A stretch of DNA of 64,000 nucleotides from an uncultured Ruminococcus sp. Lineage in GTDB: Bacteria; Bacillota; Clostridia; Oscillospirales; Acutalibacteraceae. Position 1 is the stretch's first letter. Every line of letters starts with the position of its first letter. The notes beneath the pieces are model-generated. The model searched no databases and was not told where the DNA came from. It worked only from the letters and a program-made list of their open reading frames with translations. Positions 1-64,000 of this stretch are shown in pieces. The position numbers and the translations under genes were made by a program. Location: assembly GCA_902776375.1 (NCBI GenBank), contig CACYPV010000011.1, forward strand, positions 21,072-85,071. The letters run 5' to 3'.

Positions 1-766
1 CGTGGATAAAATACGCATCAACCCGGGCAATATCGGCTCGGACGACAGGGTAAAGGCGGTAGCCGACGCGTGCAAAAGCCGCAATATCCCTATCAGGATA
101 GGCGTTAACTCCGGCTCGCTCGAAAAGGAGATACTCGCCAAATACGGCCATCCCACTCCGCAGGCGCTCTGCGACAGCGCGCTGTATCACGCTTCTCTGC
201 TCGAAAAATTCGATTTTCACGACATCGTGCTCTCGATGAAAAGCTCGACCGTAGGCACCATGATCCAGGCGTATGAGCTTGCGTCGCAGCAGTGCGACTA
301 TCCGCTGCACCTCGGCGTTACCGAGGCGGGCACCGAGCGCATGGGTATCATCAAGTCTGCCGCGGGTCTCGGCTCGCTGCTGCTGCGCGGCATAGGCGAC
401 ACCATCCGCGTTTCGCTCACAGCCGATCCGGTGCGCGAGGTTTACGCCGCAAACGATATCCTAAAGGCTATCGACATGAAGGAGGGCGGCGTGCAGTTCG
501 TGTCCTGCCCGACCTGCGGCAGAACGAGGATCGACCTTGTGAAGATCGCCAATGAGGTAGAGGATAGGCTGCGCGGCTGCGAGAAGAACATCAAGGTAGC
601 CGTCATGGGCTGCGTCGTTAACGGCCCCGGCGAAGCCAAGGAAGCCGATATCGGCATTGCGGGCGGCGACGGCTGCGGACTCATATTCAAAAAAGGCGAG
701 GTATTGTATAAGGTCGATGAGGATAAGCTCGTCGACGCATTGATGGAAGAAATTGAGAAGCTTTAA
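1..766 (+). CDS. ispG: 4-hydroxy-3-methylbut-2-enyl diphosphate synthase (IspG), C-terminal part
   Basis: IspG (GcpE) performs the reductive ring opening of MEcPP to HMBPP in the MEP isoprenoid pathway, in the cytosol. The visible 254 residues begin inside the TIM-barrel part (DKIRINPGN) and run to the normal C-terminus. The iron-sulfur ligands are visible: a CPTC pair near visible residue 169 and the third cysteine plus glutamate in GCVVNGPGE. The gene enters from upstream, so the GTG at position 2 is an internal codon. In Clostridia ispG commonly precedes polC, as here. ispD and ispF lie about 37 kb away in this window, so the pathway genes are split. The family call is firm; only the start is missing. 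Confidence 0.96.
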   Translation, partial: VDKIRINPGNIGSDDRVKAVADACKSRNIPIRIGVNSGSLEKEILAKYGHPTPQALCDSALYHASLLEKFDFHDIVLSMKSSTVGTMIQAYELASQQCDYPLHLGVTEAGTERMGIIKSAAGLGSLLLRGIGDTIRVSLTADPVREVYAANDILKAIDMKEGGVQFVSCPTCGRTRIDLVKIANEVEDRLRGCEKNIKVAVMGCVVNGPGEAKEADIGIAGGDGCGLIFKKGEVLYKVDEDKLVDALMEEIEKL

Positions 767-784
767 AACCGAAGGCAAACATTA

Positions 785-872
785 ATGTAGGGTTCGGTCT
801 TGACCGAACCGCAGATTCGAAATAAATGATTTGAATAATTGTATTCGGGTCGTTCAAGACCGACCCCTACAG
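785..872. repeat. TGTAGGG-type palindromic intergenic element
   Basis: The ispG-polC gap holds an imperfect inverted repeat: it opens with TGTAGGG and closes with CCCCTACA. The left arm (786-810) and right arm (847-871) are about 80% complementary and each also folds on itself (GGTTCGGT/ACCGAACC; GGGTCG/CGACCC). Similar elements occur at 23655-23730 and 53165-53195. There is no ORF inside and no clear T-tract, so a small dispersed repeat is a better description than a terminator. Confidence 0.55.
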
Positions 873-902
873 AACGTCATTATGAAAAGATAAGGAAATT
901 GA

Positions 903-3900
903 ATGAAGACACTTGAAGAGATATTTCGGTCCTTTGGGAGCAATACGGTCAGCGCCGAGGTTTCCAAAGGAACAGTTAAAAAAGTCAATATATTAAACGA
1001 GGTGCGCGTCGTAACGCTTTGGGTGGATTTTCCCTCGCTCGTTGATAGGGATAAGCTGACCTTAGCCGAAAAAGCGTATTCCAAAATGCTGGACGCTTCG
1101 GTGTGCATCAAGCCGCATTTCGGCGCAGAGCTGTTTACAGCCGGTTATTTTCCGCATCTATACGCGGCTATAAAGCGCGAGATGCCCAGCATAAACGGCA
1201 CGCTCAACAACGCTGAAGTCACCTTGGAGGGCGACACGCTGCAAATAAACCTCAACAACGGCGGCAAGGCTCTGCTCGACGCAAAGGGCTTTGACCAAGC
1301 GCTCAACAGGCTTATTGCCGAGGAATTTGACCTTGACCTGAAAATCAAATACACCGGCATCTTTGAGGTTGACGATACCAGCGCCGAGTACAAGCAGGTC
1401 ATCGTGAACGCGCAAAAGCAGATAAAGCGCGAGCAGCTTGAAAAGGCTGCGGACTTCTTCAAAGAGGACGAGGAGGTCACCGAAGCCGTGCGAGAGCGGC
1501 AGGCTGAAGAAGCCGTTACCGAGGTAGAGATACGCGAGGGCAGCTTTGGAACTCCGCAAATATTGCGTTCCTCCGTCCGTCCGCTGTATGGCAGGAGCAT
1601 ACGCGGCAAGATGTCGCCGATCAAGAATATCAGCGACGGAATGAAGGGCGCTGTTGTTTGGGGCGACGTTATCGAAACCGAAAAGCGCGTCACCAAAAAC
1701 GGCAAAAACTCGATAATCACTATAGATATCACCGACTACACGGGCTCGGTCACCGTCAAGATATTCTGCGGCGTTAAAGAGTCCGAGGCGCTCGACTCCA
1801 TAAAATCCGGCAAGACGATAGTCGTCACGGGCAATGTTGAATACGACGACTTCATCAAAGAGGTCGTTATCTCCGCTCAGGCTATCGGCACCGCCGATAA
1901 GATCAAGGTCGTCGACAAGGCTGAAAAAAAGCGCGTAGAGCTTCACCTGCATACTAATATGTCACAGATGGACGCGCTGACTCCCGCGGGAGCTCTGGTT
2001 CAGCGCGCCTACGACTGGGGGCATAAGGCTATAGCCATCACCGACCACGGCGTGGCGCAGGCTTTCCCCGACGCTATGAAGGCGGCAGAAACCATAAAAT
2101 ACAAGCTTGGCGGCGATATCAAGGTCATCTACGGCATCGAAGCCTACTTTATGGACGACCTTGTCGAATCCGTTTCCGGCGGGCAGGACAGTCCGCTGAG
2201 CGGCACCTTCATCTGCTTCGATATCGAGACCACCGGGCTTTCGCCCCTGCGCGACAAGATAACCGAGATCGGCGCGGTAAAGGTTGTAAACGGCGAGATC
2301 ACCGACGTTTTCACGACCTTTGCCAACCCCGAAATGCCCATTCCGGCAAAGATCACCCAGCTCACCGGCATCACCGACGACATGGTGAAGGACGCTCCCT
2401 CGCAGCGGGAGGCTGTCACGGCGTTTCTGGAGTTCGCGGGCGACAATGTGCTCGTGGCGCACAACGCGCCGTTCGACACCTCGTTCATCCGCAAGGCGTG
2501 CGAGAATATGGGCAGGGAATACGACTACACCTCTATCGACACGGTGGCTATTGCCCGCGCTATATTGCCCGACATAAAGAACGTGAAGCTCGACACTGTC
2601 GCCGATTACCTGCGGCTGGGCAGCTTCAACCACCACCGCGCCACGGACGACGCCGAGATACTCGCGAAGATATTCATTTCTTTGTGCAGCCGTCTGGGCG
2701 ACGATTACAGCATTTTTTCCGTAAGCGATATCAATACTAAAATCGCGGGCGGCGACTTTAAAAAGCTGCCCACGTATCATCAGATAATTCTTGCAAAGAA
2801 TAATGTTGGATTAAAGAACCTCTATAAGCTCATTTCAAAGAGTCATTTGGAGACCTTTTATAAAAAGCCGCGCATAGCGAAAAGCGACCTTGTAAAGCAC
2901 CGCGAGGGCTTGATAATCGGCTCGGCGTGCTGCGAGGGGCAGCTTTACCGCGCTATACTGAAGGGCGCGCCGTGGGGCGAGCTAAAGCAGATAGCGTCGT
3001 TCTACGACTATCTTGAGATCCAGCCCTCCGGCAACAACGAGTTCCTTATCCGCAACGGCACCTTCAAGACGCTCGACGAGCTGCGGCAGATCGACCGCAC
3101 TATAATTAAGCTCGGCAAGGAGCTCAACAAGCCCGTCTGCGCTACCTGCGACGTCCACTTTATGGATCCGTCCGACAGCGAGTACCGAAAGATCTTGCAG
3201 GCGGCGCAAAAGTTCAAGGACGCCGACCAGCAGGCTCCGCTTTTCTTCCGCACCACCGCCGAAATGCTCAAAGAATTCGAGTGGCTCGGCAAGGAGAAGG
3301 CGTACGAGGTGGTCGTTGAAAACACCAACAAGATCGCCGACATGTGCGAGGACATCCGCCCGATACCCAAGGGCACCTTCCCGCCCTTCATCGAGGGAGC
3401 TCAGGAGCAGCTTATCTCGATAACATGGGAGCGCGCCAAGAAAAAATACGGCGATCCGCTGCCCGATATCGTCAAGGCAAGGCTTGACAAGGAGCTAAAC
3501 TCCATCACCACCTACGGCTTCTCGGTGCTGTATATGACCGCTCAAAAGCTTGTCGCCGACAGCGAGGCGCACGGATATCTCGTCGGCTCGCGTGGTTCGG
3601 TAGGCTCGTCGTTTGTCGCTACCATGTCCGGTATTTCCGAGGTAAATCCGCTTTGTCCGCACTATGTTTGCCCAAAATGCAAGCACAGCGAGTTCATTAC
3701 CGACGGCAGCTACGGCTCGGGCTTCGACCTTCCGCCAAAGGACTGCCCCGAATGCGGAACGCCGCTTGACCGCGACGGTCACGAGATCCCGTTTGAGACC
3801 TTCCTCGGCTTCAAGGGCGACAAGGTCCCCGATATCGACCTGAATTTCAGCGGCGAGTACCAGTCGAAATCCCACCGCTACACCGAGCAGCTTTTCGGCA

Positions 3901-5267
3901 AAAACAACGTTTTCAAGGCGGGAACCATATCTACCGTTGCCGAAAAAACCGCCGTGGGCTTCGTCAAGAAATACATCGAGGAGCGCGCTGTCTCCTGCAA
4001 CAAGGCTGAGATAAAGCGCCTCGCCAAGGGCTGCACCGGCGTTAAGCGCACCACGGGTCAGCACCCCGGCGGCATGGTAGTCGTGCCGCGCACAAACGAG
4101 GTGTACGACTTCTGTCCCGTTCAGCACCCCGCGAACGATATGAAGTCCGATAACATCACCACGCACTTCGACTTCCATTCCATCCACGACACCATCACCA
4201 AGCTCGACGAGCTCGGCCATGATGTGCCTACGATATATCATTATCTGGAGGAGTTCACGGGTATCCCCGTAATGAATGTTTCGATGAGCGACCCCGACGT
4301 TATGTCGTTATTCACCTCCACAAAGGCGCTGGGTGTCAAGCCCGAGGACATCGATTCGCAGACCGGCACGTTCAGCATCCCCGAATGCGGCACCGGCTTT
4401 GTGCGCGGTATGCTGGTTGAGGCAAAGCCCAAGACCTTTACCGACCTGCTGCAAATATCCGGTCTGTCGCACGGCACCGACGTGTGGCTGGGCAACGCGC
4501 AGGAGCTTATCCACAACGGCACCTGCACCATTTCCGAAGTTATCGGTACGCGTGACTCCATCATGACCTACCTTATGCATAAGGGCCTTGAGGACTCAAT
4601 GGCGTTCAAGATAATGGAGATCGTCCGTAAGGGCAACGCCACAAAGCTCCTCACCGAGGATCACTTTAAAGCTATGCGCGAGCATAATGTACCCGAGTGG
4701 TACATAGACTCATGCATGAAGATAAAATACATGTTCCCCAAGGCGCATGCCGCCGCTTACATGATAGCGGCGCTCAGGCTGGGCTGGTACAAGGTGCACA
4801 AGCCCACCGAATACTACGCCGCCTACTTCACGGTGCGCAGCGAAAACCTTGACGGCGCGCTGCTTATGAGGGGACATTCCGCGGTAAAAACGCGCATGAA
4901 TCAAATAAAGCAGGCGCAGGCGGCGCACGAGTCCAGCGATAAGGACGACAAGGATTACGCCACCCTGCAAATAGTGAACGAGATGATGGCGCGCGGCATC
5001 GAGGTGCTGCCCGTCGACATCTACAAATCCGAGGCGAAGATGTTCGTCGTTGAGGACGGCAAAATAAGACTGCCGTTTTCATCGCTTGCGGGCGTCGGCG
5101 ATGCGGCTGCCGAGTCGCTTGCCGCCGAGGGCAAAAAAACAAAGGAATATCTGTCAATAGAGGATATCCAAATAAAAACAAAAGTGACAAAGGCTGTGAT
5201 CGAAACGCTTCAAAGCGTTGGCGTGCTCGACGGAATGCCGGAGAGCTCACAGATGTCTTTGTTCTAA
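903..5267 (+). CDS. polC: DNA polymerase III PolC-type alpha subunit
   Basis: Replicative DNA polymerase of low-GC Gram-positives with built-in 3'-5' proofreading; 1454 residues, the usual PolC length. Order seen: N-terminal domain, OB-fold around residues 235-330, first half of the PHP domain (HLHTNMSQMD near 346), inserted DEDD exonuclease (FDIETTGLS near 440), second PHP part, a zinc-binding four-cysteine segment (CPKC near 921, then CPEC), then the palm with PDIDLNFSGEYQ near 976, followed by the helix-hairpin-helix region. ATG at 903 follows an AAGGAAA-type ribosome site. It lies 136 bp after ispG and runs into the AI-2E-type exporter with a 12-base gap. No damaged motif was seen. Confidence 0.97.
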   Translation: MKTLEEIFRSFGSNTVSAEVSKGTVKKVNILNEVRVVTLWVDFPSLVDRDKLTLAEKAYSKMLDASVCIKPHFGAELFTAGYFPHLYAAIKREMPSINGTLNNAEVTLEGDTLQINLNNGGKALLDAKGFDQALNRLIAEEFDLDLKIKYTGIFEVDDTSAEYKQVIVNAQKQIKREQLEKAADFFKEDEEVTEAVRERQAEEAVTEVEIREGSFGTPQILRSSVRPLYGRSIRGKMSPIKNISDGMKGAVVWGDVIETEKRVTKNGKNSIITIDITDYTGSVTVKIFCGVKESEALDSIKSGKTIVVTGNVEYDDFIKEVVISAQAIGTADKIKVVDKAEKKRVELHLHTNMSQMDALTPAGALVQRAYDWGHKAIAITDHGVAQAFPDAMKAAETIKYKLGGDIKVIYGIEAYFMDDLVESVSGGQDSPLSGTFICFDIETTGLSPLRDKITEIGAVKVVNGEITDVFTTFANPEMPIPAKITQLTGITDDMVKDAPSQREAVTAFLEFAGDNVLVAHNAPFDTSFIRKACENMGREYDYTSIDTVAIARAILPDIKNVKLDTVADYLRLGSFNHHRATDDAEILAKIFISLCSRLGDDYSIFSVSDINTKIAGGDFKKLPTYHQIILAKNNVGLKNLYKLISKSHLETFYKKPRIAKSDLVKHREGLIIGSACCEGQLYRAILKGAPWGELKQIASFYDYLEIQPSGNNEFLIRNGTFKTLDELRQIDRTIIKLGKELNKPVCATCDVHFMDPSDSEYRKILQAAQKFKDADQQAPLFFRTTAEMLKEFEWLGKEKAYEVVVENTNKIADMCEDIRPIPKGTFPPFIEGAQEQLISITWERAKKKYGDPLPDIVKARLDKELNSITTYGFSVLYMTAQKLVADSEAHGYLVGSRGSVGSSFVATMSGISEVNPLCPHYVCPKCKHSEFITDGSYGSGFDLPPKDCPECGTPLDRDGHEIPFETFLGFKGDKVPDIDLNFSGEYQSKSHRYTEQLFGKNNVFKAGTISTVAEKTAVGFVKKYIEERAVSCNKAEIKRLAKGCTGVKRTTGQHPGGMVVVPRTNEVYDFCPVQHPANDMKSDNITTHFDFHSIHDTITKLDELGHDVPTIYHYLEEFTGIPVMNVSMSDPDVMSLFTSTKALGVKPEDIDSQTGTFSIPECGTGFVRGMLVEAKPKTFTDLLQISGLSHGTDVWLGNAQELIHNGTCTISEVIGTRDSIMTYLMHKGLEDSMAFKIMEIVRKGNATKLLTEDHFKAMREHNVPEWYIDSCMKIKYMFPKAHAAAYMIAALRLGWYKVHKPTEYYAAYFTVRSENLDGALLMRGHSAVKTRMNQIKQAQAAHESSDKDDKDYATLQIVNEMMARGIEVLPVDIYKSEAKMFVVEDGKIRLPFSSLAGVGDAAAESLAAEGKKTKEYLSIEDIQIKTKVTKAVIETLQSVGVLDGMPESSQMSLF

Positions 5268-5279
5268 GGAGTGATAACG

Positions 5280-6635
5280 TTGAAGAAAAACCTTATCCCG
5301 ATGAAAAACCTGCTTATCGCTATAACGTTTGCGATATGTCTGATCTTCTTTTTCATCAACTTTTCATGGTTTTGGGGAGTTTTAGGTACTATTACATCCA
5401 TCCTTACGCCTTTTTTTATCGGCTTTCTGATCGCCTATATCCTGAATTTCCCGTATAAGTTTCTTTACACAAAGGCGTTCAAAAAAATGGGAACTAAGCA
5501 CAAAGTCTTGCTGAAGGTGCGCAAGGCGCTTTCGCTGATAATAACCTATGTGGGCTTGTTCGCGATAATCGGCACGTTGATCGGCTTGCTGATCCCTCAG
5601 ATCATCAGCAACATGTCAAACCTTATTTCAAAGTTCCCAACCTATATTTCATCAGCTCAGGAAACCATTAACAGTTGGGCAGAGGCGATTTCCAAAATGG
5701 ATCTTCCCTTTGCCAAAAACATCGATTTTGACAATGTAGGTAATGACATTGTAAAGTTCCTTACAGGCAGCCAAGATCTGACTAAAACCGTTCTCGATTG
5801 GCTGCAGGGTTTTTTGGGCAACTTTGCCTCGGGTCTTTACAACGCCTTTATGGGAATCATAATTTCCGTTTACTTCCTTATTTACAAAGAGCAGCTCTGC
5901 CGCCAGGTCAAGAGGCTCGCGGTCGCCTTCATCCCGATCAAGTATTTGCCCAAGATCTATGAGATCGTAGACATCACCGACACAAAGTGCGGTCGTTTCC
6001 TCGTTGGCGATATCCTCGACTCGGCGCTCATCGGAATGATCATGTTCGTCGTGCTGACCATCTTCGGATTCCCGTACGCTTCGGTCATTGCCGTGCTTGT
6101 AGGCGTTTCCAACATCATCCCGTTCTTCGGTCCGTTTATCGGCGCCATCCCCAGCGCGCTTATCCTTTTGCTTGAAGATCCGTGGTGGTGCATTTGGTTC
6201 ATCGTTATCCAGTGTATAGTCCAGCAGCTCGACGGCAACGTATTAAAGCCGAAGATCGTCGGCAACCAAGTCGGTCTTTCAAGCTTTTGGGTATTGTTCA
6301 GCGTTATCGTAGGCGGCGCGCTGTTCGGCATTCCGGGCTTTATTCTCGGCACGCCTATCTACGCGGTCATCTACTCTCTGATAGCTAAGAGAACGCGCAA
6401 CAGGATCAACGACAAGGGCAAGATCGCTCAGGAAGCCCTCGACTTCAATGTGCTCAACTACACCAAAATCGCCGAGGAGCAAAAGCGCCTGCGCGCCGAA
6501 AGAGATCAGGAGAAGATGGAAAAGCTGAAAAAGTTTATCCATTTCGGCAACAGCGACGACGAAACCGATAAAGCGGACGACGAGCAGGAAATCAAAGAAG
6601 AAGACTTCAACGATAAGATTAACAAAAACAGATAG
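5280..6635 (+). CDS. AI-2E family (PerM-type) membrane transporter
   Basis: Polytopic inner-membrane protein of the AI-2E/UPF0118 family, about 451 residues. Two N-terminal helices, a central soluble segment (roughly residues 100-200, SNMSNLISKFP onwards) and a run of helices with the family's GxxxxIPFFGP-type segment (VGVSNIIPFFGPF) are visible, then a highly charged cytoplasmic tail rich in K, E and D. The substrate is unknown; the family name reflects one proposed role and members also act in Na+/H+ exchange or stress export. An AAGGAG at 5266-5271 fits the TTG at 5280 (8-base spacing) better than the GTG at 5271, which overlaps it. It probably shares a transcript with polC. Confidence 0.85.
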   Translation: MKKNLIPMKNLLIAITFAICLIFFFINFSWFWGVLGTITSILTPFFIGFLIAYILNFPYKFLYTKAFKKMGTKHKVLLKVRKALSLIITYVGLFAIIGTLIGLLIPQIISNMSNLISKFPTYISSAQETINSWAEAISKMDLPFAKNIDFDNVGNDIVKFLTGSQDLTKTVLDWLQGFLGNFASGLYNAFMGIIISVYFLIYKEQLCRQVKRLAVAFIPIKYLPKIYEIVDITDTKCGRFLVGDILDSALIGMIMFVVLTIFGFPYASVIAVLVGVSNIIPFFGPFIGAIPSALILLLEDPWWCIWFIVIQCIVQQLDGNVLKPKIVGNQVGLSSFWVLFSVIVGGALFGIPGFILGTPIYAVIYSLIAKRTRNRINDKGKIAQEALDFNVLNYTKIAEEQKRLRAERDQEKMEKLKKFIHFGNSDDETDKADDEQEIKEEDFNDKINKNR

Positions 6636-6674
6636 TATTAAAGCGGGATGACCGCTGATACTGATAATCAACTA

Positions 6675-6711
6675 TCGCCGCACAATTACCGAAAAAGCAA
6701 TTGTGCGGCGA
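6675..6711. repeat. Perfect 13-bp inverted repeat between exporter and his promoter
   Basis: Arms 6675-6687 and 6699-6711 are exactly complementary (TCGCCGCACAATT) around an 11-base loop. The position fits a terminator for the upstream gene, but no T-tract follows on either strand, so intrinsic termination would be poor. The arm shares CCGCACAATT with the ends of the MITE-like element at 39659-39827, so it could be a remnant of that family. Confidence 0.5.
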
Positions 6712-6715
6712 AGGC

Positions 6716-6744
6716 TTGACAAAATAATTTTATTGTGGTAATAT
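6716..6744 (+). promoter_or_regulatory. Sigma-A promoter of the histidine operon
   Basis: TTGACA at 6716-6721 and TAATAT at 6739-6744 are separated by exactly 17 bp, 41 bases before the hisZ start. This is the best promoter match upstream of the operon. Confidence 0.8.
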
Positions 6745-6772
6745 GTTAGCACGTTAGCATACTAAAGTATTT
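6745..6772 (+). promoter_or_regulatory. Operator-like tandem repeat at the his start region
   Basis: GTTAGCA occurs at 6745-6751 and again at 6753-6759 (8-bp period), followed by TTAGCATACTAA, which contains the inverted pair TTAG/CTAA. It sits at the expected transcription start, where a repressor would block RNA polymerase. TrpR-superfamily repressors are known to bind tandem sites with 8-bp periodicity, and a TrpR-like regulator (YerC/HisR) controls his genes in some Firmicutes. The link here is inferred from position and period only. Confidence 0.45.
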
Positions 6773-6784
6773 TGAGAGGGTAAT

Positions 6785-7957
6785 ATGAAAAAGATTTTAA
6801 AAATGACCCCCGAGGGTACAAGGGATTTCCTTTTTGCCGAGTGTTCGGCAATGGACGACGTCTGCGGCAGGATAGAAAAGGTCTTTGCCGGCAGGGGCTT
6901 CAAGCGGGTCATTACTCCCGGAATTGAATTTTACGATGTTTTTTCTCTTCCTTGCAGCGGTATCGCACAGGAGGATATGTTTAAAATGACCGACAACAAG
7001 GGCAGGCTTTTGGTCGCGCGCCCCGATTCGACCTTGCCTATCGCGCGCATGGTGTCCACAAGGCTGCAAAACAACGTTATGCCGGTGCGCCTTTATTACA
7101 AGCAGGCAGTCTACCGCAACAACCCCACGCTCATGGGCAAAAGCAACGAGCTCATGCAGATGGGCGTTGAGCTGCTCGGCGTCAAGGGCGTTCGAGCCGA
7201 CTTGGAAATAATCACCACGGCGGTCAAGGCGCTCAGCTCTGTGGCAACCGACTTTCGCGTTGAGCTCGGTCACGCCGAGGTTTTCGACGCGCTCTCCGAC
7301 GAGCTCGACATCAACGAAAACGAAAAAGAAAAAATACGTTTATCTATAGAAGGCAAAAATTATTCCGCTCTGAACAACCTGCTCGACAAGCTTCAGCCCT
7401 GTCAGGCGGTATCGGCTATCCGCAGCCTTCCGTCGCTGTTCGGCGGGGAAGAGGTGTTCGATAAGGCGCGCGACATTTGTCGGGGCACAAAGGCAGCCGC
7501 CGCGCTCGATTACCTGCATAAAATATACGACAGCCTGTTGACCTTGGGTCTGGGCGACAAGCTGATTATCGACCTCGGCTTGGTACAGCGCAACGACTAC
7601 TACACCGGTATCGTGTTCACCGGTTACATCAACGGCATTGGCGACGCGGTGCTTTCGGGCGGCAGATACGACGAGCTGCTCTCCGAGTTCGACATGCCTA
7701 TGGGCGCGGCGGGCTTCGCGATAGATACCGACGCCGTCACCATGAAAATACTCACCGACGCTCATGTCAGCTATTCCGACAACCCCGACGTGCTCGTGTT
7801 CGCCGAGGAAGGCTGCGAAATGAAGGCTATCGCGCTGGTCGAGGAGTTAAACGCGCAAGGCAAAAAAGCGCAGTTCTCGGTGCTCGAGACGCTTGAAGAG
7901 ACAAAGCGCTTTGCCGAAAAAAGAGGTATCGCGGAGGTAATGATATGCAACCGCTGA
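6785..7957 (+). CDS. hisZ: ATP phosphoribosyltransferase regulatory subunit HisZ
   Basis: HisZ is a catalytically dead histidyl-tRNA-synthetase paralogue that forms an octamer with short-form HisG and gives it activity and histidine feedback control. The 390-residue product keeps the class II core (TPEGTRDFLF, ARPDSTLPIARM, YYKQAVYR and a late GLVQRNDYYTGIVFTGY segment) but lacks the anticodon-binding domain of HisS, as expected for HisZ. ATG follows GAGAGGG. It is the first gene of the operon and overlaps hisG by 13 bases, consistent with translational coupling and equal dosing of the two subunits. Confidence 0.94.
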   Translation: MKKILKMTPEGTRDFLFAECSAMDDVCGRIEKVFAGRGFKRVITPGIEFYDVFSLPCSGIAQEDMFKMTDNKGRLLVARPDSTLPIARMVSTRLQNNVMPVRLYYKQAVYRNNPTLMGKSNELMQMGVELLGVKGVRADLEIITTAVKALSSVATDFRVELGHAEVFDALSDELDINENEKEKIRLSIEGKNYSALNNLLDKLQPCQAVSAIRSLPSLFGGEEVFDKARDICRGTKAAAALDYLHKIYDSLLTLGLGDKLIIDLGLVQRNDYYTGIVFTGYINGIGDAVLSGGRYDELLSEFDMPMGAAGFAIDTDAVTMKILTDAHVSYSDNPDVLVFAEEGCEMKAIALVEELNAQGKKAQFSVLETLEETKRFAEKRGIAEVMICNR

Positions 7958-8574
7958 GAATTGCACTTACAAAGGGCAGGCTTGAAAAGACAACGATCGA
8001 GCTGCTTGAAAAAATCGGATATAATTGCGACGAGGTAAAGAACAAGGGCAGAAGGCTCATACTGCCGGTCGGCGACAACGACTTTGAGGTCGTGCTCGCC
8101 AAGGCGGCGGATGTTATCACCTATGTCGAGCACGGCGTTTGCGACCTCGGCGTGGTGGGCAAGGACACTATTCTTGAGCACGGAAGCTCCTTCTACGAGC
8201 TGCTTGACCTCGGCTTCGGCAAGTGCCGCTTTGCCCTTGCCGCAAAGAAGGACAGCGATTTTTACAGCGGCTACAACACCAAAACCATAGCCACAAAGTA
8301 CCCGAACGTTACACGCGCGTTTTTTGACGACAAGAACATGGACGTGCGCATCATAAAGATCGAGGGCAGCGTTGAGCTGGCTCCGCTGGTCGGGCTGTCC
8401 GACGCGATAGTCGATATCGTGGAAACTGGCTCCACGCTCAAAGCAAACGGGCTTGAGGTCATTGAGTGGGTCGAGGATATCTCGGCAAGGCTCATAGCCA
8501 ACACCGCGAGCCTTAAGCTCCGCAAAAAAGAGATAGAGTCATTACAGAAAAAACTGGAGGACGTTACAAAATGA
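7945..8574 (+). CDS. hisG: ATP phosphoribosyltransferase catalytic subunit, short form
   Basis: First step of histidine synthesis: PRPP + ATP to phosphoribosyl-ATP. At 209 residues this is the short HisG form without the C-terminal regulatory ACT-like domain, which matches the presence of hisZ directly upstream. The N-terminal IALTKGRLE and the PRPP-binding region DIVETGSTLKANGL (near residue 155) are intact. The ATGA overlap with hisD indicates coupled translation. Confidence 0.96.
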   Translation: MQPLRIALTKGRLEKTTIELLEKIGYNCDEVKNKGRRLILPVGDNDFEVVLAKAADVITYVEHGVCDLGVVGKDTILEHGSSFYELLDLGFGKCRFALAAKKDSDFYSGYNTKTIATKYPNVTRAFFDDKNMDVRIIKIEGSVELAPLVGLSDAIVDIVETGSTLKANGLEVIEWVEDISARLIANTASLKLRKKEIESLQKKLEDVTK

Positions 8575-9863
8575 TAACTACTGTCATTGCAGACGGCAAA
8601 TCGGAATATGAATTCATAGAGTATTTAAAAAAGCGCGCGCAGAGCTCCGACAAAAACGTTATACCCGTAGTGTCTGAGATACTCGAAAACGTTCGCGCAA
8701 AGGGCGACGAGGCTGTTCGCGATTACACCTTGAAATTCGACGGCAAGGCTCCCGAGCGCGCCGAGATCCCCGCCGAGGAGATCGACGCGATAATCGAAAA
8801 ATGCGACCCGAAGCTCATTGAAACAATAAAAAAAGCTGCGGCTAACATCGCCGATTTCCACCGCCGTCAAAGTCAACAGAGCTGGCTTACGACAAAGGAC
8901 AACGGCGTCATTATGGGACAGCGCGTCCGCGGCTTAAAGCGTGTGGGCATTTATGTCCCGGGCGGCACAGCGGCTTATCCTTCGTCGGTGCTGATGAACG
9001 CCGTTCCCGCCAAGATCGCCGGCGTTGAGGAAGTCGTTATGTGCACCCCTCCGCAAAAGGACGGCACGCCCAACCCCGATATCATCGCGGCGGCAAAGCT
9101 TGCGGGCGTTGACCGTATATTCCTTATGGGCGGCGCTCAGGCGATAGCCGCTATGGCTTACGGCACAGAGAGCGTACCCAAGGTGGATAAGATCGTAGGC
9201 CCCGGAAACATCTTCGTCGCGACCGCTAAAAAGCTGCTCTACGGCGTTGTGGACATCGACATGATAGCCGGCCCCAGCGAGATTTTGATAGTAGCGGATG
9301 ATACCGCGGATCCCAAGTTCCTCGCCGCCGACCTTATGAGCCAGGCGGAGCACGACAGGCTGGCTTCGTCCATCCTGCTGACAAACTCCGCTCAGCTTGC
9401 CGAGGCTGCAAAGGCTGAGATCACACGCCAAATGCAAACGCTTTCACGTAAAGAAATAATACAGGAGTCGCTTGACAACTACGGCGCTATCATCGTTTGC
9501 AGCGATATTTCGCAGGTAGTTGACTTTGCAAACGAGCTTGCGCCCGAGCACCTCGAGGTCTGCTGCGCTAACCCGATGGAATACATCGGCAAGCTCGACA
9601 ACGCAGGCTCGGTGTTCCTCGGCAACTACAGCCCCGAGCCTTTGGGCGATTACTTCGCGGGCCCCAACCACGTGCTTCCCACAAGCGGCACGGCGCGCTT
9701 CTTCTCACCGCTTTCGGTCGACAGCTTTATAAAGAAGTCGAGTTTCATTTACTACACCGAGGAAGCCCTGAGAGCCGATGCGGATGACGTTGTGCGCTTT
9801 GCCGAGGCTGAAAGACTTACAGCGCACGCGAATTCCATAAAGGTAAGATTTGATCTTGATTAA
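8571..9863 (+). CDS. hisD: Histidinol dehydrogenase
   Basis: Zn-dependent, NAD-linked enzyme carrying out the last two oxidations, L-histidinol to histidinal to histidine. 430 residues, normal length. Visible family landmarks are RVGIYVPGGTAAYPSSVLMN, the segment around IVGPGNIFVATAKKLLYG, the AGPSEILI motif, SQAEHD with the catalytic/zinc residues, and GPNHVLPTSGTARF near the end. Its start overlaps the hisG stop by four bases; hisC follows after 15 bases. Confidence 0.97.
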   Translation: MITTVIADGKSEYEFIEYLKKRAQSSDKNVIPVVSEILENVRAKGDEAVRDYTLKFDGKAPERAEIPAEEIDAIIEKCDPKLIETIKKAAANIADFHRRQSQQSWLTTKDNGVIMGQRVRGLKRVGIYVPGGTAAYPSSVLMNAVPAKIAGVEEVVMCTPPQKDGTPNPDIIAAAKLAGVDRIFLMGGAQAIAAMAYGTESVPKVDKIVGPGNIFVATAKKLLYGVVDIDMIAGPSEILIVADDTADPKFLAADLMSQAEHDRLASSILLTNSAQLAEAAKAEITRQMQTLSRKEIIQESLDNYGAIIVCSDISQVVDFANELAPEHLEVCCANPMEYIGKLDNAGSVFLGNYSPEPLGDYFAGPNHVLPTSGTARFFSPLSVDSFIKKSSFIYYTEEALRADADDVVRFAEAERLTAHANSIKVRFDLD

Positions 9864-9878
9864 AAAGGATTAGAATAT

Positions 9879-10928
9879 ATGTATCAACTGAACGATAAAA
9901 TAAAAAACCTTGTGCCGTATGAGCCCATCAGCGGCACCTATGACATAAGGCTGGACGCAAACGAGTGTCCCGTGAATCTGCCCGACGATATCCGCGCGCA
10001 GTTTCACAAAAGACTGGACGAGATAAGCTTCAACCGCTATCCCGACCCTTTGGCAGAACGCTTGGTTAATTCTTTTGCAGAATATTATAATATCGATCCC
10101 GAGTGCGTCACAGCGGGCAACGGCTCCGACGAGCTGATTTTTCTTATCGAATCCGCATTTTTGCAAAAGGGCGACAAAATGCTCGTCGTCGCTCCGGACT
10201 TTTCGATGTATAACTTTTACTCCTCGATCTGCGAGGTCGAGTGCGACAGCTTCATTAAGAACGAAAACCTCGATATCGACGTTGACGCGCTCATCGAAAA
10301 AATCAACCGCGACAAAATCGACATGGTGATCTTCTCAAATCCCTGCAACCCCACCGGCAGAGGGATAACCCGTGCGCAAGCCGAAAAGCTTGTAAGCTCG
10401 GTCAAGGCGCTTGTGATCCTCGACGAGGCGTACATGGACTTCTGGACGGAAAGCCTGCTCGACAAGATCGGCGACTATTCCAACCTTATTATCTTCCGCA
10501 CCGCTTCAAAGCTTGTGGGCGCGGCGGCGCTCAGGCTCGGCTTCGCGGTGGCTGATCCCACTATTTCCCGGGCAATAAAGGCTGTCAAGTCGCCCTACAA
10601 CGTCAACAGCGTTTCACAGGCGTTCGGCGAGGTCGTTTATAAAAACAAAGATTTTTTACAAAACAGGCAAAAAAATATTGTCAACAATAAAAATATACTG
10701 TATAATGGACTTGTTGAGATAGCTGAGTCGCGGCAGGATCTGAAGGTATTTGAAAGCGTGGCAAATTTCGTATTTATGAAAACCGACTGCTCGCGCGAGA
10801 TTTGGGAATACCTTAAAGCCAAGTCTATAGTTGTGCGCCTTATGGGCGAGTATCTGCGCATAACCGCGGGCACCGAGCATGAGGTAGACGCTGTTTTGAA
10901 CGCGCTCAGAGAATTCTTTTCGAGGTGA
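9879..10928 (+). CDS. hisC: Histidinol-phosphate aminotransferase
   Basis: PLP-dependent fold-type I aminotransferase converting imidazole-acetol phosphate to histidinol phosphate. 349 residues with RLDANECPVNLP at the N-terminus, GNGSDELI, the NPCNPTGRG motif, DEAYMDF, and the PLP-lysine region FRTASKLVGAAALRLGF. Positioned between hisD and hisB as in classical operons, four bases before hisB. Paralogous aminotransferases can look alike, but the operon context fixes the role. Confidence 0.95.
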   Translation: MYQLNDKIKNLVPYEPISGTYDIRLDANECPVNLPDDIRAQFHKRLDEISFNRYPDPLAERLVNSFAEYYNIDPECVTAGNGSDELIFLIESAFLQKGDKMLVVAPDFSMYNFYSSICEVECDSFIKNENLDIDVDALIEKINRDKIDMVIFSNPCNPTGRGITRAQAEKLVSSVKALVILDEAYMDFWTESLLDKIGDYSNLIIFRTASKLVGAAALRLGFAVADPTISRAIKAVKSPYNVNSVSQAFGEVVYKNKDFLQNRQKNIVNNKNILYNGLVEIAESRQDLKVFESVANFVFMKTDCSREIWEYLKAKSIVVRLMGEYLRITAGTEHEVDAVLNALREFFSR

Positions 10929-10932
10929 CGCT

Positions 10933-11511
10933 ATGAGAGCAGCTGAGATAAAAAGAAAAACTAAAGAAACCGACATTTCGCTTTCGCTCGTTCTCGACGG
11001 CGGCGAGGTGAGCATAGACACCGGCATAGGCTTTTTTGACCACATGCTCAATTCCTTTGCCACCCACGGCGGCTTCGGGCTGACAGTAAGCGTCAAGGGC
11101 GATCTGCATGTCGACGAGCACCACACCGTTGAGGACACGGGCATAGTGCTCGGTCAGGCTTTTGCAAAGGCGCTTGGCGACAAGGGCTCTATCGACCGCT
11201 TCGGCAGCTTTTATGTGCCGATGGACGAGGCTCTCGCCTTTGCTTCGGTCGACGTCAGCGGCAGACCGTTTTTGGTGTTCGACGCTGACTTTCCGCAGGA
11301 ACGCTGCGGCGGCTACGACTGCGCCATGACGGTCGAGTTCATGCGCGCGCTTGCGTTCAACGCAGGCATAACGCTTCATCTTAAAGCCCTTTACGGGGAT
11401 AATTCACACCACATAACCGAGGCTTTGTACAAGGCGGCGGCTCACGCGCTCAGGCTCGCCGTTCGCCCGAACGGCAGCGGTCAACCTCTTTCAACAAAGG
11501 GAGTGCTGTAA
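10933..11511 (+). CDS. hisB: Imidazoleglycerol-phosphate dehydratase
   Basis: Mn-dependent dehydration of IGP to imidazole-acetol phosphate. 192 residues: only the dehydratase domain, not the phosphatase fusion found in enterobacteria, so histidinol phosphatase must be elsewhere. Both metal-binding repeats are visible (FFDHMLNSFATHGG, DEHHTVEDTG, and the second DNSHHITEALYKA). GAGGTG precedes the ATG. The TAA is immediately followed by the hisA ATG with no room for hisH, which normally lies here. Confidence 0.96.
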   Translation: MRAAEIKRKTKETDISLSLVLDGGEVSIDTGIGFFDHMLNSFATHGGFGLTVSVKGDLHVDEHHTVEDTGIVLGQAFAKALGDKGSIDRFGSFYVPMDEALAFASVDVSGRPFLVFDADFPQERCGGYDCAMTVEFMRALAFNAGITLHLKALYGDNSHHITEALYKAAAHALRLAVRPNGSGQPLSTKGVL

Positions 11512-12231
11512 ATGATCATTTTACCCGCTATCGACATTAAGGACGGTAACTGTGTAAGACTTCAAAAGGGCGTGTACTCCACTGCCCATAAGGTCGCCGA
11601 TTCGCCTTATGAGGCGGCTAAGGGCTTTGCCGAGGCAGGCGCAGAGTGGATGCATATGGTCGATCTCGACGGCGCCAAGGACGCGAAGCTAATCAACGCC
11701 GACCTTATCGCCGACGTTGCAAAAGCCTCCGGCTTAAAGGTCGAGGTAGGCGGCGGCATCCGCAGCATGGAGGCTGTTGAGTATTATTTGAGCCGCGGCA
11801 TCAACCGGGTCATCCTCGGTTCGGCGGCGGTAAAGGATCCTCAGCTCGTCATCGACGCCGTGCGCGCTTACGGCGATAAAATAGCCGTGGGCATCGACGC
11901 CAAGAACGGCATGGTTCAGGCTGAGGGCTGGCTCGACAACAGCGAGATCGAGTACATCGAGCTTGCAAAGCGCATGGAGGACGTTGGCGTGCGCACGATG
12001 ATCTTCACCGATATCGACCGCGACGGAATGCTCTCGGGTCCCAACCTCAAACAGCTTGACGATCTGTCGCACGAGGTAAGCTGCAATATTATCGCAAGCG
12101 GCGGCGTTGCCGTGCTGAAGGATATCATCAACCTGTTTCAGCTTGATATCTACGGCGCTATCTGCGGCAAGGCGATATACAGCGGCACGCTTGATTTAAA
12201 ACAGGCAATAGAGATCACTAAGAAGATATGA
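11512..12231 (+). CDS. hisA: ProFAR isomerase HisA
   Basis: Amadori isomerase converting ProFAR to PRFAR, a beta-alpha barrel of 239 residues. The N-terminal [18 protein letters not shown] with the catalytic aspartate, [17 protein letters not shown], and the second-half [10 protein letters not shown] with IIASGGV are present. HisA and HisF are related barrels; the PAIDIKDG opening and GIDAKNG identify this as HisA. It abuts hisB and overlaps hisI by four bases, where hisF would usually lie. Confidence 0.95.
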
Positions 12232-12548
12232 TTATGGACTTTGATAAATATTTTGAAAAGGCGGAGCTTATCCCCGCAATAATACAGGAAAAAGCAACGG
12301 GCGAGGTGCTTATGCTCGCCTACATGAACCGCGAAAGCATGGAAAAGACCTTTGAAACGGGCTATACGTGGTTTTGGTCGCGCAGCAGGAAAGAACTGTG
12401 GAACAAGGGCGCTACCTCGGGTCATTTCCAAAAGGTGGTCGACATCTACGCCGACTGCGACGACGACACCCTGCTTATAACCGTTGAGCAAACGGGAGCG
12501 GCGTGTCACACCGGCAATCATTCGTGTTTTTATAAAAAATTAAAATAG
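12228..12548 (+). CDS. hisI: Phosphoribosyl-AMP cyclohydrolase
   Basis: Third step of the pathway, zinc-dependent opening of the purine ring of PR-AMP. 106 residues with [14 protein letters not shown], the [16 protein letters not shown] segment and the metal cysteines in DCDDDTLL and [10 protein letters not shown]. It is a stand-alone HisI; HisE follows as a separate protein 11 bases downstream instead of being fused. Two nearby ATGs (12228, 12234) are possible; the first overlaps the hisA stop. Confidence 0.95.
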
Positions 12549-12559
12549 GAGGCATTTTT

Positions 12560-12898
12560 ATGGCAGACCAAGAAAAATTAGTACTTACAAATCTTTACAA
12601 AACAATCGAGAACAGACGCGATAACCCCATTGAGAACTCGTACACCTGCTATCTTCTTGACAAGGGCATCGACAAGATCCTCAAGAAGGTGGGCGAGGAG
12701 TGCGCCGAAACTATCATCGCGGCGAAGAACGGCGATCATGTAGAGACTATTTATGAAATTGCCGACCTGCTTTATCACCTGATAGTTATGATGGTCGATC
12801 AGGGTATCCCGCTTGAAGAGGTGCTCGGAGAGATCGCAGACCGCAGCAAGAAGACCCAGAACTTAAAGCCCACTCATAAGGTGAATAAGTTCTCTTGA
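12560..12898 (+). CDS. hisE: Phosphoribosyl-ATP pyrophosphatase
   Basis: Second step, PR-ATP to PR-AMP + PPi; all-alpha MazG-like fold, 112 residues. The KKVGEECAETIIAAK helix with the metal-binding acidic residues and YEIADLLYHLIVMM are typical. AGGAGG lies seven bases before the ATG. It is the last gene of the operon and is followed within 25 bases by a terminator hairpin. Confidence 0.95.
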   Translation: MADQEKLVLTNLYKTIENRRDNPIENSYTCYLLDKGIDKILKKVGEECAETIIAAKNGDHVETIYEIADLLYHLIVMMVDQGIPLEEVLGEIADRSKKTQNLKPTHKVNKFS

Positions 12899-12922
12899 TT
12901 ATAAGCTAAAAACAACAAAAAC

Positions 12923-12960
12923 GGGGTTAGCTCTTTCGTTGAGCCAACCCCTTGTGTTTG
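12923..12960. terminator. Terminator shared by hisE and the convergent HPr-like gene
   Basis: Stem GGGGTTAGCTC (12923-12933) and GAGCCAACCCC (12941-12951) with one wobble and a 7-base loop. T-rich sequence follows on the plus strand, and the sequence read outwards on the minus strand is also T-rich, so it may serve both converging genes. Confidence 0.7.
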
Positions 12961-12973
12961 ATTATATAAAGTT

Positions 12974-13216
12974 TTAATGGACCGACGCGGGAACAAAACG
13001 CTCTATTGCGCTTTTAAGCTCTTCGTTCGGTTCTCTGTCAAGCAAAAGCTCTATGGGCTTATTGATATCAAGCGAGAAAACGCCGATAAGCGAATGCGCG
13101 TCAACGGTGTACTCACCGCTTCTTATCATCATATTGACATGAGGGAAATGCGCAAGCGTTTCAAAAATATCAATCAAACCGTTTTTATTGATTGCTGAAA
13201 TGGGTATGGAAATCAT
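12974..13216 (-). CDS. HPr-like domain protein without the phospho-histidine loop
   Basis: 80-residue protein whose second half (VDAHSLIGVFSLDINKPIEL) matches the HPr fold around the regulatory serine region (compare NLKSIMGVMSLGI of HPr), followed by a C-terminal helix ELKSAIERF. The N-terminal part, where PTS HPr has HARPA with the phospho-acceptor histidine, reads NKNGLIDIFETLAHFP and has no equivalent histidine. It is therefore unlikely to be a PTS phosphocarrier; a regulatory role like Crh is conceivable because the serine is at the expected place. GAGGTG precedes the ATG. It converges with hisE. Confidence 0.7.
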   Translation of the reverse strand: MISIPISAINKNGLIDIFETLAHFPHVNMMIRSGEYTVDAHSLIGVFSLDINKPIELLLDREPNEELKSAIERFVPASVH

Positions 13217-13269
13217 ATTAACACCTCAAATGTGATCAAATGCGTTATTTATTTACATCGCTGTAATTA

Positions 13270-13298
13270 ATTCTACCATTTTTTCAGCAGATAATCAA
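13270..13298 (-). promoter_or_regulatory. Promoter of the HPr-like gene
   Basis: Read on the minus strand: TTGATT (13298-13293), 17 bp, TAGAAT (13275-13270), about 54 bases upstream of the ATG. Confidence 0.55.
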
Positions 13299-13356
13299 TA
13301 GATAAATGCAAAATAAAAGAAAATCAACATATTCAATAAAAAGGAAGAACATAATC

Positions 13357-14655
13357 ATGGATTTTAATATACTTACGCTCGGCTGCAAGGTCAATCAGTA
13401 CGAGTCGCAGGCGATGCGCGAGGCGCTGCTGCGCCGCGGATATTTCGAGTCGCAGGACAGGGAAAAAGCGGATATTACCGTAATAAACACCTGCACGGTC
13501 ACCTCGGTCAGCGACGCCAAAAACCGCAAGCTGATACACCGCGTAAGGCGGCAGAATCCCGACGGGATAATTGTACTTACAGGCTGTATGCCGCAGGCTT
13601 TTCCCGAGGAGATGAGCTCGCTTTCCGAGTGCGATATCATCCTCGGCAACAAGGAACGCGCGCAGCTTGTTCCTGCTATTGAGGCGTATCTGAGAGACAG
13701 GCAACGCCGCGTGGATATCCCCGAATACCTCAACCGCGGCGACGCTTATGAAAACCTTATCGTTTCTTCCTTTGAGGGGCATACGCGCGCTTTCATCAAG
13801 ATTGAGGACGGCTGCAACCGCTTTTGCTCCTACTGCGTCATCCCTTACGCGCGCGGCAGAGTGCGCTCAAAGCCGCTCGATTCCCTAAAAAAAGAGCTCG
13901 AGGCAGTCGCGCTCAGCGGCTACCGCGAGGTCGTGCTGGTGGGAATAAACCTTTCGGCTTACGGACAGGGCGAGGATTTTGATCTTGCCGACGCTGTTGA
14001 GACCGCCTGTGATACAGAGGGGATAGAGCGCGTGCGTTTAGGCTCGCTCGAGCCCGAGCAGATGGACGAGCCCCTTATCGCGCGGCTCGCGGCGCAGGAA
14101 AAGCTGTGTCCGCAGTTTCATCTTTCGCTGCAAAGCGGCTGTGACAAGACGCTAAAGGCGATGAACCGCCATTACGATACGGCGGAGTACGCAAAAATCG
14201 TCTCGAATCTCCGCGCGGCTTTCCCGAACGCCGCTATGACAACCGATGTTATGGTGGGCTTCGCGGGGGAGAATGAGGAAGATTTTCAGGCTTCTATGGA
14301 TTTCGTAAAGCAAATAGGCTTTTCAAAGGTGCATGTGTTTCCGTATTCGCTTAGAAAAGGCACCCGCGCCGAGCACATGCCAAACCACGTCAGCCCCGCC
14401 GAAAAGGAGCGCCGCGCTCACCTTATGGGCGAGCTGGTCGAAAAGTCCCGACAGGAGTTTTTGCGCTCGCAGGTCGGCTTGACCGAAGAAGTGCTCTTTG
14501 AGCGTCTGCGGCACGGATATCTTGAAGGCTACACAAAGAATTACACGCCCGTGCATGTAACGTCCGATGACGAGTCGCTGTGCGGAAAAATATGCAGCGT
14601 CAAGCTGACAGGAACCGGCGAGGATTGGTGCGACGGAGTGATCGTCGGTCAATGA
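13357..14655 (+). CDS. mtaB: tRNA t6A37 methylthiotransferase MtaB
   Basis: Radical-SAM enzyme that adds a methylthio group to t6A37 of tRNAs decoding ANN codons. About 432 residues. The N-terminal UPF0004 domain supplies three cluster cysteines (LGCKVNQYE, NTCTVT, LTGCMPQ), the radical-SAM CxxxCxxC is CNRFCSYC near residue 152, and a short TRAM domain forms the C-terminus. CKVNQYE favours MtaB over MiaB or RimO. The ATG at 13357 has AAGGAAG nine bases upstream; an in-frame ATG 51 bases earlier lacks a ribosome site. It stands alone between the HPr-like gene and the convergent GHL10 gene. Confidence 0.93.
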   Translation: MDFNILTLGCKVNQYESQAMREALLRRGYFESQDREKADITVINTCTVTSVSDAKNRKLIHRVRRQNPDGIIVLTGCMPQAFPEEMSSLSECDIILGNKERAQLVPAIEAYLRDRQRRVDIPEYLNRGDAYENLIVSSFEGHTRAFIKIEDGCNRFCSYCVIPYARGRVRSKPLDSLKKELEAVALSGYREVVLVGINLSAYGQGEDFDLADAVETACDTEGIERVRLGSLEPEQMDEPLIARLAAQEKLCPQFHLSLQSGCDKTLKAMNRHYDTAEYAKIVSNLRAAFPNAAMTTDVMVGFAGENEEDFQASMDFVKQIGFSKVHVFPYSLRKGTRAEHMPNHVSPAEKERRAHLMGELVEKSRQEFLRSQVGLTEEVLFERLRHGYLEGYTKNYTPVHVTSDDESLCGKICSVKLTGTGEDWCDGVIVGQ

Positions 14656-14678
14656 TCGTTGTTCAACAATTATGGACT

Positions 14679-15911
14679 CTATTCGTTTAGCTTCGATTTA
14701 AGGTTCTTCAATTCTGCCTGCGCCGATTCTTCTTTCAGGCTCGCGTAGCTGTAGAGCATGAAACCGCTGATTTTATTATTCTCTTTTAGAATATTATACT
14801 CGTCGGCAAGAATGGTATCGCTGTTCTGCCAAGTGCCTTCGTCGGCGTCTGTGCCTGCCTTGTAGCCGGCAAGTCCGCCGTAAAGCTTCAACCCGTCCGC
14901 AAGGTTCAGCTTTGTCCAGTCGTTAAGCGCTTTTTCAAAGCTAAGCGCCGGATTGTCGGGGCTGAAATAGATCTGCGGACAGATGTAGTCTGCGTAGCCC
15001 CTGGTTTCGCACCAAGTCACAACGTCGGCGCAAAGCTGCGCGTTGTTGCCGAGGTTGCCCTGAGGCGAAATGCCGAACACCGCGTTCGGATCGCTTTCGC
15101 GCACCGCTATGTGCGTTTCGACCATAAGCAGACTCACGTTTGCGCGGCGCCATTCCATCAGCCCCATAGCCTTGCCTTTTTTGGCTGTTTTCAGATATTC
15201 CGCGTACTGTTCGCTGTCGCTTTCGCCGATTTCCGGAGGGTAAAAGTAATCGTCGAATTGCACGCCGTCCACGGGGTAGTTTTTCACTATCTCGCGCACG
15301 CCGTCGGTTATCAGCTTACGCGCTTTTTTGTTTGACGGGTCAAGTATTATCCCGCTTTTCTTAACTATCCCAAGGCTTTTGTCCTTGGTATACGGGTTGT
15401 CTTCGCTGAGCTTTTCGGGCGTTTCATTCGCCGTTACGCGGTAGGGGTTGACCCACGCGTGGATCTTCAAGTCCAGCTTTTTGCATATCTCACAAATAAT
15501 TTTCAGCGCGTCGTAACCCAAGCTTTTGCCCTGCTCTCCGCTTAAAATGTGAGAAGCGGGGAAGAGCTTTGACGGATATATAGCGTCGCAGAACGGGCGC
15601 ACCTGCACTATCAGGGTGTTGAATCCGAATTCCTTGCAGTCTGCGGCTATTCCCTCGAATTTTTTGCGGAACGCTGCTTCGCTTTTATCGCTTTCGTATT
15701 CCATGCTCAAGTCCATATATGTTATCCACACGCCGCGCATGTCGTCCTGAGCCTTTGCGCTTTGCTGTGCCTGAGATATGGTGGCGGCAGTCTGCGCAGT
15801 CGCCGTGGCTTTCTGCTTTTTAGGGTTGACCGCGCTGATCATCAGTGTGGCGGCAAACAGCATTATAGCTACTGAAATAGCTATGGGCTTGTTTCTTTTC
15901 AATTCTATCAT
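14679..15911 (-). CDS. Secreted family-10-like glycosyl hydrolase (GHL10/DUF187, YngK type)
   Basis: 410-residue exported protein. Residues 10-28 form a hydrophobic signal or signal-anchor helix after MIELKRNK, followed by a T/A/Q-rich linker. The GHL10 domain begins at RGVWITYMDLS and shows the barrel motifs FNTLIVQVRPF, HAWVNPYR, GVQFDDYFYPP (probable catalytic acid region), GISPQGN and DYICPQIYF. Characterised relatives act on peptidoglycan or other wall glycans, and YngK of Bacillus is of this type; the substrate here is unknown. No good ribosome site precedes the ATG, and only 14 bases separate it from the divergent ATG at 15926. Confidence 0.85.
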   Translation of the reverse strand: MIELKRNKPIAISVAIMLFAATLMISAVNPKKQKATATAQTAATISQAQQSAKAQDDMRGVWITYMDLSMEYESDKSEAAFRKKFEGIAADCKEFGFNTLIVQVRPFCDAIYPSKLFPASHILSGEQGKSLGYDALKIICEICKKLDLKIHAWVNPYRVTANETPEKLSEDNPYTKDKSLGIVKKSGIILDPSNKKARKLITDGVREIVKNYPVDGVQFDDYFYPPEIGESDSEQYAEYLKTAKKGKAMGLMEWRRANVSLLMVETHIAVRESDPNAVFGISPQGNLGNNAQLCADVVTWCETRGYADYICPQIYFSPDNPALSFEKALNDWTKLNLADGLKLYGGLAGYKAGTDADEGTWQNSDTILADEYNILKENNKISGFMLYSYASLKEESAQAELKNLKSKLNE

Positions 15912-15925
15912 CCCCGGTGTTGTTT

Positions 15926-16198
15926 ATGAATTATTTTCTTATTTATCTTGCCGCTGTCAGCCTGTTCGCCGTTATAATTACGGTTTTTGACAAAATCCGA
16001 GCCATGCGCGGCGGCTGGCGCGTAAGGGAAAGCACGCTGCTTATCGTGTCGGCGTTGGGCGGCAGCATCGCCATGCTGTTGACCATGCTATTAATCAGAC
16101 ATAAGACCCGAAAGCCAAAATTCATGCTCGGTATCCCGCTTATCATCATATTGCAGATCGCGGCGGCTGTTCTCGTTTGGAGGTTGTTTTATGCCTGA
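15926..16198 (+). CDS. DUF1294 small membrane protein (YsdA-like)
   Basis: 90-residue integral membrane protein with three or four hydrophobic segments and the DUF1294 core FDKIRAMRGGWRVRESTLL, GGSIAMLLTMLLIRHKTRKPKF. The function of the family is unknown. ATG at 15926 is preferred to GTG 15917 or TTG 15920 because it gives the usual family length; the ribosome site is weak. Its last bases overlap the start of the downstream pseudouridine synthase by 8 bases, so the two are cotranscribed. Confidence 0.88.
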   Translation: MNYFLIYLAAVSLFAVIITVFDKIRAMRGGWRVRESTLLIVSALGGSIAMLLTMLLIRHKTRKPKFMLGIPLIIILQIAAAVLVWRLFYA

Positions 16199-17075
16199 AA
16201 CGCTTAAATTCACCGTTCCGCCCGAGTACGACGGGCAGCCCGCAAAGCACTTTTTAAAAGGCTATTGCACGCTTTCCACAAGAATGATAACATCTTTAAA
16301 GCGCGAAAAAGAGGGTATTATGATGAACGGCAAAATTTTGCGCACCATAGACCCTGTTGCCGCGGGGGATGAGGTAATCATCACTTTGCCCGATGAGGAG
16401 AGCGCATACATAAAGCCCGTTGAGGGCGATTTGGATATCGTTTACGAGGACAGCTTTTTACTTATTGTAAACAAGCCGCCTTATCAGCCCGTGCACCCCG
16501 TAAAGCAGTATCAGACCGACACGCTGGCAAACTACGTTGTGGCGTACAGTCAAAGCAGGGGAGAGAGCTACGTTTTCCGCGCGCTGAACCGCCTTGACCG
16601 CAACACCTCCGGGCTGGTGATGATAGCCAAGGATCGCTTTACCGTGAACAAGCTGAAAAATCGCGTGCGCAAGACTTATATCGCCATGGTGCACGGCGAG
16701 CTCTGCGGCAGCAGCACGATAACCGCGCCCATAGGCTTGCTTGAGGACTCAAAAATAAAGCGGCACGTGCTCACTGAGGGCGCGCCCGCTATAACGCATT
16801 ATGAAGCTCTTTATTCTTCAAAAGAATATTCTGTTCTGAAATTATGGCTTGAAACAGGCAAGACCCACCAGATCCGCTGCCATATGGCGCATATCGGTCA
16901 CCCGCTGCTGGGCGACGACCTTTACGGCGGCAAGCGCGAGCTTATATCGCGCCATGCCCTGCACTGCGCCGAAATGTGCTTTGAGCACCCCGTGACGGGA
17001 GAAAGCGTCAAGCTTGTTTCGTCTTTGCCGGAGGATATGCGCTTTGCCGGTATTGAGTTTAACGGCGATATTTAG
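16191..17075 (+). CDS. RluA-family RNA pseudouridine synthase
   Basis: 294 residues. An N-terminal S4-like RNA-binding segment (about 1-75) precedes the catalytic domain with the RluA signature NRLDRNTSGLVMIAKD (catalytic aspartate), then YIAMVHGEL, TGKTHQIRCHMAHIGHPLLGDDLYGG. It isomerises uridine in rRNA or tRNA; the target position cannot be assigned from sequence alone. The gene is translationally coupled to the DUF1294 gene. Confidence 0.92.
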   Translation: MPETLKFTVPPEYDGQPAKHFLKGYCTLSTRMITSLKREKEGIMMNGKILRTIDPVAAGDEVIITLPDEESAYIKPVEGDLDIVYEDSFLLIVNKPPYQPVHPVKQYQTDTLANYVVAYSQSRGESYVFRALNRLDRNTSGLVMIAKDRFTVNKLKNRVRKTYIAMVHGELCGSSTITAPIGLLEDSKIKRHVLTEGAPAITHYEALYSSKEYSVLKLWLETGKTHQIRCHMAHIGHPLLGDDLYGGKRELISRHALHCAEMCFEHPVTGESVKLVSSLPEDMRFAGIEFNGDI

Positions 17076-17117
17076 TGCCTGCCCCCGGCTTTCTTTTGAA
17101 GTATTTTAACTTATCTA

Positions 17118-17146
17118 TTGACCTTTATTTTCATAAGTATTACAAT
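17118..17146 (+). promoter_or_regulatory. Promoter of the comEC-like gene
   Basis: TTGACC (17118-17123), 17-bp spacer, TACAAT (17141-17146), 39 bases before the ATG at 17185. Confidence 0.6.
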
Positions 17147-17184
17147 ACCTATAGATACTATTTTATTGTTTGGAGAGAATTGTT

Positions 17185-19380
17185 ATGAAACGGCCGCTTG
17201 GAGTTATCGGGTTAGTATACCTGACTGCTCTTGCGGTCATTTTTCATTTTTATTCCTTCAGCTTGGTTGTTTGGCTGTGCGCGGCGGCTGCGACGGCGTC
17301 TGTTATCGCGATCATTATCAGGCTTTTTAGAAAGAAAACGAGAGCGCACCTTTATGTTGTAGCCTCGTCGCTTTGTGTTCTTGCCGCCTTGCTGTCTATA
17401 TTTCTATATCAGAATTTTAAAGTCACCCCGATAACCTCCGCATATGCCGGCAAAGAGATAACGGTCGAGGGCTATATCTGCGATGAGCTCCGCTTTAAAA
17501 ACTCGTTTACCACCTGCACGATACAAGCCGAGAAGATAAACGGTGAGGACAGCAGCGCAAAGATAAGCTTTACGATGCACAGGTCTTATGATATCGCTCC
17601 GTTCGACAAACTGAAAGTGACCCTCACGCCGCAGGTCAGCGACTACAAATATCAGTATTCAAAAGGCATTTATCTTTACGCGTATGAACAGCCCGACGCC
17701 GACCTCGAAACAACGGGCGAAAAGAAGCACAATTTCAAGTCGTTCGTGTTTGATATCCGCCAAAAAATGGAGGGTGTTTTTGACCGCAGTCTTGACGAAA
17801 ACGCTGCGTCGCTGTGCAAGGCGGTTTTGCTTGGCGACAAGCAGGCGCTGTCCGCCGACGTGAGGCAGGATTTCACCGATACCGGAATGTCGTACTTGAT
17901 AGTCGTTTCGGGAATGCATCTTGCAATAGTGACCTTTTTGCTGCGCAAAATATTGAATCGCCTTCGCGTCAACCGTTGGGTAACCTTTGCCGCTATCGCT
18001 GTTTTTGTACTGTGTTTTATGGCGATAACCGGCTTCCCTCCCTCCGTGATGCGTTCGGGGATAATGCTGCTTATCTGCTATCTGGGCAGGGCGCTGTTCC
18101 GCGACCACGACAGCATCAACTCTTTAGGCGTAGCCGCGCTGGCGCTTACCGTGCTGAATCCGTATTCGGTCGGCGACGTCGGAATGCTGCTTTCGTTCAC
18201 CGCTACCTTCGGTATCCTGATGTGGGCAACTCCTATTTATCGTTTCTGCGTCAAGAAGCTTCATTTGGAAAAGCCGCCGACTTTGCCTCAAACAAAGAGC
18301 AGGCTTTACATTATCATCCGCATATTAAGGCGGGTCTTTCGTTGGTTTATAGCAGTTTTCAGCACATCGCTGGCGGCGACGCTTTGGGTCATCCCGCCGA
18401 TAATGCTGTTCTTTGGCAGGATATCCCCCTTATCGGTCATTATTTCGCTGTTAGCTTATCCGCTGACATTTGCCGTTTTGATGCTTGCGTTTTTCTTCGT
18501 CATATTGAGTGCGTTATTTCCGTTCGTGCCGTTTTGGGGCAAGGTGTTCGCGCCGCCGCTCAACGTCCTCTCGCACCTGCTTACATCGATAATCAGCTAT
18601 TTCTCAAAGCTCCCGTTTGCAAGCATCGCGGCAGACGATGGATACTTCTATATTTGGCTTTTAGTCAGCGCGGTTTTGGTCGTTATCGGTTACATTATCC
18701 ACGCGCGAAAAACATACATTATCACTGCCGTAATGATCTCATTGCTTACCCTGACGATCAGCGGCTCGCTGACGTATCTTTTTGCCGACACTTCGGCGGA
18801 GCTGCGCATATTCCGCGGAGGAAGCGGCAGCACTGCGGCGGTCGCGAAGCTAGATAATATTTCGCTTCTCAGCTACGGCGGCAGCAAGCAGGGAAGAGAA
18901 GAGGCTGACGAGCTGCTCGACAAGTATCCGTCGATAGATTACCTGATACTCACCGGCGGGCGGGGTCAGAGCATAAGATACTATGCTTCACTTACCGACA
19001 AATATGAGGTCGCCGATCTGATAGCCTATGAAAAAAGGGTCAACACCGAAGAAGACCAGTTCGAGGGCGCCGTCCTTTACGGTAACAATACAATGTTCAC
19101 GCTCTCGCTCAACAGCGATGTTAAGGTCAAGGTCCTCGCCACGCACGGCAAGACTTATCAATACCTGTATTCCCGCGACGTTTCGGTCTTGCTTCTTCCG
19201 AGCAAAGCCCAAATAAGCGATATCCCCGAGGAGCTGCGCAAAGCGGATTTTGTGATCGCCGACGGCGATATGAATAACGCGGAGCTTTTGGAATGCAAAA
19301 AGCTGTTGACGACCGGCTCGCAGAGCTCATTAGACGGCGCGGAAGAGATAACCGACAGCTATACCATTATATTATCCTAA
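17185..19380 (+). CDS. comEC: ComEC/Rec2-family DNA-uptake channel protein
   Basis: Membrane channel of natural transformation. About 731 residues: N-terminal helices and a DUF4131-type soluble OB-like segment (residues 60-190), then the Competence domain with LLGDKQALSADVRQDF and the hallmark YLIVVSGMHLAI, and 8 or more helices. The C-terminal 200 residues occupy the metallo-beta-lactamase position (LRIFRGGSGSTAAVAKL, YLILTGGRGQSIRYY) but lack the HxHxDH metal site normally found after LILTH. ATG at 17185 has GGAGAG eight bases upstream. The gene is single with its own promoter; no other competence gene is nearby. Confidence 0.88.
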   Translation: MKRPLGVIGLVYLTALAVIFHFYSFSLVVWLCAAAATASVIAIIIRLFRKKTRAHLYVVASSLCVLAALLSIFLYQNFKVTPITSAYAGKEITVEGYICDELRFKNSFTTCTIQAEKINGEDSSAKISFTMHRSYDIAPFDKLKVTLTPQVSDYKYQYSKGIYLYAYEQPDADLETTGEKKHNFKSFVFDIRQKMEGVFDRSLDENAASLCKAVLLGDKQALSADVRQDFTDTGMSYLIVVSGMHLAIVTFLLRKILNRLRVNRWVTFAAIAVFVLCFMAITGFPPSVMRSGIMLLICYLGRALFRDHDSINSLGVAALALTVLNPYSVGDVGMLLSFTATFGILMWATPIYRFCVKKLHLEKPPTLPQTKSRLYIIIRILRRVFRWFIAVFSTSLAATLWVIPPIMLFFGRISPLSVIISLLAYPLTFAVLMLAFFFVILSALFPFVPFWGKVFAPPLNVLSHLLTSIISYFSKLPFASIAADDGYFYIWLLVSAVLVVIGYIIHARKTYIITAVMISLLTLTISGSLTYLFADTSAELRIFRGGSGSTAAVAKLDNISLLSYGGSKQGREEADELLDKYPSIDYLILTGGRGQSIRYYASLTDKYEVADLIAYEKRVNTEEDQFEGAVLYGNNTMFTLSLNSDVKVKVLATHGKTYQYLYSRDVSVLLLPSKAQISDIPEELRKADFVIADGDMNNAELLECKKLLTTGSQSSLDGAEEITDSYTIILS

Positions 19381-19483
19381 TAAAACTGATACAAACGTTC
19401 ATGCTGAAATATAAACGGAAACCCTAAAAGGTATACATTAAACTCAATCGATCCGCCACCGGACTGTTTTCTGATCGCTCGCC

Positions 19484-19499
19484 TTCGAGTCCGGTCACC
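19484..19499 (+). repeat. Inverted 16-bp copy of the tRNA-Leu T-arm 3' end
   Basis: TTCGAGTCCGGTCACC on the plus strand is the exact reverse complement of 19558-19573, the T-arm/acceptor part of the tRNA-Leu gene. It lies just past the tRNA terminator hairpin. It may be a recombination scar or part of a tRNA-linked dispersed repeat; it also pairs locally with 19458-19467 (CACCGGACT). Confidence 0.55.
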
Positions 19500-19514
19500 T
19501 ACGCTGGGGTAAAA

Positions 19515-19550
19515 GAAATAACGAGTACCCATGTGGGTACTCGTTATTTC
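19515..19550 (-). terminator. Terminator of tRNA-Leu
   Basis: Perfect 17-bp stem (19515-19531 with 19534-19550) and a 2-base centre, directly after the CCA end of the tRNA on the minus strand and followed by TTTT in that direction. Confidence 0.85.
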
Positions 19551-19637
19551 TGGTGCCGGTGACCGGACTCGAACCGGTACGGTATCGCTACCGGCGGATT
19601 TTGAGTCCGCTACGTCTGCCAATTCCATCACACCGGC
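19551..19637 (-). tRNA. tRNA-Leu (anticodon CAA)
   Basis: 87-nt class II tRNA read on the minus strand. The acceptor GCCGGTG pairs with CACCGGC, CCA is encoded, the D-arm contains AATTGGCAGAC, the anticodon stem-loop GCGGA-CTCAAAA-TCCGC gives CAA, the long variable arm is CGGTAGCGATACCG, and the T-loop is GTTCGAGTC. Decodes UUG. Confidence 0.97.
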
Positions 19638-19650
19638 GTTTAGCATTGTT

Positions 19651-19679
19651 ATTATACAATAAACTTTTCAAAAAATCAA
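19651..19679 (-). promoter_or_regulatory. Promoter of tRNA-Leu
   Basis: On the minus strand TTGATT (19679-19674), 17 bp, TATAAT (19656-19651), 13 bases before the mature 5' end. Confidence 0.65.
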
Positions 19680-19905
19680 GCCTATTTTTTTGAGCTCAAT
19701 TTATTCCGCGGTTTCTGCGATATCAAAAGGCTCCGCGACCCGCAACTTAACTAAAAAATATCCGTCTTTTTATCTATTTCTGTAACATGGGGAAAAATCC
19801 TGAAAATTTGATTATAATTCTAATACGGTAAAAAGATTTGCTAAACTATATTATAATAATAGTGTATTTTTAAAAGCCCGAAATGGGCAAATTGGAGGAT
19901 TTATC

Positions 19906-20619
19906 ATGGAAAAGAAAGAGCTTATGTACGAAGGCAAAGCAAAAAAGGTTTACTCAACAGACGATCCCGCCTACTGTATCGTGTCCTATAAGGACGACGC
20001 CACCGCGTTCAACGGTGAAAAGAAGGGCACTATCGTCGGCAAGGGCGTTGTGAACAACCGCATGTCTAACTTTATGTTCAGACTGCTCGAGGAAAAGGGC
20101 GTCCCCACCGACTATGTTGAGGAGCTCAACGACCGCGACACCGTGCTCAAAAAGGTGACCATCGTTCCCCTCGAAGTCATCGTTAGAAACAAGGCTGCCG
20201 GTTCCTTCTCAAAGCGCTTCGGCGTTCCCGAAGGCACCGAGTTCAAGGCTCCCACGCTTGAGTACTGCCTCAAGGACGACGCTCTGGGCGATCCTATGAT
20301 CAACGACAGCCAGATCATCGCTATCGGCGCGGCTACCAAAGAGGAGCTCGACACCATCGCTTCCTACACCATGAAGATCAACGAGGTCATGGTAGAATTC
20401 TTCAAGCAGTGCAACGTCGATCTTATCGACTTCAAGATCGAGTTCGGCAGACTGCCCGACGGCACAATCATCCTCGCAGACGAGATCTCTCCCGACACCT
20501 GCCGCTTCTGGGATGTCAACACTCAGGAAAAGCTCGACAAGGATCGTTTCCGTCGCGACATGGGCGGCGTTGAGGAAGCCTATGCCGAGATGATGAAGCG
20601 CGTCGGACTTGATAAATAA
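19906..20619 (+). CDS. purC: SAICAR synthase
   Basis: Phosphoribosylaminoimidazole-succinocarboxamide synthase, ATP-dependent ligation of aspartate to CAIR. 237 residues, normal length. LMYEGKAKKVYSTDD at the start, NNRMSNFMFRLLEEKG, the signature VIVRNKAAGSFSKRFG, and LADEISPDTCRFWD are intact. TTGGAGG lies 8 bases upstream of the ATG. A small GCCC/GGGC hairpin (19878-19890) sits just before the ribosome site. I found no purine riboswitch and no convincing -35/-10 pair, only an isolated TATAAT at 19852. First gene of the purine cluster. Confidence 0.96.
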   Translation: MEKKELMYEGKAKKVYSTDDPAYCIVSYKDDATAFNGEKKGTIVGKGVVNNRMSNFMFRLLEEKGVPTDYVEELNDRDTVLKKVTIVPLEVIVRNKAAGSFSKRFGVPEGTEFKAPTLEYCLKDDALGDPMINDSQIIAIGAATKEELDTIASYTMKINEVMVEFFKQCNVDLIDFKIEFGRLPDGTIILADEISPDTCRFWDVNTQEKLDKDRFRRDMGGVEEAYAEMMKRVGLDK

Positions 20620-20673
20620 TCACAATTAAGAAAGTTATTGTATAATAACCCACAATATCCGGATGGTGAAAAT

Positions 20674-22146
20674 TTGAGTTATTCTATAGACCGATTTCAC
20701 AAAGAAGGGCTGCACGAGGAGTGCGGCGTCTTCGGCGTCCTCAGCGACGGCACCCTGCCTGTTTCTTATGCATGCTATAACGGACTTCTTGCTTTGCAGC
20801 ACAGAGGTCAGGAGAGTTGCGGCATCGCGGTGTCCGACATGGGCGTTATCGATTACTATAAAAATATGGGACTGGTCAGCGAGGTTTTCAACAACGAAAC
20901 TCTCGATTCGCTGAGCGGTCAGATGGGCATTGCCCATGTAAGATACTCAACAGCAGGCGGCTCTGTGCTTGAAAACGCGCAGCCGCTTGTTATGCGTTAT
21001 GTAAAGGGCACCATAGCCGTCGCGCATAACGGCAACCTCACGAACGCCGTTGAGATACGCCGTGAGCTTGAGGAGCGCGGCGCCATTTTCCAGACGACCA
21101 TCGACAGCGAGGTCATCTGTTATCTAATCGCACGCGCAAGGCTCAAATGCCACAAGGTCGAGGAAGCGGTCGCCGAAACTATGCGCCGCATAAAAGGCGC
21201 GTATTCGCTGCTCGTGATGAGCCCGCGAAAGATCATCGCTGCCCGCGACCCCCACGGCTTCCGTCCGCTGTGCATAGGCAAATACAACAACTCGGTCGTC
21301 GTTGCCAGCGAAAGCGCGGCGCTCGACGCCTGCGGCGCCACCTTTATCCGCGACGTTGAACCCGGCGAGATCATCGTCATCGACGGCGAGGGCGAGGAAG
21401 GCTACCACAGCATTTGCCCGGACTTCCCCGACAAAAAGAAGTCTATCTGCATTTTTGAGTACATCTACTTTGCCCGCAGCGACTCGATGATCGACGGCGT
21501 GAGCGTGTATGAAGCGCGCAAGCAGGCAGGGCGTATCCTCGCAAGGGAGTGTCCCGTTGACGCAGATATGGTCATCGGCGTTCCCGAATCGGGTATCGAC
21601 GCCGCTATAGGCTACGCCGAGGAGTCGGGCATTCCATACGAGAAGGCGATAGTCAAAAACGCCTACATCGGCAGGACGTTCATCAAGCCCAGCCAGAAGG
21701 AGCGCATGAAGAGCGTGCGCATCAAGCTCAACCCGATAGGCGACAGGGTAAAGGGCAAGCGCGTTGTAATGATCGACGACAGCATCGTCCGCGGCACCAC
21801 CGTAGACCGCATAGTCACCATGCTGCGCGACGCGGGCGCCAAGGAAGTGCACATGCGCATAAGCTCGCCGCCGTTTATGTGGCCTTGCTACTACGGCACC
21901 GACATTCCCTCGCGCGGAGAGCTGATCGCCGTAAACCACAGCATTGATGAAATAACCAAGCTCAGCGGCGCCGATTCGCTCGCGTATCTGCCCGTTGATT
22001 CCCTTCACGAGATGATCGGCTACGCGCCCACAGGCTTCTGCGGCGGCTGCTTTACGGGGCAATATCCCGCCGAAACCACCAAGATCACCCTTGAAGGCAA
22101 AGAGCGCGGCGGCATGTACGACGCGTGTTCAGGAACAAAAGAATAA
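20674..22146 (+). CDS. purF: Amidophosphoribosyltransferase
   Basis: Committed step of purine synthesis, PRPP + glutamine to phosphoribosylamine. The N-terminal Ntn-glutaminase begins HEECGVFGVL, the cysteine becoming the nucleophile after propeptide removal. The PRPP-binding loop is VVMIDDSIVRGTT near residue 365. Later cysteines (CYYGTD, CGGC, CSGT) fit the iron-sulfur form of the Bacillus-type enzyme. GGATGGTG six bases before TTG 20674 fixes that start; an upstream in-frame TTG at 20638 has no ribosome site. It lies 54 bases after purC. Confidence 0.95.
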   Translation: MSYSIDRFHKEGLHEECGVFGVLSDGTLPVSYACYNGLLALQHRGQESCGIAVSDMGVIDYYKNMGLVSEVFNNETLDSLSGQMGIAHVRYSTAGGSVLENAQPLVMRYVKGTIAVAHNGNLTNAVEIRRELEERGAIFQTTIDSEVICYLIARARLKCHKVEEAVAETMRRIKGAYSLLVMSPRKIIAARDPHGFRPLCIGKYNNSVVVASESAALDACGATFIRDVEPGEIIVIDGEGEEGYHSICPDFPDKKKSICIFEYIYFARSDSMIDGVSVYEARKQAGRILARECPVDADMVIGVPESGIDAAIGYAEESGIPYEKAIVKNAYIGRTFIKPSQKERMKSVRIKLNPIGDRVKGKRVVMIDDSIVRGTTVDRIVTMLRDAGAKEVHMRISSPPFMWPCYYGTDIPSRGELIAVNHSIDEITKLSGADSLAYLPVDSLHEMIGYAPTGFCGGCFTGQYPAETTKITLEGKERGGMYDACSGTKE

Positions 22147-22179
22147 ATTCGTAATGCGTAATTTTGTGAGGTAACCGTC

Positions 22180-23616
22180 ATGATAAAAGACACCTATGAA
22201 TCGCCCTTGTCCGCGCGCTACGCGAGCAAGGAAATGAAATACATCTTCTCGCCGGACAAGAAGTTCAGAACATGGAGAAAGCTCTGGATAGCTCTTGCCG
22301 AGGCGGAAATGGAGCTCGGTCTGCCCGTTACCCGTGAGCAGATCGACGAGCTCAAAGCTCACGCCGACGACATCAACTACGAGGTAGCGATCGAGCGCGA
22401 AAAGCTCGTGCGCCACGACGTTATGAGCCATGTGTACGCTTACGGCGTGCAGTGCCCCAACGCTAAGGGCATTATCCACCTCGGAGCGACCTCCTGCTAT
22501 GTCGGCGACAACACCGATATCATCATCATGACCGAGGGTCTGCGCCTTATCCGCGACAAGCTCATCACGGTTATCCGCAACCTCGCAAAATTCGCGGACG
22601 AGTACAAGGCTCTGCCAACCCTCGCGTTCACTCACTTCCAGCCCGCTCAGCCCACGACTGTCGGCAAGCGCGCCACGCTGTGGCTGCAGGAGCTGCTCAT
22701 GGATCTGGAGGACGTAGAGTATCAGCTTTCAAAGGCAAAGCTGCTCGGCTCAAAGGGCACCACCGGCACACAGGCGAGCTTTTTGGAGCTGTTCGACGGC
22801 GACCATGAAAAGTGCAAGGCGCTCGATAAGAAGATCGCTGAAAAGATGGGTTATCAGGCTTGCTTCCCCGTGTCGGGACAGACCTATTCCCGCAAGCTCG
22901 ATTCACAGTTTCTTAACGTCCTCGCGGGCATCGCGCAGTCTGCGGCGAAGTTCTCAAACGACATTCGCCTGCTGCAGCACCTCAAAGAGGTTGAGGAGCC
23001 CTTTGAGAAGAACCAGATCGGTTCCTCAGCAATGGCTTACAAGCGCAACCCCATGAGATCCGAGCGCATTGGTTCGCTTTCAAGATACGTGATGGTCGAC
23101 GTGCTCAACGGTTACTTCACCACCGCTACACAGTGGTTTGAGCGCACGCTTGACGACTCCGCCAACAAGCGTCTCAGCGTTCCCGAGGCGTTCCTTGCGG
23201 TGGACGGCATCCTGTCGCTTTACGCGAACGTTGCCGACGGACTTGTAGTATATCCGAAGGTCATCGAGCAGCGCCTCAGAAAAGAGCTTCCGTTCATGGC
23301 TACCGAAAACATCATGATGGACGCCGTGAAGAAGCGCGGCGCCGACCGTCAGCAGCTTCACGAGCGTATCCGCGTTCACTCCATGGCGGCCTCAAAGGTC
23401 ATCAAGGAAGAGGGCGGCGAAAACGATCTTTTGCAGAGGATCGCGGCTGACGACGCTTTCGGCGTGACTCTCGAGGAGCTCGAAAACATTCTTCAACCCG
23501 AAAAATACACGGGCAGAGCCAAGGAGCAGACCGAGGATTTCCTCAGCGAATGTGTGGCTCCCGTGCTTGAAAAATATAAGGATGTGCAGTCCGACAAGCC
23601 TGAGATCAATGTGTGA
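22180..23616 (+). CDS. purB: Adenylosuccinate lyase
   Basis: Fumarase/aspartase-superfamily enzyme acting twice in purine synthesis (SAICAR to AICAR; adenylosuccinate to AMP). 478 residues, typical of the longer clostridial/eukaryote-like form. HLGATSCYVGDN, FTHFQPAQPTT, and the signature loop GSSAMAYKRNPMRSE are intact. A TGAGGTAA ribosome site precedes the ATG. It sits 33 bases after purF, and purA follows after an element-containing gap. Confidence 0.96.
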   Translation: MIKDTYESPLSARYASKEMKYIFSPDKKFRTWRKLWIALAEAEMELGLPVTREQIDELKAHADDINYEVAIEREKLVRHDVMSHVYAYGVQCPNAKGIIHLGATSCYVGDNTDIIIMTEGLRLIRDKLITVIRNLAKFADEYKALPTLAFTHFQPAQPTTVGKRATLWLQELLMDLEDVEYQLSKAKLLGSKGTTGTQASFLELFDGDHEKCKALDKKIAEKMGYQACFPVSGQTYSRKLDSQFLNVLAGIAQSAAKFSNDIRLLQHLKEVEEPFEKNQIGSSAMAYKRNPMRSERIGSLSRYVMVDVLNGYFTTATQWFERTLDDSANKRLSVPEAFLAVDGILSLYANVADGLVVYPKVIEQRLRKELPFMATENIMMDAVKKRGADRQQLHERIRVHSMAASKVIKEEGGENDLLQRIAADDAFGVTLEELENILQPEKYTGRAKEQTEDFLSECVAPVLEKYKDVQSDKPEINV

Positions 23617-23654
23617 TCGTCGGATCTACAAAATAACAGTGTCGTAAAATTGCA

Positions 23655-23730
23655 TGTAGGGGAGACCCTAGCGGTCTCCCGTTCCCTGCAAACCTGCGGG
23701 GAAATGACAGTCGCATGGACTGTCACTACG
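23655..23730. repeat. TGTAGGG-type palindromic intergenic element
   Basis: The purB-purA gap holds TGTAGGGG at its start and CACTACG at its end. Three hairpins lie between: GGGAGACC/GGTCTCCC, CCCTGCA/TGCGGGG and TGACAGTC/GGACTGTCA. No T-tract and no ORF. It is related in ends and length to 785-872. Confidence 0.55.
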
Positions 23731-23765
23731 ATGTTCATATCATAAAGAATTAAGGAGAAAACAAC

Positions 23766-25043
23766 ATGGTAAAAGCAATCGTAGGCGCCAATTGGGGCGA
23801 CGAGGGCAAAGGCAAGATAACCGACGTTCTCGCCAATGACAGCGATATGGTCATCCGCTTTCAGGGCGGAGCCAACGCGGGTCACACTATTATCAACGAC
23901 TACGGCAAATTCGCCCTGCATCAGCTCCCCTCGGGCGTATTCCATCAGAACATAATCAACATCATCGGCAACGGCGTGGCGTTCAGCGTTGAGAATTTCG
24001 TCAAAGAGATGAAGGAGCTCAAGGACCGCGGCGTGCCCGAGCCCAACATCATCATCTCTGACCGCGCGCAGATCGTAATGCCTTACCATGTGGCGTTCGA
24101 CTGCTACGAGGAGGAGCGTCTCGGCAAGAATTCCTTCGGCTCGACCAAAAGCGGCATCGCGCCCTTCTATTCCGATAAATACTCAAAGATCGGCTTCCAG
24201 ATCAACGAGCTCTACGACGATCCCGATTCCCTTAAAGCGAAGATCCGTCATGCGCTCGAAATCAAGAACGCCATCTTGAAAAACCTCTACAACAAGCCCG
24301 CGATCACCGAGGAAGAGGTCTTCGACAAGCTCATGGAGTACAAGGAGCAGCTCGCTCCCTATGTCGGCGACGCCTTCACGGTCGTTCACAACGCGCTCAA
24401 AGAAGGCAAGACTATCCTGCTCGAGGGTCAGCTCGGCTCTCTTAAAGATACCGACTTCGGCATCTATCCCATGGTCACCTCGTCCAACACCATCGCCGGT
24501 TACGGCGCTGTGGGCGCGGGCATCCCGCCCTACGAGATCAAAGAGATCGTCACCGTAGTTAAGGCGTATTCCAGCGCTGTAGGTGCGGGCGAATTCGTTT
24601 CCGAGATCTTTGGCGACGAGGCTGACGAGCTGAGAAAGCGCGGCGGCGACGGCGGCGAATTCGGCGCGACCACCGGCAGACCCAGACGTATGGGCTGGCT
24701 CGACTTAGTGGCTACACGCTACGGCTGCATGGTTCAGGGCGCTACTCAGGTAGCCTTCACCGTGCTCGACGTGCTCGGCTATCTCGACGAGATCCCCGTC
24801 TGCGTCGGCTACGAGCTCGACGGCGAAGTTATCGATTACTTCCCCTCGACTACAAAGCTCAAGCGCTGCAAGCCTATCCTCAAGAAGCTTCCCGGCTGGA
24901 AGTGCTCGATCAAGGGCATCAAAAACTACGACGAGCTTCCCAAGGAGTGCCGCGACTATATCGAGTTCGCTGAAAAGGAGATCGGCGTGCCGATCAAGAT
25001 GGTCTCCAACGGTCCCGCCAGAAGCGACATTATTTACAGATAA
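23766..25043 (+). CDS. purA: Adenylosuccinate synthase
   Basis: GTP-dependent ligation of IMP and aspartate, first step to AMP. 425 residues with the N-terminal P-loop GANWGDEGKGKITD, GGANAGHTI, the IMP-binding segment SSNTIAGYGAVGAG, and TTGRPRRMGWLDLV. AAGGAG lies eight bases before the ATG. Together with purB it completes the AMP branch. Confidence 0.97.
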   Translation: MVKAIVGANWGDEGKGKITDVLANDSDMVIRFQGGANAGHTIINDYGKFALHQLPSGVFHQNIINIIGNGVAFSVENFVKEMKELKDRGVPEPNIIISDRAQIVMPYHVAFDCYEEERLGKNSFGSTKSGIAPFYSDKYSKIGFQINELYDDPDSLKAKIRHALEIKNAILKNLYNKPAITEEEVFDKLMEYKEQLAPYVGDAFTVVHNALKEGKTILLEGQLGSLKDTDFGIYPMVTSSNTIAGYGAVGAGIPPYEIKEIVTVVKAYSSAVGAGEFVSEIFGDEADELRKRGGDGGEFGATTGRPRRMGWLDLVATRYGCMVQGATQVAFTVLDVLGYLDEIPVCVGYELDGEVIDYFPSTTKLKRCKPILKKLPGWKCSIKGIKNYDELPKECRDYIEFAEKEIGVPIKMVSNGPARSDIIYR

Positions 25044-25113
25044 CAGCAAAGAAGCTGTGTTAGGGTGTGCTTTTATTGTGCGCCCTATCATTATTTAACA
25101 GAGGGGAATTGCT

Positions 25114-26655
25114 ATGAAGGAAACAGTTATCGTCCTCGATTTCGGCGGACAGTACAACCAGCTTATAGCCAGACGCGTGCGTGAATGTAACGTGTACTGC
25201 GAGATCTTGCCTTACACGGTCAGCATCGAGCGCATTAAGGAGCTCGACCCCAAGGGCATCATATTCACCGGAGGTCCCAACAGCGTTTACGACGAGACCT
25301 CGCCGCACTACACGCCCGATATCTTCAAGCTCGGCATACCGATACTCGGCATTTGCTACGGCTGTCAGCTCATGGCTTATTCCCTCGGCGGCAACGTCGT
25401 TTCGGCTCAGGACAATTCTGTCAGCGAATACGGCAAGACCGTCACGGATTATAACAACGATTGTGTGCTTTTTGAAAATATAACCGGCAGCGGCGTATCG
25501 TGGATGAGCCACCGCGACTATATAAATAAGGTCCCCGAGGGCTTCACCGTTACCGCTACCACCGAGCACTGCCCCGTCGCTGCAATGGCAGACGCGGAAA
25601 GAAAGCTTTACGGCGTTCAGTTCCACCCAGAGGTGAACCACACCGAGCACGGCAAAGATATGCTGCGCAGCTTCCTGTTCAACGTCTGCGGCTGCAAGGG
25701 CGAATGGCAGATGGACAGCTTCATCGACAGCGCCGTCGCTGAATTGAAGGCGCAGATAGGGGACAAGGGCGTTGTGCTCGGACTTTCCGGCGGCGTAGAC
25801 AGCTCAGTTGCCGCCGCGCTGCTCAGCAAGGCTGTGGGCAAGCAGCTCACCTGCGTATTCGTCGACCAGGGGCTTATGCGCAAGGACGAGGGCGATTTTG
25901 TCGAGAACACCTTTACAAAGCTGTTCGACATGAACTTTGTCCGCATAAATTGTCAGGAGGAATTCCTCTCTAAGCTCAAAGGCGTTTCAGACCCCGAGGA
26001 GAAGCGCAAAATCATCGGCGCCGAGTTTTACAACGTGTTCTGGAACAAGATACGCGACGAATACGGCAGCGGCTTCTTCGCGCAGGGCACAATCTACCCC
26101 GACCGCATCGAAAGCGGCAAGGGCGACGCGGCAAAAATAAAAACCCACCATAATCAGGTGGAAGTCCCGAAGGATATCAAATTCGAGGGGATCATCGAGC
26201 CGCTTAAAGACTTATTTAAAGATGAAGTCCGCGCGGTGGGCGAAAAGCTCGGCTTGCCTCACGAGCTCGTGTGGCGCCAGCCCTTCCCGGGTCCCGGACT
26301 CGGCGTGCGCGTGATAGGCGAGATCACCGCCGAGCGCGTAAAGACCCTGCAGGAAGCCGACGCGATCCTGCGCGACGAAATAGAAAAATGCGGCTACGCA
26401 AAGGAGCTCAGCCAGTTCTTCGTTGTGCTCCCGGGCGTTAAGACCGTGGGAGTGATGGGCGACGCCCGCACCTACGACGAGCTTGTGGCGATCCGCGCCG
26501 TTACCACCGACGACTTTATGACCGCCGACTGGGCAAAGATACCCTACGATATCCTCGGCAAGCTCTCAAACCGCATAATAAACGAGGTAGAGCATGTAAA
26601 CCGCGTGGTTTACGACATCACCAGCAAGCCGCCCGGAACGGTGGAATGGGAGTAA
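25114..26655 (+). CDS. guaA: GMP synthase (glutamine-hydrolysing)
   Basis: Converts XMP to GMP. 513 residues: class I glutaminase domain (1-190) with the nucleophile in GICYGCQ and the later [10 protein letters not shown], then the ATP-pyrophosphatase domain with P-loop [10 protein letters not shown] near residue 225, and the C-terminal dimerisation domain ending [16 protein letters not shown] precedes the ATG. The 3' end of guaA is a known hotspot for genomic-island integration; the sequence after it looks like accessory DNA, and partial copies of its last bases recur at 29683 and 32493. Confidence 0.97.
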
Positions 26656-26757
26656 TCCCCAAATCGTCAAAAAGCGCATAAACAAGCGGTTTTGGCTGTG
26701 TGATTGCCCTCGTTGGCAACAGAATGGCAACATTATTTGAATTATTGTAAAAATATA

Positions 26758-26800
26758 GAGCTATCAGATTTTCTGTAAGTCTGATAGCTCTTGTTCTTTC
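26758..26800 (+). terminator. Terminator after guaA
   Basis: Stem GAGCTATCAGA (26758-26768) with TCTGATAGCTC (26780-26790), then TTGTTCTTTC. Confidence 0.75.
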
Positions 26801-26832
26801 AGTTTCTAAAACAACCTGCCAAAAAGGAAGGT

Positions 26833-26958
26833 GTGACTGAGCAGCTCAAAGCAGAAAATCAAATGCTGTGGGGCGCGGGTCTCCGGTGGAGACCTCTGCC
26901 GAAGGCAGAAGCGCCGACCGAGCCGACAGGCGAGACAGCGAATGAACAATATCCGTAA
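26833..26958 (+). pseudogene. Small coding fragment, possible mobile-element remnant
   Basis: Reading from GTG 26833 gives 41 residues (VTEQLKAENQMLWGAG..., ending EQYP) with a proline- and glutamate-rich end, preceded by GGAAGG. The frame stays open upstream for at least ten codons (KQPAKKEG), so it looks like the tail of a longer gene. I do not recognise the family. Tails of this composition occur in conjugative-element proteins, but that is only an impression. Confidence 0.3.
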
Positions 26959-27004
26959 CCGTGCAACGGAAATCGTTAATGCAGAGTTGATTTATGTATA
27001 ATAA

Positions 27005-27041
27005 AATCGAGCAAAGGTGAATTATTCATCTTCGCTCGATT
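27005..27041 (-). terminator. Terminator of the ABC exporter operon
   Basis: On the minus strand, seven bases after the permease stop, AATCGAGC pairs with GCTCGATT around an inner partial stem, followed by TTATTATA. Confidence 0.7.
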
Positions 27042-27047
27042 ATCTTT

Positions 27048-28184
27048 TTATTCGCTCATAATTTGTTTTAACGGTATTTTTTTCATTGACTGACCATAAG
27101 CAAACATCACGCCTTCATATACAACGATAAAAACAGCAAGCGTTATAAAGAACATCAGAAAATCAAACTCATATTCGGGAATACCCTCGACGCCCGAAAA
27201 AACAATATCAACCATAATTCTCAATAATGCATACTGATACACGGAACCGATGATAAAGCCGATATACGCCGCCGGGCGGTAGCCGTCGAGAACAGAACGC
27301 TTGCAATCAGCACTATCATAGCCGAATACACGCATCATAGCAATATTCTTTTGGTTGGAGCGGATGACGGTGGTCACGGCAATATACAGCGTGGTAAACG
27401 CCAGAACAACGCCGATAATCAACATCATCAAGCCCATCATTTCACTTGACAAATCCTTCATACTTGCCGACATTTGTATCATAGCTGAGAAGCAGAACGA
27501 GGAAAAGGCGATGAAGAACACCAAGGTTTTGCGGCTTCTTAACACAGAGCTCCTCATTTCGGCGACAAAAGTCTTTTTATCTTTTGTGTTTTTGGTTTTC
27601 CCCTTTACCTTTACGATACCCTTCAACAGATTGACGCAAGGCTGGCGAAGCTTTAACAGGCTGTTGCATACTGCAATCAAAGCAAAGACCAAAGTGGGAG
27701 CAATCACCAGCAGGACGAATAATATCCAATGATAACCAATAGAAAGCTCCGGCAAATAACCGTCTTTATTTTGTAACTCATAAAACTGCGGCATTAACGC
27801 AAATGACAGCAAATAGCCGACGAAACAGCCAAGGAATACACTCAAGCCGAAAACAGAAAAACCCTTGGCAATTTTGAAATCAGAATAACCGAGAGCCTTT
27901 AATATCCCGATTTCCTTTGAATGGCTGTCTATGTAATGCTTGATATAGAAAAACAGCATCACAACGGTAGTAATCGCCAAGCAGCCGCCGCTGACGGCGC
28001 AAACGACCTTTGAAGTCATAATCTGTGCGTCGTAGAACATCTGCGCGTAGGGGTTGTCAATCAGACCTGCTATCGCAGTTAAATCCAAATAATAGTTTAA
28101 AAACATATTGCAGACGGTTACCGCACAGCAGGTCATAATGGAAATTCCGAACAACTTTACGCTGTCCTTGATACTGACAATCAT
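27048..28184 (-). CDS. ABC transporter permease, FtsX family
   Basis: 378-residue membrane protein with an N-terminal helix (FGISIMTCCAVTVCNMFL), a helix near 60-85 followed by KEIGILKALGYSDFKIAKGF, the typical FtsX coupling motif, and a second repeat with IAMMRVFGYDSADCKRSVL. That gives two FtsX units in one chain with little extracytoplasmic domain. It works with the ATPase encoded 4 bases upstream. Likely an exporter of a peptide or small toxic compound, as for TetR-linked systems of this type; the substrate is unknown. Confidence 0.85.
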   Translation of the reverse strand: MIVSIKDSVKLFGISIMTCCAVTVCNMFLNYYLDLTAIAGLIDNPYAQMFYDAQIMTSKVVCAVSGGCLAITTVVMLFFYIKHYIDSHSKEIGILKALGYSDFKIAKGFSVFGLSVFLGCFVGYLLSFALMPQFYELQNKDGYLPELSIGYHWILFVLLVIAPTLVFALIAVCNSLLKLRQPCVNLLKGIVKVKGKTKNTKDKKTFVAEMRSSVLRSRKTLVFFIAFSSFCFSAMIQMSASMKDLSSEMMGLMMLIIGVVLAFTTLYIAVTTVIRSNQKNIAMMRVFGYDSADCKRSVLDGYRPAAYIGFIIGSVYQYALLRIMVDIVFSGVEGIPEYEFDFLMFFITLAVFIVVYEGVMFAYGQSMKKIPLKQIMSE

Positions 28185-28188
28185 ACCG

Positions 28189-28881
28189 TCACCACCCGAT
28201 CTCGTAAGCCGTCTTTTTATCCGTGTTTTCGGTAACGCTGACGATTTTGCCGCTGTTCATCTTAATGATTCTGTCGGCGGTTTCGGCTATATTGCTGTTG
28301 TGCGTTACCATAATCATCGTAAAGCCCTGTTCCTCGTGTAGCTTGATGATATAGTCGAGTACCTGTCTGCCTGTTTCTTCGTCTAATGCTCCTGTCGGCT
28401 CGTCAAGAAAAAGTACCTTCGGATTCTTTGCGAGCGCTCTTGCTATCGCTACACGCTGTTGTTCGCCGCCGCTGAGCTCTGATGGGAATTTTCTGCGCTT
28501 ATCGGATAAGCCGACCGCTTCGATATATTTCAGATAATCCTTGTTATTGTCGAGGTCAGCACCCATCCTTACATTCTTTTCTACATTTAGATGTGGGAGC
28601 AAATAATACTGCTGAAAGATATAAGCCGTGTTTTCACGTCGGAATTTCGTCAGATCCTTTTCGCTCATATTGCCGAGTTCTTGGCTGTCATAAGCAACAC
28701 AACCGCCGTCTGAAGTCTCCAAGCCCGAAATGACATTGAGAAAGGTTGATTTTCCCGAACCTGAAGCGCCGAGTATGACGATAAACTCACCATCGTTAAT
28801 GCGAACGGAAACACCATCCAGCGCTTTAAAGCGACTTTCGGCTTTTCCGTAATATTTTGTTAAATCATTTATCTCTATCAT
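28189..28881 (-). CDS. ABC transporter ATP-binding protein (MacB/LolD type)
   Basis: 230-residue nucleotide-binding subunit. Walker [10 protein letters not shown] near residue 36, Q-loop [12 protein letters not shown], signature [15 protein letters not shown], Walker [13 protein letters not shown] and H-loop MIMVTHNS are all intact. Pairs with the FtsX-type permease downstream; the TetR-like gene sits 5 bases upstream, so all three form one operon. Confidence 0.94.
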
Positions 28882-28886
28882 TATTA

Positions 28887-29362
28887 TTATCCTTTCAGTC
28901 TTTCTGTCAGCAATGCTTTGAAAACTTCCGTCAGCATTATGCCGATCTCAACTTCCGTAAAGCGACACATAGATGTTGCGCAGAGGGTGGCAATGCCGTG
29001 AGAATATATCCATAGGTGTCGGTACAATATAACAGCGTCATCTGCCGATACAGGATATTCATCGGTAATTGATTTTAAAATATCGATATAGTTGTCATCA
29101 ATTTCGGGGAGTATTCTATTTACGCCTATATTACCGTATGTTTTTCGCATAAACAAAAGTTGAAACAGCTTCGGCTCATTTATTGCAAACTGAATATATG
29201 ACTGACCAACGCCCTTAAAGGCAGGGGTTTGCTGTAATCCTTGCTCAACATATTCGGAATATATCTCACGAGCTTTTGCTTCAATCCCGTTAAGTACCTC
29301 GCCCATATTATCAAAAACGGTAAATATCGGTCTTGCCGAGCTAATTTCGCTTTAGGGGGCAT
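28887..29362 (-). pseudogene. TetR/AcrR-family repressor, DNA-binding domain deleted and frame shifted
   Basis: The intact part (minus frame from about 29343 to 28887) reads SSARPIFTVFDNMGEV...GLQQTPAFKGVG...FAINEPKLFQLLFM, a C-terminal ligand-binding half typical of a clostridial TetR subgroup. Those proteins begin MPPKAK followed by about 30 residues of helix-turn-helix. Here the ATG at 29362 gives MPPKAK and then jumps directly to the SSARPIF region in a different frame, so most of the HTH is missing and the join is out of frame. Translation from ATG 29306 would give a 139-residue protein without a DNA-binding domain. The repressor is probably non-functional. Confidence 0.75.
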
Positions 29363-29377
29363 AATGAGCTCCTTTCT

Positions 29378-29391
29378 AAAACAATCGTTTT
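29378..29391. promoter_or_regulatory. Probable TetR operator
   Basis: AAAACAATCGTTTT: perfect 5-bp arms AAAAC/GTTTT around a 4-bp core, between the ABC-operon promoter and the TetR ATG. A second partial copy (AATCGTTTTG, 29421-29430) overlaps the promoter spacer. Confidence 0.5.
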
Positions 29392-29405
29392 ATAACATTT
29401 GTTTT

Positions 29406-29434
29406 ATTATAAAGTATAATAATCGTTTTGTCAA
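29406..29434 (-). promoter_or_regulatory. Promoter of the tetR-ABC operon
   Basis: Consensus TTGACA (29434-29429), 17-bp spacer, consensus TATAAT (29411-29406) on the minus strand, 43 bases before the ATG at 29362. Confidence 0.8.
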
Positions 29435-29682
29435 TAACCGGATTTGTAACGCCAAAACACGCAATGAAATGAAATACCCTTTGAATACAAAGCTAAAATG
29501 CGGTATAATAGCCGTATAGAAAAGTTTATCCAACACGGCTAAATTCCCTTACTGTTATCAACGCTGATAAAAAATGATAACAAGAGGGGATATAGGCAGG
29601 AGAATATGGATATATCAAATAATCAAAAGAACCACAGATAGTACAGATAATAATACCTACACGGAATTGTTTAAGCGCTATC
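29435..29682. other. Non-coding gap, no supported gene
   Basis: AT-rich. A 43-codon frame from ATG 29573 runs into the repeat at 29683 (ending RVGVNF) but has no ribosome site and no recognisable family. Nothing else is identified. Confidence 0.5.
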
Positions 29683-29753
29683 GAGTGGGAGTAAATTTCT
29701 AATATAGAATTATAATCAACGCCGCCAAGTGGGATAATCTCCTGCTTGGCGGC
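29683..29753 (+). repeat. guaA-end-like site plus terminator repeat, copy 1
   Basis: It begins GAGTGGGAGTAA, matching 11 of 12 bases of the guaA 3' end (GAATGGGAGTAA), preceded by ATC so that it reads like the common guaA ending IEWE-stop. It continues through an AT-rich stretch into a hairpin GCCGCCAAG/CTTGGCGGC (29721-29753) with a following T-run. Nearly identical over 71 bp to 32493-32563. Confidence 0.75.
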
Positions 29754-29772
29754 TCTGTTTTTTTGAATAATA

Positions 29773-29802
29773 ACCACTTATCTTCAAAAAACGACCACTT
29801 AT
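29773..29802 (+). promoter_or_regulatory. LytTR-type operator, two 9-bp direct repeats
   Basis: ACCACTTAT at 29773-29781 and 29794-29802, exactly identical and separated by 12 bp (21-bp period). This is the architecture LytTR regulators such as AgrA bind. It lies about 65 bases upstream of the LytTR gene, just before a TATACT -10 candidate (29836-29841) that lacks a good -35, as expected for an activated promoter. Confidence 0.6.
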
Positions 29803-29866
29803 TGAAAAACGGTGGATTTGATTTTCAAAGCGTGGTATACTGTTGTCAACAAAGGAGGAAAAAACA

Positions 29867-30307
29867 ATGCAGGTAGAGATCAAAATTGACGACAACTGTA
29901 TTGAGCCGAAGGTAATTATCGTTACCGATAAGGTAACCGATGAAATCAACGACATACTCAATACGCTTTCATCAAAAACGCCCGAGGTTATCACAGGCTT
30001 TTACAATGATTTAGCCGAGATCTTATCGCCGGAGGACATTATCCGTATTTACGCAGAGGGCGGCAAGACATTTGCTTTTGCCAACAAGAAAGAATATATC
30101 CTTAGACAAAGATTATACGAGCTTGAGGAGCAGCTTACCAAGTACAGCTTTGTGCGCATTTCCAACTCGGAGATCATCAATCTTAAAAAGGTGCGCAACT
30201 TTGATTTGAGCTTATCGGGTACGATTTGCGTTACGCTGTCCGACGGTACGACTACTTATGTTTCAAGACGCTATGTGTCAAAAATCAAAAAGGTTTTAGG
30301 TTTATAG
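29867..30307 (+). CDS. LytTR-domain transcriptional regulator
   Basis: 146-residue single-domain regulator. An N-terminal 50-residue segment (QVEIKIDDNCIEPKVIIV) precedes the LytTR domain: IRIYAEGGKTFAFANKKEYILRQ, LEEQLTKYSFVRISNSEIINLKKV, then DGTTTYVSRRYVSKIKKVLG. There is no response-receiver domain, so it resembles LytTR regulatory systems in which a membrane protein of the DUF3021 type holds the regulator inactive. AAAGGAGG precedes ATG 29867 by five bases. The DUF3021 partner follows after 10 bases but appears broken. Confidence 0.88.
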   Translation: MQVEIKIDDNCIEPKVIIVTDKVTDEINDILNTLSSKTPEVITGFYNDLAEILSPEDIIRIYAEGGKTFAFANKKEYILRQRLYELEEQLTKYSFVRISNSEIINLKKVRNFDLSLSGTICVTLSDGTTTYVSRRYVSKIKKVLGL

Positions 30308-30317
30308 GAGGTAGATT

Positions 30318-30735
30318 ATGAAAAAGAAAGTTATTCTGCGCAGCCTGATCGGTGCTAATCAACAAGGGAGAGTATTATCCTGTAGTGCCGCAGTTGACTG
30401 CTCTTTGCGGCAATGAACTGAATGCAGTCGTTATCCAGACAATATGCTCTTTGATATACGGAGCTGCTTTCGGCGGAGCGTCGGTGATTTGGGAAACGGA
30501 TAATTGGAGCCTTTTGAAGCAGACGGTTCTGCACTTCCTTGTAATAACAATATCATTGTTCCCAATCGCCTATTTTATGTACTGGATGCCGCATAGCTTT
30601 TTAGGAATAGTAGGCTATATCGCCATCTTTTTCCTCATTTATTTCTCTATTTGGATCGCTCAGTACTTTGCTATGAAGAAAAGGATTCAGGCGTTCAACG
30701 ACAAGGTCAAATCAGATTTAGTAAACAGCCAATAA
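30318..30735 (+). pseudogene. DUF3021 membrane protein, internal deletion with frameshift
   Basis: ATG 30318, behind AGGAGGT, encodes MKKKVILRSLIGA, the usual DUF3021 start, then the frame fails. The rest of the family sequence resumes in another frame at about 30355 (INKGEYYPVVPQLTALCGNELNAV) and continues through three helices to MKKRIQAFNDKV. In intact relatives the first transmembrane helix lies between these parts, so roughly 20 residues appear to be deleted out of frame. Translation of the remainder could only start at the poor GTG 30352. It would normally restrain the LytTR regulator next door. Confidence 0.7.
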
Positions 30736-30743
30736 ATAATCCA

Positions 30744-30780
30744 GCCGCCAAGCGGGATATTTCCTGTTTGGCGGCTTTTT
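30744..30780 (+). terminator. Terminator after DUF3021, shorter relative of the 29721 hairpin
   Basis: GCCGCCAAGCGGG...CTGTTTGGCGGC (30744-30775) followed by TTTTTC. The stem matches the hairpin part of the repeats at 29721, 32531 and 34446, but the flanking bases differ. Confidence 0.8.
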
Positions 30781-30801
30781 CAAAAATATTTCAATAAACT
30801 C

Positions 30802-30830
30802 TTGACAACTATATCGGAAGGTGATATAGT
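30802..30830 (+). promoter_or_regulatory. Promoter of the padR operon
   Basis: TTGACA (30802-30807), 17 bp, TATAGT (30825-30830). Confidence 0.75.
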
Positions 30831-30883
30831 TATTACAACATCCGATATATCGGAAAGCGATATAACAGGAGATGATATATCGG
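30809..30883. promoter_or_regulatory. Cluster of PadR operator-like palindromes
   Basis: CTATATC-7 bp-GATATAG (30809-30829) lies between -35 and -10. Perfect CCGATATATCGG (30842-30853) is followed by CGATATA, and GATGATATATCGG lies at 30871-30883. All share the ATATCG/CGATAT half-site and sit between the promoter and the padR ATG, fitting autorepression by PadR. Confidence 0.6.
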
Positions 30884-30906
30884 TAAACGATAACAGAGGT
30901 GATCAT

Positions 30907-31212
30907 ATGTCAAAACAAAACGCTTTGACTGAGCCTGTTTATTACATTCTGCTGTCACTGCTTACGCCTATGCACGGCTATGGTATTATGCAGAACGTAA
31001 AAAAGTTGACAAATGACAGGGTGAACATCGGCGCGGGTACGCTCTACGGAGCGATCAACACCCTGCTCTCAAAGGGCTTTATTGCGGAATACAAAAGCGA
31101 TCCGTCCAAAAAGGAATATATCATCACAGATGACGGAAGAAGCGTATTAAGCGCGGAGCTTACAAGACTAAAGGAGCTTGTAAAAAACGGAGAAGAATTA
31201 TTGGAGGGTTAA
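30907..31212 (+). CDS. PadR-family transcriptional repressor
   Basis: About 102 residues. Winged-helix core: EPVYYILLSLLTPMHGYGIMQNVKKLT, then IGAGTLYGAINTLLSKGFI (recognition helix and wing) and KKEYIITDDGRSVL, with a C-terminal dimerisation helix. ATG 30907 follows AGAGGTGAT. An in-frame upstream extension would be made of the operator repeats and is not real. It regulates a gene encoding a DUF2812 membrane protein five bases downstream, a common pairing. Confidence 0.92.
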   Translation: MSKQNALTEPVYYILLSLLTPMHGYGIMQNVKKLTNDRVNIGAGTLYGAINTLLSKGFIAEYKSDPSKKEYIITDDGRSVLSAELTRLKELVKNGEELLEG

Positions 31213-31216
31213 TACG

Positions 31217-31813
31217 ATGGATAATTCACACATCTCAAAATTTAAACTGTTTTTTTCGCTCGATAAGGAGCTTGCGTTTATCAATAAGATGAACAAAGAA
31301 GGCTGGAAGCTCATCTATATCAAAGGCGGAGTTATTTATTCATTTGAAAAATCCAAGCCGGACGAGTATTTTACCATACTTCACGCCACAGCAAAGGAAA
31401 AGATTTTGGAAATATCCTCTTTTGCCGCTCAGTGCGGTTATCAAGCCATACCGCATACGATGGACGGTTTCGGTGATCTGCTTTATCTCACCGGCAGAAA
31501 GACAGATGTTTCGCCTGAATTTGTTTGTGAAGCACCTGAAAAAATTGACAGCGCAGAAAGAATATATCATCGTTTCCGAACTCTCAGCATTGTTTTTATC
31601 ATATTGTCCGTTTTACTTATTTTGGATTGTGCGATTATCCTTTGGGCAAGGATGACCGCTCCCGAGGCTTCGGTTATTTTAACTGTTTTTGGTGTGTTGT
31701 TTATGTTATTCGTTGCAATATATATTGCTATGTGTATCTATGTTAACGTGCTGACCGCCAAAGCACGCCGAAATTTGAAGCAATTACAAAAGGAAAGTGA
31801 AATCTATGAATAA
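31217..31813 (+). CDS. DUF2812 domain membrane protein
   Basis: 198 residues. The N-terminal DUF2812 domain (KLFFSLDKELAFINKMNKEGWKL, YSFEKSKPDEYF) is followed by two C-terminal helices (about 122-145 and 152-178) and a basic tail. The function is unknown; in Firmicutes it is repeatedly encoded behind a PadR gene and is likely the repressed effector. Starts 5 bases after padR. Confidence 0.85.
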   Translation: MDNSHISKFKLFFSLDKELAFINKMNKEGWKLIYIKGGVIYSFEKSKPDEYFTILHATAKEKILEISSFAAQCGYQAIPHTMDGFGDLLYLTGRKTDVSPEFVCEAPEKIDSAERIYHRFRTLSIVFIILSVLLILDCAIILWARMTAPEASVILTVFGVLFMLFVAIYIAMCIYVNVLTAKARRNLKQLQKESEIYE

Positions 31814-31828
31814 AAAGGGTGTGTCTTT

Positions 31829-32140
31829 TTGTATTACCTGTATCTAATACCTTTTTTCGTCTTACTGATCATCATTTTTATATCTTATAATCCAAAAGTA
31901 TCGGAAAGGAAAATGACAATGGTTATTTTATCAAACGACAAAACAATATGTGCCGAGTACAACCGCATGACTGTTCAACGCAATTACGGAAACGGAAAAG
32001 ATAAAAAATTTGCGCTTATCGGCAGCGTCAACCATCATTCGGATGTATTAAACAGCTATCCGACAAAAGAAGAGGCAGTTGCAGAACTTGAAAAGATATA
32101 CGCAGCTTATCAAAACGGCGATAAAACATATGCGGTATAA
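31829..32140 (+). CDS. Small single-helix membrane protein, unknown function
   Basis: 103 residues from TTG 31829: one N-terminal helix (YLYLIPFFVLLIIIFISY) then a soluble 75-residue domain (ILSNDKTICAEYNRM, FALIGSVNHHSD, KEEAVAELEKIYAAY). GGGTG lies before the TTG. A start at ATG 31910 behind GGAAAGG would give a soluble 76-residue protein instead. I do not recognise the family. It is the last gene of the padR operon, 15 bases after DUF2812. Confidence 0.6.
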   Translation: MYYLYLIPFFVLLIIIFISYNPKVSERKMTMVILSNDKTICAEYNRMTVQRNYGNGKDKKFALIGSVNHHSDVLNSYPTKEEAVAELEKIYAAYQNGDKTYAV

Positions 32141-32492
32141 GATTATGGTCGAAGGAATTGGATTTTATCCAAATCAATCTGTAACGCCCAAACCCATCAA
32201 GTAATGTAATCACTCTACCTAACCTATTTTTCTTTTCAAAGAGCGCATAAATAGTATGTTTTGAAGCCTAAAAGCGTGACACTATTTCGATTTATTATCA
32301 AGATTAAAAAGTATAATTATTTTACCGCTTTAAAGTTTTGATTTTAAAGAATGGTTATGCTATAATAAACCAAAAGCTATTAGAAATAAACCAAGCTACG
32401 AATGATAGCAAATGACTGATAGCTTTTTGATAGCACAAGCTGTGATAACTAAACAAAAATGTATAATTGAAACCATATTTCTTTGCACTTAA
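32141..32492. other. 352-bp gap without a recognisable gene
   Basis: AT-rich, stop codons in all frames at short intervals, no strong hairpin. It ends at the second guaA-end-like repeat. Probably decayed insert DNA. Confidence 0.5.
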
Positions 32493-32563
32493 GAGTGGGA
32501 GTAAAATTCTAATATGGAATTATAATCAACGCCGCCAAGTGGGATAATCTCCTGCTTGGCGGC
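32493..32563 (+). repeat. guaA-end-like site plus terminator repeat, copy 2
   Basis: GAGTGGGAGTAA followed by the same AT-rich segment and GCCGCCAAG/CTTGGCGGC hairpin (32531-32563) as at 29683-29753. Only three or so differences over 71 bp. A T-run follows. Confidence 0.75.
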
Positions 32564-32616
32564 ATCTTTTTTGATTCTTGCAAATAAAAATATCTACGAC
32601 TAAATGTAAAATATAC

Positions 32617-32645
32617 TTGACAAAACGAATGTAATATGATACACT
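32617..32645 (+). promoter_or_regulatory. Promoter of the membrane protein/XRE pair
   Basis: TTGACA (32617-32622), 17 bp, TACACT (32640-32645), 46 bases before ATG 32691. Confidence 0.6.
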
Positions 32646-32690
32646 CTCCATGTAAAGATCACTATTTGAAATTTTAAAGGAGTGTTTATT

Positions 32691-33206
32691 ATGCTTGAAA
32701 ATCCTCTGGTTCCTGCTATCATTATTATCGCTGTCTTTGTGTTAGTTGTGATCGTACGCTCAAAAAAGGTAAGAAAAGCACAGTATGATGAACGTCAGCT
32801 TTTGGCGAGAAATACCGCGTTTCGCTATTCATTTTTCTTCTTGCTGTTTTATTGCTTTGTCTGCGCGGTTTTGCAGCTCTGCAACGTCATTTGGGCGCCG
32901 ATCTCGATACAAATGTTTCTCGGGATAATTCTATCTTTTGCGATATTTATCGCATTGTGTATTATCAAGGACGCCTATTTTTCTACTTCGAAAAAGTATA
33001 ACACCAATGCAGTTATCTTCTTTTTTGCGTACGGCGTCGTAAATTCGGTCTATTTGGTGCACGGGCTCGTCAACGGTAAAACCTTTTTGGAAAACGGACA
33101 ATTCTCAGAGCTCGTTTTGTATGCTGTTGCCGCCGTTTGCCTCTTTGTCTTGGGAATCTTTTCGGTCATTAAGTATACTCTCGAAAATCGCGGAGCGGAG
33201 AAGTAA
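32691..33206 (+). CDS. Four-helix membrane protein paired with an XRE regulator
   Basis: 171 residues. Helix 1 at residues 5-24, then a basic segment with KKVRKAQYDERQLLARNTAFRYS, and three more helices near 48-70, 78-98 and 108-165. The DERQ-motif segment after the first helix is seen in many small Firmicutes membrane proteins cotranscribed with short XRE regulators. AAGGAG lies eight bases upstream of ATG 32691. Its stop overlaps the XRE start by one base. Function unknown. Confidence 0.75.
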   Translation: MLENPLVPAIIIIAVFVLVVIVRSKKVRKAQYDERQLLARNTAFRYSFFFLLFYCFVCAVLQLCNVIWAPISIQMFLGIILSFAIFIALCIIKDAYFSTSKKYNTNAVIFFFAYGVVNSVYLVHGLVNGKTFLENGQFSELVLYAVAAVCLFVLGIFSVIKYTLENRGAEK

Positions 33207-33397
33207 TGAAAAACTTGAAACTAAAAAGCGCGCGCGCCGCGCTCGACCTTTCTCAGCAACAGCTTGCCGATAAGGTTGGCGTCAGCCGACAAACGATCAA
33301 CGCTATAGAAAAAGGCGACTACAATCCGACAATCAAGCTGTGTGTCGCTATTTGCCGCACGCTCGGAAAAACCTTAGACGAATTATTCTGGGAATGA
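33206..33397 (+). CDS. Short XRE-family HTH regulator
   Basis: 63 residues consisting almost only of the HTH: KSARAALDLSQQQLADKVGVSRQTINAIEKGDYNPTIKLC, ending LDELFWE. This compact type (YozG-like) is normally encoded next to a small membrane protein, as here with a TAATG overlap. Likely an autoregulator of the pair. Confidence 0.93.
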   Translation: MKNLKLKSARAALDLSQQQLADKVGVSRQTINAIEKGDYNPTIKLCVAICRTLGKTLDELFWE

Positions 33398-33431
33398 TGT
33401 TAAAATTCTAAATTAGAATAATAATTCGGAT

Positions 33432-33460
33432 TTGACAAATGGTTTTGTTTCCGCTATAAT
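33432..33460 (+). promoter_or_regulatory. Near-perfect promoter of the CD3324-family gene
   Basis: TTGACA (33432-33437), 17 bp, TATAAT (33455-33460). The resulting leader is about 120 bases. Confidence 0.8.
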
Positions 33461-33483
33461 AGGGCGGACAGGAGGGCTGCGAT

Positions 33484-33510
33484 TTGAAAAGATATGTTAT
33501 TGCCGAATAA
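33484..33510 (+). other. Possible 8-codon leader ORF in the CD3324 leader
   Basis: GGAGGG (33471-33476) is followed at good spacing by TTG and codons for MKRYVIAE then TAA. The stop region pairs into a hairpin CCGAATA (33503-33509)/TATTCGG. It could be an attenuation-type leader or the remnant of a deleted gene start. Confidence 0.35.
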
Positions 33511-33589
33511 GCATTGGCTATTCGGTATCATTTGAATATTGCTATAGCCATTGCTTACCCTAAAGCATTACATTTTTTAGGAGGCAACA

Positions 33590-33871
33590 ATGAGCTATAT
33601 CAAGGCAGACGAAGTGCTGCCGCAGAACATTATAAAAATCATTCAACAATATATAGACGGGGAAAATATTTACATTCCAAAGAAAGAAGGCTCCCGCGTC
33701 GATTGGGGAGCGAAAACCGGCGCCAAAAAAGAGCTGCGCCGACGCAACACTTTGATTTATCGGGAATATCTTAATGGCGAAAATGTTGCCGCACTGGCAA
33801 GCCGGTACTACCTTTCCGATAAATCGATACAGCGTATCATACGCGAAATGAGAATCAGTGAGTCTGCCTAG
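33590..33871 (+). CDS. CD3324-family small HTH protein
   Basis: 93 residues matching the CD3324 family of Clostridia: SYIKADEVLPQNIIKIIQQYIDGENIYIPKK, a basic middle (AKKELRRRNTLIYREYLNG) and a C-terminal HTH (ALASRYYLSDKSIQRIIREMR) of the Mor/resolvase type. Probably DNA-binding; targets unknown. AGGAGG precedes the ATG. Confidence 0.85.
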   Translation: MSYIKADEVLPQNIIKIIQQYIDGENIYIPKKEGSRVDWGAKTGAKKELRRRNTLIYREYLNGENVAALASRYYLSDKSIQRIIREMRISESA

Positions 33872-33964
33872 CGCAGGCTCATTCTTTTTTATAATAGTTT
33901 GTGAGGTAGACATATATCAAAATGTATGGTATGATAATGTCAGTAAATCGAAAGGATGATCACA

Positions 33965-34414
33965 ATGAAAACTTATAAATATATAGCCCTTCGCGAACAG
34001 CCTGAAATAAAGGAAAAAGCCGCTCAGTGGTTCCACGAAAAATGGGGCGTGCCCAAAGAGGCGTATCTTGAATGTATGGAGGATTACCTCAGCGGAAACA
34101 CCGAAAACGGCTGGTATCTGTGCCTTGACGGAGAAATGATAATCGGCGGCTTGGGCGTTATAGAAAACGACTTTCACGAAAGAAAGGATCTGGCGCCCAA
34201 CGTCTGTGCTGTCTATACTGAGAGCGATTACCGCAAGCAGGGGATAGCCGGAAAGCTCTTGGATATGGCGGTTGAAGATTTGCGGACAAAGGGGATCACG
34301 CCGCTTTATCTTGTTACCGACCACACCGGCTTTTACGAAAGATACGGCTGGGAGTTCCTGTGCATGGTGCAGGGAAGCGACCCCGAGCCGTCAAGAATGT
34401 ATGTGCATTACTAA
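33965..34414 (+). CDS. GNAT-family N-acetyltransferase
   Basis: 149 residues. The GNAT fold is shown by NGWYLCLDGEMIIGGLGVIEN, the acetyl-CoA loop VYTESDYRKQGIAGKLLDMAVEDL (R/Q-x-x-G-x-A pattern) and LYLVTDHTGFYERYGWEFL. The substrate is unknown. ATG 33965 follows AAAGGATGA; the frame extends three codons upstream without a ribosome site. It stands alone and is followed by a repeat-type terminator. Confidence 0.9.
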   Translation: MKTYKYIALREQPEIKEKAAQWFHEKWGVPKEAYLECMEDYLSGNTENGWYLCLDGEMIIGGLGVIENDFHERKDLAPNVCAVYTESDYRKQGIAGKLLDMAVEDLRTKGITPLYLVTDHTGFYERYGWEFLCMVQGSDPEPSRMYVHY

Positions 34415-34423
34415 AATATAATG

Positions 34424-34478
34424 CTATATTAGAATTATAATCATTGCCGTCAAGCGGGATAATCTCCTGCTTGGCGGC
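34424..34478 (+). repeat. Diverged third copy of the terminator repeat
   Basis: Matches the last 55 bases of the repeats at 29683 and 32493 (AGAATTATAATCA, then hairpin GCCGTCAAG/CTTGGCGGC at 34446-34478, T-run), but lacks the leading GAGTGGGAGTAA. It acts as the terminator of the GNAT gene. Confidence 0.7.
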
Positions 34479-34517
34479 GTTTTATTTTGGATTTGATGTA
34501 AGTTATTCGCTAACTTA

Positions 34518-34546
34518 TTGAAATTCCCAATCGTGTATGATAAAAT
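34518..34546 (+). promoter_or_regulatory. Promoter of the lipoprotein gene
   Basis: TTGAAA (34518-34523), 17 bp, TAAAAT (34541-34546). A perfect inverted repeat TAAGTTA/TAACTTA lies just upstream (34499-34517). Confidence 0.6.
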
Positions 34547-34592
34547 GAATACGCAAAGATGAACAACATTTCAAACAGAAAGAAGGAGCATT

Positions 34593-35363
34593 ATGAAAAA
34601 CTCTATCAAAGCAATGGCTATAGCTTCAGCGCTTTCCCTGTGCGCGGTATTTGCCGGCTGTTCCGGTTCTGCGTCATCCGGCACGTCAAGCGAGCCGTCG
34701 GCGCAGCCTGCTGCCGATCAGGCGACTGTAGCTGCAACGGAAGCGCCCGTCGAAGAAACGATCGTACCGCTTTCTACAAATCCCGAGGATTATCTGACGA
34801 TGTTCGACGAGGGCAGCTACTATAACAAGGTGCTTTACAAGGACTGCGAATACAAAATGCCCCTAATTAAGCTGGATTCCGCCGACGCTAAGACCATTAA
34901 CAGCGAGCTGGAAGAGGTCTATAAGCAGTGCCAAAACGATATCGATCTATACAAAAATCAAGAATTCCACGACGGCACTCAGACGGTCAGCTACACCGCC
35001 GCTCTGAACGGCTCCGTCCTTTCGCTTTGCGTAGAGCGTAAATATCCCATGAGCGTCCGGAAATACAACGTTGCTAATATCGACGTGCTCACCGGCGAAA
35101 AGCTCGACAACAGCGCGGTATTGACTGCTGCCGGAACCACCGAGGAGCAGGTCAAGAGCAATACCAAAGCCGCTATCGATTCTTACTATGCCGATAAGTA
35201 CGGCTCTAACGTCGGCAGTAAGTCATACAGCAAAACCATGTCGGACGATAATATCGCCGCGGCAAGGTATTATCTCGGAGACGGAAATTCCTTATGCGCC
35301 GCGTTCGATGTGTTCTTCGAGGCGGGCGTGGGCGTCACCGAAGGCACGGCAAAAATATCATAA
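34593..35363 (+). CDS. Lipoprotein with DUF3298/RsiV-like domain
   Basis: 256 residues. A lipoprotein signal peptide ends in the lipobox VFAGC at cysteine 23, followed by a Ser/Ala/Glu-rich linker to about residue 55. The remaining domain (PLIKLDSADAKTINSELEEVYKQC, VSYTAALNGSVLSLCVERKYP, NVDVLTGEKL-type segment) looks like the PdaC/RsiV (DUF3298) fold, which binds lysozyme or wall glycans in known cases. The role here is not known. AAGGAG precedes the ATG. Confidence 0.7.
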   Translation: MKNSIKAMAIASALSLCAVFAGCSGSASSGTSSEPSAQPAADQATVAATEAPVEETIVPLSTNPEDYLTMFDEGSYYNKVLYKDCEYKMPLIKLDSADAKTINSELEEVYKQCQNDIDLYKNQEFHDGTQTVSYTAALNGSVLSLCVERKYPMSVRKYNVANIDVLTGEKLDNSAVLTAAGTTEEQVKSNTKAAIDSYYADKYGSNVGSKSYSKTMSDDNIAAARYYLGDGNSLCAAFDVFFEAGVGVTEGTAKIS

Positions 35364-35370
35364 TGCTATC

Positions 35371-35408
35371 AAAAGGAGTTGTCCTCACAGGACGGCTCCT
35401 TTATTCTT
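35371..35408 (+). terminator. Terminator of the lipoprotein gene
   Basis: AAAGGAGTTGTCC pairs with GGACGGCTCCTTT (one wobble-type mismatch), then ATTCTTT. Confidence 0.75.
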
Positions 35409-35521
35409 TATCGGAATTATAAATTACGTTTTCGTGATATTTACCGAAAATTTGATTTTCTATTGCTACATGCGTTTTTTTGTGCTAAAATGTTCCTGTA
35501 TAAAAATAAGGAGAGAAATAT

Positions 35522-35971
35522 ATGGACGAAAACTTTAAGTTTTTGGTTTCCGCTTCGGGCTTTGAGCTTGAACGGATACGCACCGCGCTTTTAGATAACG
35601 GCATACCCAGCGACAGCAAGCCGCAGCGCCGCAATTTTTCCGCTAAGGCGGTCACGGGCGTTGACAATTCCGTGCAGGACATCTATGTTGCGGAGAAGGA
35701 CTACGAAAACGCTTACGATCTTTGCGTCGGCATCGGCGCTATACACATCGAGGGCGAGGAAGAGATAATCGAGGATGACGCCGCTTTTGCCGATGCTGCG
35801 GAAAACGCGGAGGAAACATCCGCCGCACCCGCCGAGGAATTCGAGGAGATGCCCTCGGGCAAGCGCACCGCGGTGCGCATAGTGTCGGCTATCCTGTTTA
35901 TTCTTATCGCCGCCGCCATCATATTCGGAACAGATTATTTTATGGGCTGGATCAAAGGCCTGTTTATGTAA
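35522..35971 (+). CDS. DUF2007-like protein with C-terminal membrane anchor
   Basis: 149 residues. Residues 4-75 look like the DUF2007 (putative signal-transducing, ferredoxin-like) domain: FLVSASGFELERIRTALLDNGIPSD and DIYVAEKDYENAYDLC. An acidic linker (about 80-112) leads to one C-terminal helix (VSAILFILIAAAIIFGTDY), so it is a tail-anchored cytosolic domain. Function unknown. AGGAGAG precedes the ATG; metY follows after 13 bases. Confidence 0.7.
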   Translation: MDENFKFLVSASGFELERIRTALLDNGIPSDSKPQRRNFSAKAVTGVDNSVQDIYVAEKDYENAYDLCVGIGAIHIEGEEEIIEDDAAFADAAENAEETSAAPAEEFEEMPSGKRTAVRIVSAILFILIAAAIIFGTDYFMGWIKGLFM

Positions 35972-35984
35972 GGAGTAATTTACA

Positions 35985-37256
35985 ATGAACGTTGAAACAA
36001 AATGCCTGCACGCAGGCTATGAACCCGAAAACGGCGAGCCCAGACAGCTCCCGATCTATCAGAGCACCACATGGAAATACGCTTCCTCAGACGATATGGG
36101 CAAGCTTTTTGACCTTGAGGCGAGCGGTTATTTCTATACCCGCCTGCAAAACCCCACCAACGATCAGGTCGCGGCTAAGATCGCCGCGCTCGAGGGCGGC
36201 GTAGCCGGAATGCTTACTTCAAGCGGACAGGCGGCAAACTTCTTCGCGCTGTTTAATATCTGCGAGACCGGCAGCCATATCGTGGCTTCCTCCTCGATAT
36301 ACGGCGGCACATACAACCTGCTGGGCGTTACAATGAAGAAAATGGGCATCGACGTCACCTTTGTCGACCAGACCCTTTCCGAGGAAGAGCTTCAAAAGGA
36401 GTTTCGCCCCAACACCAGAGCCGTGTTCGGCGAGACCATCACCAACCCCACGGTTTCGGTGCTCGATATCGAAAAGTTCGCGCGTTTGGCGCATAAAAAC
36501 GGCGTTCCGCTCATTATCGACAACACCTTTGCAACTCCCGTAAACTGCCGCCCGATCGAGTTCGGCGCGGATATCGTCACTCATTCCACCACAAAATACA
36601 TGGACGGTCACGCCGTTAGCGTAGGCGGCGCTATTGTGGACAGCGGCAACTTCGATTGGATGGCGCACGCCGACAAATATCCCGGCATGACCACTCCCGA
36701 CGATAGTTATCACGGCTTGGTTTACGCCGAAAAGTTCGGCAAGCTCGGCTATATCACAAAGGCGACATCGCAGCTCATGCGCGACCTCGGCTCTATCCAG
36801 TCGCCCATGAATGCTTTCTACCTCAACAACGGTCTTGAAAGCCTGCACGTAAGGATGAACCGCCACTGCGAAAACGCGCTTAAAATCGCGAAATTCCTTA
36901 AGGCTCAGGACAAAGTCGCTTGGATCCATTATCCCGACCTCGAGGGCGACGACAACTATGAGCTCTGCAAAAAGTATCTGCCCAACGGTTCCTGCGGCGT
37001 AATCGCGTTCGCAGTCAAAGGCGGCAGAGACAAAGCTATCGCTTTCATGGACAGCCTCAAGCTTATGATAATCGCCACTCACGTAGCCGACGCGCGCACC
37101 TGCCTGCTCCATCCCGCAAGCCACACCCACCGTCAGCTCAGCGACGACCAGCTCCGCGAGGCAGGCATCGCGCCCGACCTTATCCGTCTGTCGGTAGGTC
37201 TTGAAAACGCCGACGACCTTATCGCCGATCTTCAGCAGGCGCTGGACAAGATTTAA
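35985..37256 (+). CDS. metY: O-acetylhomoserine sulfhydrylase (MetY type)
   Basis: PLP enzyme of the Cys/Met-metabolism family that makes homocysteine from O-acetylhomoserine and sulfide. 423 residues, the longer MetY length. TKCLHAGYEP at the start, SGYFYTRLQNPT, SSGQAANFFAL, SIYGGTYNL, and the PLP-lysine region HSTTKYMDGH are intact, as are LIIDNTFATP and HPASHTHRQL. Cystathionine gamma-synthase is the main alternative, but length and the YTRLQNPT/STTKYMDGH pattern favour MetY. AAGGAG precedes the ATG. Confidence 0.9.
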   Translation: MNVETKCLHAGYEPENGEPRQLPIYQSTTWKYASSDDMGKLFDLEASGYFYTRLQNPTNDQVAAKIAALEGGVAGMLTSSGQAANFFALFNICETGSHIVASSSIYGGTYNLLGVTMKKMGIDVTFVDQTLSEEELQKEFRPNTRAVFGETITNPTVSVLDIEKFARLAHKNGVPLIIDNTFATPVNCRPIEFGADIVTHSTTKYMDGHAVSVGGAIVDSGNFDWMAHADKYPGMTTPDDSYHGLVYAEKFGKLGYITKATSQLMRDLGSIQSPMNAFYLNNGLESLHVRMNRHCENALKIAKFLKAQDKVAWIHYPDLEGDDNYELCKKYLPNGSCGVIAFAVKGGRDKAIAFMDSLKLMIIATHVADARTCLLHPASHTHRQLSDDQLREAGIAPDLIRLSVGLENADDLIADLQQALDKI

Positions 37257-37319
37257 TTATTTCCCTTCACTATACACTATTCAATTTACACTTTATACTA
37301 AATTATCCGGAGGTTTTTT

Positions 37320-38015
37320 ATGAGCGCTTTTGTTTCTGCAATCATTGTCGCCGCGGGCGGCTCTACCCGCATGGGAATATCCGACAGCAAGCAATTCATC
37401 CCGCTGCTTGGCAAGCCCGCTATTTCATACACTCTCAGCGCGTTTCAGAACTGCGCGCTCATAAGCGAGATCGTCGTTGTCAGCCGCGCGCAGGATATCG
37501 ACCGCATTTTCGCGCTTTCGCAGGAATGTGGCTTCGACAAGGTCATCGCCGTTGTCGAGGGCGGCGCTTGCCGCGCCGAAAGCGTTAAAAACGGCATCCT
37601 CGCCGCCGACGCTCAGGCACAGTATTTCGCTATCCACGACGGCGCGCGTCCGCTTATCACTACCGAGGAGATCAACGCTGTGGTAGAAGCGGCGTTTGAA
37701 ACAGGCGCGGCGACGGTCGGTACAGCTGTTACCGACACCATAAAGGTCGCTGACGAAAACAACGTTATTGTCAACACGCCCGAGCGTTCCACCCTCAGAG
37801 CGGTGCAGACTCCCCAGGTGTTCGAAAAGGAGCTGTACTCCTTCGCTCTTTCCGACGCTGACGACCTTGAAAGCGTCACCGACGACTGCTCGCTGATCGA
37901 AAAAATGGGCGGCGAAGTGCTCATTGTCGAGGGCAGCCGCGAGAATATCAAGCTCACCACGCCAATCGACGTGCTCATAGCCGAAAGCATCCTCAGCAAG
38001 AGGAATCAGCCGTGA
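37320..38015 (+). CDS. ispD: 2-C-methyl-D-erythritol 4-phosphate cytidylyltransferase
   Basis: MEP-pathway step: MEP + CTP to CDP-ME. 231 residues. The nucleotide-binding [14 protein letters not shown] with FIPLLGKP, the HDGARPLI motif and [10 protein letters not shown] plus TDDCSL are all typical. GGAGG lies six bases before the ATG. It overlaps ispF by four bases (ATGA-type coupling as GTGA), the usual ispD-ispF pairing. Confidence 0.96.
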
Positions 38016-38485
38016 TAAGGATAGGGCACGGCTACGACGTGCACCGCTTTGCGGAGAACAGAAAGCTGATCCTCGGCGGCGTTGAGATACCGTACGAGTT
38101 CGGCTTGCTCGGCCATTCCGACGCGGACGTGCTGGCTCACGCTATCATGGACGCTCTGCTCGGCGCCGCGGCGCTGGGCGATATCGGTCAGCATTTTCCT
38201 GATACCGACAACGCCTACAAGGGCGCCGACAGCATGGTTTTGCTGCGCGAGGTCTGCCGTATACTTTCCGAAAACGGTTATTCTATCGGCAACATTGACG
38301 CGACCGTCATCGCGCAGAAGCCCAAGCTGAAGGACTACATAGTCAGCATGCGCGAGACCATCGCGCAAAACTGCGGGATCGACATTTCGCAGGTCAGCGT
38401 AAAGGCGACCACCGAGGAAAAGCTCGGTTTTACCGGCAGGCTTGAGGGCATTTCGGCGCACGCAGTCGCACTGATACAATCATAA
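38012..38485 (+). CDS. ispF: 2-C-methyl-D-erythritol 2,4-cyclodiphosphate synthase
   Basis: MEP-pathway cyclase producing MEcPP, the substrate of the IspG encoded at the window start. 157 residues with the zinc-site [44 protein letters not shown] and the C-terminal [13 protein letters not shown]. The start is GTG 38012 overlapping the ispD stop. Followed at once by the hairpin that also carries the next gene's ribosome site. Confidence 0.97.
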
Positions 38486-38490
38486 TACAT

Positions 38491-38525
38491 ACACCTCGCT
38501 CATACATTTGGGCGAGGTGTTTTTT
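38491..38525 (+). terminator. Terminator whose 3' arm is the ribosome site of the next gene
   Basis: ACACCTCGC (38491-38499) pairs perfectly with GCGAGGTGT (38512-38520), followed by five more Ts and then ATG 38526. The right arm contains GAGGTG at correct spacing for the carboxypeptidase start, so the same stem can end ispDF transcription and mask translation initiation. Confidence 0.75.
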
Positions 38526-39662
38526 ATGAAGCGAAAGATTATTTCAATACTGTTGGCGTTATCCCTCGTGTTCTGTTCTGCGGTGTTCGTTTCTGCGGAC
38601 GACGACGCGCTGATCTCTGCTCCGTCGGGAATACTTATGGAAGCGTCAACAGGTAAAATTCTTTATGAGAAAAATGCACATGAACAGCGGCCATGCGCGT
38701 CCATAACAAAGGTCATGACTTTGCTGCTTGTGTTCGAGGCGATGGACAGCGGCAAGCTAAAGCTCACCGACACTATAACCGCGAGCGAGCACGCGGCGTC
38801 TATGGGCGGTAGCGACATCTGGCTGGAAACGGGGGAGAAGATGTCCGCCGACGACATGATAAAGGCGACGGTGGTTGCCAGCGCCAACGACGCGGCGGTT
38901 GCGCTCGCCGAGCATATCAGCGGCAGCGAGGAAGTGTTTGTTAAGCAGATGAACGAGCGCGCGGCGCAGCTCGGCATGAAGGAAACTGTGTTCAAAAACT
39001 GCAACGGGCTCGACGAGGACGGACACATCACCTCGGCATACGACGTTGCGGTGATGTCGCGCGAGCTGATGAAGCACGAAAAAATCTTTGATTACACATC
39101 TATCTGGCTTGACACCCTGCGCGGCGGCGAGACCCAAATAGTAAACACAAACAAGCTGCTAAAGACTTATAACGGCATAACCGGGTTGAAAACCGGCACC
39201 ACCGACGACGCGGGCTGCTGCGTTTCGGCTACCGCGACGCGCGGCGGCATGTCGCTTATCGGTGTGGTCTTGGGCGCGGACACGGGCAAGCAGCGTTTTG
39301 CCGACGCCGCGAAGCTTCTCGATTACGGCTTCGCTAATTATGCGATAAAAGAATTAAAAACGCCCGAAGACCTGCCGAAGGAAATCGAGGTCGATGGCGG
39401 AATGGAAAAGCGCGCCGAGCTATCCTGTGAGATAAACGGGGGAGCGGTCGTTAACAAGGCGAGCGCCGACGAAGCGCAGTACGAGGTATCTTTGCCCGAT
39501 TCACTTGAAGCGCCCGTGCTCAGCGGCGAAAAGGTCGGCAGCGTGATCGTAAAGATCGGCGGCGACACTAAAAGCTTTGACGTGATATCGCAAACCGAAA
39601 TAGCGCAGTCGTCCTTTGGTTTGGTGTTCAAAAAGCTGTTTGATTCATTGATTTCAATTTAA
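38526..39662 (+). CDS. D-alanyl-D-alanine carboxypeptidase (DacF/PBP5 type)
   Basis: Low-molecular-weight penicillin-binding protein trimming pentapeptide stems. About 378 residues: signal peptide 1-24 (RKIISILLALSLVFCSAVFVSA), S11 peptidase domain with SxxK in ASITKVM, SxN in VASANDAAV and KTG in GLKTGTT, then a C-terminal beta domain and a terminal hydrophobic/amphipathic end (LVFKKLFDSLISI) that could tether it to the membrane. Its stop codon TAA is part of the end of the MITE-like element downstream. Confidence 0.94.
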   Translation: MKRKIISILLALSLVFCSAVFVSADDDALISAPSGILMEASTGKILYEKNAHEQRPCASITKVMTLLLVFEAMDSGKLKLTDTITASEHAASMGGSDIWLETGEKMSADDMIKATVVASANDAAVALAEHISGSEEVFVKQMNERAAQLGMKETVFKNCNGLDEDGHITSAYDVAVMSRELMKHEKIFDYTSIWLDTLRGGETQIVNTNKLLKTYNGITGLKTGTTDDAGCCVSATATRGGMSLIGVVLGADTGKQRFADAAKLLDYGFANYAIKELKTPEDLPKEIEVDGGMEKRAELSCEINGGAVVNKASADEAQYEVSLPDSLEAPVLSGEKVGSVIVKIGGDTKSFDVISQTEIAQSSFGLVFKKLFDSLISI

Positions 39663-39827
39663 GGCACCACCGCACAATTCAAGGCGCACGGCTTGCTTGA
39701 ATCTTATTCCGTCAGCTTGCCCAAAAAATCTCGGCAAGGCGACAGCCTTACCTCAATTTATTTGTACAACCTGACGAAAAATCTTACTGCGCAATCCGCA
39801 CACCTGAATTATGCGGTATTGCCTTAA
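39659..39827. mobile_element. MITE-like element with ~22-bp terminal inverted repeats
   Basis: The left end TTAAGGCACCACCGCAC (39659 onward) and the right end, read on the other strand TTAAGGCAATACCGCAT, match over about 22 bp with 3-4 differences. The 169-bp element has no ORF and contains an imperfect internal palindrome (GGCAAGG...CCTTACC). It abuts the stop codon of the carboxypeptidase gene. TTAA at both ends is compatible with a TA- or TTAA-type target. It needs a transposase supplied elsewhere. Confidence 0.65.
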
Positions 39828-39865
39828 CTATTTTACTCTCGCCTTATATTCCAAATCCGATACGC

Positions 39866-39899
39866 AAAAACAAAAGCGCCTTTTTTCGGGCGCTTTCAG
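39866..39899 (-). terminator. Terminator of the GT14 gene
   Basis: AAAGCGCC (39873-39880) pairs with GGCGCTTT (39889-39896); on the minus strand it is followed by TGTTTTTG. Confidence 0.75.
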
Positions 39900-39928
39900 C
39901 TTGTGAAAATGCGGTGCGTTGCTGCACA

Positions 39929-40909
39929 CTATTTCTTTCGTAAAAGGTTTTCGTCTATCAACTCTATGATCCGTTCGTCTATAGTTATATCAAACTTTCT
40001 TGCAAACCATTGATGCGCGGCTTTGAGCTTGGGAAAATCATCTTCGGTAAAGACATACGGGTGACCCATAAAGGGCTTATCATCATCAAAAAAATACGCC
40101 CAAGTCATGCAATTCTGAGCTATGCAGTCTTTTGGATTGATCTCTATCAATTCCTTCACGGGCGATCTCATCGCCATCGTTTGAAAGAAAGTCTCTTCCG
40201 GCGTGTAGGATACAAGTAGATCGCGGACGATTTTTGTCCGGTTTTTGTATTCGGTGTAAATATGATCTATCGCGGTATCCGGCAGTATCCACCAGGCTGA
40301 TCCGCCGTACAGCTCCACTCCCGCTCCCGTCAGCGCCTTGTACGGAGATTTACCCAGCACCGATACCGTTTTTTTCAGTACCTTTACGCCTGTCAAAAGC
40401 GGCTTTTTAATCAGCTTATTTTTGCCGAATCTGTCTTTTATTCCGCGTTCGGTTTTACGGAGCCTTGGGGATCGTTTGATCCTGAATTTATAATAGATCC
40501 AATTATCCGGATCGTATGCGGTGCAATCAATATAGGGCTTAGGATAGCTGCTATCCAGGGATGTGTTTATTGTATCTATCGGCTTTATCGCATAGTCCTG
40601 ACCGCTGAGCAGCGCGTAGTATTGATAATCCGGACCTTTGCTTTTAACACAGTCGAGCATTATGAAAACGATATCAACGAGCGTTCTGTCATCCAGTATT
40701 CCTTTGATACGTTTGTCAGCGATATACAGATTATCAGTCGTTTTGTGTTCTTCAACAAAAGCTTTGTATTCTTCATCCGGAACGGAAGCGTCGATATGCA
40801 AAACAACGTCCGAGCGGCTTGTGATCAAATGCTTTAGCAAGCGCGAGACCTGTGAGAGGTTTTTGTGACACATGATCATAAATAAGTTTTTTTTATCGAC
40901 AGTAGCCAT
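39929..40909 (-). CDS. Core-2/I-branching type glycosyltransferase (GT14 family)
   Basis: About 326 residues. GT14 features: NLFMIMCHKNLSQVSRLLKHL at the N-terminus, VVLHIDASV, YYALLSGQDYAIKP, YGGSAWWILPD and PEETFFQTM. These enzymes add beta-linked GlcNAc or xylose branches; bacterial members sit in surface-glycan loci. No transmembrane segment. ATG 40909 gives the usual family start; ATG 40942 is possible but has no better ribosome site. It stands alone and points away from the tRNA-Gly and gtrA operon. Confidence 0.85.
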   Translation of the reverse strand: MATVDKKNLFMIMCHKNLSQVSRLLKHLITSRSDVVLHIDASVPDEEYKAFVEEHKTTDNLYIADKRIKGILDDRTLVDIVFIMLDCVKSKGPDYQYYALLSGQDYAIKPIDTINTSLDSSYPKPYIDCTAYDPDNWIYYKFRIKRSPRLRKTERGIKDRFGKNKLIKKPLLTGVKVLKKTVSVLGKSPYKALTGAGVELYGGSAWWILPDTAIDHIYTEYKNRTKIVRDLLVSYTPEETFFQTMAMRSPVKELIEINPKDCIAQNCMTWAYFFDDDKPFMGHPYVFTEDDFPKLKAAHQWFARKFDITIDERIIELIDENLLRKK

Positions 40910-40977
40910 TTTGTTCACGCACCCTTTTGATTTAGCGTCCATATCAGCTTAATAATGCGGATAAATAAAACAAAAAA

Positions 40978-41020
40978 TAAGGGGCTGCCGCAAAACTTCT
41001 CATTTTGCTGCAGTCCCTTA
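40978..41020 (-). terminator. Terminator of tRNA-Gly
   Basis: Long imperfect stem TAAGGGGCTGCCGCAAAA with TTTTGCTGCAGTCCCTTA, followed on the minus strand by TTTTTTG. Confidence 0.75.
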
Positions 41021-41026
41021 TATAAA

Positions 41027-41100
41027 TGGAGCGGATGATGGGAATCGAACCCACACGATCAGCTTGGAAGGCTGAAGTTCTACCACTAAACTACATCCGC
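41027..41100 (-). tRNA. tRNA-Gly (anticodon TCC)
   Basis: 74-nt tRNA on the minus strand. Acceptor GCGGATG/CATCCGC, D-arm TAGTTTAGTGGTAGAAC, anticodon stem-loop TCAGC-CTTCCAA-GCTGA giving TCC, T-arm GTGGGTTCGATTCCCAT, encoded CCA. Confidence 0.97.
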
Positions 41101-41117
41101 ATGTTTGCAACAGTGTT

Positions 41118-41146
41118 ATTATATCATCATGTTTTAAATATGTCAA
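41118..41146 (-). promoter_or_regulatory. Promoter of tRNA-Gly
   Basis: TTGACA (41146-41141), 17 bp, TATAAT (41123-41118) on the minus strand, 18 bases before the mature 5' end. Confidence 0.8.
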
Positions 41147-41162
41147 GGATTATTTTATGTGC

Positions 41163-41200
41163 CGGCGGGTTTTCTTCTGCCCGCCGTTTTTCGTTTTACT
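41163..41200 (+). terminator. Terminator-like hairpin upstream of the gtrA promoter
   Basis: CGGCGGG/CCCGCCG with a 10-base loop, then TTTTTCGTTTT. No plus-strand gene ends just before it; it may insulate the gtrA promoter that follows. Confidence 0.65.
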
Positions 41201-41201
41201 A

Positions 41202-41230
41202 TTGATTTTTATAATTTATGATGATATAAT
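41202..41230 (+). promoter_or_regulatory. Promoter of the gtrA operon
   Basis: TTGATT (41202-41207), 17 bp, TATAAT (41225-41230), 47 bases before ATG 41278. Confidence 0.7.
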
Positions 41231-41277
41231 ATTAAAGATTATGTGGTATATTATTAAAACTGCATTACGGAGGAAAA

Positions 41278-41748
41278 ATGAAGGAACTGTTCATGCTTAT
41301 CAAAAGGCTCGATTTCAAGGGGCTGTTTTTCTCAAAAACCGATAACGCTTTCATCCAGTTTTTCCGTTACTGCTTTGTCGGCGGTATCGCGACCTTGGTT
41401 GAGGGCGGCGCTCTTTGGATCATCCAGCACTTTATATTTAAAGAAGCCGACGGCTTTTACGTTTATATAGCTCAGGGTATCGCTTTCGTTTTAGGTCTTA
41501 TCACAAACTTCATTCTGTCAAAGCTGTTTGTGTTTCAGGAGAAAAGCGAAAAAACGAACGCCGCCGGAGAGTTTATCGCCTATGCCGTTATAGGCGTCGT
41601 CGGGCTTGGAATTAAAGAGCTGCTGCTTTGGCTGTTCAATGTCCAAATCGGCTGGCACTACATGATAGTATGGGTCATCTCTACAATTTTAGTTCTTGTA
41701 TGGAATTATGCCGCGAGAAGGATCCTTTTGTACAGGAAGAAGAAATAA
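41278..41748 (+). CDS. GtrA-family membrane protein
   Basis: 156 residues, four helices. FFRYCFVGGIATLVEGGALWIIQ, GIAFVLGLITNFILSKLFVF and the last helices IAYAVIGVVGLGIKELLLWLF and IVWVISTILVLVWNYAARRILLY are typical of GtrA, a proposed flippase/partner for polyprenyl-linked sugars. CGGAGG precedes the ATG. It leads an operon with an FAD enzyme and a GT-C transferase, consistent with surface-glycan modification. Confidence 0.9.
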   Translation: MKELFMLIKRLDFKGLFFSKTDNAFIQFFRYCFVGGIATLVEGGALWIIQHFIFKEADGFYVYIAQGIAFVLGLITNFILSKLFVFQEKSEKTNAAGEFIAYAVIGVVGLGIKELLLWLFNVQIGWHYMIVWVISTILVLVWNYAARRILLYRKKK

Positions 41749-41780
41749 GATTATTGTATAAATACAGATAGGTGGATAAA

Positions 41781-43337
41781 ATGCAGAAAGTACTTATCAT
41801 CGGCGCGGGGCCTGCGGGTCTGACCGCAGCCTATGAGCTGATGGATAAAAGCAAGGATTATGAAGTTATCGTGCTTGAAGAGAGCGACCGTTTCGGCGGT
41901 ATCTCGCGCACAGTGAATTATAAAGGCAACCGCATGGATATGGGCGGACACCGCTTTTTCTCAAAGGTCGCCGAGGTGAACGATTGGTGGGAGAAGATGC
42001 TTCCCACTCAGGGCGCCATGCCTTACGACGACGTTGTGCTCGGCAGAGAGTCGACCGTTGTCAGCGGTGGTCCCGACCCCGAGAAAACCGACAGGGTAAT
42101 GCTCAGGCGCAACCGCCTGTCGCGCATATTCTTCAACTCAAAGTTTTTCGATTACCCCATATCGCTCAAATTCGCCACTATCAAAAACATGGGCTTCGGC
42201 ACCACTATCGTGGTCGGCTTCAGCTATCTTAAAAGCGCCATGTTTAAGCGCAAGGAAAATTCGCTTGAGGATTTCTACATAAACCGCTTCGGCAAAAAGC
42301 TGTATTCCATGTTTTTTGAGAATTACACCGAAAATCTCTGGGGCAGACACCCCAGCGAGATATCTCCCGAATGGGGCGCGCAGCGCGTCAAGGGCCTTTC
42401 GATAAAGGCTGTGCTCGGCGATATCTTCGGCAAGATGTTCAAGAAGAAGAACCGCAAGGTCGAAACCTCGCTTATCGAGGAATTCGCTTATCCCAAGCTC
42501 GGACCCGGTCAGCTTTGGGACATCACCGCCGCCGACTTTGAAAAAATGGGCGGCACGATAATCAAAAACGCGAAGGTCGTAAACCTTATCAAAGACGGCG
42601 ACAAGCTTACGGGGCTTGTTTACGAAAAGGACGGAAAGCGCGTCACCCTTGAGGGCGATCACATCATTTCCTCGATGCCCGTCAAGGATCTGGTCGAAGG
42701 CATGAACGACGTTCCCGACGAATATCTGCAAATCGCCTCGGGACTTCCGTACCGCGACTACATGACCGTCGGCGTTTTGATACATCACCTCAATCTGAAA
42801 AACGAAACAAAGATAAAAACCATGGGCAACATCGTCCCCGACAACTGGGTCTATGTCCATGACAAGACCGTAAAGATGGGACGCTTCCAGATCTACAACA
42901 ACTGGTCGCCCTACATGGTCAGCGACATCGAGGGCACCGTTTGGATGGGTCTTGAATACTTCTGCAACGAGGGCGACGAAATGTGGTCGATGACCGACGA
43001 CGCCTTTGGCAAAATGGGCGTTTCCGAGATGGTCACGATGGGCTTGATAGAGAAGGAGAGCGACGTGCTCGACTTCCACGTTGAGCGCGTTAAGAAAGCG
43101 TACCCGGCGTATTTCGACACTTACGAGCACATGGACAAGCTGCGTGGTTATTTAGACACTATCGAGAATCTTTACTGCGTAGGCAGAAACGGTCAGCACC
43201 GCTACAACAATATCGACCACAGCATGTGCACTTCGTTTGAAGCGGTCAAAAACATCCTTTCAGGTGAGAAGAGCAAGGACAATATTTGGAATGTAAACAC
43301 CGAAAAGGAATATCACGAAGAGAAGGAAAGCAAGTGA
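41781..43337 (+). CDS. FAD-dependent oxidoreductase of the UDP-galactopyranose mutase/amine-oxidase type
   Basis: 518 residues. The N-terminal dinucleotide fold is [17 protein letters not shown], followed by [54 protein letters not shown] and C-terminal [17 protein letters not shown]. This is the NAD(P)/FAD family related to UDP-Galp mutase and protoporphyrinogen oxidase-like proteins found in glycan clusters. Likely substrate is a nucleotide- or lipid-linked sugar, not proven. AGGTGG just before ATG 41781 chooses this start over GTG 41772. The stop overlaps the next gene's ATG. Confidence 0.85.
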
Positions 43338-44965
43338 TGAGTACAAAGAATAAAACCAAACCACGGCTTTTCGACAGCATTTTTGACGTTGTTTTAAAGC
43401 ATCCGTTCATCTTTACCGCGCTTCTTTGCCTGCTTTTGTTCCCGATGGGCTTTGCAAACGCGGCAAACGTCACAACGCCTTCGGTCGTGTTCGAGATGAT
43501 CATCTGGATAGGCATGCTGGCGGCGCTGTTCGTTGTCGGCAAGCCGAGCGGCAATTCAAAGGTGAACATTTATCTGGCTATATCGTCAGCGGTTTTCATA
43601 ATCGTTTTTTCGCTTCTTGTAATTGAAAACGAAAGCAATTCAATGATGATGTCGGTGCCTGCCGCCGCTATCGTCATTCAGCTTGCGGTCGTGCTTTTTA
43701 ACGAGAAAAAGCTTGACGCGGACAAAATCGTGATCCTGATGATAGTGATGGGCGTCGTGCTGAGGTATTGCTACTGCCTTAAATACGGCAGCGCCGAAAT
43801 GCAGCACGATCAGGGCACCTTCGACGGCAGCGCGGGTCACCTTTCCTACATCAGTTACTGGTACAAAAACGGGCTTAAGCTCCCCGATTTTGACGTTTCC
43901 GACACGCCGAATTACATCCATTGGCAGTATTATCATCCTCCGCTCCATCATATCCTTATGGCATGCGGAATGAAAGTATTATCTTTCTTCGGAATGACGG
44001 ACGAGTGGGCGCGCGAGGCTGTGCAGATCCTTCCTATGATCTATTCCGCGCTCAGCATGGTTGCCTGCTACCGCATATTCAAGCTTGTTAAGCTCGGCGG
44101 CGCGGGACTTGTCGCCGCAATGGCTATTCCTTGCTTCTACCGCACCTTCATCATTTGGAGCGGAGCTTACAACAACGATATGCTTTGCGCTATGTTTATG
44201 CTGCTGTCGATGATGCTGACCCTCAAATGGTACTACAAGCCGACCCTGCTCAACATCCTGCCGATCGCCGTGTGCGTCGGCTGCGGAATGATGGCAAAGC
44301 TCTCGGGCTGGATGGTCGCTCCTGCGATAGCGCTCGTGTTCCTGTGGAAGTTCATACGGAACATCAAAAAGCCGCTGCCCTTTATCGGTCAGTACGCCGC
44401 CTTCGGCGCGGTGTCAGTTCCGCTGGGACTGTGGTGGGGCATACGCAATTATCTGGAGTTCGGCACTCCGATAACATATGTGCCCGATCTCAAAAGCGCG
44501 TCTATGTCGGTGGAGCAAATACCTGTAGCACAGCGCCTTTTCGATTTCAGCTTTTTCCAGTTCGACTACCCGTTCATGGCTTTCAAAGGCCACGGCGCGC
44601 CGTATAATGAGTTCAATCCGGCGTTTGGTCTGTTCAAAACCTCGCTGTTTGACGAATACCATAAGCCCGAAGGCACGCACGGCGTAGAGATGATGCTCGT
44701 TGTCATGGCGGCTCTGCTCGCGCTTCTCGGCATTATCGGGCTGATATACATGTTCGTTAAAAAGAACAACGGTATCGACCTTCCGGTCAAGGCGTTCTTT
44801 GCCGTAGTATTCCTTACGATAATCATTTCATATTATCTTTTCTGCTTCCAGTTCCCGTATGTATGCACCGAGAATATCCGCTACTGCATACCTGTCATCC
44901 CAATACTCGCAATGGGCTTGGGCTTCCTTGTCAATGTGGCGGGGAAGGCGCTGAAAAAACAATAG
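43337..44965 (+). CDS. GT-C fold membrane glycosyltransferase (ArnT/PMT-like)
   Basis: 542 residues with about 11-12 helices. After two N-terminal helix pairs the extracytoplasmic loop carries SAEMQHDQGTFDGSAGHL and the HWQYYHPPLHHILMACGMK segment, the usual acidic/His-rich catalytic loop of PMT/ArnT-type enzymes that take sugar from a polyprenyl-phosphate donor. The C-terminal helix pair ends KALKKQ. It overlaps the FAD enzyme by one base. Together with GtrA it suggests transfer of a sugar outside the membrane; acceptor unknown. Confidence 0.82.
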   Translation: MSTKNKTKPRLFDSIFDVVLKHPFIFTALLCLLLFPMGFANAANVTTPSVVFEMIIWIGMLAALFVVGKPSGNSKVNIYLAISSAVFIIVFSLLVIENESNSMMMSVPAAAIVIQLAVVLFNEKKLDADKIVILMIVMGVVLRYCYCLKYGSAEMQHDQGTFDGSAGHLSYISYWYKNGLKLPDFDVSDTPNYIHWQYYHPPLHHILMACGMKVLSFFGMTDEWAREAVQILPMIYSALSMVACYRIFKLVKLGGAGLVAAMAIPCFYRTFIIWSGAYNNDMLCAMFMLLSMMLTLKWYYKPTLLNILPIAVCVGCGMMAKLSGWMVAPAIALVFLWKFIRNIKKPLPFIGQYAAFGAVSVPLGLWWGIRNYLEFGTPITYVPDLKSASMSVEQIPVAQRLFDFSFFQFDYPFMAFKGHGAPYNEFNPAFGLFKTSLFDEYHKPEGTHGVEMMLVVMAALLALLGIIGLIYMFVKKNNGIDLPVKAFFAVVFLTIIISYYLFCFQFPYVCTENIRYCIPVIPILAMGLGFLVNVAGKALKKQ

Positions 44966-44973
44966 TATATACC

Positions 44974-45008
44974 AAAGCGCTCGCGGTCGTCAGATCGCGG
45001 GCGCTTTT
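44974..45008 (+). terminator. Terminator of the gtrA operon
   Basis: AAAGCGCTCGCG pairs with CGCGGGCGCTTT (one mismatch), 8 bases after the stop codon. Confidence 0.7.
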
Positions 45009-45270
45009 GAACAACTATGAGGACAACAAGGCAAAACACAATGTGTATGCGCAGGCGTTCCTTGACAACAGCGAGAAGCTGCAGCAAATGGCGGAAATCA
45101 TCAGCCGCGGCTTTGAGAACGCAAAGGCGAACGAGCAGACGTACGGCAGCAGAGAGAGCGGGGTGAAATTTTGCATAAAAGACGATATTGACGGGAACAA
45201 ATATGTTGATGTTGATAAATCTATATATGATAACGCAAACGGTGAAGCGGCGAAGTATTGTATAAAGTAG
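45007..45270 (+). pseudogene. Fragment 1 of a phage-type polymorphic toxin/MuF-associated protein
   Basis: The frame from TTG 45007 to the stop at 45270 reads NNYEDNKAKHNVYAQAFLDN, then ESGVKFCIKDDIDGNKYVDVDKSIY, and ends AAKYCIK. The KF(C/S)IK-D-GNKYVDVD pattern is characteristic of the tail region of very large phage-borne proteins (MuF-type, with Barnase/EndoU-like nuclease domains) in gut Firmicutes. It has no start of its own, so it is a remnant. The next two frames appear to be pieces of the same kind of protein. Confidence 0.5.
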
Positions 45271-45563
45271 GTGAAAATGGTTATTCCGCAGATGTTATTG
45301 TTGGAATTAAATCAGATGGTTCTGCTTTGCATTATGATTTAGTTGGAATTAATCATAAAGGAATAACCGAAGCACCTTTTAGTAGGGTCAGCAAAAGCAG
45401 CCCATCTAGGAAGAATACTTCGGTTACTAAGAAAACAATACCACAACCTGCTTCAAAAAGCAATACTTCTGAGGAAAATAATCTTGAAGGGCGGAAGTCG
45501 AAGGACGACACGATATACGACATCGACCTTCTGCTTGACATAAGAGACCAAATCTGTTCATGA
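45258..45563 (+). pseudogene. Fragment 2 of a phage-type polymorphic toxin tail
   Basis: It reads YKVGENGYSADVIVGIKSDG and LHYDLVGINHKGITE, resembling the core of phage Barnase/EndoU-like nuclease domains (VGxNxYxxxVxIK...xFYDL), followed by a low-complexity Ser/Lys linker and RKSKDDTIYDIDLL. It begins inside fragment 1 in another frame. It has no good ribosome site. Confidence 0.45.
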
Positions 45564-45913
45564 TGAGCATTGATGTAAAAGAGAATAGCGACGGATATTG
45601 GTTCTATTCTTTTGCAATAGAAAAAGATACAGCCAGTATTTCTAAAGCTGACTTGCTTACGACAAGCGCCCCAGAAAATGACCATATCTTTATTACTACT
45701 ATACTACAAAACGCATTGGCTGTCAAGTATGGTAAAAAAATATTATACAGTGGCAAAATAAGTGGCGACACGAACACTCGCTACAGCAAGGACGACACGA
45801 TATATGACATTGACGAGGACGAGCTTTGGAGCGATTACGAGGAAACCCATGCGCTTGACGAGATCGACCCCGAAACGGGGTGGACTGTCGGAGAGCCCTT
45901 CCTATACATATAA
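45560..45913 (+). pseudogene. Fragment 3 of a phage-type polymorphic toxin tail
   Basis: It reads MSIDVKENSDGYWFYSFAIEKDTA, matching the end of the same nuclease-type domain, and ends with RYSKDDTIYDIDEDELWSDYEETH, which repeats the SKDDTIYDID motif of fragment 2 almost exactly at DNA level. So at least two related toxin tails have decayed here, one after the other. An ATG at 45560 overlaps the stop of fragment 2; a short active domain cannot be excluded. Confidence 0.45.
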
Positions 45914-45961
45914 TACATTATAGCTTTATATCAACTTTACCAACATAATGCTGTGTGGATA

Positions 45962-45990
45962 TTGCTTTTTATGAGCTGTTATGATATTAT
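45962..45990 (+). promoter_or_regulatory. Possible promoter of the hybrid kinase gene
   Basis: TTGCTT (45962-45967), 17 bp, TATTAT (45985-45990); leader of about 70 bases. Confidence 0.4.
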
Positions 45991-46067
45991 TATAATAACT
46001 ATTACCATTAAATTGTCCGATCGGCGACGGCTGTTATAAAACGCGCCGGTATAGGGGGATGCATAGA

Positions 46068-48914
46068 ATGAAAAGGTTCAAAATGGATCTGTCAAAGCAG
46101 ATAGCGATAACCGTATCGGCTTTGCTGATCGTTGTAAATATAGTCTTGGGCTTCGTTTTGGTTACTCAGTCAAAGGATACATACAGGGATCTTATCAACA
46201 ACCGAATGCTCGACATCTCAAACACGGCTGCGTCCATGATAGACGGCGACGTGCTTGAAAAGCTTACGGCTGAGGACAAGGACACTCCCGAATACAAAAA
46301 AATAAACGACGCTCTAGCCGTGTTTCAGGAAAACATAGATTTGGAGTATATCTATACTATCCGCGACATGGGCAACAAAAAGTTCTCGTTTATGGTTGAC
46401 CCTCATCCTGTAGATCCGGGAGAATTCGGTCAGGAAATAAAGTACACCGACGCGCTGTATGAAGCGAGCCAGGGCAAGGCAGCGGTGGATAAGGAGCCGT
46501 ACACCGACGACTGGGGACGCTTTTACAGCTCATACACCCCCGTATTTGACTCAAAAGGTAAGGTCGCGGGCATAGTCGCCGTAGATTTTGACGCCGACTG
46601 GTACGACAGACAGTTTTTGGCGCACACTGTATCTATTGTTATAGGCACAGCCCTTTCGGTCGTCCTCGGCGTAACGCTTATAATGCTTTCCACTAAAAAG
46701 CTGCGCAAAAAGCTTATTACCATCGAAAAAGAGATCGATCATGTTTCCGCCGATATCGAGGAGCTCACAAGGGAGTATTCCATCGAGACTGCCTCTCTGC
46801 CCGAAAGCTCCGGCGGCATCAACGGACTTGCAGACAGGATCCATCTTGTACACGAGGGCATCCATTCTTATATAAACGATACCAACCGTCAGGCGAGCAA
46901 TCTTATCAACGCGCTCGGCTCCGATTGCATGGGCGTGTTCTATGTCGACCTCGACAAGGACGAGGCTATCTGCTATATCGAGTCTGAGATGGTCAGCATA
47001 TTCAAGAAGGGAATGAAATTCCGCTATTCCGACGCTAACGTAGCCTTTGCCGAGCGTTATGTCGCCAAGGAGTACCGCGAACACTTCCTTCACGCCGTCA
47101 GCCCCGAATCCATTCGCGAGGGTCTTAAAACCGAGACCGTGCTCTCGTACCGTTATCTCGTAAAAACGGGCGAAGCCGAGTTTTACGCTATGATCCGCAT
47201 TGCCGGCGTTCGCCGCAAAGAGGACAGGGACGACGGTATCGTGCACGCCGTAGGACTCAGCTTTTCGAATGTCGACGCCGAAACCAGGAGCGACCTCGAG
47301 CGCAACCGCGTGCTCAGCGACGCGCTCATGGCGGCTGAGGAAGCGAGCACTGCAAAAACCGCTTTCCTGTCGAACATGAGCCACGAGATACGCACGCCTA
47401 TGAACGCGATAATCGGACTTAACAGCCTTGCGCTCAAGGATGAAACGCTCAACGACAGCACGCGCGAATACCTTGAAAAGATCGGCAGCAGCGCAAAACA
47501 TCTGCTGAGGATAATCAACGATATCCTCGATATGAGCCGCATAGAGTCCGGCAGGCTGGTGCTTCGCAACGAGGAATTCTCTTTCAAGGGAATGCTCGAC
47601 CAGATAAACACCATGGTCATCGCTCAGTGCAGAGAAAAGGGTCTCAACTACAACTGCGTCGAGAAAAACCAAATAGACAGCTACTATATCGGCGACGATA
47701 TGAAGCTTAAGCAGATACTTATCAACATACTCAGCAACGCGATAAAGTTCACGAACGCGCCCGGCGACGTCACTTTGTCGGTCGAAAAGACTGCGGATTA
47801 CGACGGCAGGGCTATGCTTAAATTCTCAGTAAAAGATACGGGTATCGGCATTGACAAGGAGTTTTTGCCCAAGGTGTTCGACTCCTTTACCCAGGAAAAC
47901 AGCTCGCAAAGCAACAAGTACGGCAGCACGGGTCTCGGTTTGGCTATAACAAAGAGCATCGTCGAGATGATGAACGGCACGATTTCGGTAGAATCCGAAA
48001 AGGGCTTAGGCACCGAGTTTACTGTTGTTGTCACGCTTAAAAAAGACAAACGCTACTTTTCCCCGGCAAGCTCCATACAGCCCGGCGACCTTCGCGTGCT
48101 GATCGTCGACGACGACCTTGATTCCGGCGAGTATACGCGCATGATGCTCAACGAAGCCGGCATTTTCGCCGACATCTGCTCCGGCAGGGAAGAGGCGCTG
48201 CATCAGCTTGAGATACATCACGTTAAGCAGGAGCCGTATAATCTGGTGCTGCTCGACTGGAAAATGGCGGGAATGGACGGGCTTGAAGCGGCAGGACGTA
48301 TAAGGGAACGCTACTCAGACGAGACCTCGGTCATCATCCTTACCGCGTACAACTGGGACGATATTTTGGGCGAAGCCATGAACAGGGGAGTTGACGGTTT
48401 TCTGTCAAAGCCGCTGCTCGTCCGCAATCTCGTCGATGAATACGAGCGCATCTCGCGCCGCGGAAACGCGCACCTGCACAACGACAAGCCGCGCGCCGAG
48501 CTGAAGGGCAGACGCATCCTTATGGCGGAGGATATGTTCATCAACGCCGAAATAATGAAGGAGATAATCATGTCGCGCGAGGCGGAGATAAAATACGCGG
48601 AAAACGGCAGGATCGCGCTTGAAACGTTCAGGGACAGCCCCGCAGGCTACTATGACGCTATCCTTATGGACGTCCGCATGCCCGAGATGGACGGCCTTGA
48701 GGCTACCGCGGCTATTCGCGCGCTCGACCGCCCCGACGCAAAATTGATTCCCATAATCGCGCTCACGGCGAACGCCTTTGACGAGGACGTACAAAGCTCG
48801 CTGCAATCGGGAATGAACGCCCACCTTTCAAAGCCCGTTGAGCCCGAATACCTCTACCAAACCTTGGAAGAGCTGATATACGTTTTTGATGAACAAAGAA
48901 AAGACCAAGCATAA
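46068..48914 (+). CDS. Hybrid sensor histidine kinase with two receiver domains
   Basis: About 948 residues. Helix 1 (residues 10-32), an extracytoplasmic Cache-type sensor (33-185, with EYIYTIRDMG and WGRFYSSYTPVFDSKGKVAGIVAVD), helix 2 (about 190-212), coiled linker and a PAS-like region, HisKA with the phospho-histidine in NMSHEIRTPMNAIIGLN near 439, HATPase (N-box LINILSNAIKFT, G-boxes DTGIGI and GSTGLGLAI), then REC1 (LIVDDDLDSGEY, LLDWKMAGMDG) and REC2 (LMAEDMFINAEI, LMDVRMPEMDG). No output domain and no adjacent regulator gene. ATG 46068 has GGGGG nine bases upstream, better than ATG 46059. Confidence 0.93.
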   Translation: MKRFKMDLSKQIAITVSALLIVVNIVLGFVLVTQSKDTYRDLINNRMLDISNTAASMIDGDVLEKLTAEDKDTPEYKKINDALAVFQENIDLEYIYTIRDMGNKKFSFMVDPHPVDPGEFGQEIKYTDALYEASQGKAAVDKEPYTDDWGRFYSSYTPVFDSKGKVAGIVAVDFDADWYDRQFLAHTVSIVIGTALSVVLGVTLIMLSTKKLRKKLITIEKEIDHVSADIEELTREYSIETASLPESSGGINGLADRIHLVHEGIHSYINDTNRQASNLINALGSDCMGVFYVDLDKDEAICYIESEMVSIFKKGMKFRYSDANVAFAERYVAKEYREHFLHAVSPESIREGLKTETVLSYRYLVKTGEAEFYAMIRIAGVRRKEDRDDGIVHAVGLSFSNVDAETRSDLERNRVLSDALMAAEEASTAKTAFLSNMSHEIRTPMNAIIGLNSLALKDETLNDSTREYLEKIGSSAKHLLRIINDILDMSRIESGRLVLRNEEFSFKGMLDQINTMVIAQCREKGLNYNCVEKNQIDSYYIGDDMKLKQILINILSNAIKFTNAPGDVTLSVEKTADYDGRAMLKFSVKDTGIGIDKEFLPKVFDSFTQENSSQSNKYGSTGLGLAITKSIVEMMNGTISVESEKGLGTEFTVVVTLKKDKRYFSPASSIQPGDLRVLIVDDDLDSGEYTRMMLNEAGIFADICSGREEALHQLEIHHVKQEPYNLVLLDWKMAGMDGLEAAGRIRERYSDETSVIILTAYNWDDILGEAMNRGVDGFLSKPLLVRNLVDEYERISRRGNAHLHNDKPRAELKGRRILMAEDMFINAEIMKEIIMSREAEIKYAENGRIALETFRDSPAGYYDAILMDVRMPEMDGLEATAAIRALDRPDAKLIPIIALTANAFDEDVQSSLQSGMNAHLSKPVEPEYLYQTLEELIYVFDEQRKDQA

Positions 48915-48917
48915 ACA

Positions 48918-48952
48918 AACCCCTCCGCATAAAACGTGCGGAGGGGTTTAGT
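48918..48952. terminator. Terminator between the hybrid kinase and hicB
   Basis: Perfect 13-bp stem AAACCCCTCCGCA/TGCGGAGGGGTTT, suitable for both converging genes. Confidence 0.85.
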
Positions 48953-48970
48953 ATTAAGTGAGCGCGATAT

Positions 48971-49378
48971 TTATGATACCTGCAATTGTTCTTTTAACGC
49001 GTTTTGAAGAAGTTGGGAAAAGTTGATATTGTTTTTTTCGGCGATCGTATTCAGCCACTCGGGGATCGTAAGGGTCTTTTTTACCGATTTTGTGCTGACA
49101 GATTTTAAATATTCCACCGGATCAAATTCTACCAGCAGAGGATATTCGTTTTCTTTCGGCACTATTGATTTGATATCGCTTGGAGTCGGAAAGACAAACT
49201 CACCGTTTTCATTAACCATATAAAGTCCCATCGCGTCCTGTGCCATTTCATAGGCTTCTTCAAGAGTATCGCCCTCGGTGAAGCAACCGGGCAGATCGGG
49301 AAACTGCACCCAGTATCTGTCGTTTTCTTTGGTGAATACAGCGGGATAAAATCTTTTTTTCAAACTGTTCATACTCAT
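48971..49378 (-). CDS. hicB: HicB-family antitoxin
   Basis: 135 residues. The N-terminal HicB domain YPAVFTKENDRYWVQFPDLPGCFTEGDTLEEAYEMAQDAMG neutralises HicA; the C-terminal part (KKTLTIPEWLNTIAEKNNINFSQLLQNALKEQL) is a ribbon-helix-helix DNA-binding module for autoregulation. Its ATG overlaps the hicA stop by four bases, toxin gene first, the usual hicAB order. Confidence 0.94.
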   Translation of the reverse strand: MSMNSLKKRFYPAVFTKENDRYWVQFPDLPGCFTEGDTLEEAYEMAQDAMGLYMVNENGEFVFPTPSDIKSIVPKENEYPLLVEFDPVEYLKSVSTKSVKKTLTIPEWLNTIAEKNNINFSQLLQNALKEQLQVS

Positions 49379-49578
49379 TGCTCCTTTTTGCCTTTTAAGC
49401 CTGCTTGTTTTAGGATAGCTTGCTCTAACCCTTTGCTCAGGGATTTGTTGTGATACGGCACAATAGTTATTTTGCTGGTTTCGGGATTAAACATTTTTCT
49501 GTGAGAGCCTGTTGAACTGATTTCTACAAATCCGTTTTTCGTTAATATTTTTATCATTTCCTTTGGCGTTATCGGCAT
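49375..49578 (-). CDS. hicA: HicA-family mRNA interferase toxin
   Basis: 67 residues from ATG 49578 (MPITPKEMIKILTKNGF) behind GAGGTA; a longer frame upstream runs into the promoter and is not used. The double-stranded-RNA-binding-like fold and catalytic histidine in STGSHRKMFNP are present, as is IVPYHNKSLSKGLEQAILKQAGL. It cleaves mRNA until bound by HicB. Confidence 0.94.
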   Translation of the reverse strand: MPITPKEMIKILTKNGFVEISSTGSHRKMFNPETSKITIVPYHNKSLSKGLEQAILKQAGLKGKKEQ

Positions 49579-49608
49579 ATTGTAAATACCTCGTTTCTCA
49601 GTATATAC

Positions 49609-49638
49609 ATTATAACACGTGTCTATACGTATTGTCAA
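49609..49638 (-). promoter_or_regulatory. Promoter and likely operator of hicAB
   Basis: TTGACA (49638-49633), 18-bp spacer, TATAAT (49614-49609). The spacer contains the palindrome ACACGTGT, a plausible HicB site. Confidence 0.65.
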
Positions 49639-49653
49639 TGGTTCCCGTCAGGT

Positions 49654-50427
49654 TTATTCTATTTTATTATCTTTATCTTGTTTTGTTTTTTCTTTGCGAG
49701 ATGAAACTATCTTGTACACTAAAAATCCGATAAAAGCTACGCCGATCACGATCGAAGCGCAGAGGATTATTATCGGGGTGGCTTTGTCGAAATCTTTTTG
49801 TATAACGTCGTTTACGTTTCCAAGATCCTTATACGATGAGCTGTCGCCGGTCGCTCCGTTTGTCGTTTTTTCCGCGGTTGACGATGACGAGCTTTTCTTG
49901 CCGCTTTTGCTACCCGAGGTGGTCTTGCCGGTTTGAGAGCGGGTTTTGGCAGAAGCGCTGCCGGTATCCTTCGCCTTTGACGTGACCGTGACCGAGCCTG
50001 CGGCGCAGCTTCCTATCGTCATTTGCCGAATGTCGGTATCCACGCAATCGCTAACGTTATATGCGATATCCGTTCTGCCCTCGCCGATGGATTTAAATTT
50101 CAGCTTGAATATCGTGCTTGATGCCGAAATCTCCGCACCGTATGTGCAAAGATACGAGAGCTTTACGCCGCTTGTGTTTTCATTGTATTCCGTCATAGAG
50201 CCGTCGGGCGTCTTTACGCCCCTGAACTCGAGGATGTTTTTGTCAAAGCTGAACTCAAAAAGCGCGGCGCTTAGCTTTTTGCCGCACTGCGCGTTGACGT
50301 TTACTTCAATAAGGCGGTTGTTTTTGCACTCGATATTGTCGACCGAAAACGATACGGCGTCGGCGGCGAATACATGTGTGACCGGGATGACGCAAAACGC
50401 CAAAAGTAATAAAAGCAATTTTTTCAT
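49654..50427 (-). CDS. Membrane-anchored cohesin-like domain protein
   Basis: 257 residues. Signal peptide 1-21 (KKLLLLLLAFCVIPVTHVFA), one cohesin-like beta-sandwich (about 24-150: VSFSVDNIECKNNRLIEVNVNA, ALFEFSFDKNILEFRGV, FKLKFKSIGEGRTDIAYNV), a Ser/Thr/Lys/Gly linker (about 150-200), one transmembrane helix (about 220-242) and a basic cytoplasmic tail. Such a topology would display a single cohesin on the cell surface to hold dockerin-bearing enzymes, as in cellulosome or amylosome systems. No dockerin is recognised in this window. The ribosome site is weak. Confidence 0.78.
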   Translation of the reverse strand: MKKLLLLLLAFCVIPVTHVFAADAVSFSVDNIECKNNRLIEVNVNAQCGKKLSAALFEFSFDKNILEFRGVKTPDGSMTEYNENTSGVKLSYLCTYGAEISASSTIFKLKFKSIGEGRTDIAYNVSDCVDTDIRQMTIGSCAAGSVTVTSKAKDTGSASAKTRSQTGKTTSGSKSGKKSSSSSTAEKTTNGATGDSSSYKDLGNVNDVIQKDFDKATPIIILCASIVIGVAFIGFLVYKIVSSRKEKTKQDKDNKIE

Positions 50428-50474
50428 AAAGCGCTGCCTGAAATCTATAGATTGATTATGTGTTTAAATTAGGT

Positions 50475-50727
50475 TTACAGTTTATTATAGATTTGTCCGC
50501 GGTTGCCGACATTTACGACAATAATCAGAAGTACGTCGTCATGTTGTTCGTATATAACACGATAATCCCCTACACGCAGGCGATAAACCCCCTTATATCC
50601 CGTCAACGTTCGTACGTCACCCTCAGGTAAGCGATATATAGCGTTCAAAAGCCGTTCCTGTTGGTTGCGCGGTTGGGATTTTTATAAACTTCTGCGCTTT
50701 CTTGTTTATTTCAATACGGTATTTCAT
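50475..50727 (-). pseudogene. RelE/ParE-family toxin with a one-base frameshift
   Basis: ATG 50727 gives MKYRIEINKKAQKFIK, then a stop is reached in frame after a stretch of nonsense. Shifting frame at the A-run near 50680-50685 restores the family sequence: QPRNQQERLLNAIYRLPEG, then LTGYKGVYRLRVGDYRVIYEQ, ending GNRGQIYNKL. The whole gene would encode about 83 residues, the usual length. The start overlaps the antitoxin stop by four bases. Either a recent inactivating indel in a homopolymer or a sequencing error. Confidence 0.8.
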
Positions 50728-50942
50728 GCGATGCTGATCCCCAATTCTTTTGCAAAATCTTCAATTGAGGTTGTTTCTGAATTGTCCTCGCTTTTTGATT
50801 CTTCGTAAAGCTTGGCGCAGTAAGCATTATCCTTCGCTTCTTCAACGATTTCAGCGTATCCGGTCAGCATGGTGAGCAAACCGTTTAGCTGTTCCTCTGA
50901 TAAATTATCGATCAACTGATAGATTTTTTCTTTTGTAGACAT
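50724..50942 (-). CDS. Antitoxin-like protein paired with the RelE/ParE-type gene
   Basis: 72 residues, acidic: STKEKIYQLIDNLSEEQLNGLLTMLTGYAE then a Glu/Ser-rich tail ending IEDFAKELGISIA. Length, acidity and the ATGA overlap with the RelE-type toxin mark it as the antitoxin. No clear DNA-binding motif is visible. GTGAGGAA precedes the ATG. Confidence 0.75.
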   Translation of the reverse strand: MSTKEKIYQLIDNLSEEQLNGLLTMLTGYAEIVEEAKDNAYCAKLYEESKSEDNSETTSIEDFAKELGISIA

Positions 50943-51166
50943 ACTATTTCCTCACTTTCTTTTTATATCGTAATATGTGCGGTAAAGCTTGGTCTGTTTT
51001 TCTATATAATATGATATCACAAAAAGTAAAAAACTACAATACCCTTGAAAATACTCTGCCTGTGTGATGATTCTTCACTTGAAAAGTTGCATAGTTGCAT
51101 GCAATTTTTCCGGAAAAATCGCTATAGGTGGGGGGGCTTCCCTCAAATATTTCAAGGAGGATTATT
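50943..51166. other. Gap upstream of the phage-like pair
   Basis: Contains short palindromes (TTGCATGCAA, 51094-51103; TTTTTCCGGAAAAA, 51105-51118) and a G-run (51128-51136). No gene and no convincing promoter found. Confidence 0.4.
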
Positions 51167-52210
51167 ATGAATTTAAAAAAGCCGATTTTCTTTACATATG
51201 ATTTGGAGAGAAAACGCGGGGTCGATCTTATTGCGGTCATTCATGTTGACGACCGCAGCACAGAGGTGCTTGAGGTCACTTTGACTCAGAACGGCGAGCC
51301 TGTCAGCATGACGGGAAAAACCGTAATAGCGCGCTTTGTCAGCGCCAAAACAAAAATACTGTTTTCGGATAATGTCGCGTGTTCGGTAAATGAACAGGGG
51401 AATATCCTGATACCGTTTGACAACGCCGTTATCCGTAGCCGCAAATGCGATTTGAAGATCGAGGTGAACATCACGGACGGAAACGAAGAGCTTACGTTGC
51501 AATTCCCGTTATGGGTGCGTGTCAACGGCTCTATTCTCGATAACGCGGAAATCACGCCCGAGTCGCAGGGTATCATTCCCGAGCTGTTAGAGGAAGTAAG
51601 GCTCGAGCTGGCGCGCGTAAATGGCTTTATCAGCTCTGATGATGTGTACGAAATACTTGACAGCGCCTTGTCGGGCAATCCAAACACATATCCTACTCTG
51701 CTGATCGATAACAACAATCAGGCTGGAGATTATATCCTGTACTATTACGACAGCGACGAGGTGCGACATGATATCTTCAATTTCTCGCAACACTTTGCTG
51801 AGGGTCAGGGCGCCGACGGCAAGAGCGCCTATTTGATCGCAGTCGAGCACGGTTTTGTCGGAACGGAAGCCCAGTGGCTCACAAGCCTGATAGGCGCTAC
51901 CGGCGCGCAGGGAGCTAAGGGCGACAAAGGCGATAAGGGCGACACCGGAGCCGCCGGCGCCGACTGGGTCCCTACCTCGGCGGAGAAAACCGCAATCGCT
52001 GCCGAAGCTGCAGGGATGATTTCCGTTCCTACAAAAACAAGCGACCTTACAAACGACAGCGGATTTCTGACCCAGCACCAGAGCCTTGCAAACTACTACA
52101 ACAAGACCGAAGTCAACAACCTGCTTAACGGCAAAGCGAACGCAAGCCACACTCATTCGCAGTATCTTACCCTTAACGATCTGCCGATATATAACGGAGG
52201 TGTTCAGTAA
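51167..52210 (+). CDS. Phage baseplate upper protein (BppU-like) with collagen-like repeats
   Basis: 347 residues. The N-terminal 130 residues (FFTYDLERKRGVDLIAVIHVDD, VSMTGKTVIARFVSAKT, VRVNGSILDNAEI) match the BppU N-terminal domain of Siphoviridae tail tips. A Gly-X-Y collagen-like run (GATGAQGAKGDKGDKGDTG) lies near residue 260, followed by a C-terminal receptor-binding-type region. ATG 51167 follows AAGGAGG. It overlaps the next gene (TAATG). No head, portal or integrase gene is nearby, so it is an orphan tail-fibre module. Confidence 0.82.
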   Translation: MNLKKPIFFTYDLERKRGVDLIAVIHVDDRSTEVLEVTLTQNGEPVSMTGKTVIARFVSAKTKILFSDNVACSVNEQGNILIPFDNAVIRSRKCDLKIEVNITDGNEELTLQFPLWVRVNGSILDNAEITPESQGIIPELLEEVRLELARVNGFISSDDVYEILDSALSGNPNTYPTLLIDNNNQAGDYILYYYDSDEVRHDIFNFSQHFAEGQGADGKSAYLIAVEHGFVGTEAQWLTSLIGATGAQGAKGDKGDKGDTGAAGADWVPTSAEKTAIAAEAAGMISVPTKTSDLTNDSGFLTQHQSLANYYNKTEVNNLLNGKANASHTHSQYLTLNDLPIYNGGVQ

Positions 52211-52845
52211 TGGCGGGAGTAACTATAGGTTATAAAGGCTCCACTATCGCGACGATTCAGGGAACAGGCGCGAAAACGCTTAAAACAAGCGGAAAATACT
52301 GTGAGGGAGATATTTCCGTCGACTATGTGAAGGAGGGTATCACGCCCTCGGGCAGCGTTAGCATTACCGCGAACGGCACATATGACGTGACTGACAAGGC
52401 GAGCGCGGTCGTCGCCGTGCCTACAGGCTCTATGAACAGCAAAACATGGGTTTTTACGACCGCCTCGGATTCGGCGCAGGGAGCTGAGGTGCCGATAGTC
52501 AGCTCAGACGCGTGGCTGCTCGCTCACAAAAGCGACAGCTCGCTTGTGATAACGCTTGTTCCTTTGTCGCCTGTTACGCCCACCGCGAAGTATATTTTGG
52601 CGTATGTGCACACAGCAACCTCAATCAACTCCGCTTCTAACAGTTACGGACGTTCTATAAGGTGTTCTATATCAAGCACGACCTTGATAGACAACAGCCC
52701 GGATTATGCCGTGGGAACATCTCAGTATCACGGCTTTTATATCAACAATAGCGGCAGTTTGTCATTCAAGCCCGGAGACGGCGGTGCAAGTCTTGTTCTA
52801 CCCGCGGGTACTTGGCTTGTGACTGCGAGCGTCAGCAGTGTATAA
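52210..52845 (+). CDS. Phage tail-tip associated protein
   Basis: 211 residues. The N-terminus (GVTIGYKGSTIATIQGTGAKTLKTSGKYCEGDISVDY) and the ITANGTYDVTDKASAVVAVP unit are recurrent in tail proteins of phages of gut Firmicutes. The remaining 130 residues are predicted beta-rich and not recognised. Coupled to the BppU-like gene and followed by a terminator, so the pair is a complete transcription unit. Confidence 0.7.
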   Translation: MAGVTIGYKGSTIATIQGTGAKTLKTSGKYCEGDISVDYVKEGITPSGSVSITANGTYDVTDKASAVVAVPTGSMNSKTWVFTTASDSAQGAEVPIVSSDAWLLAHKSDSSLVITLVPLSPVTPTAKYILAYVHTATSINSASNSYGRSIRCSISSTTLIDNSPDYAVGTSQYHGFYINNSGSLSFKPGDGGASLVLPAGTWLVTASVSSV

Positions 52846-52877
52846 TGAATAACACTAAGCTGTAAGCTTCATCGATG

Positions 52878-52926
52878 AAAGCTTCCGAAAGCCTGTTGAT
52901 CAGCGCTTTTCGGGAGCTTTTTTATT
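52878..52926 (+). terminator. Terminator of the phage-like pair
   Basis: AAAGCTTCCGAAA (52878-52890) pairs with TTTCGGGAGCTTT (52908-52920), then TTTTATTTT. Confidence 0.8.
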
Positions 52927-53051
52927 TTGATTCGCCGTTTTTGGGGGATAGTAAAGCAGTTTGTAATAGAATTATGGACATTATCAATTTGCCTTTTTTA
53001 TTTCAAAATATAGCAAAATAATTATAAATTCGCAGTATTTTTAATTAAATA

Positions 53052-53080
53052 TTGACTTTTTTGCCTAAAACAGCTATAAT
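53052..53080 (+). promoter_or_regulatory. Promoter of the surface-glycan operon
   Basis: TTGACT (53052-53057), 17 bp, TATAAT (53075-53080). Confidence 0.75.
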
Positions 53081-53164
53081 ATTATATATTTGTATGGATG
53101 AGTGCGTTTTCAGCTAACGAAGTCGATGATTCTTGTTATTGTTTGCAGGCGCTGATAATCAAAA

Positions 53165-53195
53165 TGTAGGGTAGACCGTTATAAGCGGAACTACA
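53165..53195. repeat. Short TGTAGGG-type palindrome
   Basis: TGTAGGG...CTACA with inner ACCG/GCGG partial stem, a reduced relative of 785-872 and 23655-23730, placed 5 bases before the ribosome site of the aldolase gene. Confidence 0.45.
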
Positions 53196-53211
53196 AAGCA
53201 GGTGTTTTTTT

Positions 53212-54027
53212 GTGAGTTTAAAACTAATGTATATCACAAATAATCCGTCTGTAGCGGTAATTGCTCAGAACGCCGGCGTGGACCGTATTTTTCTTGATAT
53301 GGAATACTTAGGCAAGGCAGAACGCCAGTGCGGGATGGATACGGTTTTATGTTCGCATACAATTGAAGATATAAAAAACATCAGAAGCGTGATCGATAGA
53401 TCCGAACTTTTGGTTCGCTGCAACCCGATTTATAACGATTCTGAAAAGGAAATCGAAGACGTCGTCGCAGCAGGAGCCGATGTGATCATGCTGCCGTATT
53501 TCAAAACCGTGGAAGAAGCCGAAAGATTCATCAAAGCGGTGAACGGGCGCGCAACGGTTTGCCTTTTGATTGAAACGCCCGAGGCGGTAGAGCAGGTCGA
53601 CGATATCTTAGCTCTTGACGGAATAGATGAGATACACATCGGGATAAACGATCTTAGTATAGGTTACGGAAAAAAGTTTCTCTTCGAGGTCCTTGCCGAC
53701 GGTACGGTCGACTACTTATGCGAAAAAATCCGGAACAGGGGAGTCACTTACGGCTTCGGCGGCATAGCCTCCCTCGGACGCGGCCTGCTGCCGTCCGAAT
53801 ACGTTATTATGGAGCATTACCGTTTGGGCTCAAAAATGGCGATACTGTCCAGAAGCTTTTGCAATACCGAAAAAATGCGCGACTTGGAAGCGATAAAGGC
53901 GGTGTTTAAAAACGGGGTAAGCGCTGTTCGCGAATATGAGCAGTACTGTGAAGCCCACCCTGAAAAGTGGGAGTTCAACCGTTTTGAAACCGCAGAGATA
54001 ATTCGTCAGATAGCGGTGGAGAAATAA
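53212..54027 (+). CDS. HpcH/HpaI-family aldolase
   Basis: 271 residues, class II pyruvate-type aldolase fold. FLDMEYLG near residue 28, LLVRCNPIY, ADVIMLPYFKTVEEAERF, the metal ligands in LLIETPEAVEQ and HIGINDLSIGYG are present. Family members join or split pyruvate and an aldehyde to give 2-keto-4-hydroxy acids. Being first in a glycan operon and coupled (TAATG) to a 2-hydroxyacid dehydrogenase suggests synthesis of an acid used on the glycan. The start is GTG 53212 with AGGTG upstream. A citrate-lyase-beta-like role is an alternative. Confidence 0.8.
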   Translation: MSLKLMYITNNPSVAVIAQNAGVDRIFLDMEYLGKAERQCGMDTVLCSHTIEDIKNIRSVIDRSELLVRCNPIYNDSEKEIEDVVAAGADVIMLPYFKTVEEAERFIKAVNGRATVCLLIETPEAVEQVDDILALDGIDEIHIGINDLSIGYGKKFLFEVLADGTVDYLCEKIRNRGVTYGFGGIASLGRGLLPSEYVIMEHYRLGSKMAILSRSFCNTEKMRDLEAIKAVFKNGVSAVREYEQYCEAHPEKWEFNRFETAEIIRQIAVEK

Positions 54028-54965
54028 TGCGTTTGTTGATCACCGGGGCGTGGGCTCAAGCCGAAAAGAACATCCCGACGCTCAATAGCATCGGGCACGA
54101 CGTTGTGTTTATGCAGCAGGAAAGGGACGTTCTTCCCTGCGATCCTCTTTGGGTCGAGGGCGTTGTCTGCAACGGGCTTTTCTTACATCACGATATCCGC
54201 GCCTTTAAAAACCTTAAATATATCCAGCTTACAAGCGCGGGCTTGGACAGAGTTCCGCTTGACTATATCAAACAAAACGATATCACGCTCAATAACGCGC
54301 GCGGGGTCTACAGCGTTCCCATGGCGGAATTTGCCGTTTGCCTTGTGCTCCAGCTCTATAAGCAAGCCGAGTTTTTCCGCGATAATCAAAAAGCTCATTC
54401 GTGGGAAAAGCATCGCGGATTGCGCGAGCTCTGCGGCAAAAACGTCTTGATCTTCGGCTGCGGCAGCGTGGGAGTTGAGTGCGCGAAGCGATTTTCGGCA
54501 TTCGGCTGCGAGGTTTTCGGCGTTGACATCGTTTCGTTTGAGAACCCATATTTTAAAAGAATACTTGAAATCGACAGGCTGAATGAGGTTATACCGTCTG
54601 CCGACGTTATAGTCCTTACCCTTCCGTTGACCAAAAAAACCGAAGGGTTGGTAGATTCGGAGTTTTTGAACAGTCTTAAGCAAGGCTGTACGATAGTAAA
54701 TATCTCCCGAGGGAAGATAATCGACGCAAGCGCGCTTGTTGATTCATTGAAAAATAATGACATATATGCGGCGCTGGACGTATTTGAAGAGGAACCCCTC
54801 AGTCACGACAGCCCGCTGTGGGATATGAAGAATGTCATCATCACTCCCCACAACAGCTTTGTCGGGGAAGGCAACGGCAAGCGTTTGACAGATCGTATAA
54901 TTAGAAATCTTGAGAATTTTGGAGGTGCGGCATATCAGAATACTGATAATAGCGCCAAAAAATAA
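54027..54965 (+). CDS. NAD-dependent D-2-hydroxyacid dehydrogenase
   Basis: 312 residues. The nucleotide fold is LIFGCGSVGVECAKRF near residue 140; the catalytic Arg is in NISRGKIID, the Glu in DVFEEEPL and the His in ITPHNSFVG, so it should be active. It reduces a 2-keto acid to the D-2-hydroxy acid or the reverse. Its predecessor is the aldolase (1-base overlap). Its last ~30 bases overlap the following GT4 gene, whose ribosome site lies inside it. Confidence 0.88.
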   Translation: MRLLITGAWAQAEKNIPTLNSIGHDVVFMQQERDVLPCDPLWVEGVVCNGLFLHHDIRAFKNLKYIQLTSAGLDRVPLDYIKQNDITLNNARGVYSVPMAEFAVCLVLQLYKQAEFFRDNQKAHSWEKHRGLRELCGKNVLIFGCGSVGVECAKRFSAFGCEVFGVDIVSFENPYFKRILEIDRLNEVIPSADVIVLTLPLTKKTEGLVDSEFLNSLKQGCTIVNISRGKIIDASALVDSLKNNDIYAALDVFEEEPLSHDSPLWDMKNVIITPHNSFVGEGNGKRLTDRIIRNLENFGGAAYQNTDNSAKK

Positions 54966-56040
54966 AACTGTATATAATTTCAGGGGCGATTTGATAAAGG
55001 ATATGATCGCATCCGGTAACGAGGTATTCGTAACGGGTCCCAACCGTTTGTTTTATGACGAGGTGATGTCGCTCGGCATAAAAGAGTTTATTGAAATACC
55101 TTTGGTCAAGGACAATACCAATCCCTTCGGTGATTTAAAATATTTAAAAGAGCTTAAGAAATGCATACGAAGGCTTAGCCCCGATCTGGTATTTTCCTAC
55201 ACGATCAAGCCTGTAATCTACGGCAGTATGGCGGCTTCGTCCGCAGGAGTCAAGAAGATTTACAGCATGGTCACGGGACTGGGAAGAGTTTATTCTGCAG
55301 GCTCGGCAAAGGCAAAGCTTGTAAGAAAAATAACGATTACTCTTTATCGCAGAGCGCTGAAAAAATGCACGAAGGTCATTTTTCAGAATCCCGACGACAG
55401 AGAAACCCTGATAAAGCTTAATTGCGTCAAGCGTGAAAACACCGAGCTTGTCAACGGCTCGGGCGTCAATATGGATAGATTCAAGCGCAGAAATACGCCC
55501 GAAAAGCTCAGCTTTTTGATGGTCAGCCGCATAATAAAGGAAAAGGGCGTGCTTGATTACTGCGCCGCGGCGAAAAAGGTCAAGGAAAAATATCCCGAGG
55601 TCAGGTTCGTGATGCTCGGCGGTTTCGATGAATCGATAGGCAAGCTGCGCCGCGAGGATGTAGCCGAGTATATCGACGGCGGGATCGTAGAGTTCCCCGG
55701 CGAAGTCAAGGATCCGGTAGATTATTACGACAGCTGCTCGGTTTACGTGCTCCCGTCCTATTACCGCGAAGGTTTGCCGAGGACCATCCTTGAGGCTATG
55801 TCGTGCGGATGTCCGGTGATCACGACCGATTGGCCGGGCTGCCGTGAACCGATTATCGACGGCAAAAACGGCATATTGGTACCTGTTAACGACCACGACG
55901 CCCTTGCGGACGCCATGACAAGGTTTATCGTTGAAGAAGGATTGCTTGAAAGGCTTTCCGATTCGGCGTATGAAACCTGTAAAGAAAAATATGAGGTTAG
56001 CATCGTTAACAAGCAAATGCGTCAAATACTTAAATACTGA
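54934..56040 (+). CDS. Glycosyltransferase family 4
   Basis: About 369 residues. The N-terminus RILIIAPKNKTVYNFRGDL, FSYTIKPVIYGS, SMVTGLGRVY, and the donor site GLPRTILEAMSCGCPVITTDWPGCREPI (E-x7-E type) are as in capsule GT4 enzymes of the PglA/WbnK group. Start is uncertain: GGAGG at 54921-54925 has ideal 8-base spacing to an ATC codon at 54934, exactly where relatives have their initiating Met (M-R-I-L-I-I). The nearest standard codons are GTG 54925, TTG 54919 and TTG 54910, which overlap or precede the ribosome site. It transfers a sugar in assembly of the surface polysaccharide. Confidence 0.88.
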   Translation: MRILIIAPKNKTVYNFRGDLIKDMIASGNEVFVTGPNRLFYDEVMSLGIKEFIEIPLVKDNTNPFGDLKYLKELKKCIRRLSPDLVFSYTIKPVIYGSMAASSAGVKKIYSMVTGLGRVYSAGSAKAKLVRKITITLYRRALKKCTKVIFQNPDDRETLIKLNCVKRENTELVNGSGVNMDRFKRRNTPEKLSFLMVSRIIKEKGVLDYCAAAKKVKEKYPEVRFVMLGGFDESIGKLRREDVAEYIDGGIVEFPGEVKDPVDYYDSCSVYVLPSYYREGLPRTILEAMSCGCPVITTDWPGCREPIIDGKNGILVPVNDHDALADAMTRFIVEEGLLERLSDSAYETCKEKYEVSIVNKQMRQILKY

Positions 56041-56050
56041 GGTTTAGAGA

Positions 56051-56953
56051 ATGGATATTTTTAAAAAGCTTATTCCTTCTAAACGCTTAAGATTCAAAAT
56101 AATATCTTTTTTTAAGTTTGTTCCGGATAAATCTATGCTGAAATTTCAGTATAAGATGAAATGTCACAGAAAACTAAATTTAAAAGATCCGAAGCGTTTT
56201 ACGGAGAAAATACAGTGGTACAAGCTGAATTACAAGGATGAAAAAATGCCCGTTTGCGCCGATAAATTCGCTGTACGCGAATACATCAAAAATAAGGGCT
56301 ATGGGCATTTGCTCAAAGAGCTTTACGCGTCGTTTGACAGTGTTGATGAAATCAATTTGAATAAGCTTCCGGACAGCTTTGTTTTAAAGCTTTCAAACGG
56401 AAGCGGAACTAATATTATTGTCAGAGACAAATCTAAAATCTCTCTTGATGAGATCAAAAAGAAATTCAAGGACTATTATAATCAGGCGAATACACGCGCG
56501 GGCAGAGAATGGTCGTATCATGCGATAAAACCGAGGATAATAGCCGAAGAGATCATTGTCGATCCGGGCTTTGAAAACGGTATTCCGAACGATTTCAAGG
56601 TTTTGTGCTTTTACGGCGAGCCGAAAATCATTTACCGTATAAGCGACCAGTATTCCGATAAAGAGAATCATTTGGTGTATGACACGGAATGGAATCAGAT
56701 CAAAGTTAATTTTTCAAACTCCGATTGCACTAAAACTGCCGAAAGACCCGCTAATCTTGAAGAAATGATAAGTATCGCAAAGAATTTGTCGGCTGGGTTC
56801 CCGTTAGCGCGCGTCGATTTGTTTTCAATAAACGGCAGGCTGTATTTTGGCGAGATCACGTTTTTCCCGTGGAGCGGTTATATGACTTTTGATCCCGACA
56901 GCTTTGACTATAAGCTGGGCGACATGTTTACCCTTCCCGAGAAAAACAATTGA
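56051..56953 (+). CDS. TupA-like ATP-grasp protein, copy 1
   Basis: 300 residues. KRFTEKIQWYKLN, DKFAVREYIKNKGYG, LPDSFVLKLSNGSGTNIIV (ATP-grasp nucleotide site), PRIIAEEIIVD, DFKVLCFYGEP, ARVDLFSINGRLYFGEITFFPWSG (metal site) are the hallmarks of the TupA-like ATP-grasp family, named after teichuronopeptide synthesis in Bacillus. Such enzymes ligate a carboxylate to an amine or hydroxyl and occur in capsule clusters. Here they lie between GT4 and GT2 genes, suggesting acylation or amidation of a sugar. A second copy follows after 58 bases. Confidence 0.88.
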   Translation: MDIFKKLIPSKRLRFKIISFFKFVPDKSMLKFQYKMKCHRKLNLKDPKRFTEKIQWYKLNYKDEKMPVCADKFAVREYIKNKGYGHLLKELYASFDSVDEINLNKLPDSFVLKLSNGSGTNIIVRDKSKISLDEIKKKFKDYYNQANTRAGREWSYHAIKPRIIAEEIIVDPGFENGIPNDFKVLCFYGEPKIIYRISDQYSDKENHLVYDTEWNQIKVNFSNSDCTKTAERPANLEEMISIAKNLSAGFPLARVDLFSINGRLYFGEITFFPWSGYMTFDPDSFDYKLGDMFTLPEKNN

Positions 56954-57011
56954 CAGTTTCGTTTTACATAATGCGAAAACGTATAAATCGCCATAATGAC
57001 GAGGATTAACT

Positions 57012-57914
57012 ATGGATGTTTTTAAAAGGATAGTCCCCTCAAAGCGTTTAAGATTCAAAATAATATCTTTGTTTAAGTTTGTTCCCGATAAATCCATGCT
57101 GAAGTTTCAGTACAAGATGAAGTGTCACCGCAAATTGGATCTGAATGACCCAAAGCGTTTTACGGAAAAAATACAGTGGTACAAGCTGTATTACAAAAAT
57201 GAAAATATGCCCATATGCTCCGACAAATATCTTGTCAGAGAATATGTCGCAAACAAAGGTTACGACCGCCTGCTCAACGAGCTGTACGGCGTATATAAAA
57301 CGACCGATGATATTGATTTGGACAAGCTTCCCGACAGCTTTGTGCTTAAGCTCTCAAACGGAAGCGGAACAAATATGTTCGTAAAGGATAAATCGAAGGT
57401 ATCAAAGCAGGAGATAACCGAAAAATTCAAGGCTTTTCTAGCTCAGAGCAATACCGTCGCCGGCAGAGAATGGTGTTATCACTATTACGATTCGACGATC
57501 ATCGCCGAAAGGCTGCTCTATGACGAGTCCACCGAAAACGGCGCTCCGGACGATTATAAAATACTTTGCTTTAACGGTGAGCCCGAGGTCATTATACGCG
57601 TCACACAGCGTTATACCGAAAAGGCGAACCACCTTACATACGATAAAAACTGGAATAAAATCAAGGTCGATTTCGAAGGCTCCGACTGTTCGGTCGACTC
57701 CGAAAAGCCCGCACAGCTTGACGAGATGTTGAATATCGCGCGTGATCTGTCGCAAGGTTTTCCGTTTTCGCGGATAGATCTGTATTCGATAGGGAATAAG
57801 ATCTATTTCGGTGAGATAACGTTTTTCCCGTGGAGCGGCTATATGAGGTTCAATCCCGACAGCTTCGACCTTGAGCTCGGTTCAAAATTTATATTGCCCG
57901 AAAAGAATAATTAA
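57012..57914 (+). CDS. TupA-like ATP-grasp protein, copy 2
   Basis: Also exactly 300 residues and collinear with copy 1. The first ~70 residues are nearly identical (PSKRLRFKIIS, DKSMLKFQYKMKCHRKL), while residues 75-250 diverge more, with LPDSFVLKLSNGSGTNMFV, IIAERLLYDE, DYKILCFNGEP and SRIDLYSIGNKIYFGEITFF conserved. The pattern points to a tandem duplication with divergence of the substrate-recognising middle, so the two may attach different groups or act in sequence. Confidence 0.88.
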   Translation: MDVFKRIVPSKRLRFKIISLFKFVPDKSMLKFQYKMKCHRKLDLNDPKRFTEKIQWYKLYYKNENMPICSDKYLVREYVANKGYDRLLNELYGVYKTTDDIDLDKLPDSFVLKLSNGSGTNMFVKDKSKVSKQEITEKFKAFLAQSNTVAGREWCYHYYDSTIIAERLLYDESTENGAPDDYKILCFNGEPEVIIRVTQRYTEKANHLTYDKNWNKIKVDFEGSDCSVDSEKPAQLDEMLNIARDLSQGFPFSRIDLYSIGNKIYFGEITFFPWSGYMRFNPDSFDLELGSKFILPEKNN

Positions 57915-57925
57915 GGAATCAGTAT

Positions 57926-58888
57926 ATGAATAATAACACCGGCGATCCCAAGGTTTCCATTGTGATCCCTGTATATAACGGTTCAAATTTTCTGAAAAAA
58001 TCAATAGACTGCGCTCTTTCTCAAACCTACGCTAACACCGAGGTCATCGTGGTGAACGACGGCTCGACCGATGGGGGAGAGACCGAAAAGATAGCGCTTT
58101 CATACGGCGACAGGATCGTTTATTTTAAAAAAGAAAACGGCGGAGTATCGTCCGCGCTTAACCTCGGAATAGAGAAAATGAGCGGAGAGTACTTTTCGTG
58201 GCTTTCTCACGACGACGAATACACCCCAAATAAGCTCGAGTCTTCCGTTCGGGTATTGAAGGACGCCGGAAAGCTCGACGGCAAGACAGCGGCATATTGC
58301 GGCCACAGTCAGATCGGCGAGGATTCACAGGTTTTGAAGATATATAAGGATGATCTGCTTCCCGGAAGATACTACTCTCCTAAGGAAATGACGCGTTACT
58401 CTGTCAGTCATCAGGCTCTCAACGGCTGTTGCTTCCTGATACCCGCGGAGCTTTTGAGAGAAGCAGGCGGCTTTGACGAGAACCTCAGATATTCGCAAGA
58501 CGCTTTGCTTTGGTTTAAGCTGTTTTTGAACGGCATGGGGCTGGTTTACGACAGCGGCATAAACGTCGGGTACAGGCTTCACCGTTCCCAGACTTCAAGA
58601 ACGAAGCGCGATTTATTTGACAGCGACTCCGAATACATCGCGCGGGCGGTCGCGGCGGACCTTATCGCCGTCGATTCTGACAATAAGATCGCCTATGATT
58701 TTGCCGGAAGAAACGCTATTTACGGTGCGCGCAAGGCTGTGAACGCCGTAAAGGATATAGCGGCGCAGCAGGGACGTCCGTTCAGTCTTTCTCAGCGCGC
58801 TGCTTTAAATACAAAGCTTATTTACAGCTCGGCGCGTTCATGCGCCAAAAAACTTTATTATAGATCAGTATATAAACTTAAGTTATGA
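57926..58888 (+). CDS. Glycosyltransferase family 2
   Basis: 320 residues. GT-A fold: VSIVIPVYNGSNFLKKSIDCALSQTY, VIVVNDGSTDGGE, LNLGIEKMSGEYFSWLSHDDEY (DxD-type site), GGFDENLRYSQDALLWFKL. An inverting sugar transferase acting on the cytoplasmic side of the membrane in polysaccharide assembly. The C-terminal ~80 residues are helical and basic. AAGGAATC precedes the ATG, 11 bases after the second ATP-grasp gene. Confidence 0.92.
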   Translation: MNNNTGDPKVSIVIPVYNGSNFLKKSIDCALSQTYANTEVIVVNDGSTDGGETEKIALSYGDRIVYFKKENGGVSSALNLGIEKMSGEYFSWLSHDDEYTPNKLESSVRVLKDAGKLDGKTAAYCGHSQIGEDSQVLKIYKDDLLPGRYYSPKEMTRYSVSHQALNGCCFLIPAELLREAGGFDENLRYSQDALLWFKLFLNGMGLVYDSGINVGYRLHRSQTSRTKRDLFDSDSEYIARAVAADLIAVDSDNKIAYDFAGRNAIYGARKAVNAVKDIAAQQGRPFSLSQRAALNTKLIYSSARSCAKKLYYRSVYKLKL

Positions 58889-58912
58889 TCAAAGTGAAAG
58901 GAGCTTGCTTTT

Positions 58913-60013
58913 TTGGCTGCATATATATTTTTATTCGCAGGTACCTTCGCTGTATACATGGTGGATTACATATTCCGCGCACGTTCCGATTTTTCAGTGC
59001 CGCGAAGAAGAATTGAGATAATATTTTTCTTTGCGGCTTATATTCTGTTAGTCGCTTTCAGAGATGATACGGTTGGCGCAGATACCGACCGCTATGTGTT
59101 TTTGTTCAACAGCATCAAAAGCGAATCGTTAGGAACCGTATTAAGATCTACCAATGTTGAGTATGGATTCAGAATCCTTGAAAAGCTTTTGTCTTATGTA
59201 ATTAAAAACCCCCATATTTATCTTGCAGTTATTGCCGTGATCACTCTGGTTCCTATAGGAATAATGTATTATCGTGAGTCAGAGCTCCCGCTTTTGGCAT
59301 TGGCGATGTTTATGGCTTTTCCTGCCTCGCATATGGCTTTTTCGGGACTCAGGCAGATGCTGTCGATCACTTTTATCGTTCCTGCTTTTTATTTGGTAAA
59401 GAATAAAAGGTTGATCCCGTTTTTGTTTGTAGTTTTGGCGGCGTTCTTTTTCCATCAATCTGCGTTGATTATTTTGCTTCTTTATCCCGTATATCATTTG
59501 CCGTTAAAAACTATTTCTTTTGCCGTTGTGCTTCCGACTATTCTATTTGTATTTTTGTATAAAAATGTTATATTCCAATGGCTTATCAGAATCATGCCGG
59601 AAAACTTCTTGGAAAAGAAAGAAGAATTAGTTGACACCGGTGGAACATCGTTTTTATTTATGATGGTGTTCTTCGTTGTCATGAGCTTCTTTATGATAAG
59701 AAAGTCCAATATCGACAAAGAAACCTCCGGGCTCAGAAACGTTTTGTTTTTGTCCGCGATCCTTCAGTGCTTCGCTCCGATAAACACCCTAGCTATGAGG
59801 TTGAATTATTATTATATACTGCTGGTACCTTTTGCGGTTTGCAGGCTTCTCAACAGATGTGACGAGGATAAAAAGCCGATTGCGGTGGTTTTAAGTATCG
59901 CTTTAACTGCTTTCTTCACCTTTATTTTCTTCTATAAGGGCGCCACCGGTAATGACGGATTGATGATATTCCCGTACAAAAGCTGTTCCGATTTGCTTAA
60001 TCAGTATTTGTGA
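58913..60013 (+). CDS. EpsG-family polysaccharide polymerase-like membrane protein
   Basis: 366 residues with about 10 helices. The conserved EpsG stretch FRDDTVGADTDRYVFLFNSI near residue 48, FGFRILEKLL-like YGFRILEKLLSYVI, and FSGLRQMLSITFIVPAFYLVKNKRLIPFLFVVLAAFFFHQSALI are present. Wzy-like enzymes of this family polymerise repeat units outside the membrane. AAAGGAG precedes a TTG start at 58913. It is the last gene of the operon; no flippase (Wzx) is seen within the window. Confidence 0.85.
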   Translation: MAAYIFLFAGTFAVYMVDYIFRARSDFSVPRRRIEIIFFFAAYILLVAFRDDTVGADTDRYVFLFNSIKSESLGTVLRSTNVEYGFRILEKLLSYVIKNPHIYLAVIAVITLVPIGIMYYRESELPLLALAMFMAFPASHMAFSGLRQMLSITFIVPAFYLVKNKRLIPFLFVVLAAFFFHQSALIILLLYPVYHLPLKTISFAVVLPTILFVFLYKNVIFQWLIRIMPENFLEKKEELVDTGGTSFLFMMVFFVVMSFFMIRKSNIDKETSGLRNVLFLSAILQCFAPINTLAMRLNYYYILLVPFAVCRLLNRCDEDKKPIAVVLSIALTAFFTFIFFYKGATGNDGLMIFPYKSCSDLLNQYL

Positions 60014-60079
60014 TTCAGTAATTATTTGTCCGGAAAACGGGCAATGGTTAAATATTTTCTTTACAAAGGAGAGAGAAAA

Positions 60080-63000
60080 ATGCAAAAACACAAAACAATG
60101 TTTCGTGTCATCGCTGTGGCCCTTTCGGCGCTGATGCTGCTGACGGTCATCCCGTTCGTAGCTTCTGCGGTTGAGGCAACGGAACACAGCCTGACGGTCG
60201 CGTCCAGAACCAAGACAAAGCTGGCTCCCGGCGTAACAGAAACAAGCGTCGTTTCTTATGATAAGAACGGCAAGCGCGTGCAGTACTTTGTAGTTGACTG
60301 TGACGTCAACAACGGTACTACACAGGTCAAAGCCAATTATCATGACAACGACAACACCGGCGTTTGGGGCAAGGCGACTGTTGTAGAACAGGCGAATGCC
60401 GCAAAGGCTAAGAGAGGCTACAACGTAGTAGCTACTACAAACGCTGCGTACTACAATGTTACTACCGGTCAGCCTACCGGTGCTTTCGTAATGGAAGGCG
60501 TTAACATTAACGGTACATCAATGGGTAACTCCTATGAGTTCTTTGCAATGCTTGACGACGGTACTTACATGATCGGCGGCAAGAACGAGTTCGGCGATTA
60601 TGCGGATCACATTGTAGAGGCTGTAGGCGGACACCTTACGCTCGTTAAGGACGGCGCAGTAGTTGCCGGTCTTAATGCAAATGATAAGTATCCCCGTTCC
60701 ACAGTGGGTATTAAGGCTGACGGCAACGTTGTTCTTATGCTTGCCGACGGTAACAACCAGCCCTACTCCATAGGTCTTACCTATGCAGAGCAGGCTCAGC
60801 TCATGCTCGAGCTCGGCTGCGTTGACGCTATCGAGCTGGACGGCGGCGGTTCCGCTACCTATGCTGCAAAGCCCGAAGGTCAGGATGAGATCGAAGTTCG
60901 CAACGTATGCTGCGACGGTACCGTCCGTTCCGTTTCCAACACCCTGATGGTTATCTCCACCGCTGTTGCTGACGGCACATTTGACCACGCTAACCTTTCC
61001 ACAGAATATGCTTACTATGCTCCTAATTCCGCAGTAGCTATCGACGCTGTAGGCGCTGACGCTGCCGGCGGCGCTGCCGAAATTCCCACAGAGGGAATTA
61101 CTTGGAGCCTTTCCGATAATTCTTTCGGTACCATCGCTGACGGCGTATTCACCTCCACCGGCGCTCTCGGTACCGTGACAGCTAACATGGAATACAACGG
61201 CGCAGTCGTAGGTTCTATCGACGTTACCGTTGTTAACCCCGATTCTATCGCGTTCTCCGCAAGTGAAAAAACCGTTCCTTACGGTAAATCCTCAGACTTC
61301 TCCATTAACGCCATGTACAACGGCGCTGAGATGTATGCTCCTGCTTCCGCTTATAATTTCACCATGACAGCGGGCTCCATGCAAGGCTTTATGTATTATT
61401 CTCCCACCGATGAGACCATCGCCAGCGGTACCGTGACCGCTATCTACAAGTATGCGGATATGGCTCCCATCACCGTAGCCGTTACCTTTGGTAAGGGCAG
61501 CGAAGTTCTCTTTGACTTCGAGGACGGCGACGTCTCCGAATGGCTCGACTGGAGAGGAATGGAAGAAGCTATCGCCAGCGGTGCTTACACCGGCGGCTAC
61601 ACAATGCCTTACCAGGGCGTTGAGACCAACTGGGCTTCCGCTGCAAGCAACAATGTTGCCGCAGGTATCAAGGAAGGCACTTTCCTTGCTACCCGCGAAA
61701 ACGGCAAGGTTCACTCCGGCAACTACGCTCTCGGCTATACCTTTGACTATACCCAGGGCGCTTCCTTCCAGAACTGGATGTACGGCTATCTGTACTACAC
61801 CGGCGACACCAAGGTATTCCGTGACACCGCTAACGGCATCACCGGCACCCGTCTCGGTATGTGGATGTACATCCCCGAAGAGGCTGTAGGCTCCTGCTCC
61901 AGACTGTCTTACACCTACAAGACTGCGAACGGAACTATCAGCACAGCTTATCTGTACTTTACATATCAGTATGTTAAGAAGGGCTTCTCCAAGCTGACAA
62001 GCGACAAGATCCCCGAAGCAGGCTGGGCTTATGTATACTGCGATCTCAACGATATTTCCACCACATATGTAACCACCTCCTACTACAAGAATCCCGACGG
62101 TTCTCTTACTCGTGACGAGGCTTCCAACTACGCTCCCGCTTTCATCCAGTGGATCGTTTCTTCCTCCACTAAGGGCGCTGAGAACGTAACCTTCTACATC
62201 GACGACATCACCCTCGACTACTCCGACGTTGTTGACGATCGTGATGCTCCTATCATCTCCAACCCGCTCGCACTTGACGACCTGAACGCTTACACCCTTG
62301 ACGGTTCTACTGTTGAGACCAACGTTCTTTCTTTCACTGCCGACGCAGTTGAGGATATGATCCACAACCCCGGCAATGCGACCGGCATCGACGGCTCCAG
62401 CGCGAAGGTTTATGTGGACGGTCAGGCTGTTGCCTGCAAGTTCTCTGCAGGCAAGATCAACACCGGTTACTTTACACTGCCCAATGGCGTTCATGACATC
62501 TCCTTCGAGATCTCTGACAAGCAGGGCAACGTAACAAAGATGACAAGACAGGTAACCGTTGCTTCCGACGCTACCTATCCCGTCGTTTCTCTCGTTGGTC
62601 AGCCCGTAGGCAACGGCAAGGTTAAGACCGGCGGTCAGTACAACCTGCTTATCAACACCGATAAGGTTGAAGACATCGACAAGGTTACAACCACCATCTG
62701 GCTGAACTCCGCTTCCAAGTGGGCTCTCGAGCACGCTACTCCCGCAGCAGGCTTCAGCTACACCTATGACATCGACGAGATCGCCTGCAAGGCGACCATC
62801 ACTATTACCAGAGAAGATTCCGACGCTACAGGCGCTGCTACGCTGCTTTCTATCCCTGTTTACGCATGGGCTTGGGACGGCTCCGCAGGTATTGACGCCC
62901 ACACCCAGTGGACCTCCGGTGCTCCCAACGGCGACGGTGCGACCTGCCCGGCTGTTACCATCAGCTACAAGGCGTTCCTAGGCGAAGTAGAGTATACCGA

Positions 63001-64000
63001 TGGCTCTGTTATCGTACCCGCAAACTATATTGCAGGCTTCTCCAATATCCGTCAGGACGTTGTCACAGAGCTTGACACCGCTATCGCTAACCTGAAGAAC
63101 ACCATCGGCGAGTGGCATTACCACACCGAGACAGCGGTTCCCGACAAGGAAGCTACCTGCACAGAGGAAGGCTACACCGGCAGAACCATCTGCTCCGATC
63201 CGGATTGTAACTCTATCGTTAACTGGGGCACTGTAACTCCTCCTTCTGCTCACGAATATGAGCTTGTTGACGGCGTGTTCGTATGCCGTAACTGCGGTGA
63301 AGAGCTTGTTCCCACATTCGGTCTTTACACCGACTATGAGGGCAACACCTATTATGCCGTTGCCGGCGAGTTCATGACAGGCTGGCAGATGGTTGACGAC
63401 GATTGGTATTACTTCGACGCCGCTACCTCCAAGGGCATCGACGGCGAAGTTGCTGCCAACACTGTTGTTGACACCGACGCTGACTTCACCTTCACATTCG
63501 ACAAGGGTCGTTTGACAAGCGGCGAATGGGCTCAGATCGATGATGGATACAAGTATTACTATGGTCCCGATTTCTATCACGGACGTTCACAGGTTGCCAA
63601 GATCGTAGATATCGACGGCAATACATACGCCTTTGATGATCACGGTTTCAGATACTCAGGTATTTCTCCCATCGTTCTTTCTCAGTGGACAACTCCTGTT
63701 TGCTGGATATTTGATGAGAACGGCGTTTACACCGGACAGACCTATACAGGTATTTGGGGCGACTATTATTACGGCGAAGACGGCGTAAGGAACGTAACTC
63801 CTTATTACGGACTTGTTGAGTGGGACGGCAACTACTACTATATCGACGATAACGCAAGGATCGTCAGAAATAAGAGCAAGTATTTGACCACCACCAATGA
63901 TCTCACCTTCCCGAACGGCGAAGCTATCCCGCACGCTTACTTCGACTTTGACGCGGACGGCAAGATGGCTATTAACCAGGGTATCGTAGGCGACTACTAT
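60080..64000 (+). CDS. Large secreted phosphodiester glycosidase (NAGPA-like) with cell-wall-binding repeats, partial
   Basis: At least 1307 residues; the frame is open to the window end. Signal peptide 1-31 (VALSALMLLTVIPFVASA). NAGPA domain (about 60-300) with NVVATTNAAYYN, STVGIKADGNVVLMLADG and the hallmark ELDGGGSATY near 251; known members remove GlcNAc from phosphodiesters such as teichoic acids or lysosomal tags. Then Ig-like (BIG2-type) repeats to about 470, a carbohydrate-binding-like region (470-720), further beta domains, a cysteine-bearing repeat (CTEEGYTGRTIC, CRNCGEEL near 1030-1075) and from about 1080 wall-binding repeats (GWQMVDDDWYYFDA, GNYYYIDD). AAAGGAG precedes the ATG. 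It probably acts on surface glycan. Confidence 0.9.
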   Translation, partial: MQKHKTMFRVIAVALSALMLLTVIPFVASAVEATEHSLTVASRTKTKLAPGVTETSVVSYDKNGKRVQYFVVDCDVNNGTTQVKANYHDNDNTGVWGKATVVEQANAAKAKRGYNVVATTNAAYYNVTTGQPTGAFVMEGVNINGTSMGNSYEFFAMLDDGTYMIGGKNEFGDYADHIVEAVGGHLTLVKDGAVVAGLNANDKYPRSTVGIKADGNVVLMLADGNNQPYSIGLTYAEQAQLMLELGCVDAIELDGGGSATYAAKPEGQDEIEVRNVCCDGTVRSVSNTLMVISTAVADGTFDHANLSTEYAYYAPNSAVAIDAVGADAAGGAAEIPTEGITWSLSDNSFGTIADGVFTSTGALGTVTANMEYNGAVVGSIDVTVVNPDSIAFSASEKTVPYGKSSDFSINAMYNGAEMYAPASAYNFTMTAGSMQGFMYYSPTDETIASGTVTAIYKYADMAPITVAVTFGKGSEVLFDFEDGDVSEWLDWRGMEEAIASGAYTGGYTMPYQGVETNWASAASNNVAAGIKEGTFLATRENGKVHSGNYALGYTFDYTQGASFQNWMYGYLYYTGDTKVFRDTANGITGTRLGMWMYIPEEAVGSCSRLSYTYKTANGTISTAYLYFTYQYVKKGFSKLTSDKIPEAGWAYVYCDLNDISTTYVTTSYYKNPDGSLTRDEASNYAPAFIQWIVSSSTKGAENVTFYIDDITLDYSDVVDDRDAPIISNPLALDDLNAYTLDGSTVETNVLSFTADAVEDMIHNPGNATGIDGSSAKVYVDGQAVACKFSAGKINTGYFTLPNGVHDISFEISDKQGNVTKMTRQVTVASDATYPVVSLVGQPVGNGKVKTGGQYNLLINTDKVEDIDKVTTTIWLNSASKWALEHATPAAGFSYTYDIDEIACKATITITREDSDATGAATLLSIPVYAWAWDGSAGIDAHTQWTSGAPNGDGATCPAVTISYKAFLGEVEYTDGSVIVPANYIAGFSNIRQDVVTELDTAIANLKNTIGEWHYHTETAVPDKEATCTEEGYTGRTICSDPDCNSIVNWGTVTPPSAHEYELVDGVFVCRNCGEELVPTFGLYTDYEGNTYYAVAGEFMTGWQMVDDDWYYFDAATSKGIDGEVAANTVVDTDADFTFTFDKGRLTSGEWAQIDDGYKYYYGPDFYHGRSQVAKIVDIDGNTYAFDDHGFRYSGISPIVLSQWTTPVCWIFDENGVYTGQTYTGIWGDYYYGEDGVRNVTPYYGLVEWDGNYYYIDDNARIVRNKSKYLTTTNDLTFPNGEAIPHAYFDFDADGKMAINQGIVGDYY

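Follow-up and report, generated by a model that had tools for sequence, protein, structure and literature searches.

Probable accretion of decayed integrative elements behind guaA in an uncultured Ruminococcus sp.

The guaA gene of an uncultured Ruminococcus sp., a gut or rumen bacterium, occupies positions 25114 to 26655 on the plus strand of the 64,000-nt stretch of DNA analyzed here (the window). It encodes GMP synthase, with Pfam matches to GATase and GMP_synt_C, and its product shares 84 to 91% amino acid identity with those of the five closest named loci. The 3' end of this housekeeping gene is a known integration hotspot, and here it forms the attachment site, with the att core GAATGGGAGTAA (26644 to 26655, plus strand) serving as attL of the first block behind the gene, island A. 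The scanned genes of the tract that follows encode an FtsX permease, an ABC ATPase, a broken TetR regulator, LytTR, DUF3021, PadR, DUF2812, HTH, CD3324-family, and GNAT proteins; two further proteins are without any family match in Pfam or NCBIfam. For what was scanned, then, the original prediction that small accessory modules but no housekeeping genes lie between and after the guaA-tail copies holds. GC content is 0.34 to 0.48 across 27 to 35 kb, 0.53 to 0.59 across 21 to 27 kb, and 0.55 to 0.56 across 36 to 39 kb, which by itself proves little, because low-GC stretches (down to 0.38) are present also between 40 and 60 kb. At an E value of 1e-8, no match to the integrase or relaxase that an integrative mobilizable element would carry, nor to Rep, was found in the window. 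Among known RNA families, Rfam at gathering thresholds returned only two tRNAs for the window.

Copies of the guaA tail, GAGTGGGAGTAA, start at 29683 and 32493, both on the plus strand. Allowing up to one mismatch, the core occurs three times in the window versus 0.34 expected, and 0 of 100 shuffled controls reached three matches, which bears out the two same-orientation copies originally reported. Exact GARTGGGAGTAA is rare in the genome (2.635 Mb), with four occurrences: the three copies of the guaA tract and a further one, on contig C65, whose flanks are unlike. Its reversed-sequence control gave 0 matches genome-wide. The copies, taken at first for bare 12-mers, are real, but both distal ones open an 80-nt repeat that had been missed (29683 to 29762 and 32493 to 32572, plus strand; 93 to 95% identical). 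This tail-terminator unit consists of the guaA tail (29683 to 29694 and 32493 to 32504), an AT-rich palindrome, and a 14-bp hairpin followed by a T run. The first copy is at once the right end of island A and the left end of the next block, B; the second is the right end of block B. On the same strand, a hairpin terminator of this family stands without a core at about 30742 to 30780, as does a unit at 34417 to 34485 (nhmmer, model positions 10 to 78).

As the 12-mers do sit in a hairpin repeat whose AT-rich part is also found on its own (15 matches in the same genome, 4 of them inside the tract; the reversed control gave 0), the distal copies might be no more than the place where a dispersed terminator repeat begins, with a chance resemblance to the guaA tail. 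We regard this as highly improbable. In G012, G004, G132, and G069, as in 4 of 80 named loci (L103, L105, L107, and L111), the first letters of the unit are the true end of guaA itself, while elsewhere the same 12-mer leads into unrelated integrase arms without the repeat. Chance likeness is excluded by the window and genome counts together with guaA joints in relatives, and these joints and the repeat-less cores refute the terminator-edge reading.

Island A (26656 to 29694) lies between the core at 26644, followed by a left arm of integrase type, and the core at 29683, preceded by a right arm, R1. The left arm (26656 to 26790, plus strand) contains GGCAACA direct repeats at 26715 to 26721 and 26726 to 26732 and a terminator-like hairpin at 26758 to 26790; positions 26644 to 26799 share 93.6% identity over 156 nt with the left end of a 7.5-kb L219 element in which integrase and relaxase are matched. 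Next comes a tnpV remnant (26792 to 26995, plus strand); an 81-nt stretch of it is 91% identical to the 3' portion of a TnpV-matching gene (PF14198) in G091. The cargo lies on the minus strand and comprises an FtsX-like permease (27048 to 28184; PF02687), with a 100% amino acid match in G091, an ABC transporter ATPase (28189 to 28881; PF00005), with a 99% match there, and a TetR-family regulator broken in its N-terminal part (28887 to 29363), in which an internal stop is present and only the C-terminal domain matches; the intact G091 counterpart is an open gene of 191 amino acids. R1 (29442 to 29682, plus strand), with TGATAACA-type sites, has matches in seven relatives (G012, G091, G003, G007, L218, L219, and L220) and is followed by a core in G012, G091, G003, L218, and L219.

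In G091, guaA on one side and a repeat of its tail on the other enclose a 17.8-kb element that has Pfam matches to Phage_integrase, NikA-like, Mob_Pre, and TnpV and transporter cargo at its end. The transporter operon is 97.9% identical between the two genomes over 1834 nt; their guaA DNA is 68% identical over the best 958-nt match. Because the G091 element ends in this near-identical cargo, island A is read as an internally deleted integrative mobilizable element, a relative of the 17.8-kb one. By this comparison, it has kept cargo, right arm, and core, and its integrase, replication, and mobilization genes are gone, in agreement with the integrase loss originally proposed. Island A has the structural features of a CIME: a repeated target-gene end at attL and attR, no integration or mobilization genes of its own, and an integrase-bearing source. 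As a CIME, it would be mobilized in cis by a functional element integrating next to it.

Block B (29695 to 32504) encodes, all on the plus strand, a LytTR-domain regulator (29867 to 30307; PF04397), a DUF3021 membrane protein (30352 to 30735; PF11457) apparently without its N-terminal part (profile positions 27 to 129 of 130 are covered, starting at residue 4), a PadR-family regulator (30907 to 31212; PF03551), a DUF2812 protein (31217 to 31813; PF11193), and a small protein without a Pfam or NCBIfam match (31829 to 32140), a relative of which lies behind DUF2812 in G132. It is a second block without an integrase, and its closing arm-like stretch and core differ from those of island A. This stretch, R2 (32178 to 32492, plus strand), has three GATAGC sites and is called an integrase arm by resemblance; its partial matches in same-genus genomes are at best 99 to 100% over 85 to 98 nt, and a core follows it in G069. 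Among the relatives, the integrase-bearing elements observed have right ends of type R1 (G091, G003, and L219) or R4 (L085); none with R2, R2b, or R3 in this place came to light. At the same core in L111, block B is absent, as would be expected of a CIME. Its left end, in contrast, consists of core, AT palindrome, and hairpin instead of an integrase-arm attL.

Block C extends from 32505 to about 34.5 kb and, again on the plus strand, encodes a membrane-protein-like product without a Pfam or NCBIfam match (32691 to 33206), an HTH regulator (33206 to 33397; PF01381), a CD3324-family (Mor-like) protein (33590 to 33871; NF040785 and PF08765), and a GNAT acetyltransferase (33965 to 34414; Pfam GNAT families), a relative of which lies directly behind guaA in G007. 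The end of the tract, first placed at 34478, lies later: DNA shared with relatives resumes only at about 35.47 kb (from 35475 in G024 and 35477 in G006), with a DUF and metY block (35475 to 37256, plus strand) as the first common DNA. Parts of the tract may have been inherited rather than imported, since neither DUF-HTH (70 to 73% between species versus 72 to 78% for guaA) nor the PadR-DUF2812 pair in G012 (75.9% versus 75.7%) is more similar than guaA itself.

The relatives, nearly all of them draft or metagenome assemblies, display both joints and intact elements. As the original prediction anticipated, guaA is followed directly by distal DNA in some of them: it is joined straight to the DNA that here follows 29683 in G012 and to that which follows 32493 in L111, and in both the overlap is exactly the 12-bp core. 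An integrase lies close behind guaA and the core in 11 of the 47 named loci with at least 3 kb downstream, and core-to-core elements with an integrase are present in G091, G003, and G002 (integrase and relaxase in G003, G002, and L219 being assigned by homology or reading). The whole tract is carried by none of the relatives' stretches fetched. These joints support the proposed two or more tandem insertions; blocks B and C, however, need not be independent, because in G132 LytTR, PadR, and DUF-HTH follow one another as they do here, separated by additional modules and without a core in front of DUF-HTH.

Taken together, decayed integrative elements very probably lie stacked behind guaA from 26656 to 34.5 kb, a CIME-like accretion at an already known hotspot. 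Tyrosine integrases of integrative mobilizable elements would recombine the 12-bp guaA end with the matching core on a circular element, keeping guaA intact and leaving a guaA-tail copy at the far end. Later elements would insert at guaA or at a distal copy, and tail copies would therefore pile up in one orientation. R2 may belong, as right arm, to a second element of the GATAGC type, with block B its remainder after loss of the left arm, and block C may be in part an older neighbor of guaA. The common hairpins could insulate the modules and offer extra chances for homologous recombination.

A possible but doubtful alternative confines site-specific insertion to island A and has blocks B and C built by homologous recombination and duplication at the repeated terminators, without an integrase. 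Hairpins of the tail-terminator family do mark module borders even without a core (30742 and 34443; also in G021 and G132), modules are present or absent between hairpins, and block B is without an integrase left arm. Yet block B closes with a 315-nt stretch containing GATAGC sites directly before the core, and in several genomes arm-like stretches precede cores that have different right sides, both of which speak against this alternative.

Integrase-less cassettes, mostly of 2 to 4 kb, that open with the tail-terminator unit are a recurring class. Among 20 core-to-core intervals examined, 11 start with the unit, a share inflated by the partial use of the unit as query in retrieving loci; 10 of the 11 are closed by a right arm, of four types, and int, mob, rep, and tnpV are matched in none of the 11. 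The arm-closed intervals measure 2.0 to 4.1 kb in nine cases and 0.18 kb in one. Such cassettes, whose modules recur in differing neighborhoods, could form a non-autonomous class moved in trans by resident guaA integrases, an integron-like store that would make the guaA end of this genus an open gene-capture array with at least four arm types. We consider this unlikely: besides the inflated share, the left end of the cassettes is without arm-type repeats. If the cassettes were mobile in trans, they would represent a gene-capture system outside integrons. The likeness to integron cassette arrays lies in small modules between one-orientation recombination sites behind a fixed site. Unlike in integrons, the one integrase scored, that of G091, reaches 40.9 against the integron-integrase cutoff of 265 bits, and the window contains no IntI-type integrase.

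CIMEs and tandem accretion are described for ICESt1-related elements of Streptococcus thermophilus (PMC5704250). As in that account, the elements here are decayed, with integration and transfer genes gone, att sites kept, and newcomers adjoining at the same gene end; here, however, insertion is at guaA, in a genus of the Ruminococcaceae, and a tail-terminator unit stands where block B would be expected to have an integrase arm. In the Dehalococcoides ssrA arrays, too, a single gene is followed by numerous islands in tandem, with direct repeats of its 3' end as their bounds; 15 of the islands are without an integration module (PMC3146451). Those arrays involve a serine recombinase, a 20-bp repeat, and many rdhA genes (PMC3146451), whereas the guaA tract involves tyrosine integrases and a 12-bp core, its small cargo being regulators and transporters. 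Elements targeting guaA include Tn5801-like ones (PMC4844618), streptococcal ICEs and IMEs (PMC4701971 and PMC5357655), and ATE-1, an IncP island, and Gisul2 (PMC5704250), which share with the present ones a tyrosine integrase, the guaA 3' end, and a short repeat. The repeat is given as 11 bp for Tn5801-like elements (PMC4844618), and for the streptococcal guaA elements the sources give the exact gene end only (PMC4701971 and PMC5357655). In these accounts, guaA elements appear singly and the tandems named are at rpsI, rpmG, and rplL, whereas here several are stacked on one guaA core. With both an intact island and island-free sites in relatives, the tract is a well-documented example of a known way of gathering foreign genes. 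It shows how, in gut and rumen bacteria, small modules for regulators and transporters come to form a standing array at an integration hotspot, and because a single genus contains intact elements, decayed elements, and element-free joints, arrivals and losses can be put in order.

In favor of the stack of decayed elements, a survey of 54 classed core sites (39 guaA ends and 15 arm sites, one duplicate locus removed) revealed 16 of the 28 possible combinations of seven left and four right types. Across 471 pairs whose left and right types both differ, the core has an identity of 0.91 versus 0.28 outside, although single columns outside still reach 0.84 to 0.86. Sites from the same genome cannot count as independent, and because sites were picked by the core pattern, conservation of the core is in part built in; the informative part is only that similarity drops off to the left and right of it. 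Within one element, the repeat classes of the two ends can disagree (left b and right c in G091, left a and right c in L219). Capture of an element circle by a single crossover at a hairpin predicts equal arm classes on either side of a core and is rejected: they differ in all five cores between a right and a left arm (R1-b, R2b-b, R2b-c, R3-b, and R3-c, with R1, R2b, and R3 read from the arms as c, d, and a). Among 11 integrases whose relatedness was compared with their repeat class, those of L133 and L135 are 96% identical despite different repeats, and L218 is without a recognized repeat. Four of the five GATAAC integrases group at 77 to 97% identity, and two of the three GATAGC integrases are 96% identical.

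The 12-bp tail of guaA (25114..26655, + strand), GARTGGGAGTAA, hereafter the core, lies at 26644 and, as the original prediction had it, recurs in two copies downstream of the gene, at 29683 and 32493. Across the whole 2.635-Mb genome, it occurs at these three sites and once on contig C65. Both distal copies start an 80-nt repeat (93-95% identical), in which the core is followed by an AT-rich palindrome and then by a hairpin (14-bp stem) that leads into a T run; we call this the tail-terminator unit. A copy of the unit without the core is found at 34417-34485 and a hairpin-only copy at about 30742-30780. Accidental likeness of the distal repeats to guaA is ruled out, as in relatives, such as genome G012, the unit begins exactly at the true guaA end. 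The unit is also present at the guaA end in G004, G132, and G069 and in 4 of 80 named guaA loci (L103, L105, L107, and L111).

The stretch at 33386-33425, just past the stop of an HTH gene, resembles a worn unit without the hairpin, and the equivalent place in G002 (L085:3402-3478) has kept the hairpin. Part of the repeat, TTCTAATATAGAATT, occurs at 29697-29711, 32507-32521, 33404-33418, and 34420-34434 and at 11 further places in the genome, with many copies lying away from any core. With one mismatch allowed, it is found 15 times in this genome and 5 to 16 times in five genomes of the same genus, with 0 to 1 for the reversed control, and three genomes from outside the genus have it 0 to 2 times.

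Relatives with guaA joined straight to the distal DNA, proposed earlier as a check, do exist. In G012 (locus L083), the match to window guaA (25130-26655) reaches 2050 and that to window 29683-30780 begins at 2039, the overlap being the 12-bp core. The same 12-bp overlap is seen in L111, where guaA extends to 1377 while DNA matching window 32493-33397 (67%) begins at 1366. A relative of the window's GNAT gene (33965) lies directly 3' of guaA in G007.

The single-contig genome G091, of the same genus, carries an intact element at this site. There, guaA (C1:2041206-2042762) is followed by the core, a left arm, and matches to HTH, Phage_integrase with an arm-binding domain, NikA-like, AAA ATPase, Mob_Pre, and TnpV, and then by the window's FtsX permease and ABC ATPase, a 191-aa TetR-family gene (TetR_C_33 above the cut-off, TetR_N below), a right arm of type R1, and, 17,758 bp downstream of the first core, a second one. 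The permease is 100% and the ATPase 99% identical to the window proteins, and the transporter operon DNA is 97.9% identical over 1834 nt, with guaA at 68% in its best 958-nt match. In the window, such an element survives as island A (26656-29694), in which a remnant of tnpV, the transporter, and a broken TetR gene remain between a left arm and R1 with its core; the window has no integrase, relaxase, or Rep-like match at E 1e-8. Island A may be composite, since its left arm differs in repeat class from that of G091 and shares 93.6% identity over 156 nt with the left end of an element in L219. At L212:13166-13604, L220:11515-12795, and L099:109-1284, all in or near elements, the unit's hairpin recurs behind tnpV or its remnant and precedes LytTR-DUF3021 or what remains of it, an arrangement that would suit a cargo slot downstream of tnpV.

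In the window, the 80 named loci, and 40 fetched stretches, 121 core sites with a recognisable left or right side were listed; at every multi-site locus, all sites lie on one strand. Both sides could be classed at 54 sites (39 guaA ends and 15 arm sites), after removal of one duplicate locus and of sites whose flanks were short or unclassed on one side. On the left there are seven types (two guaA genes and right arms R1, R2, R2b, R3, and R4) and on the right four (the tail-terminator unit and three classes of left arm), which appear in 16 of 28 combinations. Among 471 pairs differing on both sides, identity is 0.91 within the 12 bp, a value partly built in because sites were found by the core pattern, versus a mean of 0.28 outside, where single columns reach 0.86. 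A further left arm comes after a right arm and core in five places, with an integrase found behind it in three of them, and array cores therefore seem to receive elements as well. Some elements differ in repeat class between their two ends.

A stack of decayed integrative elements at the guaA 3' end is very probably what the tract represents. The proposal of at least two tandem island insertions that have lost their integrases largely holds, given island A, the G012 and L111 joints, and the lack of a window integrase, but it fits less well with block B (29695-32504), from which an integrase left arm is absent. Within this block lie genes for a LytTR protein, a DUF3021 protein that seems to be truncated at its N terminus, a PadR regulator, a DUF2812 protein, and a small protein; at its end an arm-like stretch, R2, with three GATAGC sites, leads into the core at 32493. 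Among 150 genomes of the genus searched with R2 and the repeat unit as one query, 59 gave matches, but many of these extend over no more than the repeat unit, its hairpin, or a portion of R2. Behind guaA, G069 has the unit and, after a further 1.35 kb, R2-like DNA (95% over 133 nt) that is followed by a second core-headed unit.

Identity of LytTR-DUF3021 is 82-84% in G012, G132, and L169 (guaA, 68-76%), and that of the CD3324 gene is 86.8% in G002, G069, L165, and L169 (guaA, 68-74%). PadR-DUF2812 reaches 84% in G132 and only 75.9%, not above guaA, in G012. The DUF-HTH genes (32691-33397), past the second distal core, are 70-73% identical where guaA is 72-78%, and on these values may have long stood beside guaA. 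G132 holds LytTR-DUF3021, PadR-DUF2812, and DUF-HTH in the window's order, with sigma/anti-sigma-like and hydrolase-like genes (read from translations) between them, and has a hairpin but no core before DUF-HTH. That hairpin and the missing left arm of block B would suit homologous recombination as the builder of blocks B and C (32505 to about 34.5 kb), a real but minor possibility given that R2 with its GATAGC sites directly precedes the core.

Integrase-bearing elements ending in R2, R2b, or R3 were not found; those found end in R1 (G091, G003, and L219) or R4 (L085). Because none with an R2 end turned up, we hold the decayed stack with slightly less confidence and homologous recombination for blocks B and C with slightly more, and consider a trans-mobile class of terminator-headed cassettes improbable. 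Such cassettes emerge from 20 intervals between neighbouring cores, two of which (L092 and L104) are the same place. Eleven start with the tail-terminator unit, a share inflated because several loci were found with the unit as query, and all 11 lack int, mob, rep, and tnpV matches. Ten of the 11 end in a right arm, nine of these being 2.0-4.1 kb and the tenth 179 nt. Four of the 20 start with an integrase arm, with an integrase in two (L085 and L219), and for the other five the first core has an unclassed right side. The terminator-headed cassettes are the one regularity left without explanation.

DNA common to relatives (G006 and G024) resumes at about 35.47 kb, and a gene that reads as lipoprotein-like (34593-35363) lies outside it. 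In the window, the metY block adjoins the guaA tract (34.5-35.5 kb), whereas in all 15 of 17 other genomes with a metY copy at >=61% identity, it is on another contig than guaA, although these are drafts and adjacency across contig ends is possible. The metY position may thus reflect a rearrangement in the window's lineage. The genes before metY in three inspected cases are presumably dipicolinate synthase subunit-like.

Earlier reports describe guaA as an integration target (PMC4701971, PMC4844618, PMC5704250) and the build-up of decayed elements that retain their att sites, both in streptococcal elements (PMC5704250, PMC5357655) and at ssrA in Dehalococcoides (PMC3146451). The open-access literature searched yielded no report linking guaA of ruminococci to an integrase and mobilizable elements or of a non-autonomous tyrosine-recombinase cassette array, which does not imply absence from print. 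The tract is a further case of already known island accretion.

At L214:9205-10185 (326 aa in G148, the one scanned), the core also forms the end of a second GMP synthase synthetase gene, which stands alone. By tail pattern, such a gene is also present in L092, L104, L105, L145, L159, L163, L165, L169, L178, L218, L221, L222, and L231. In L163, L165, L169, and L178, the core is kept by the second gene but missing from the main guaA, whose last residue is a different one.
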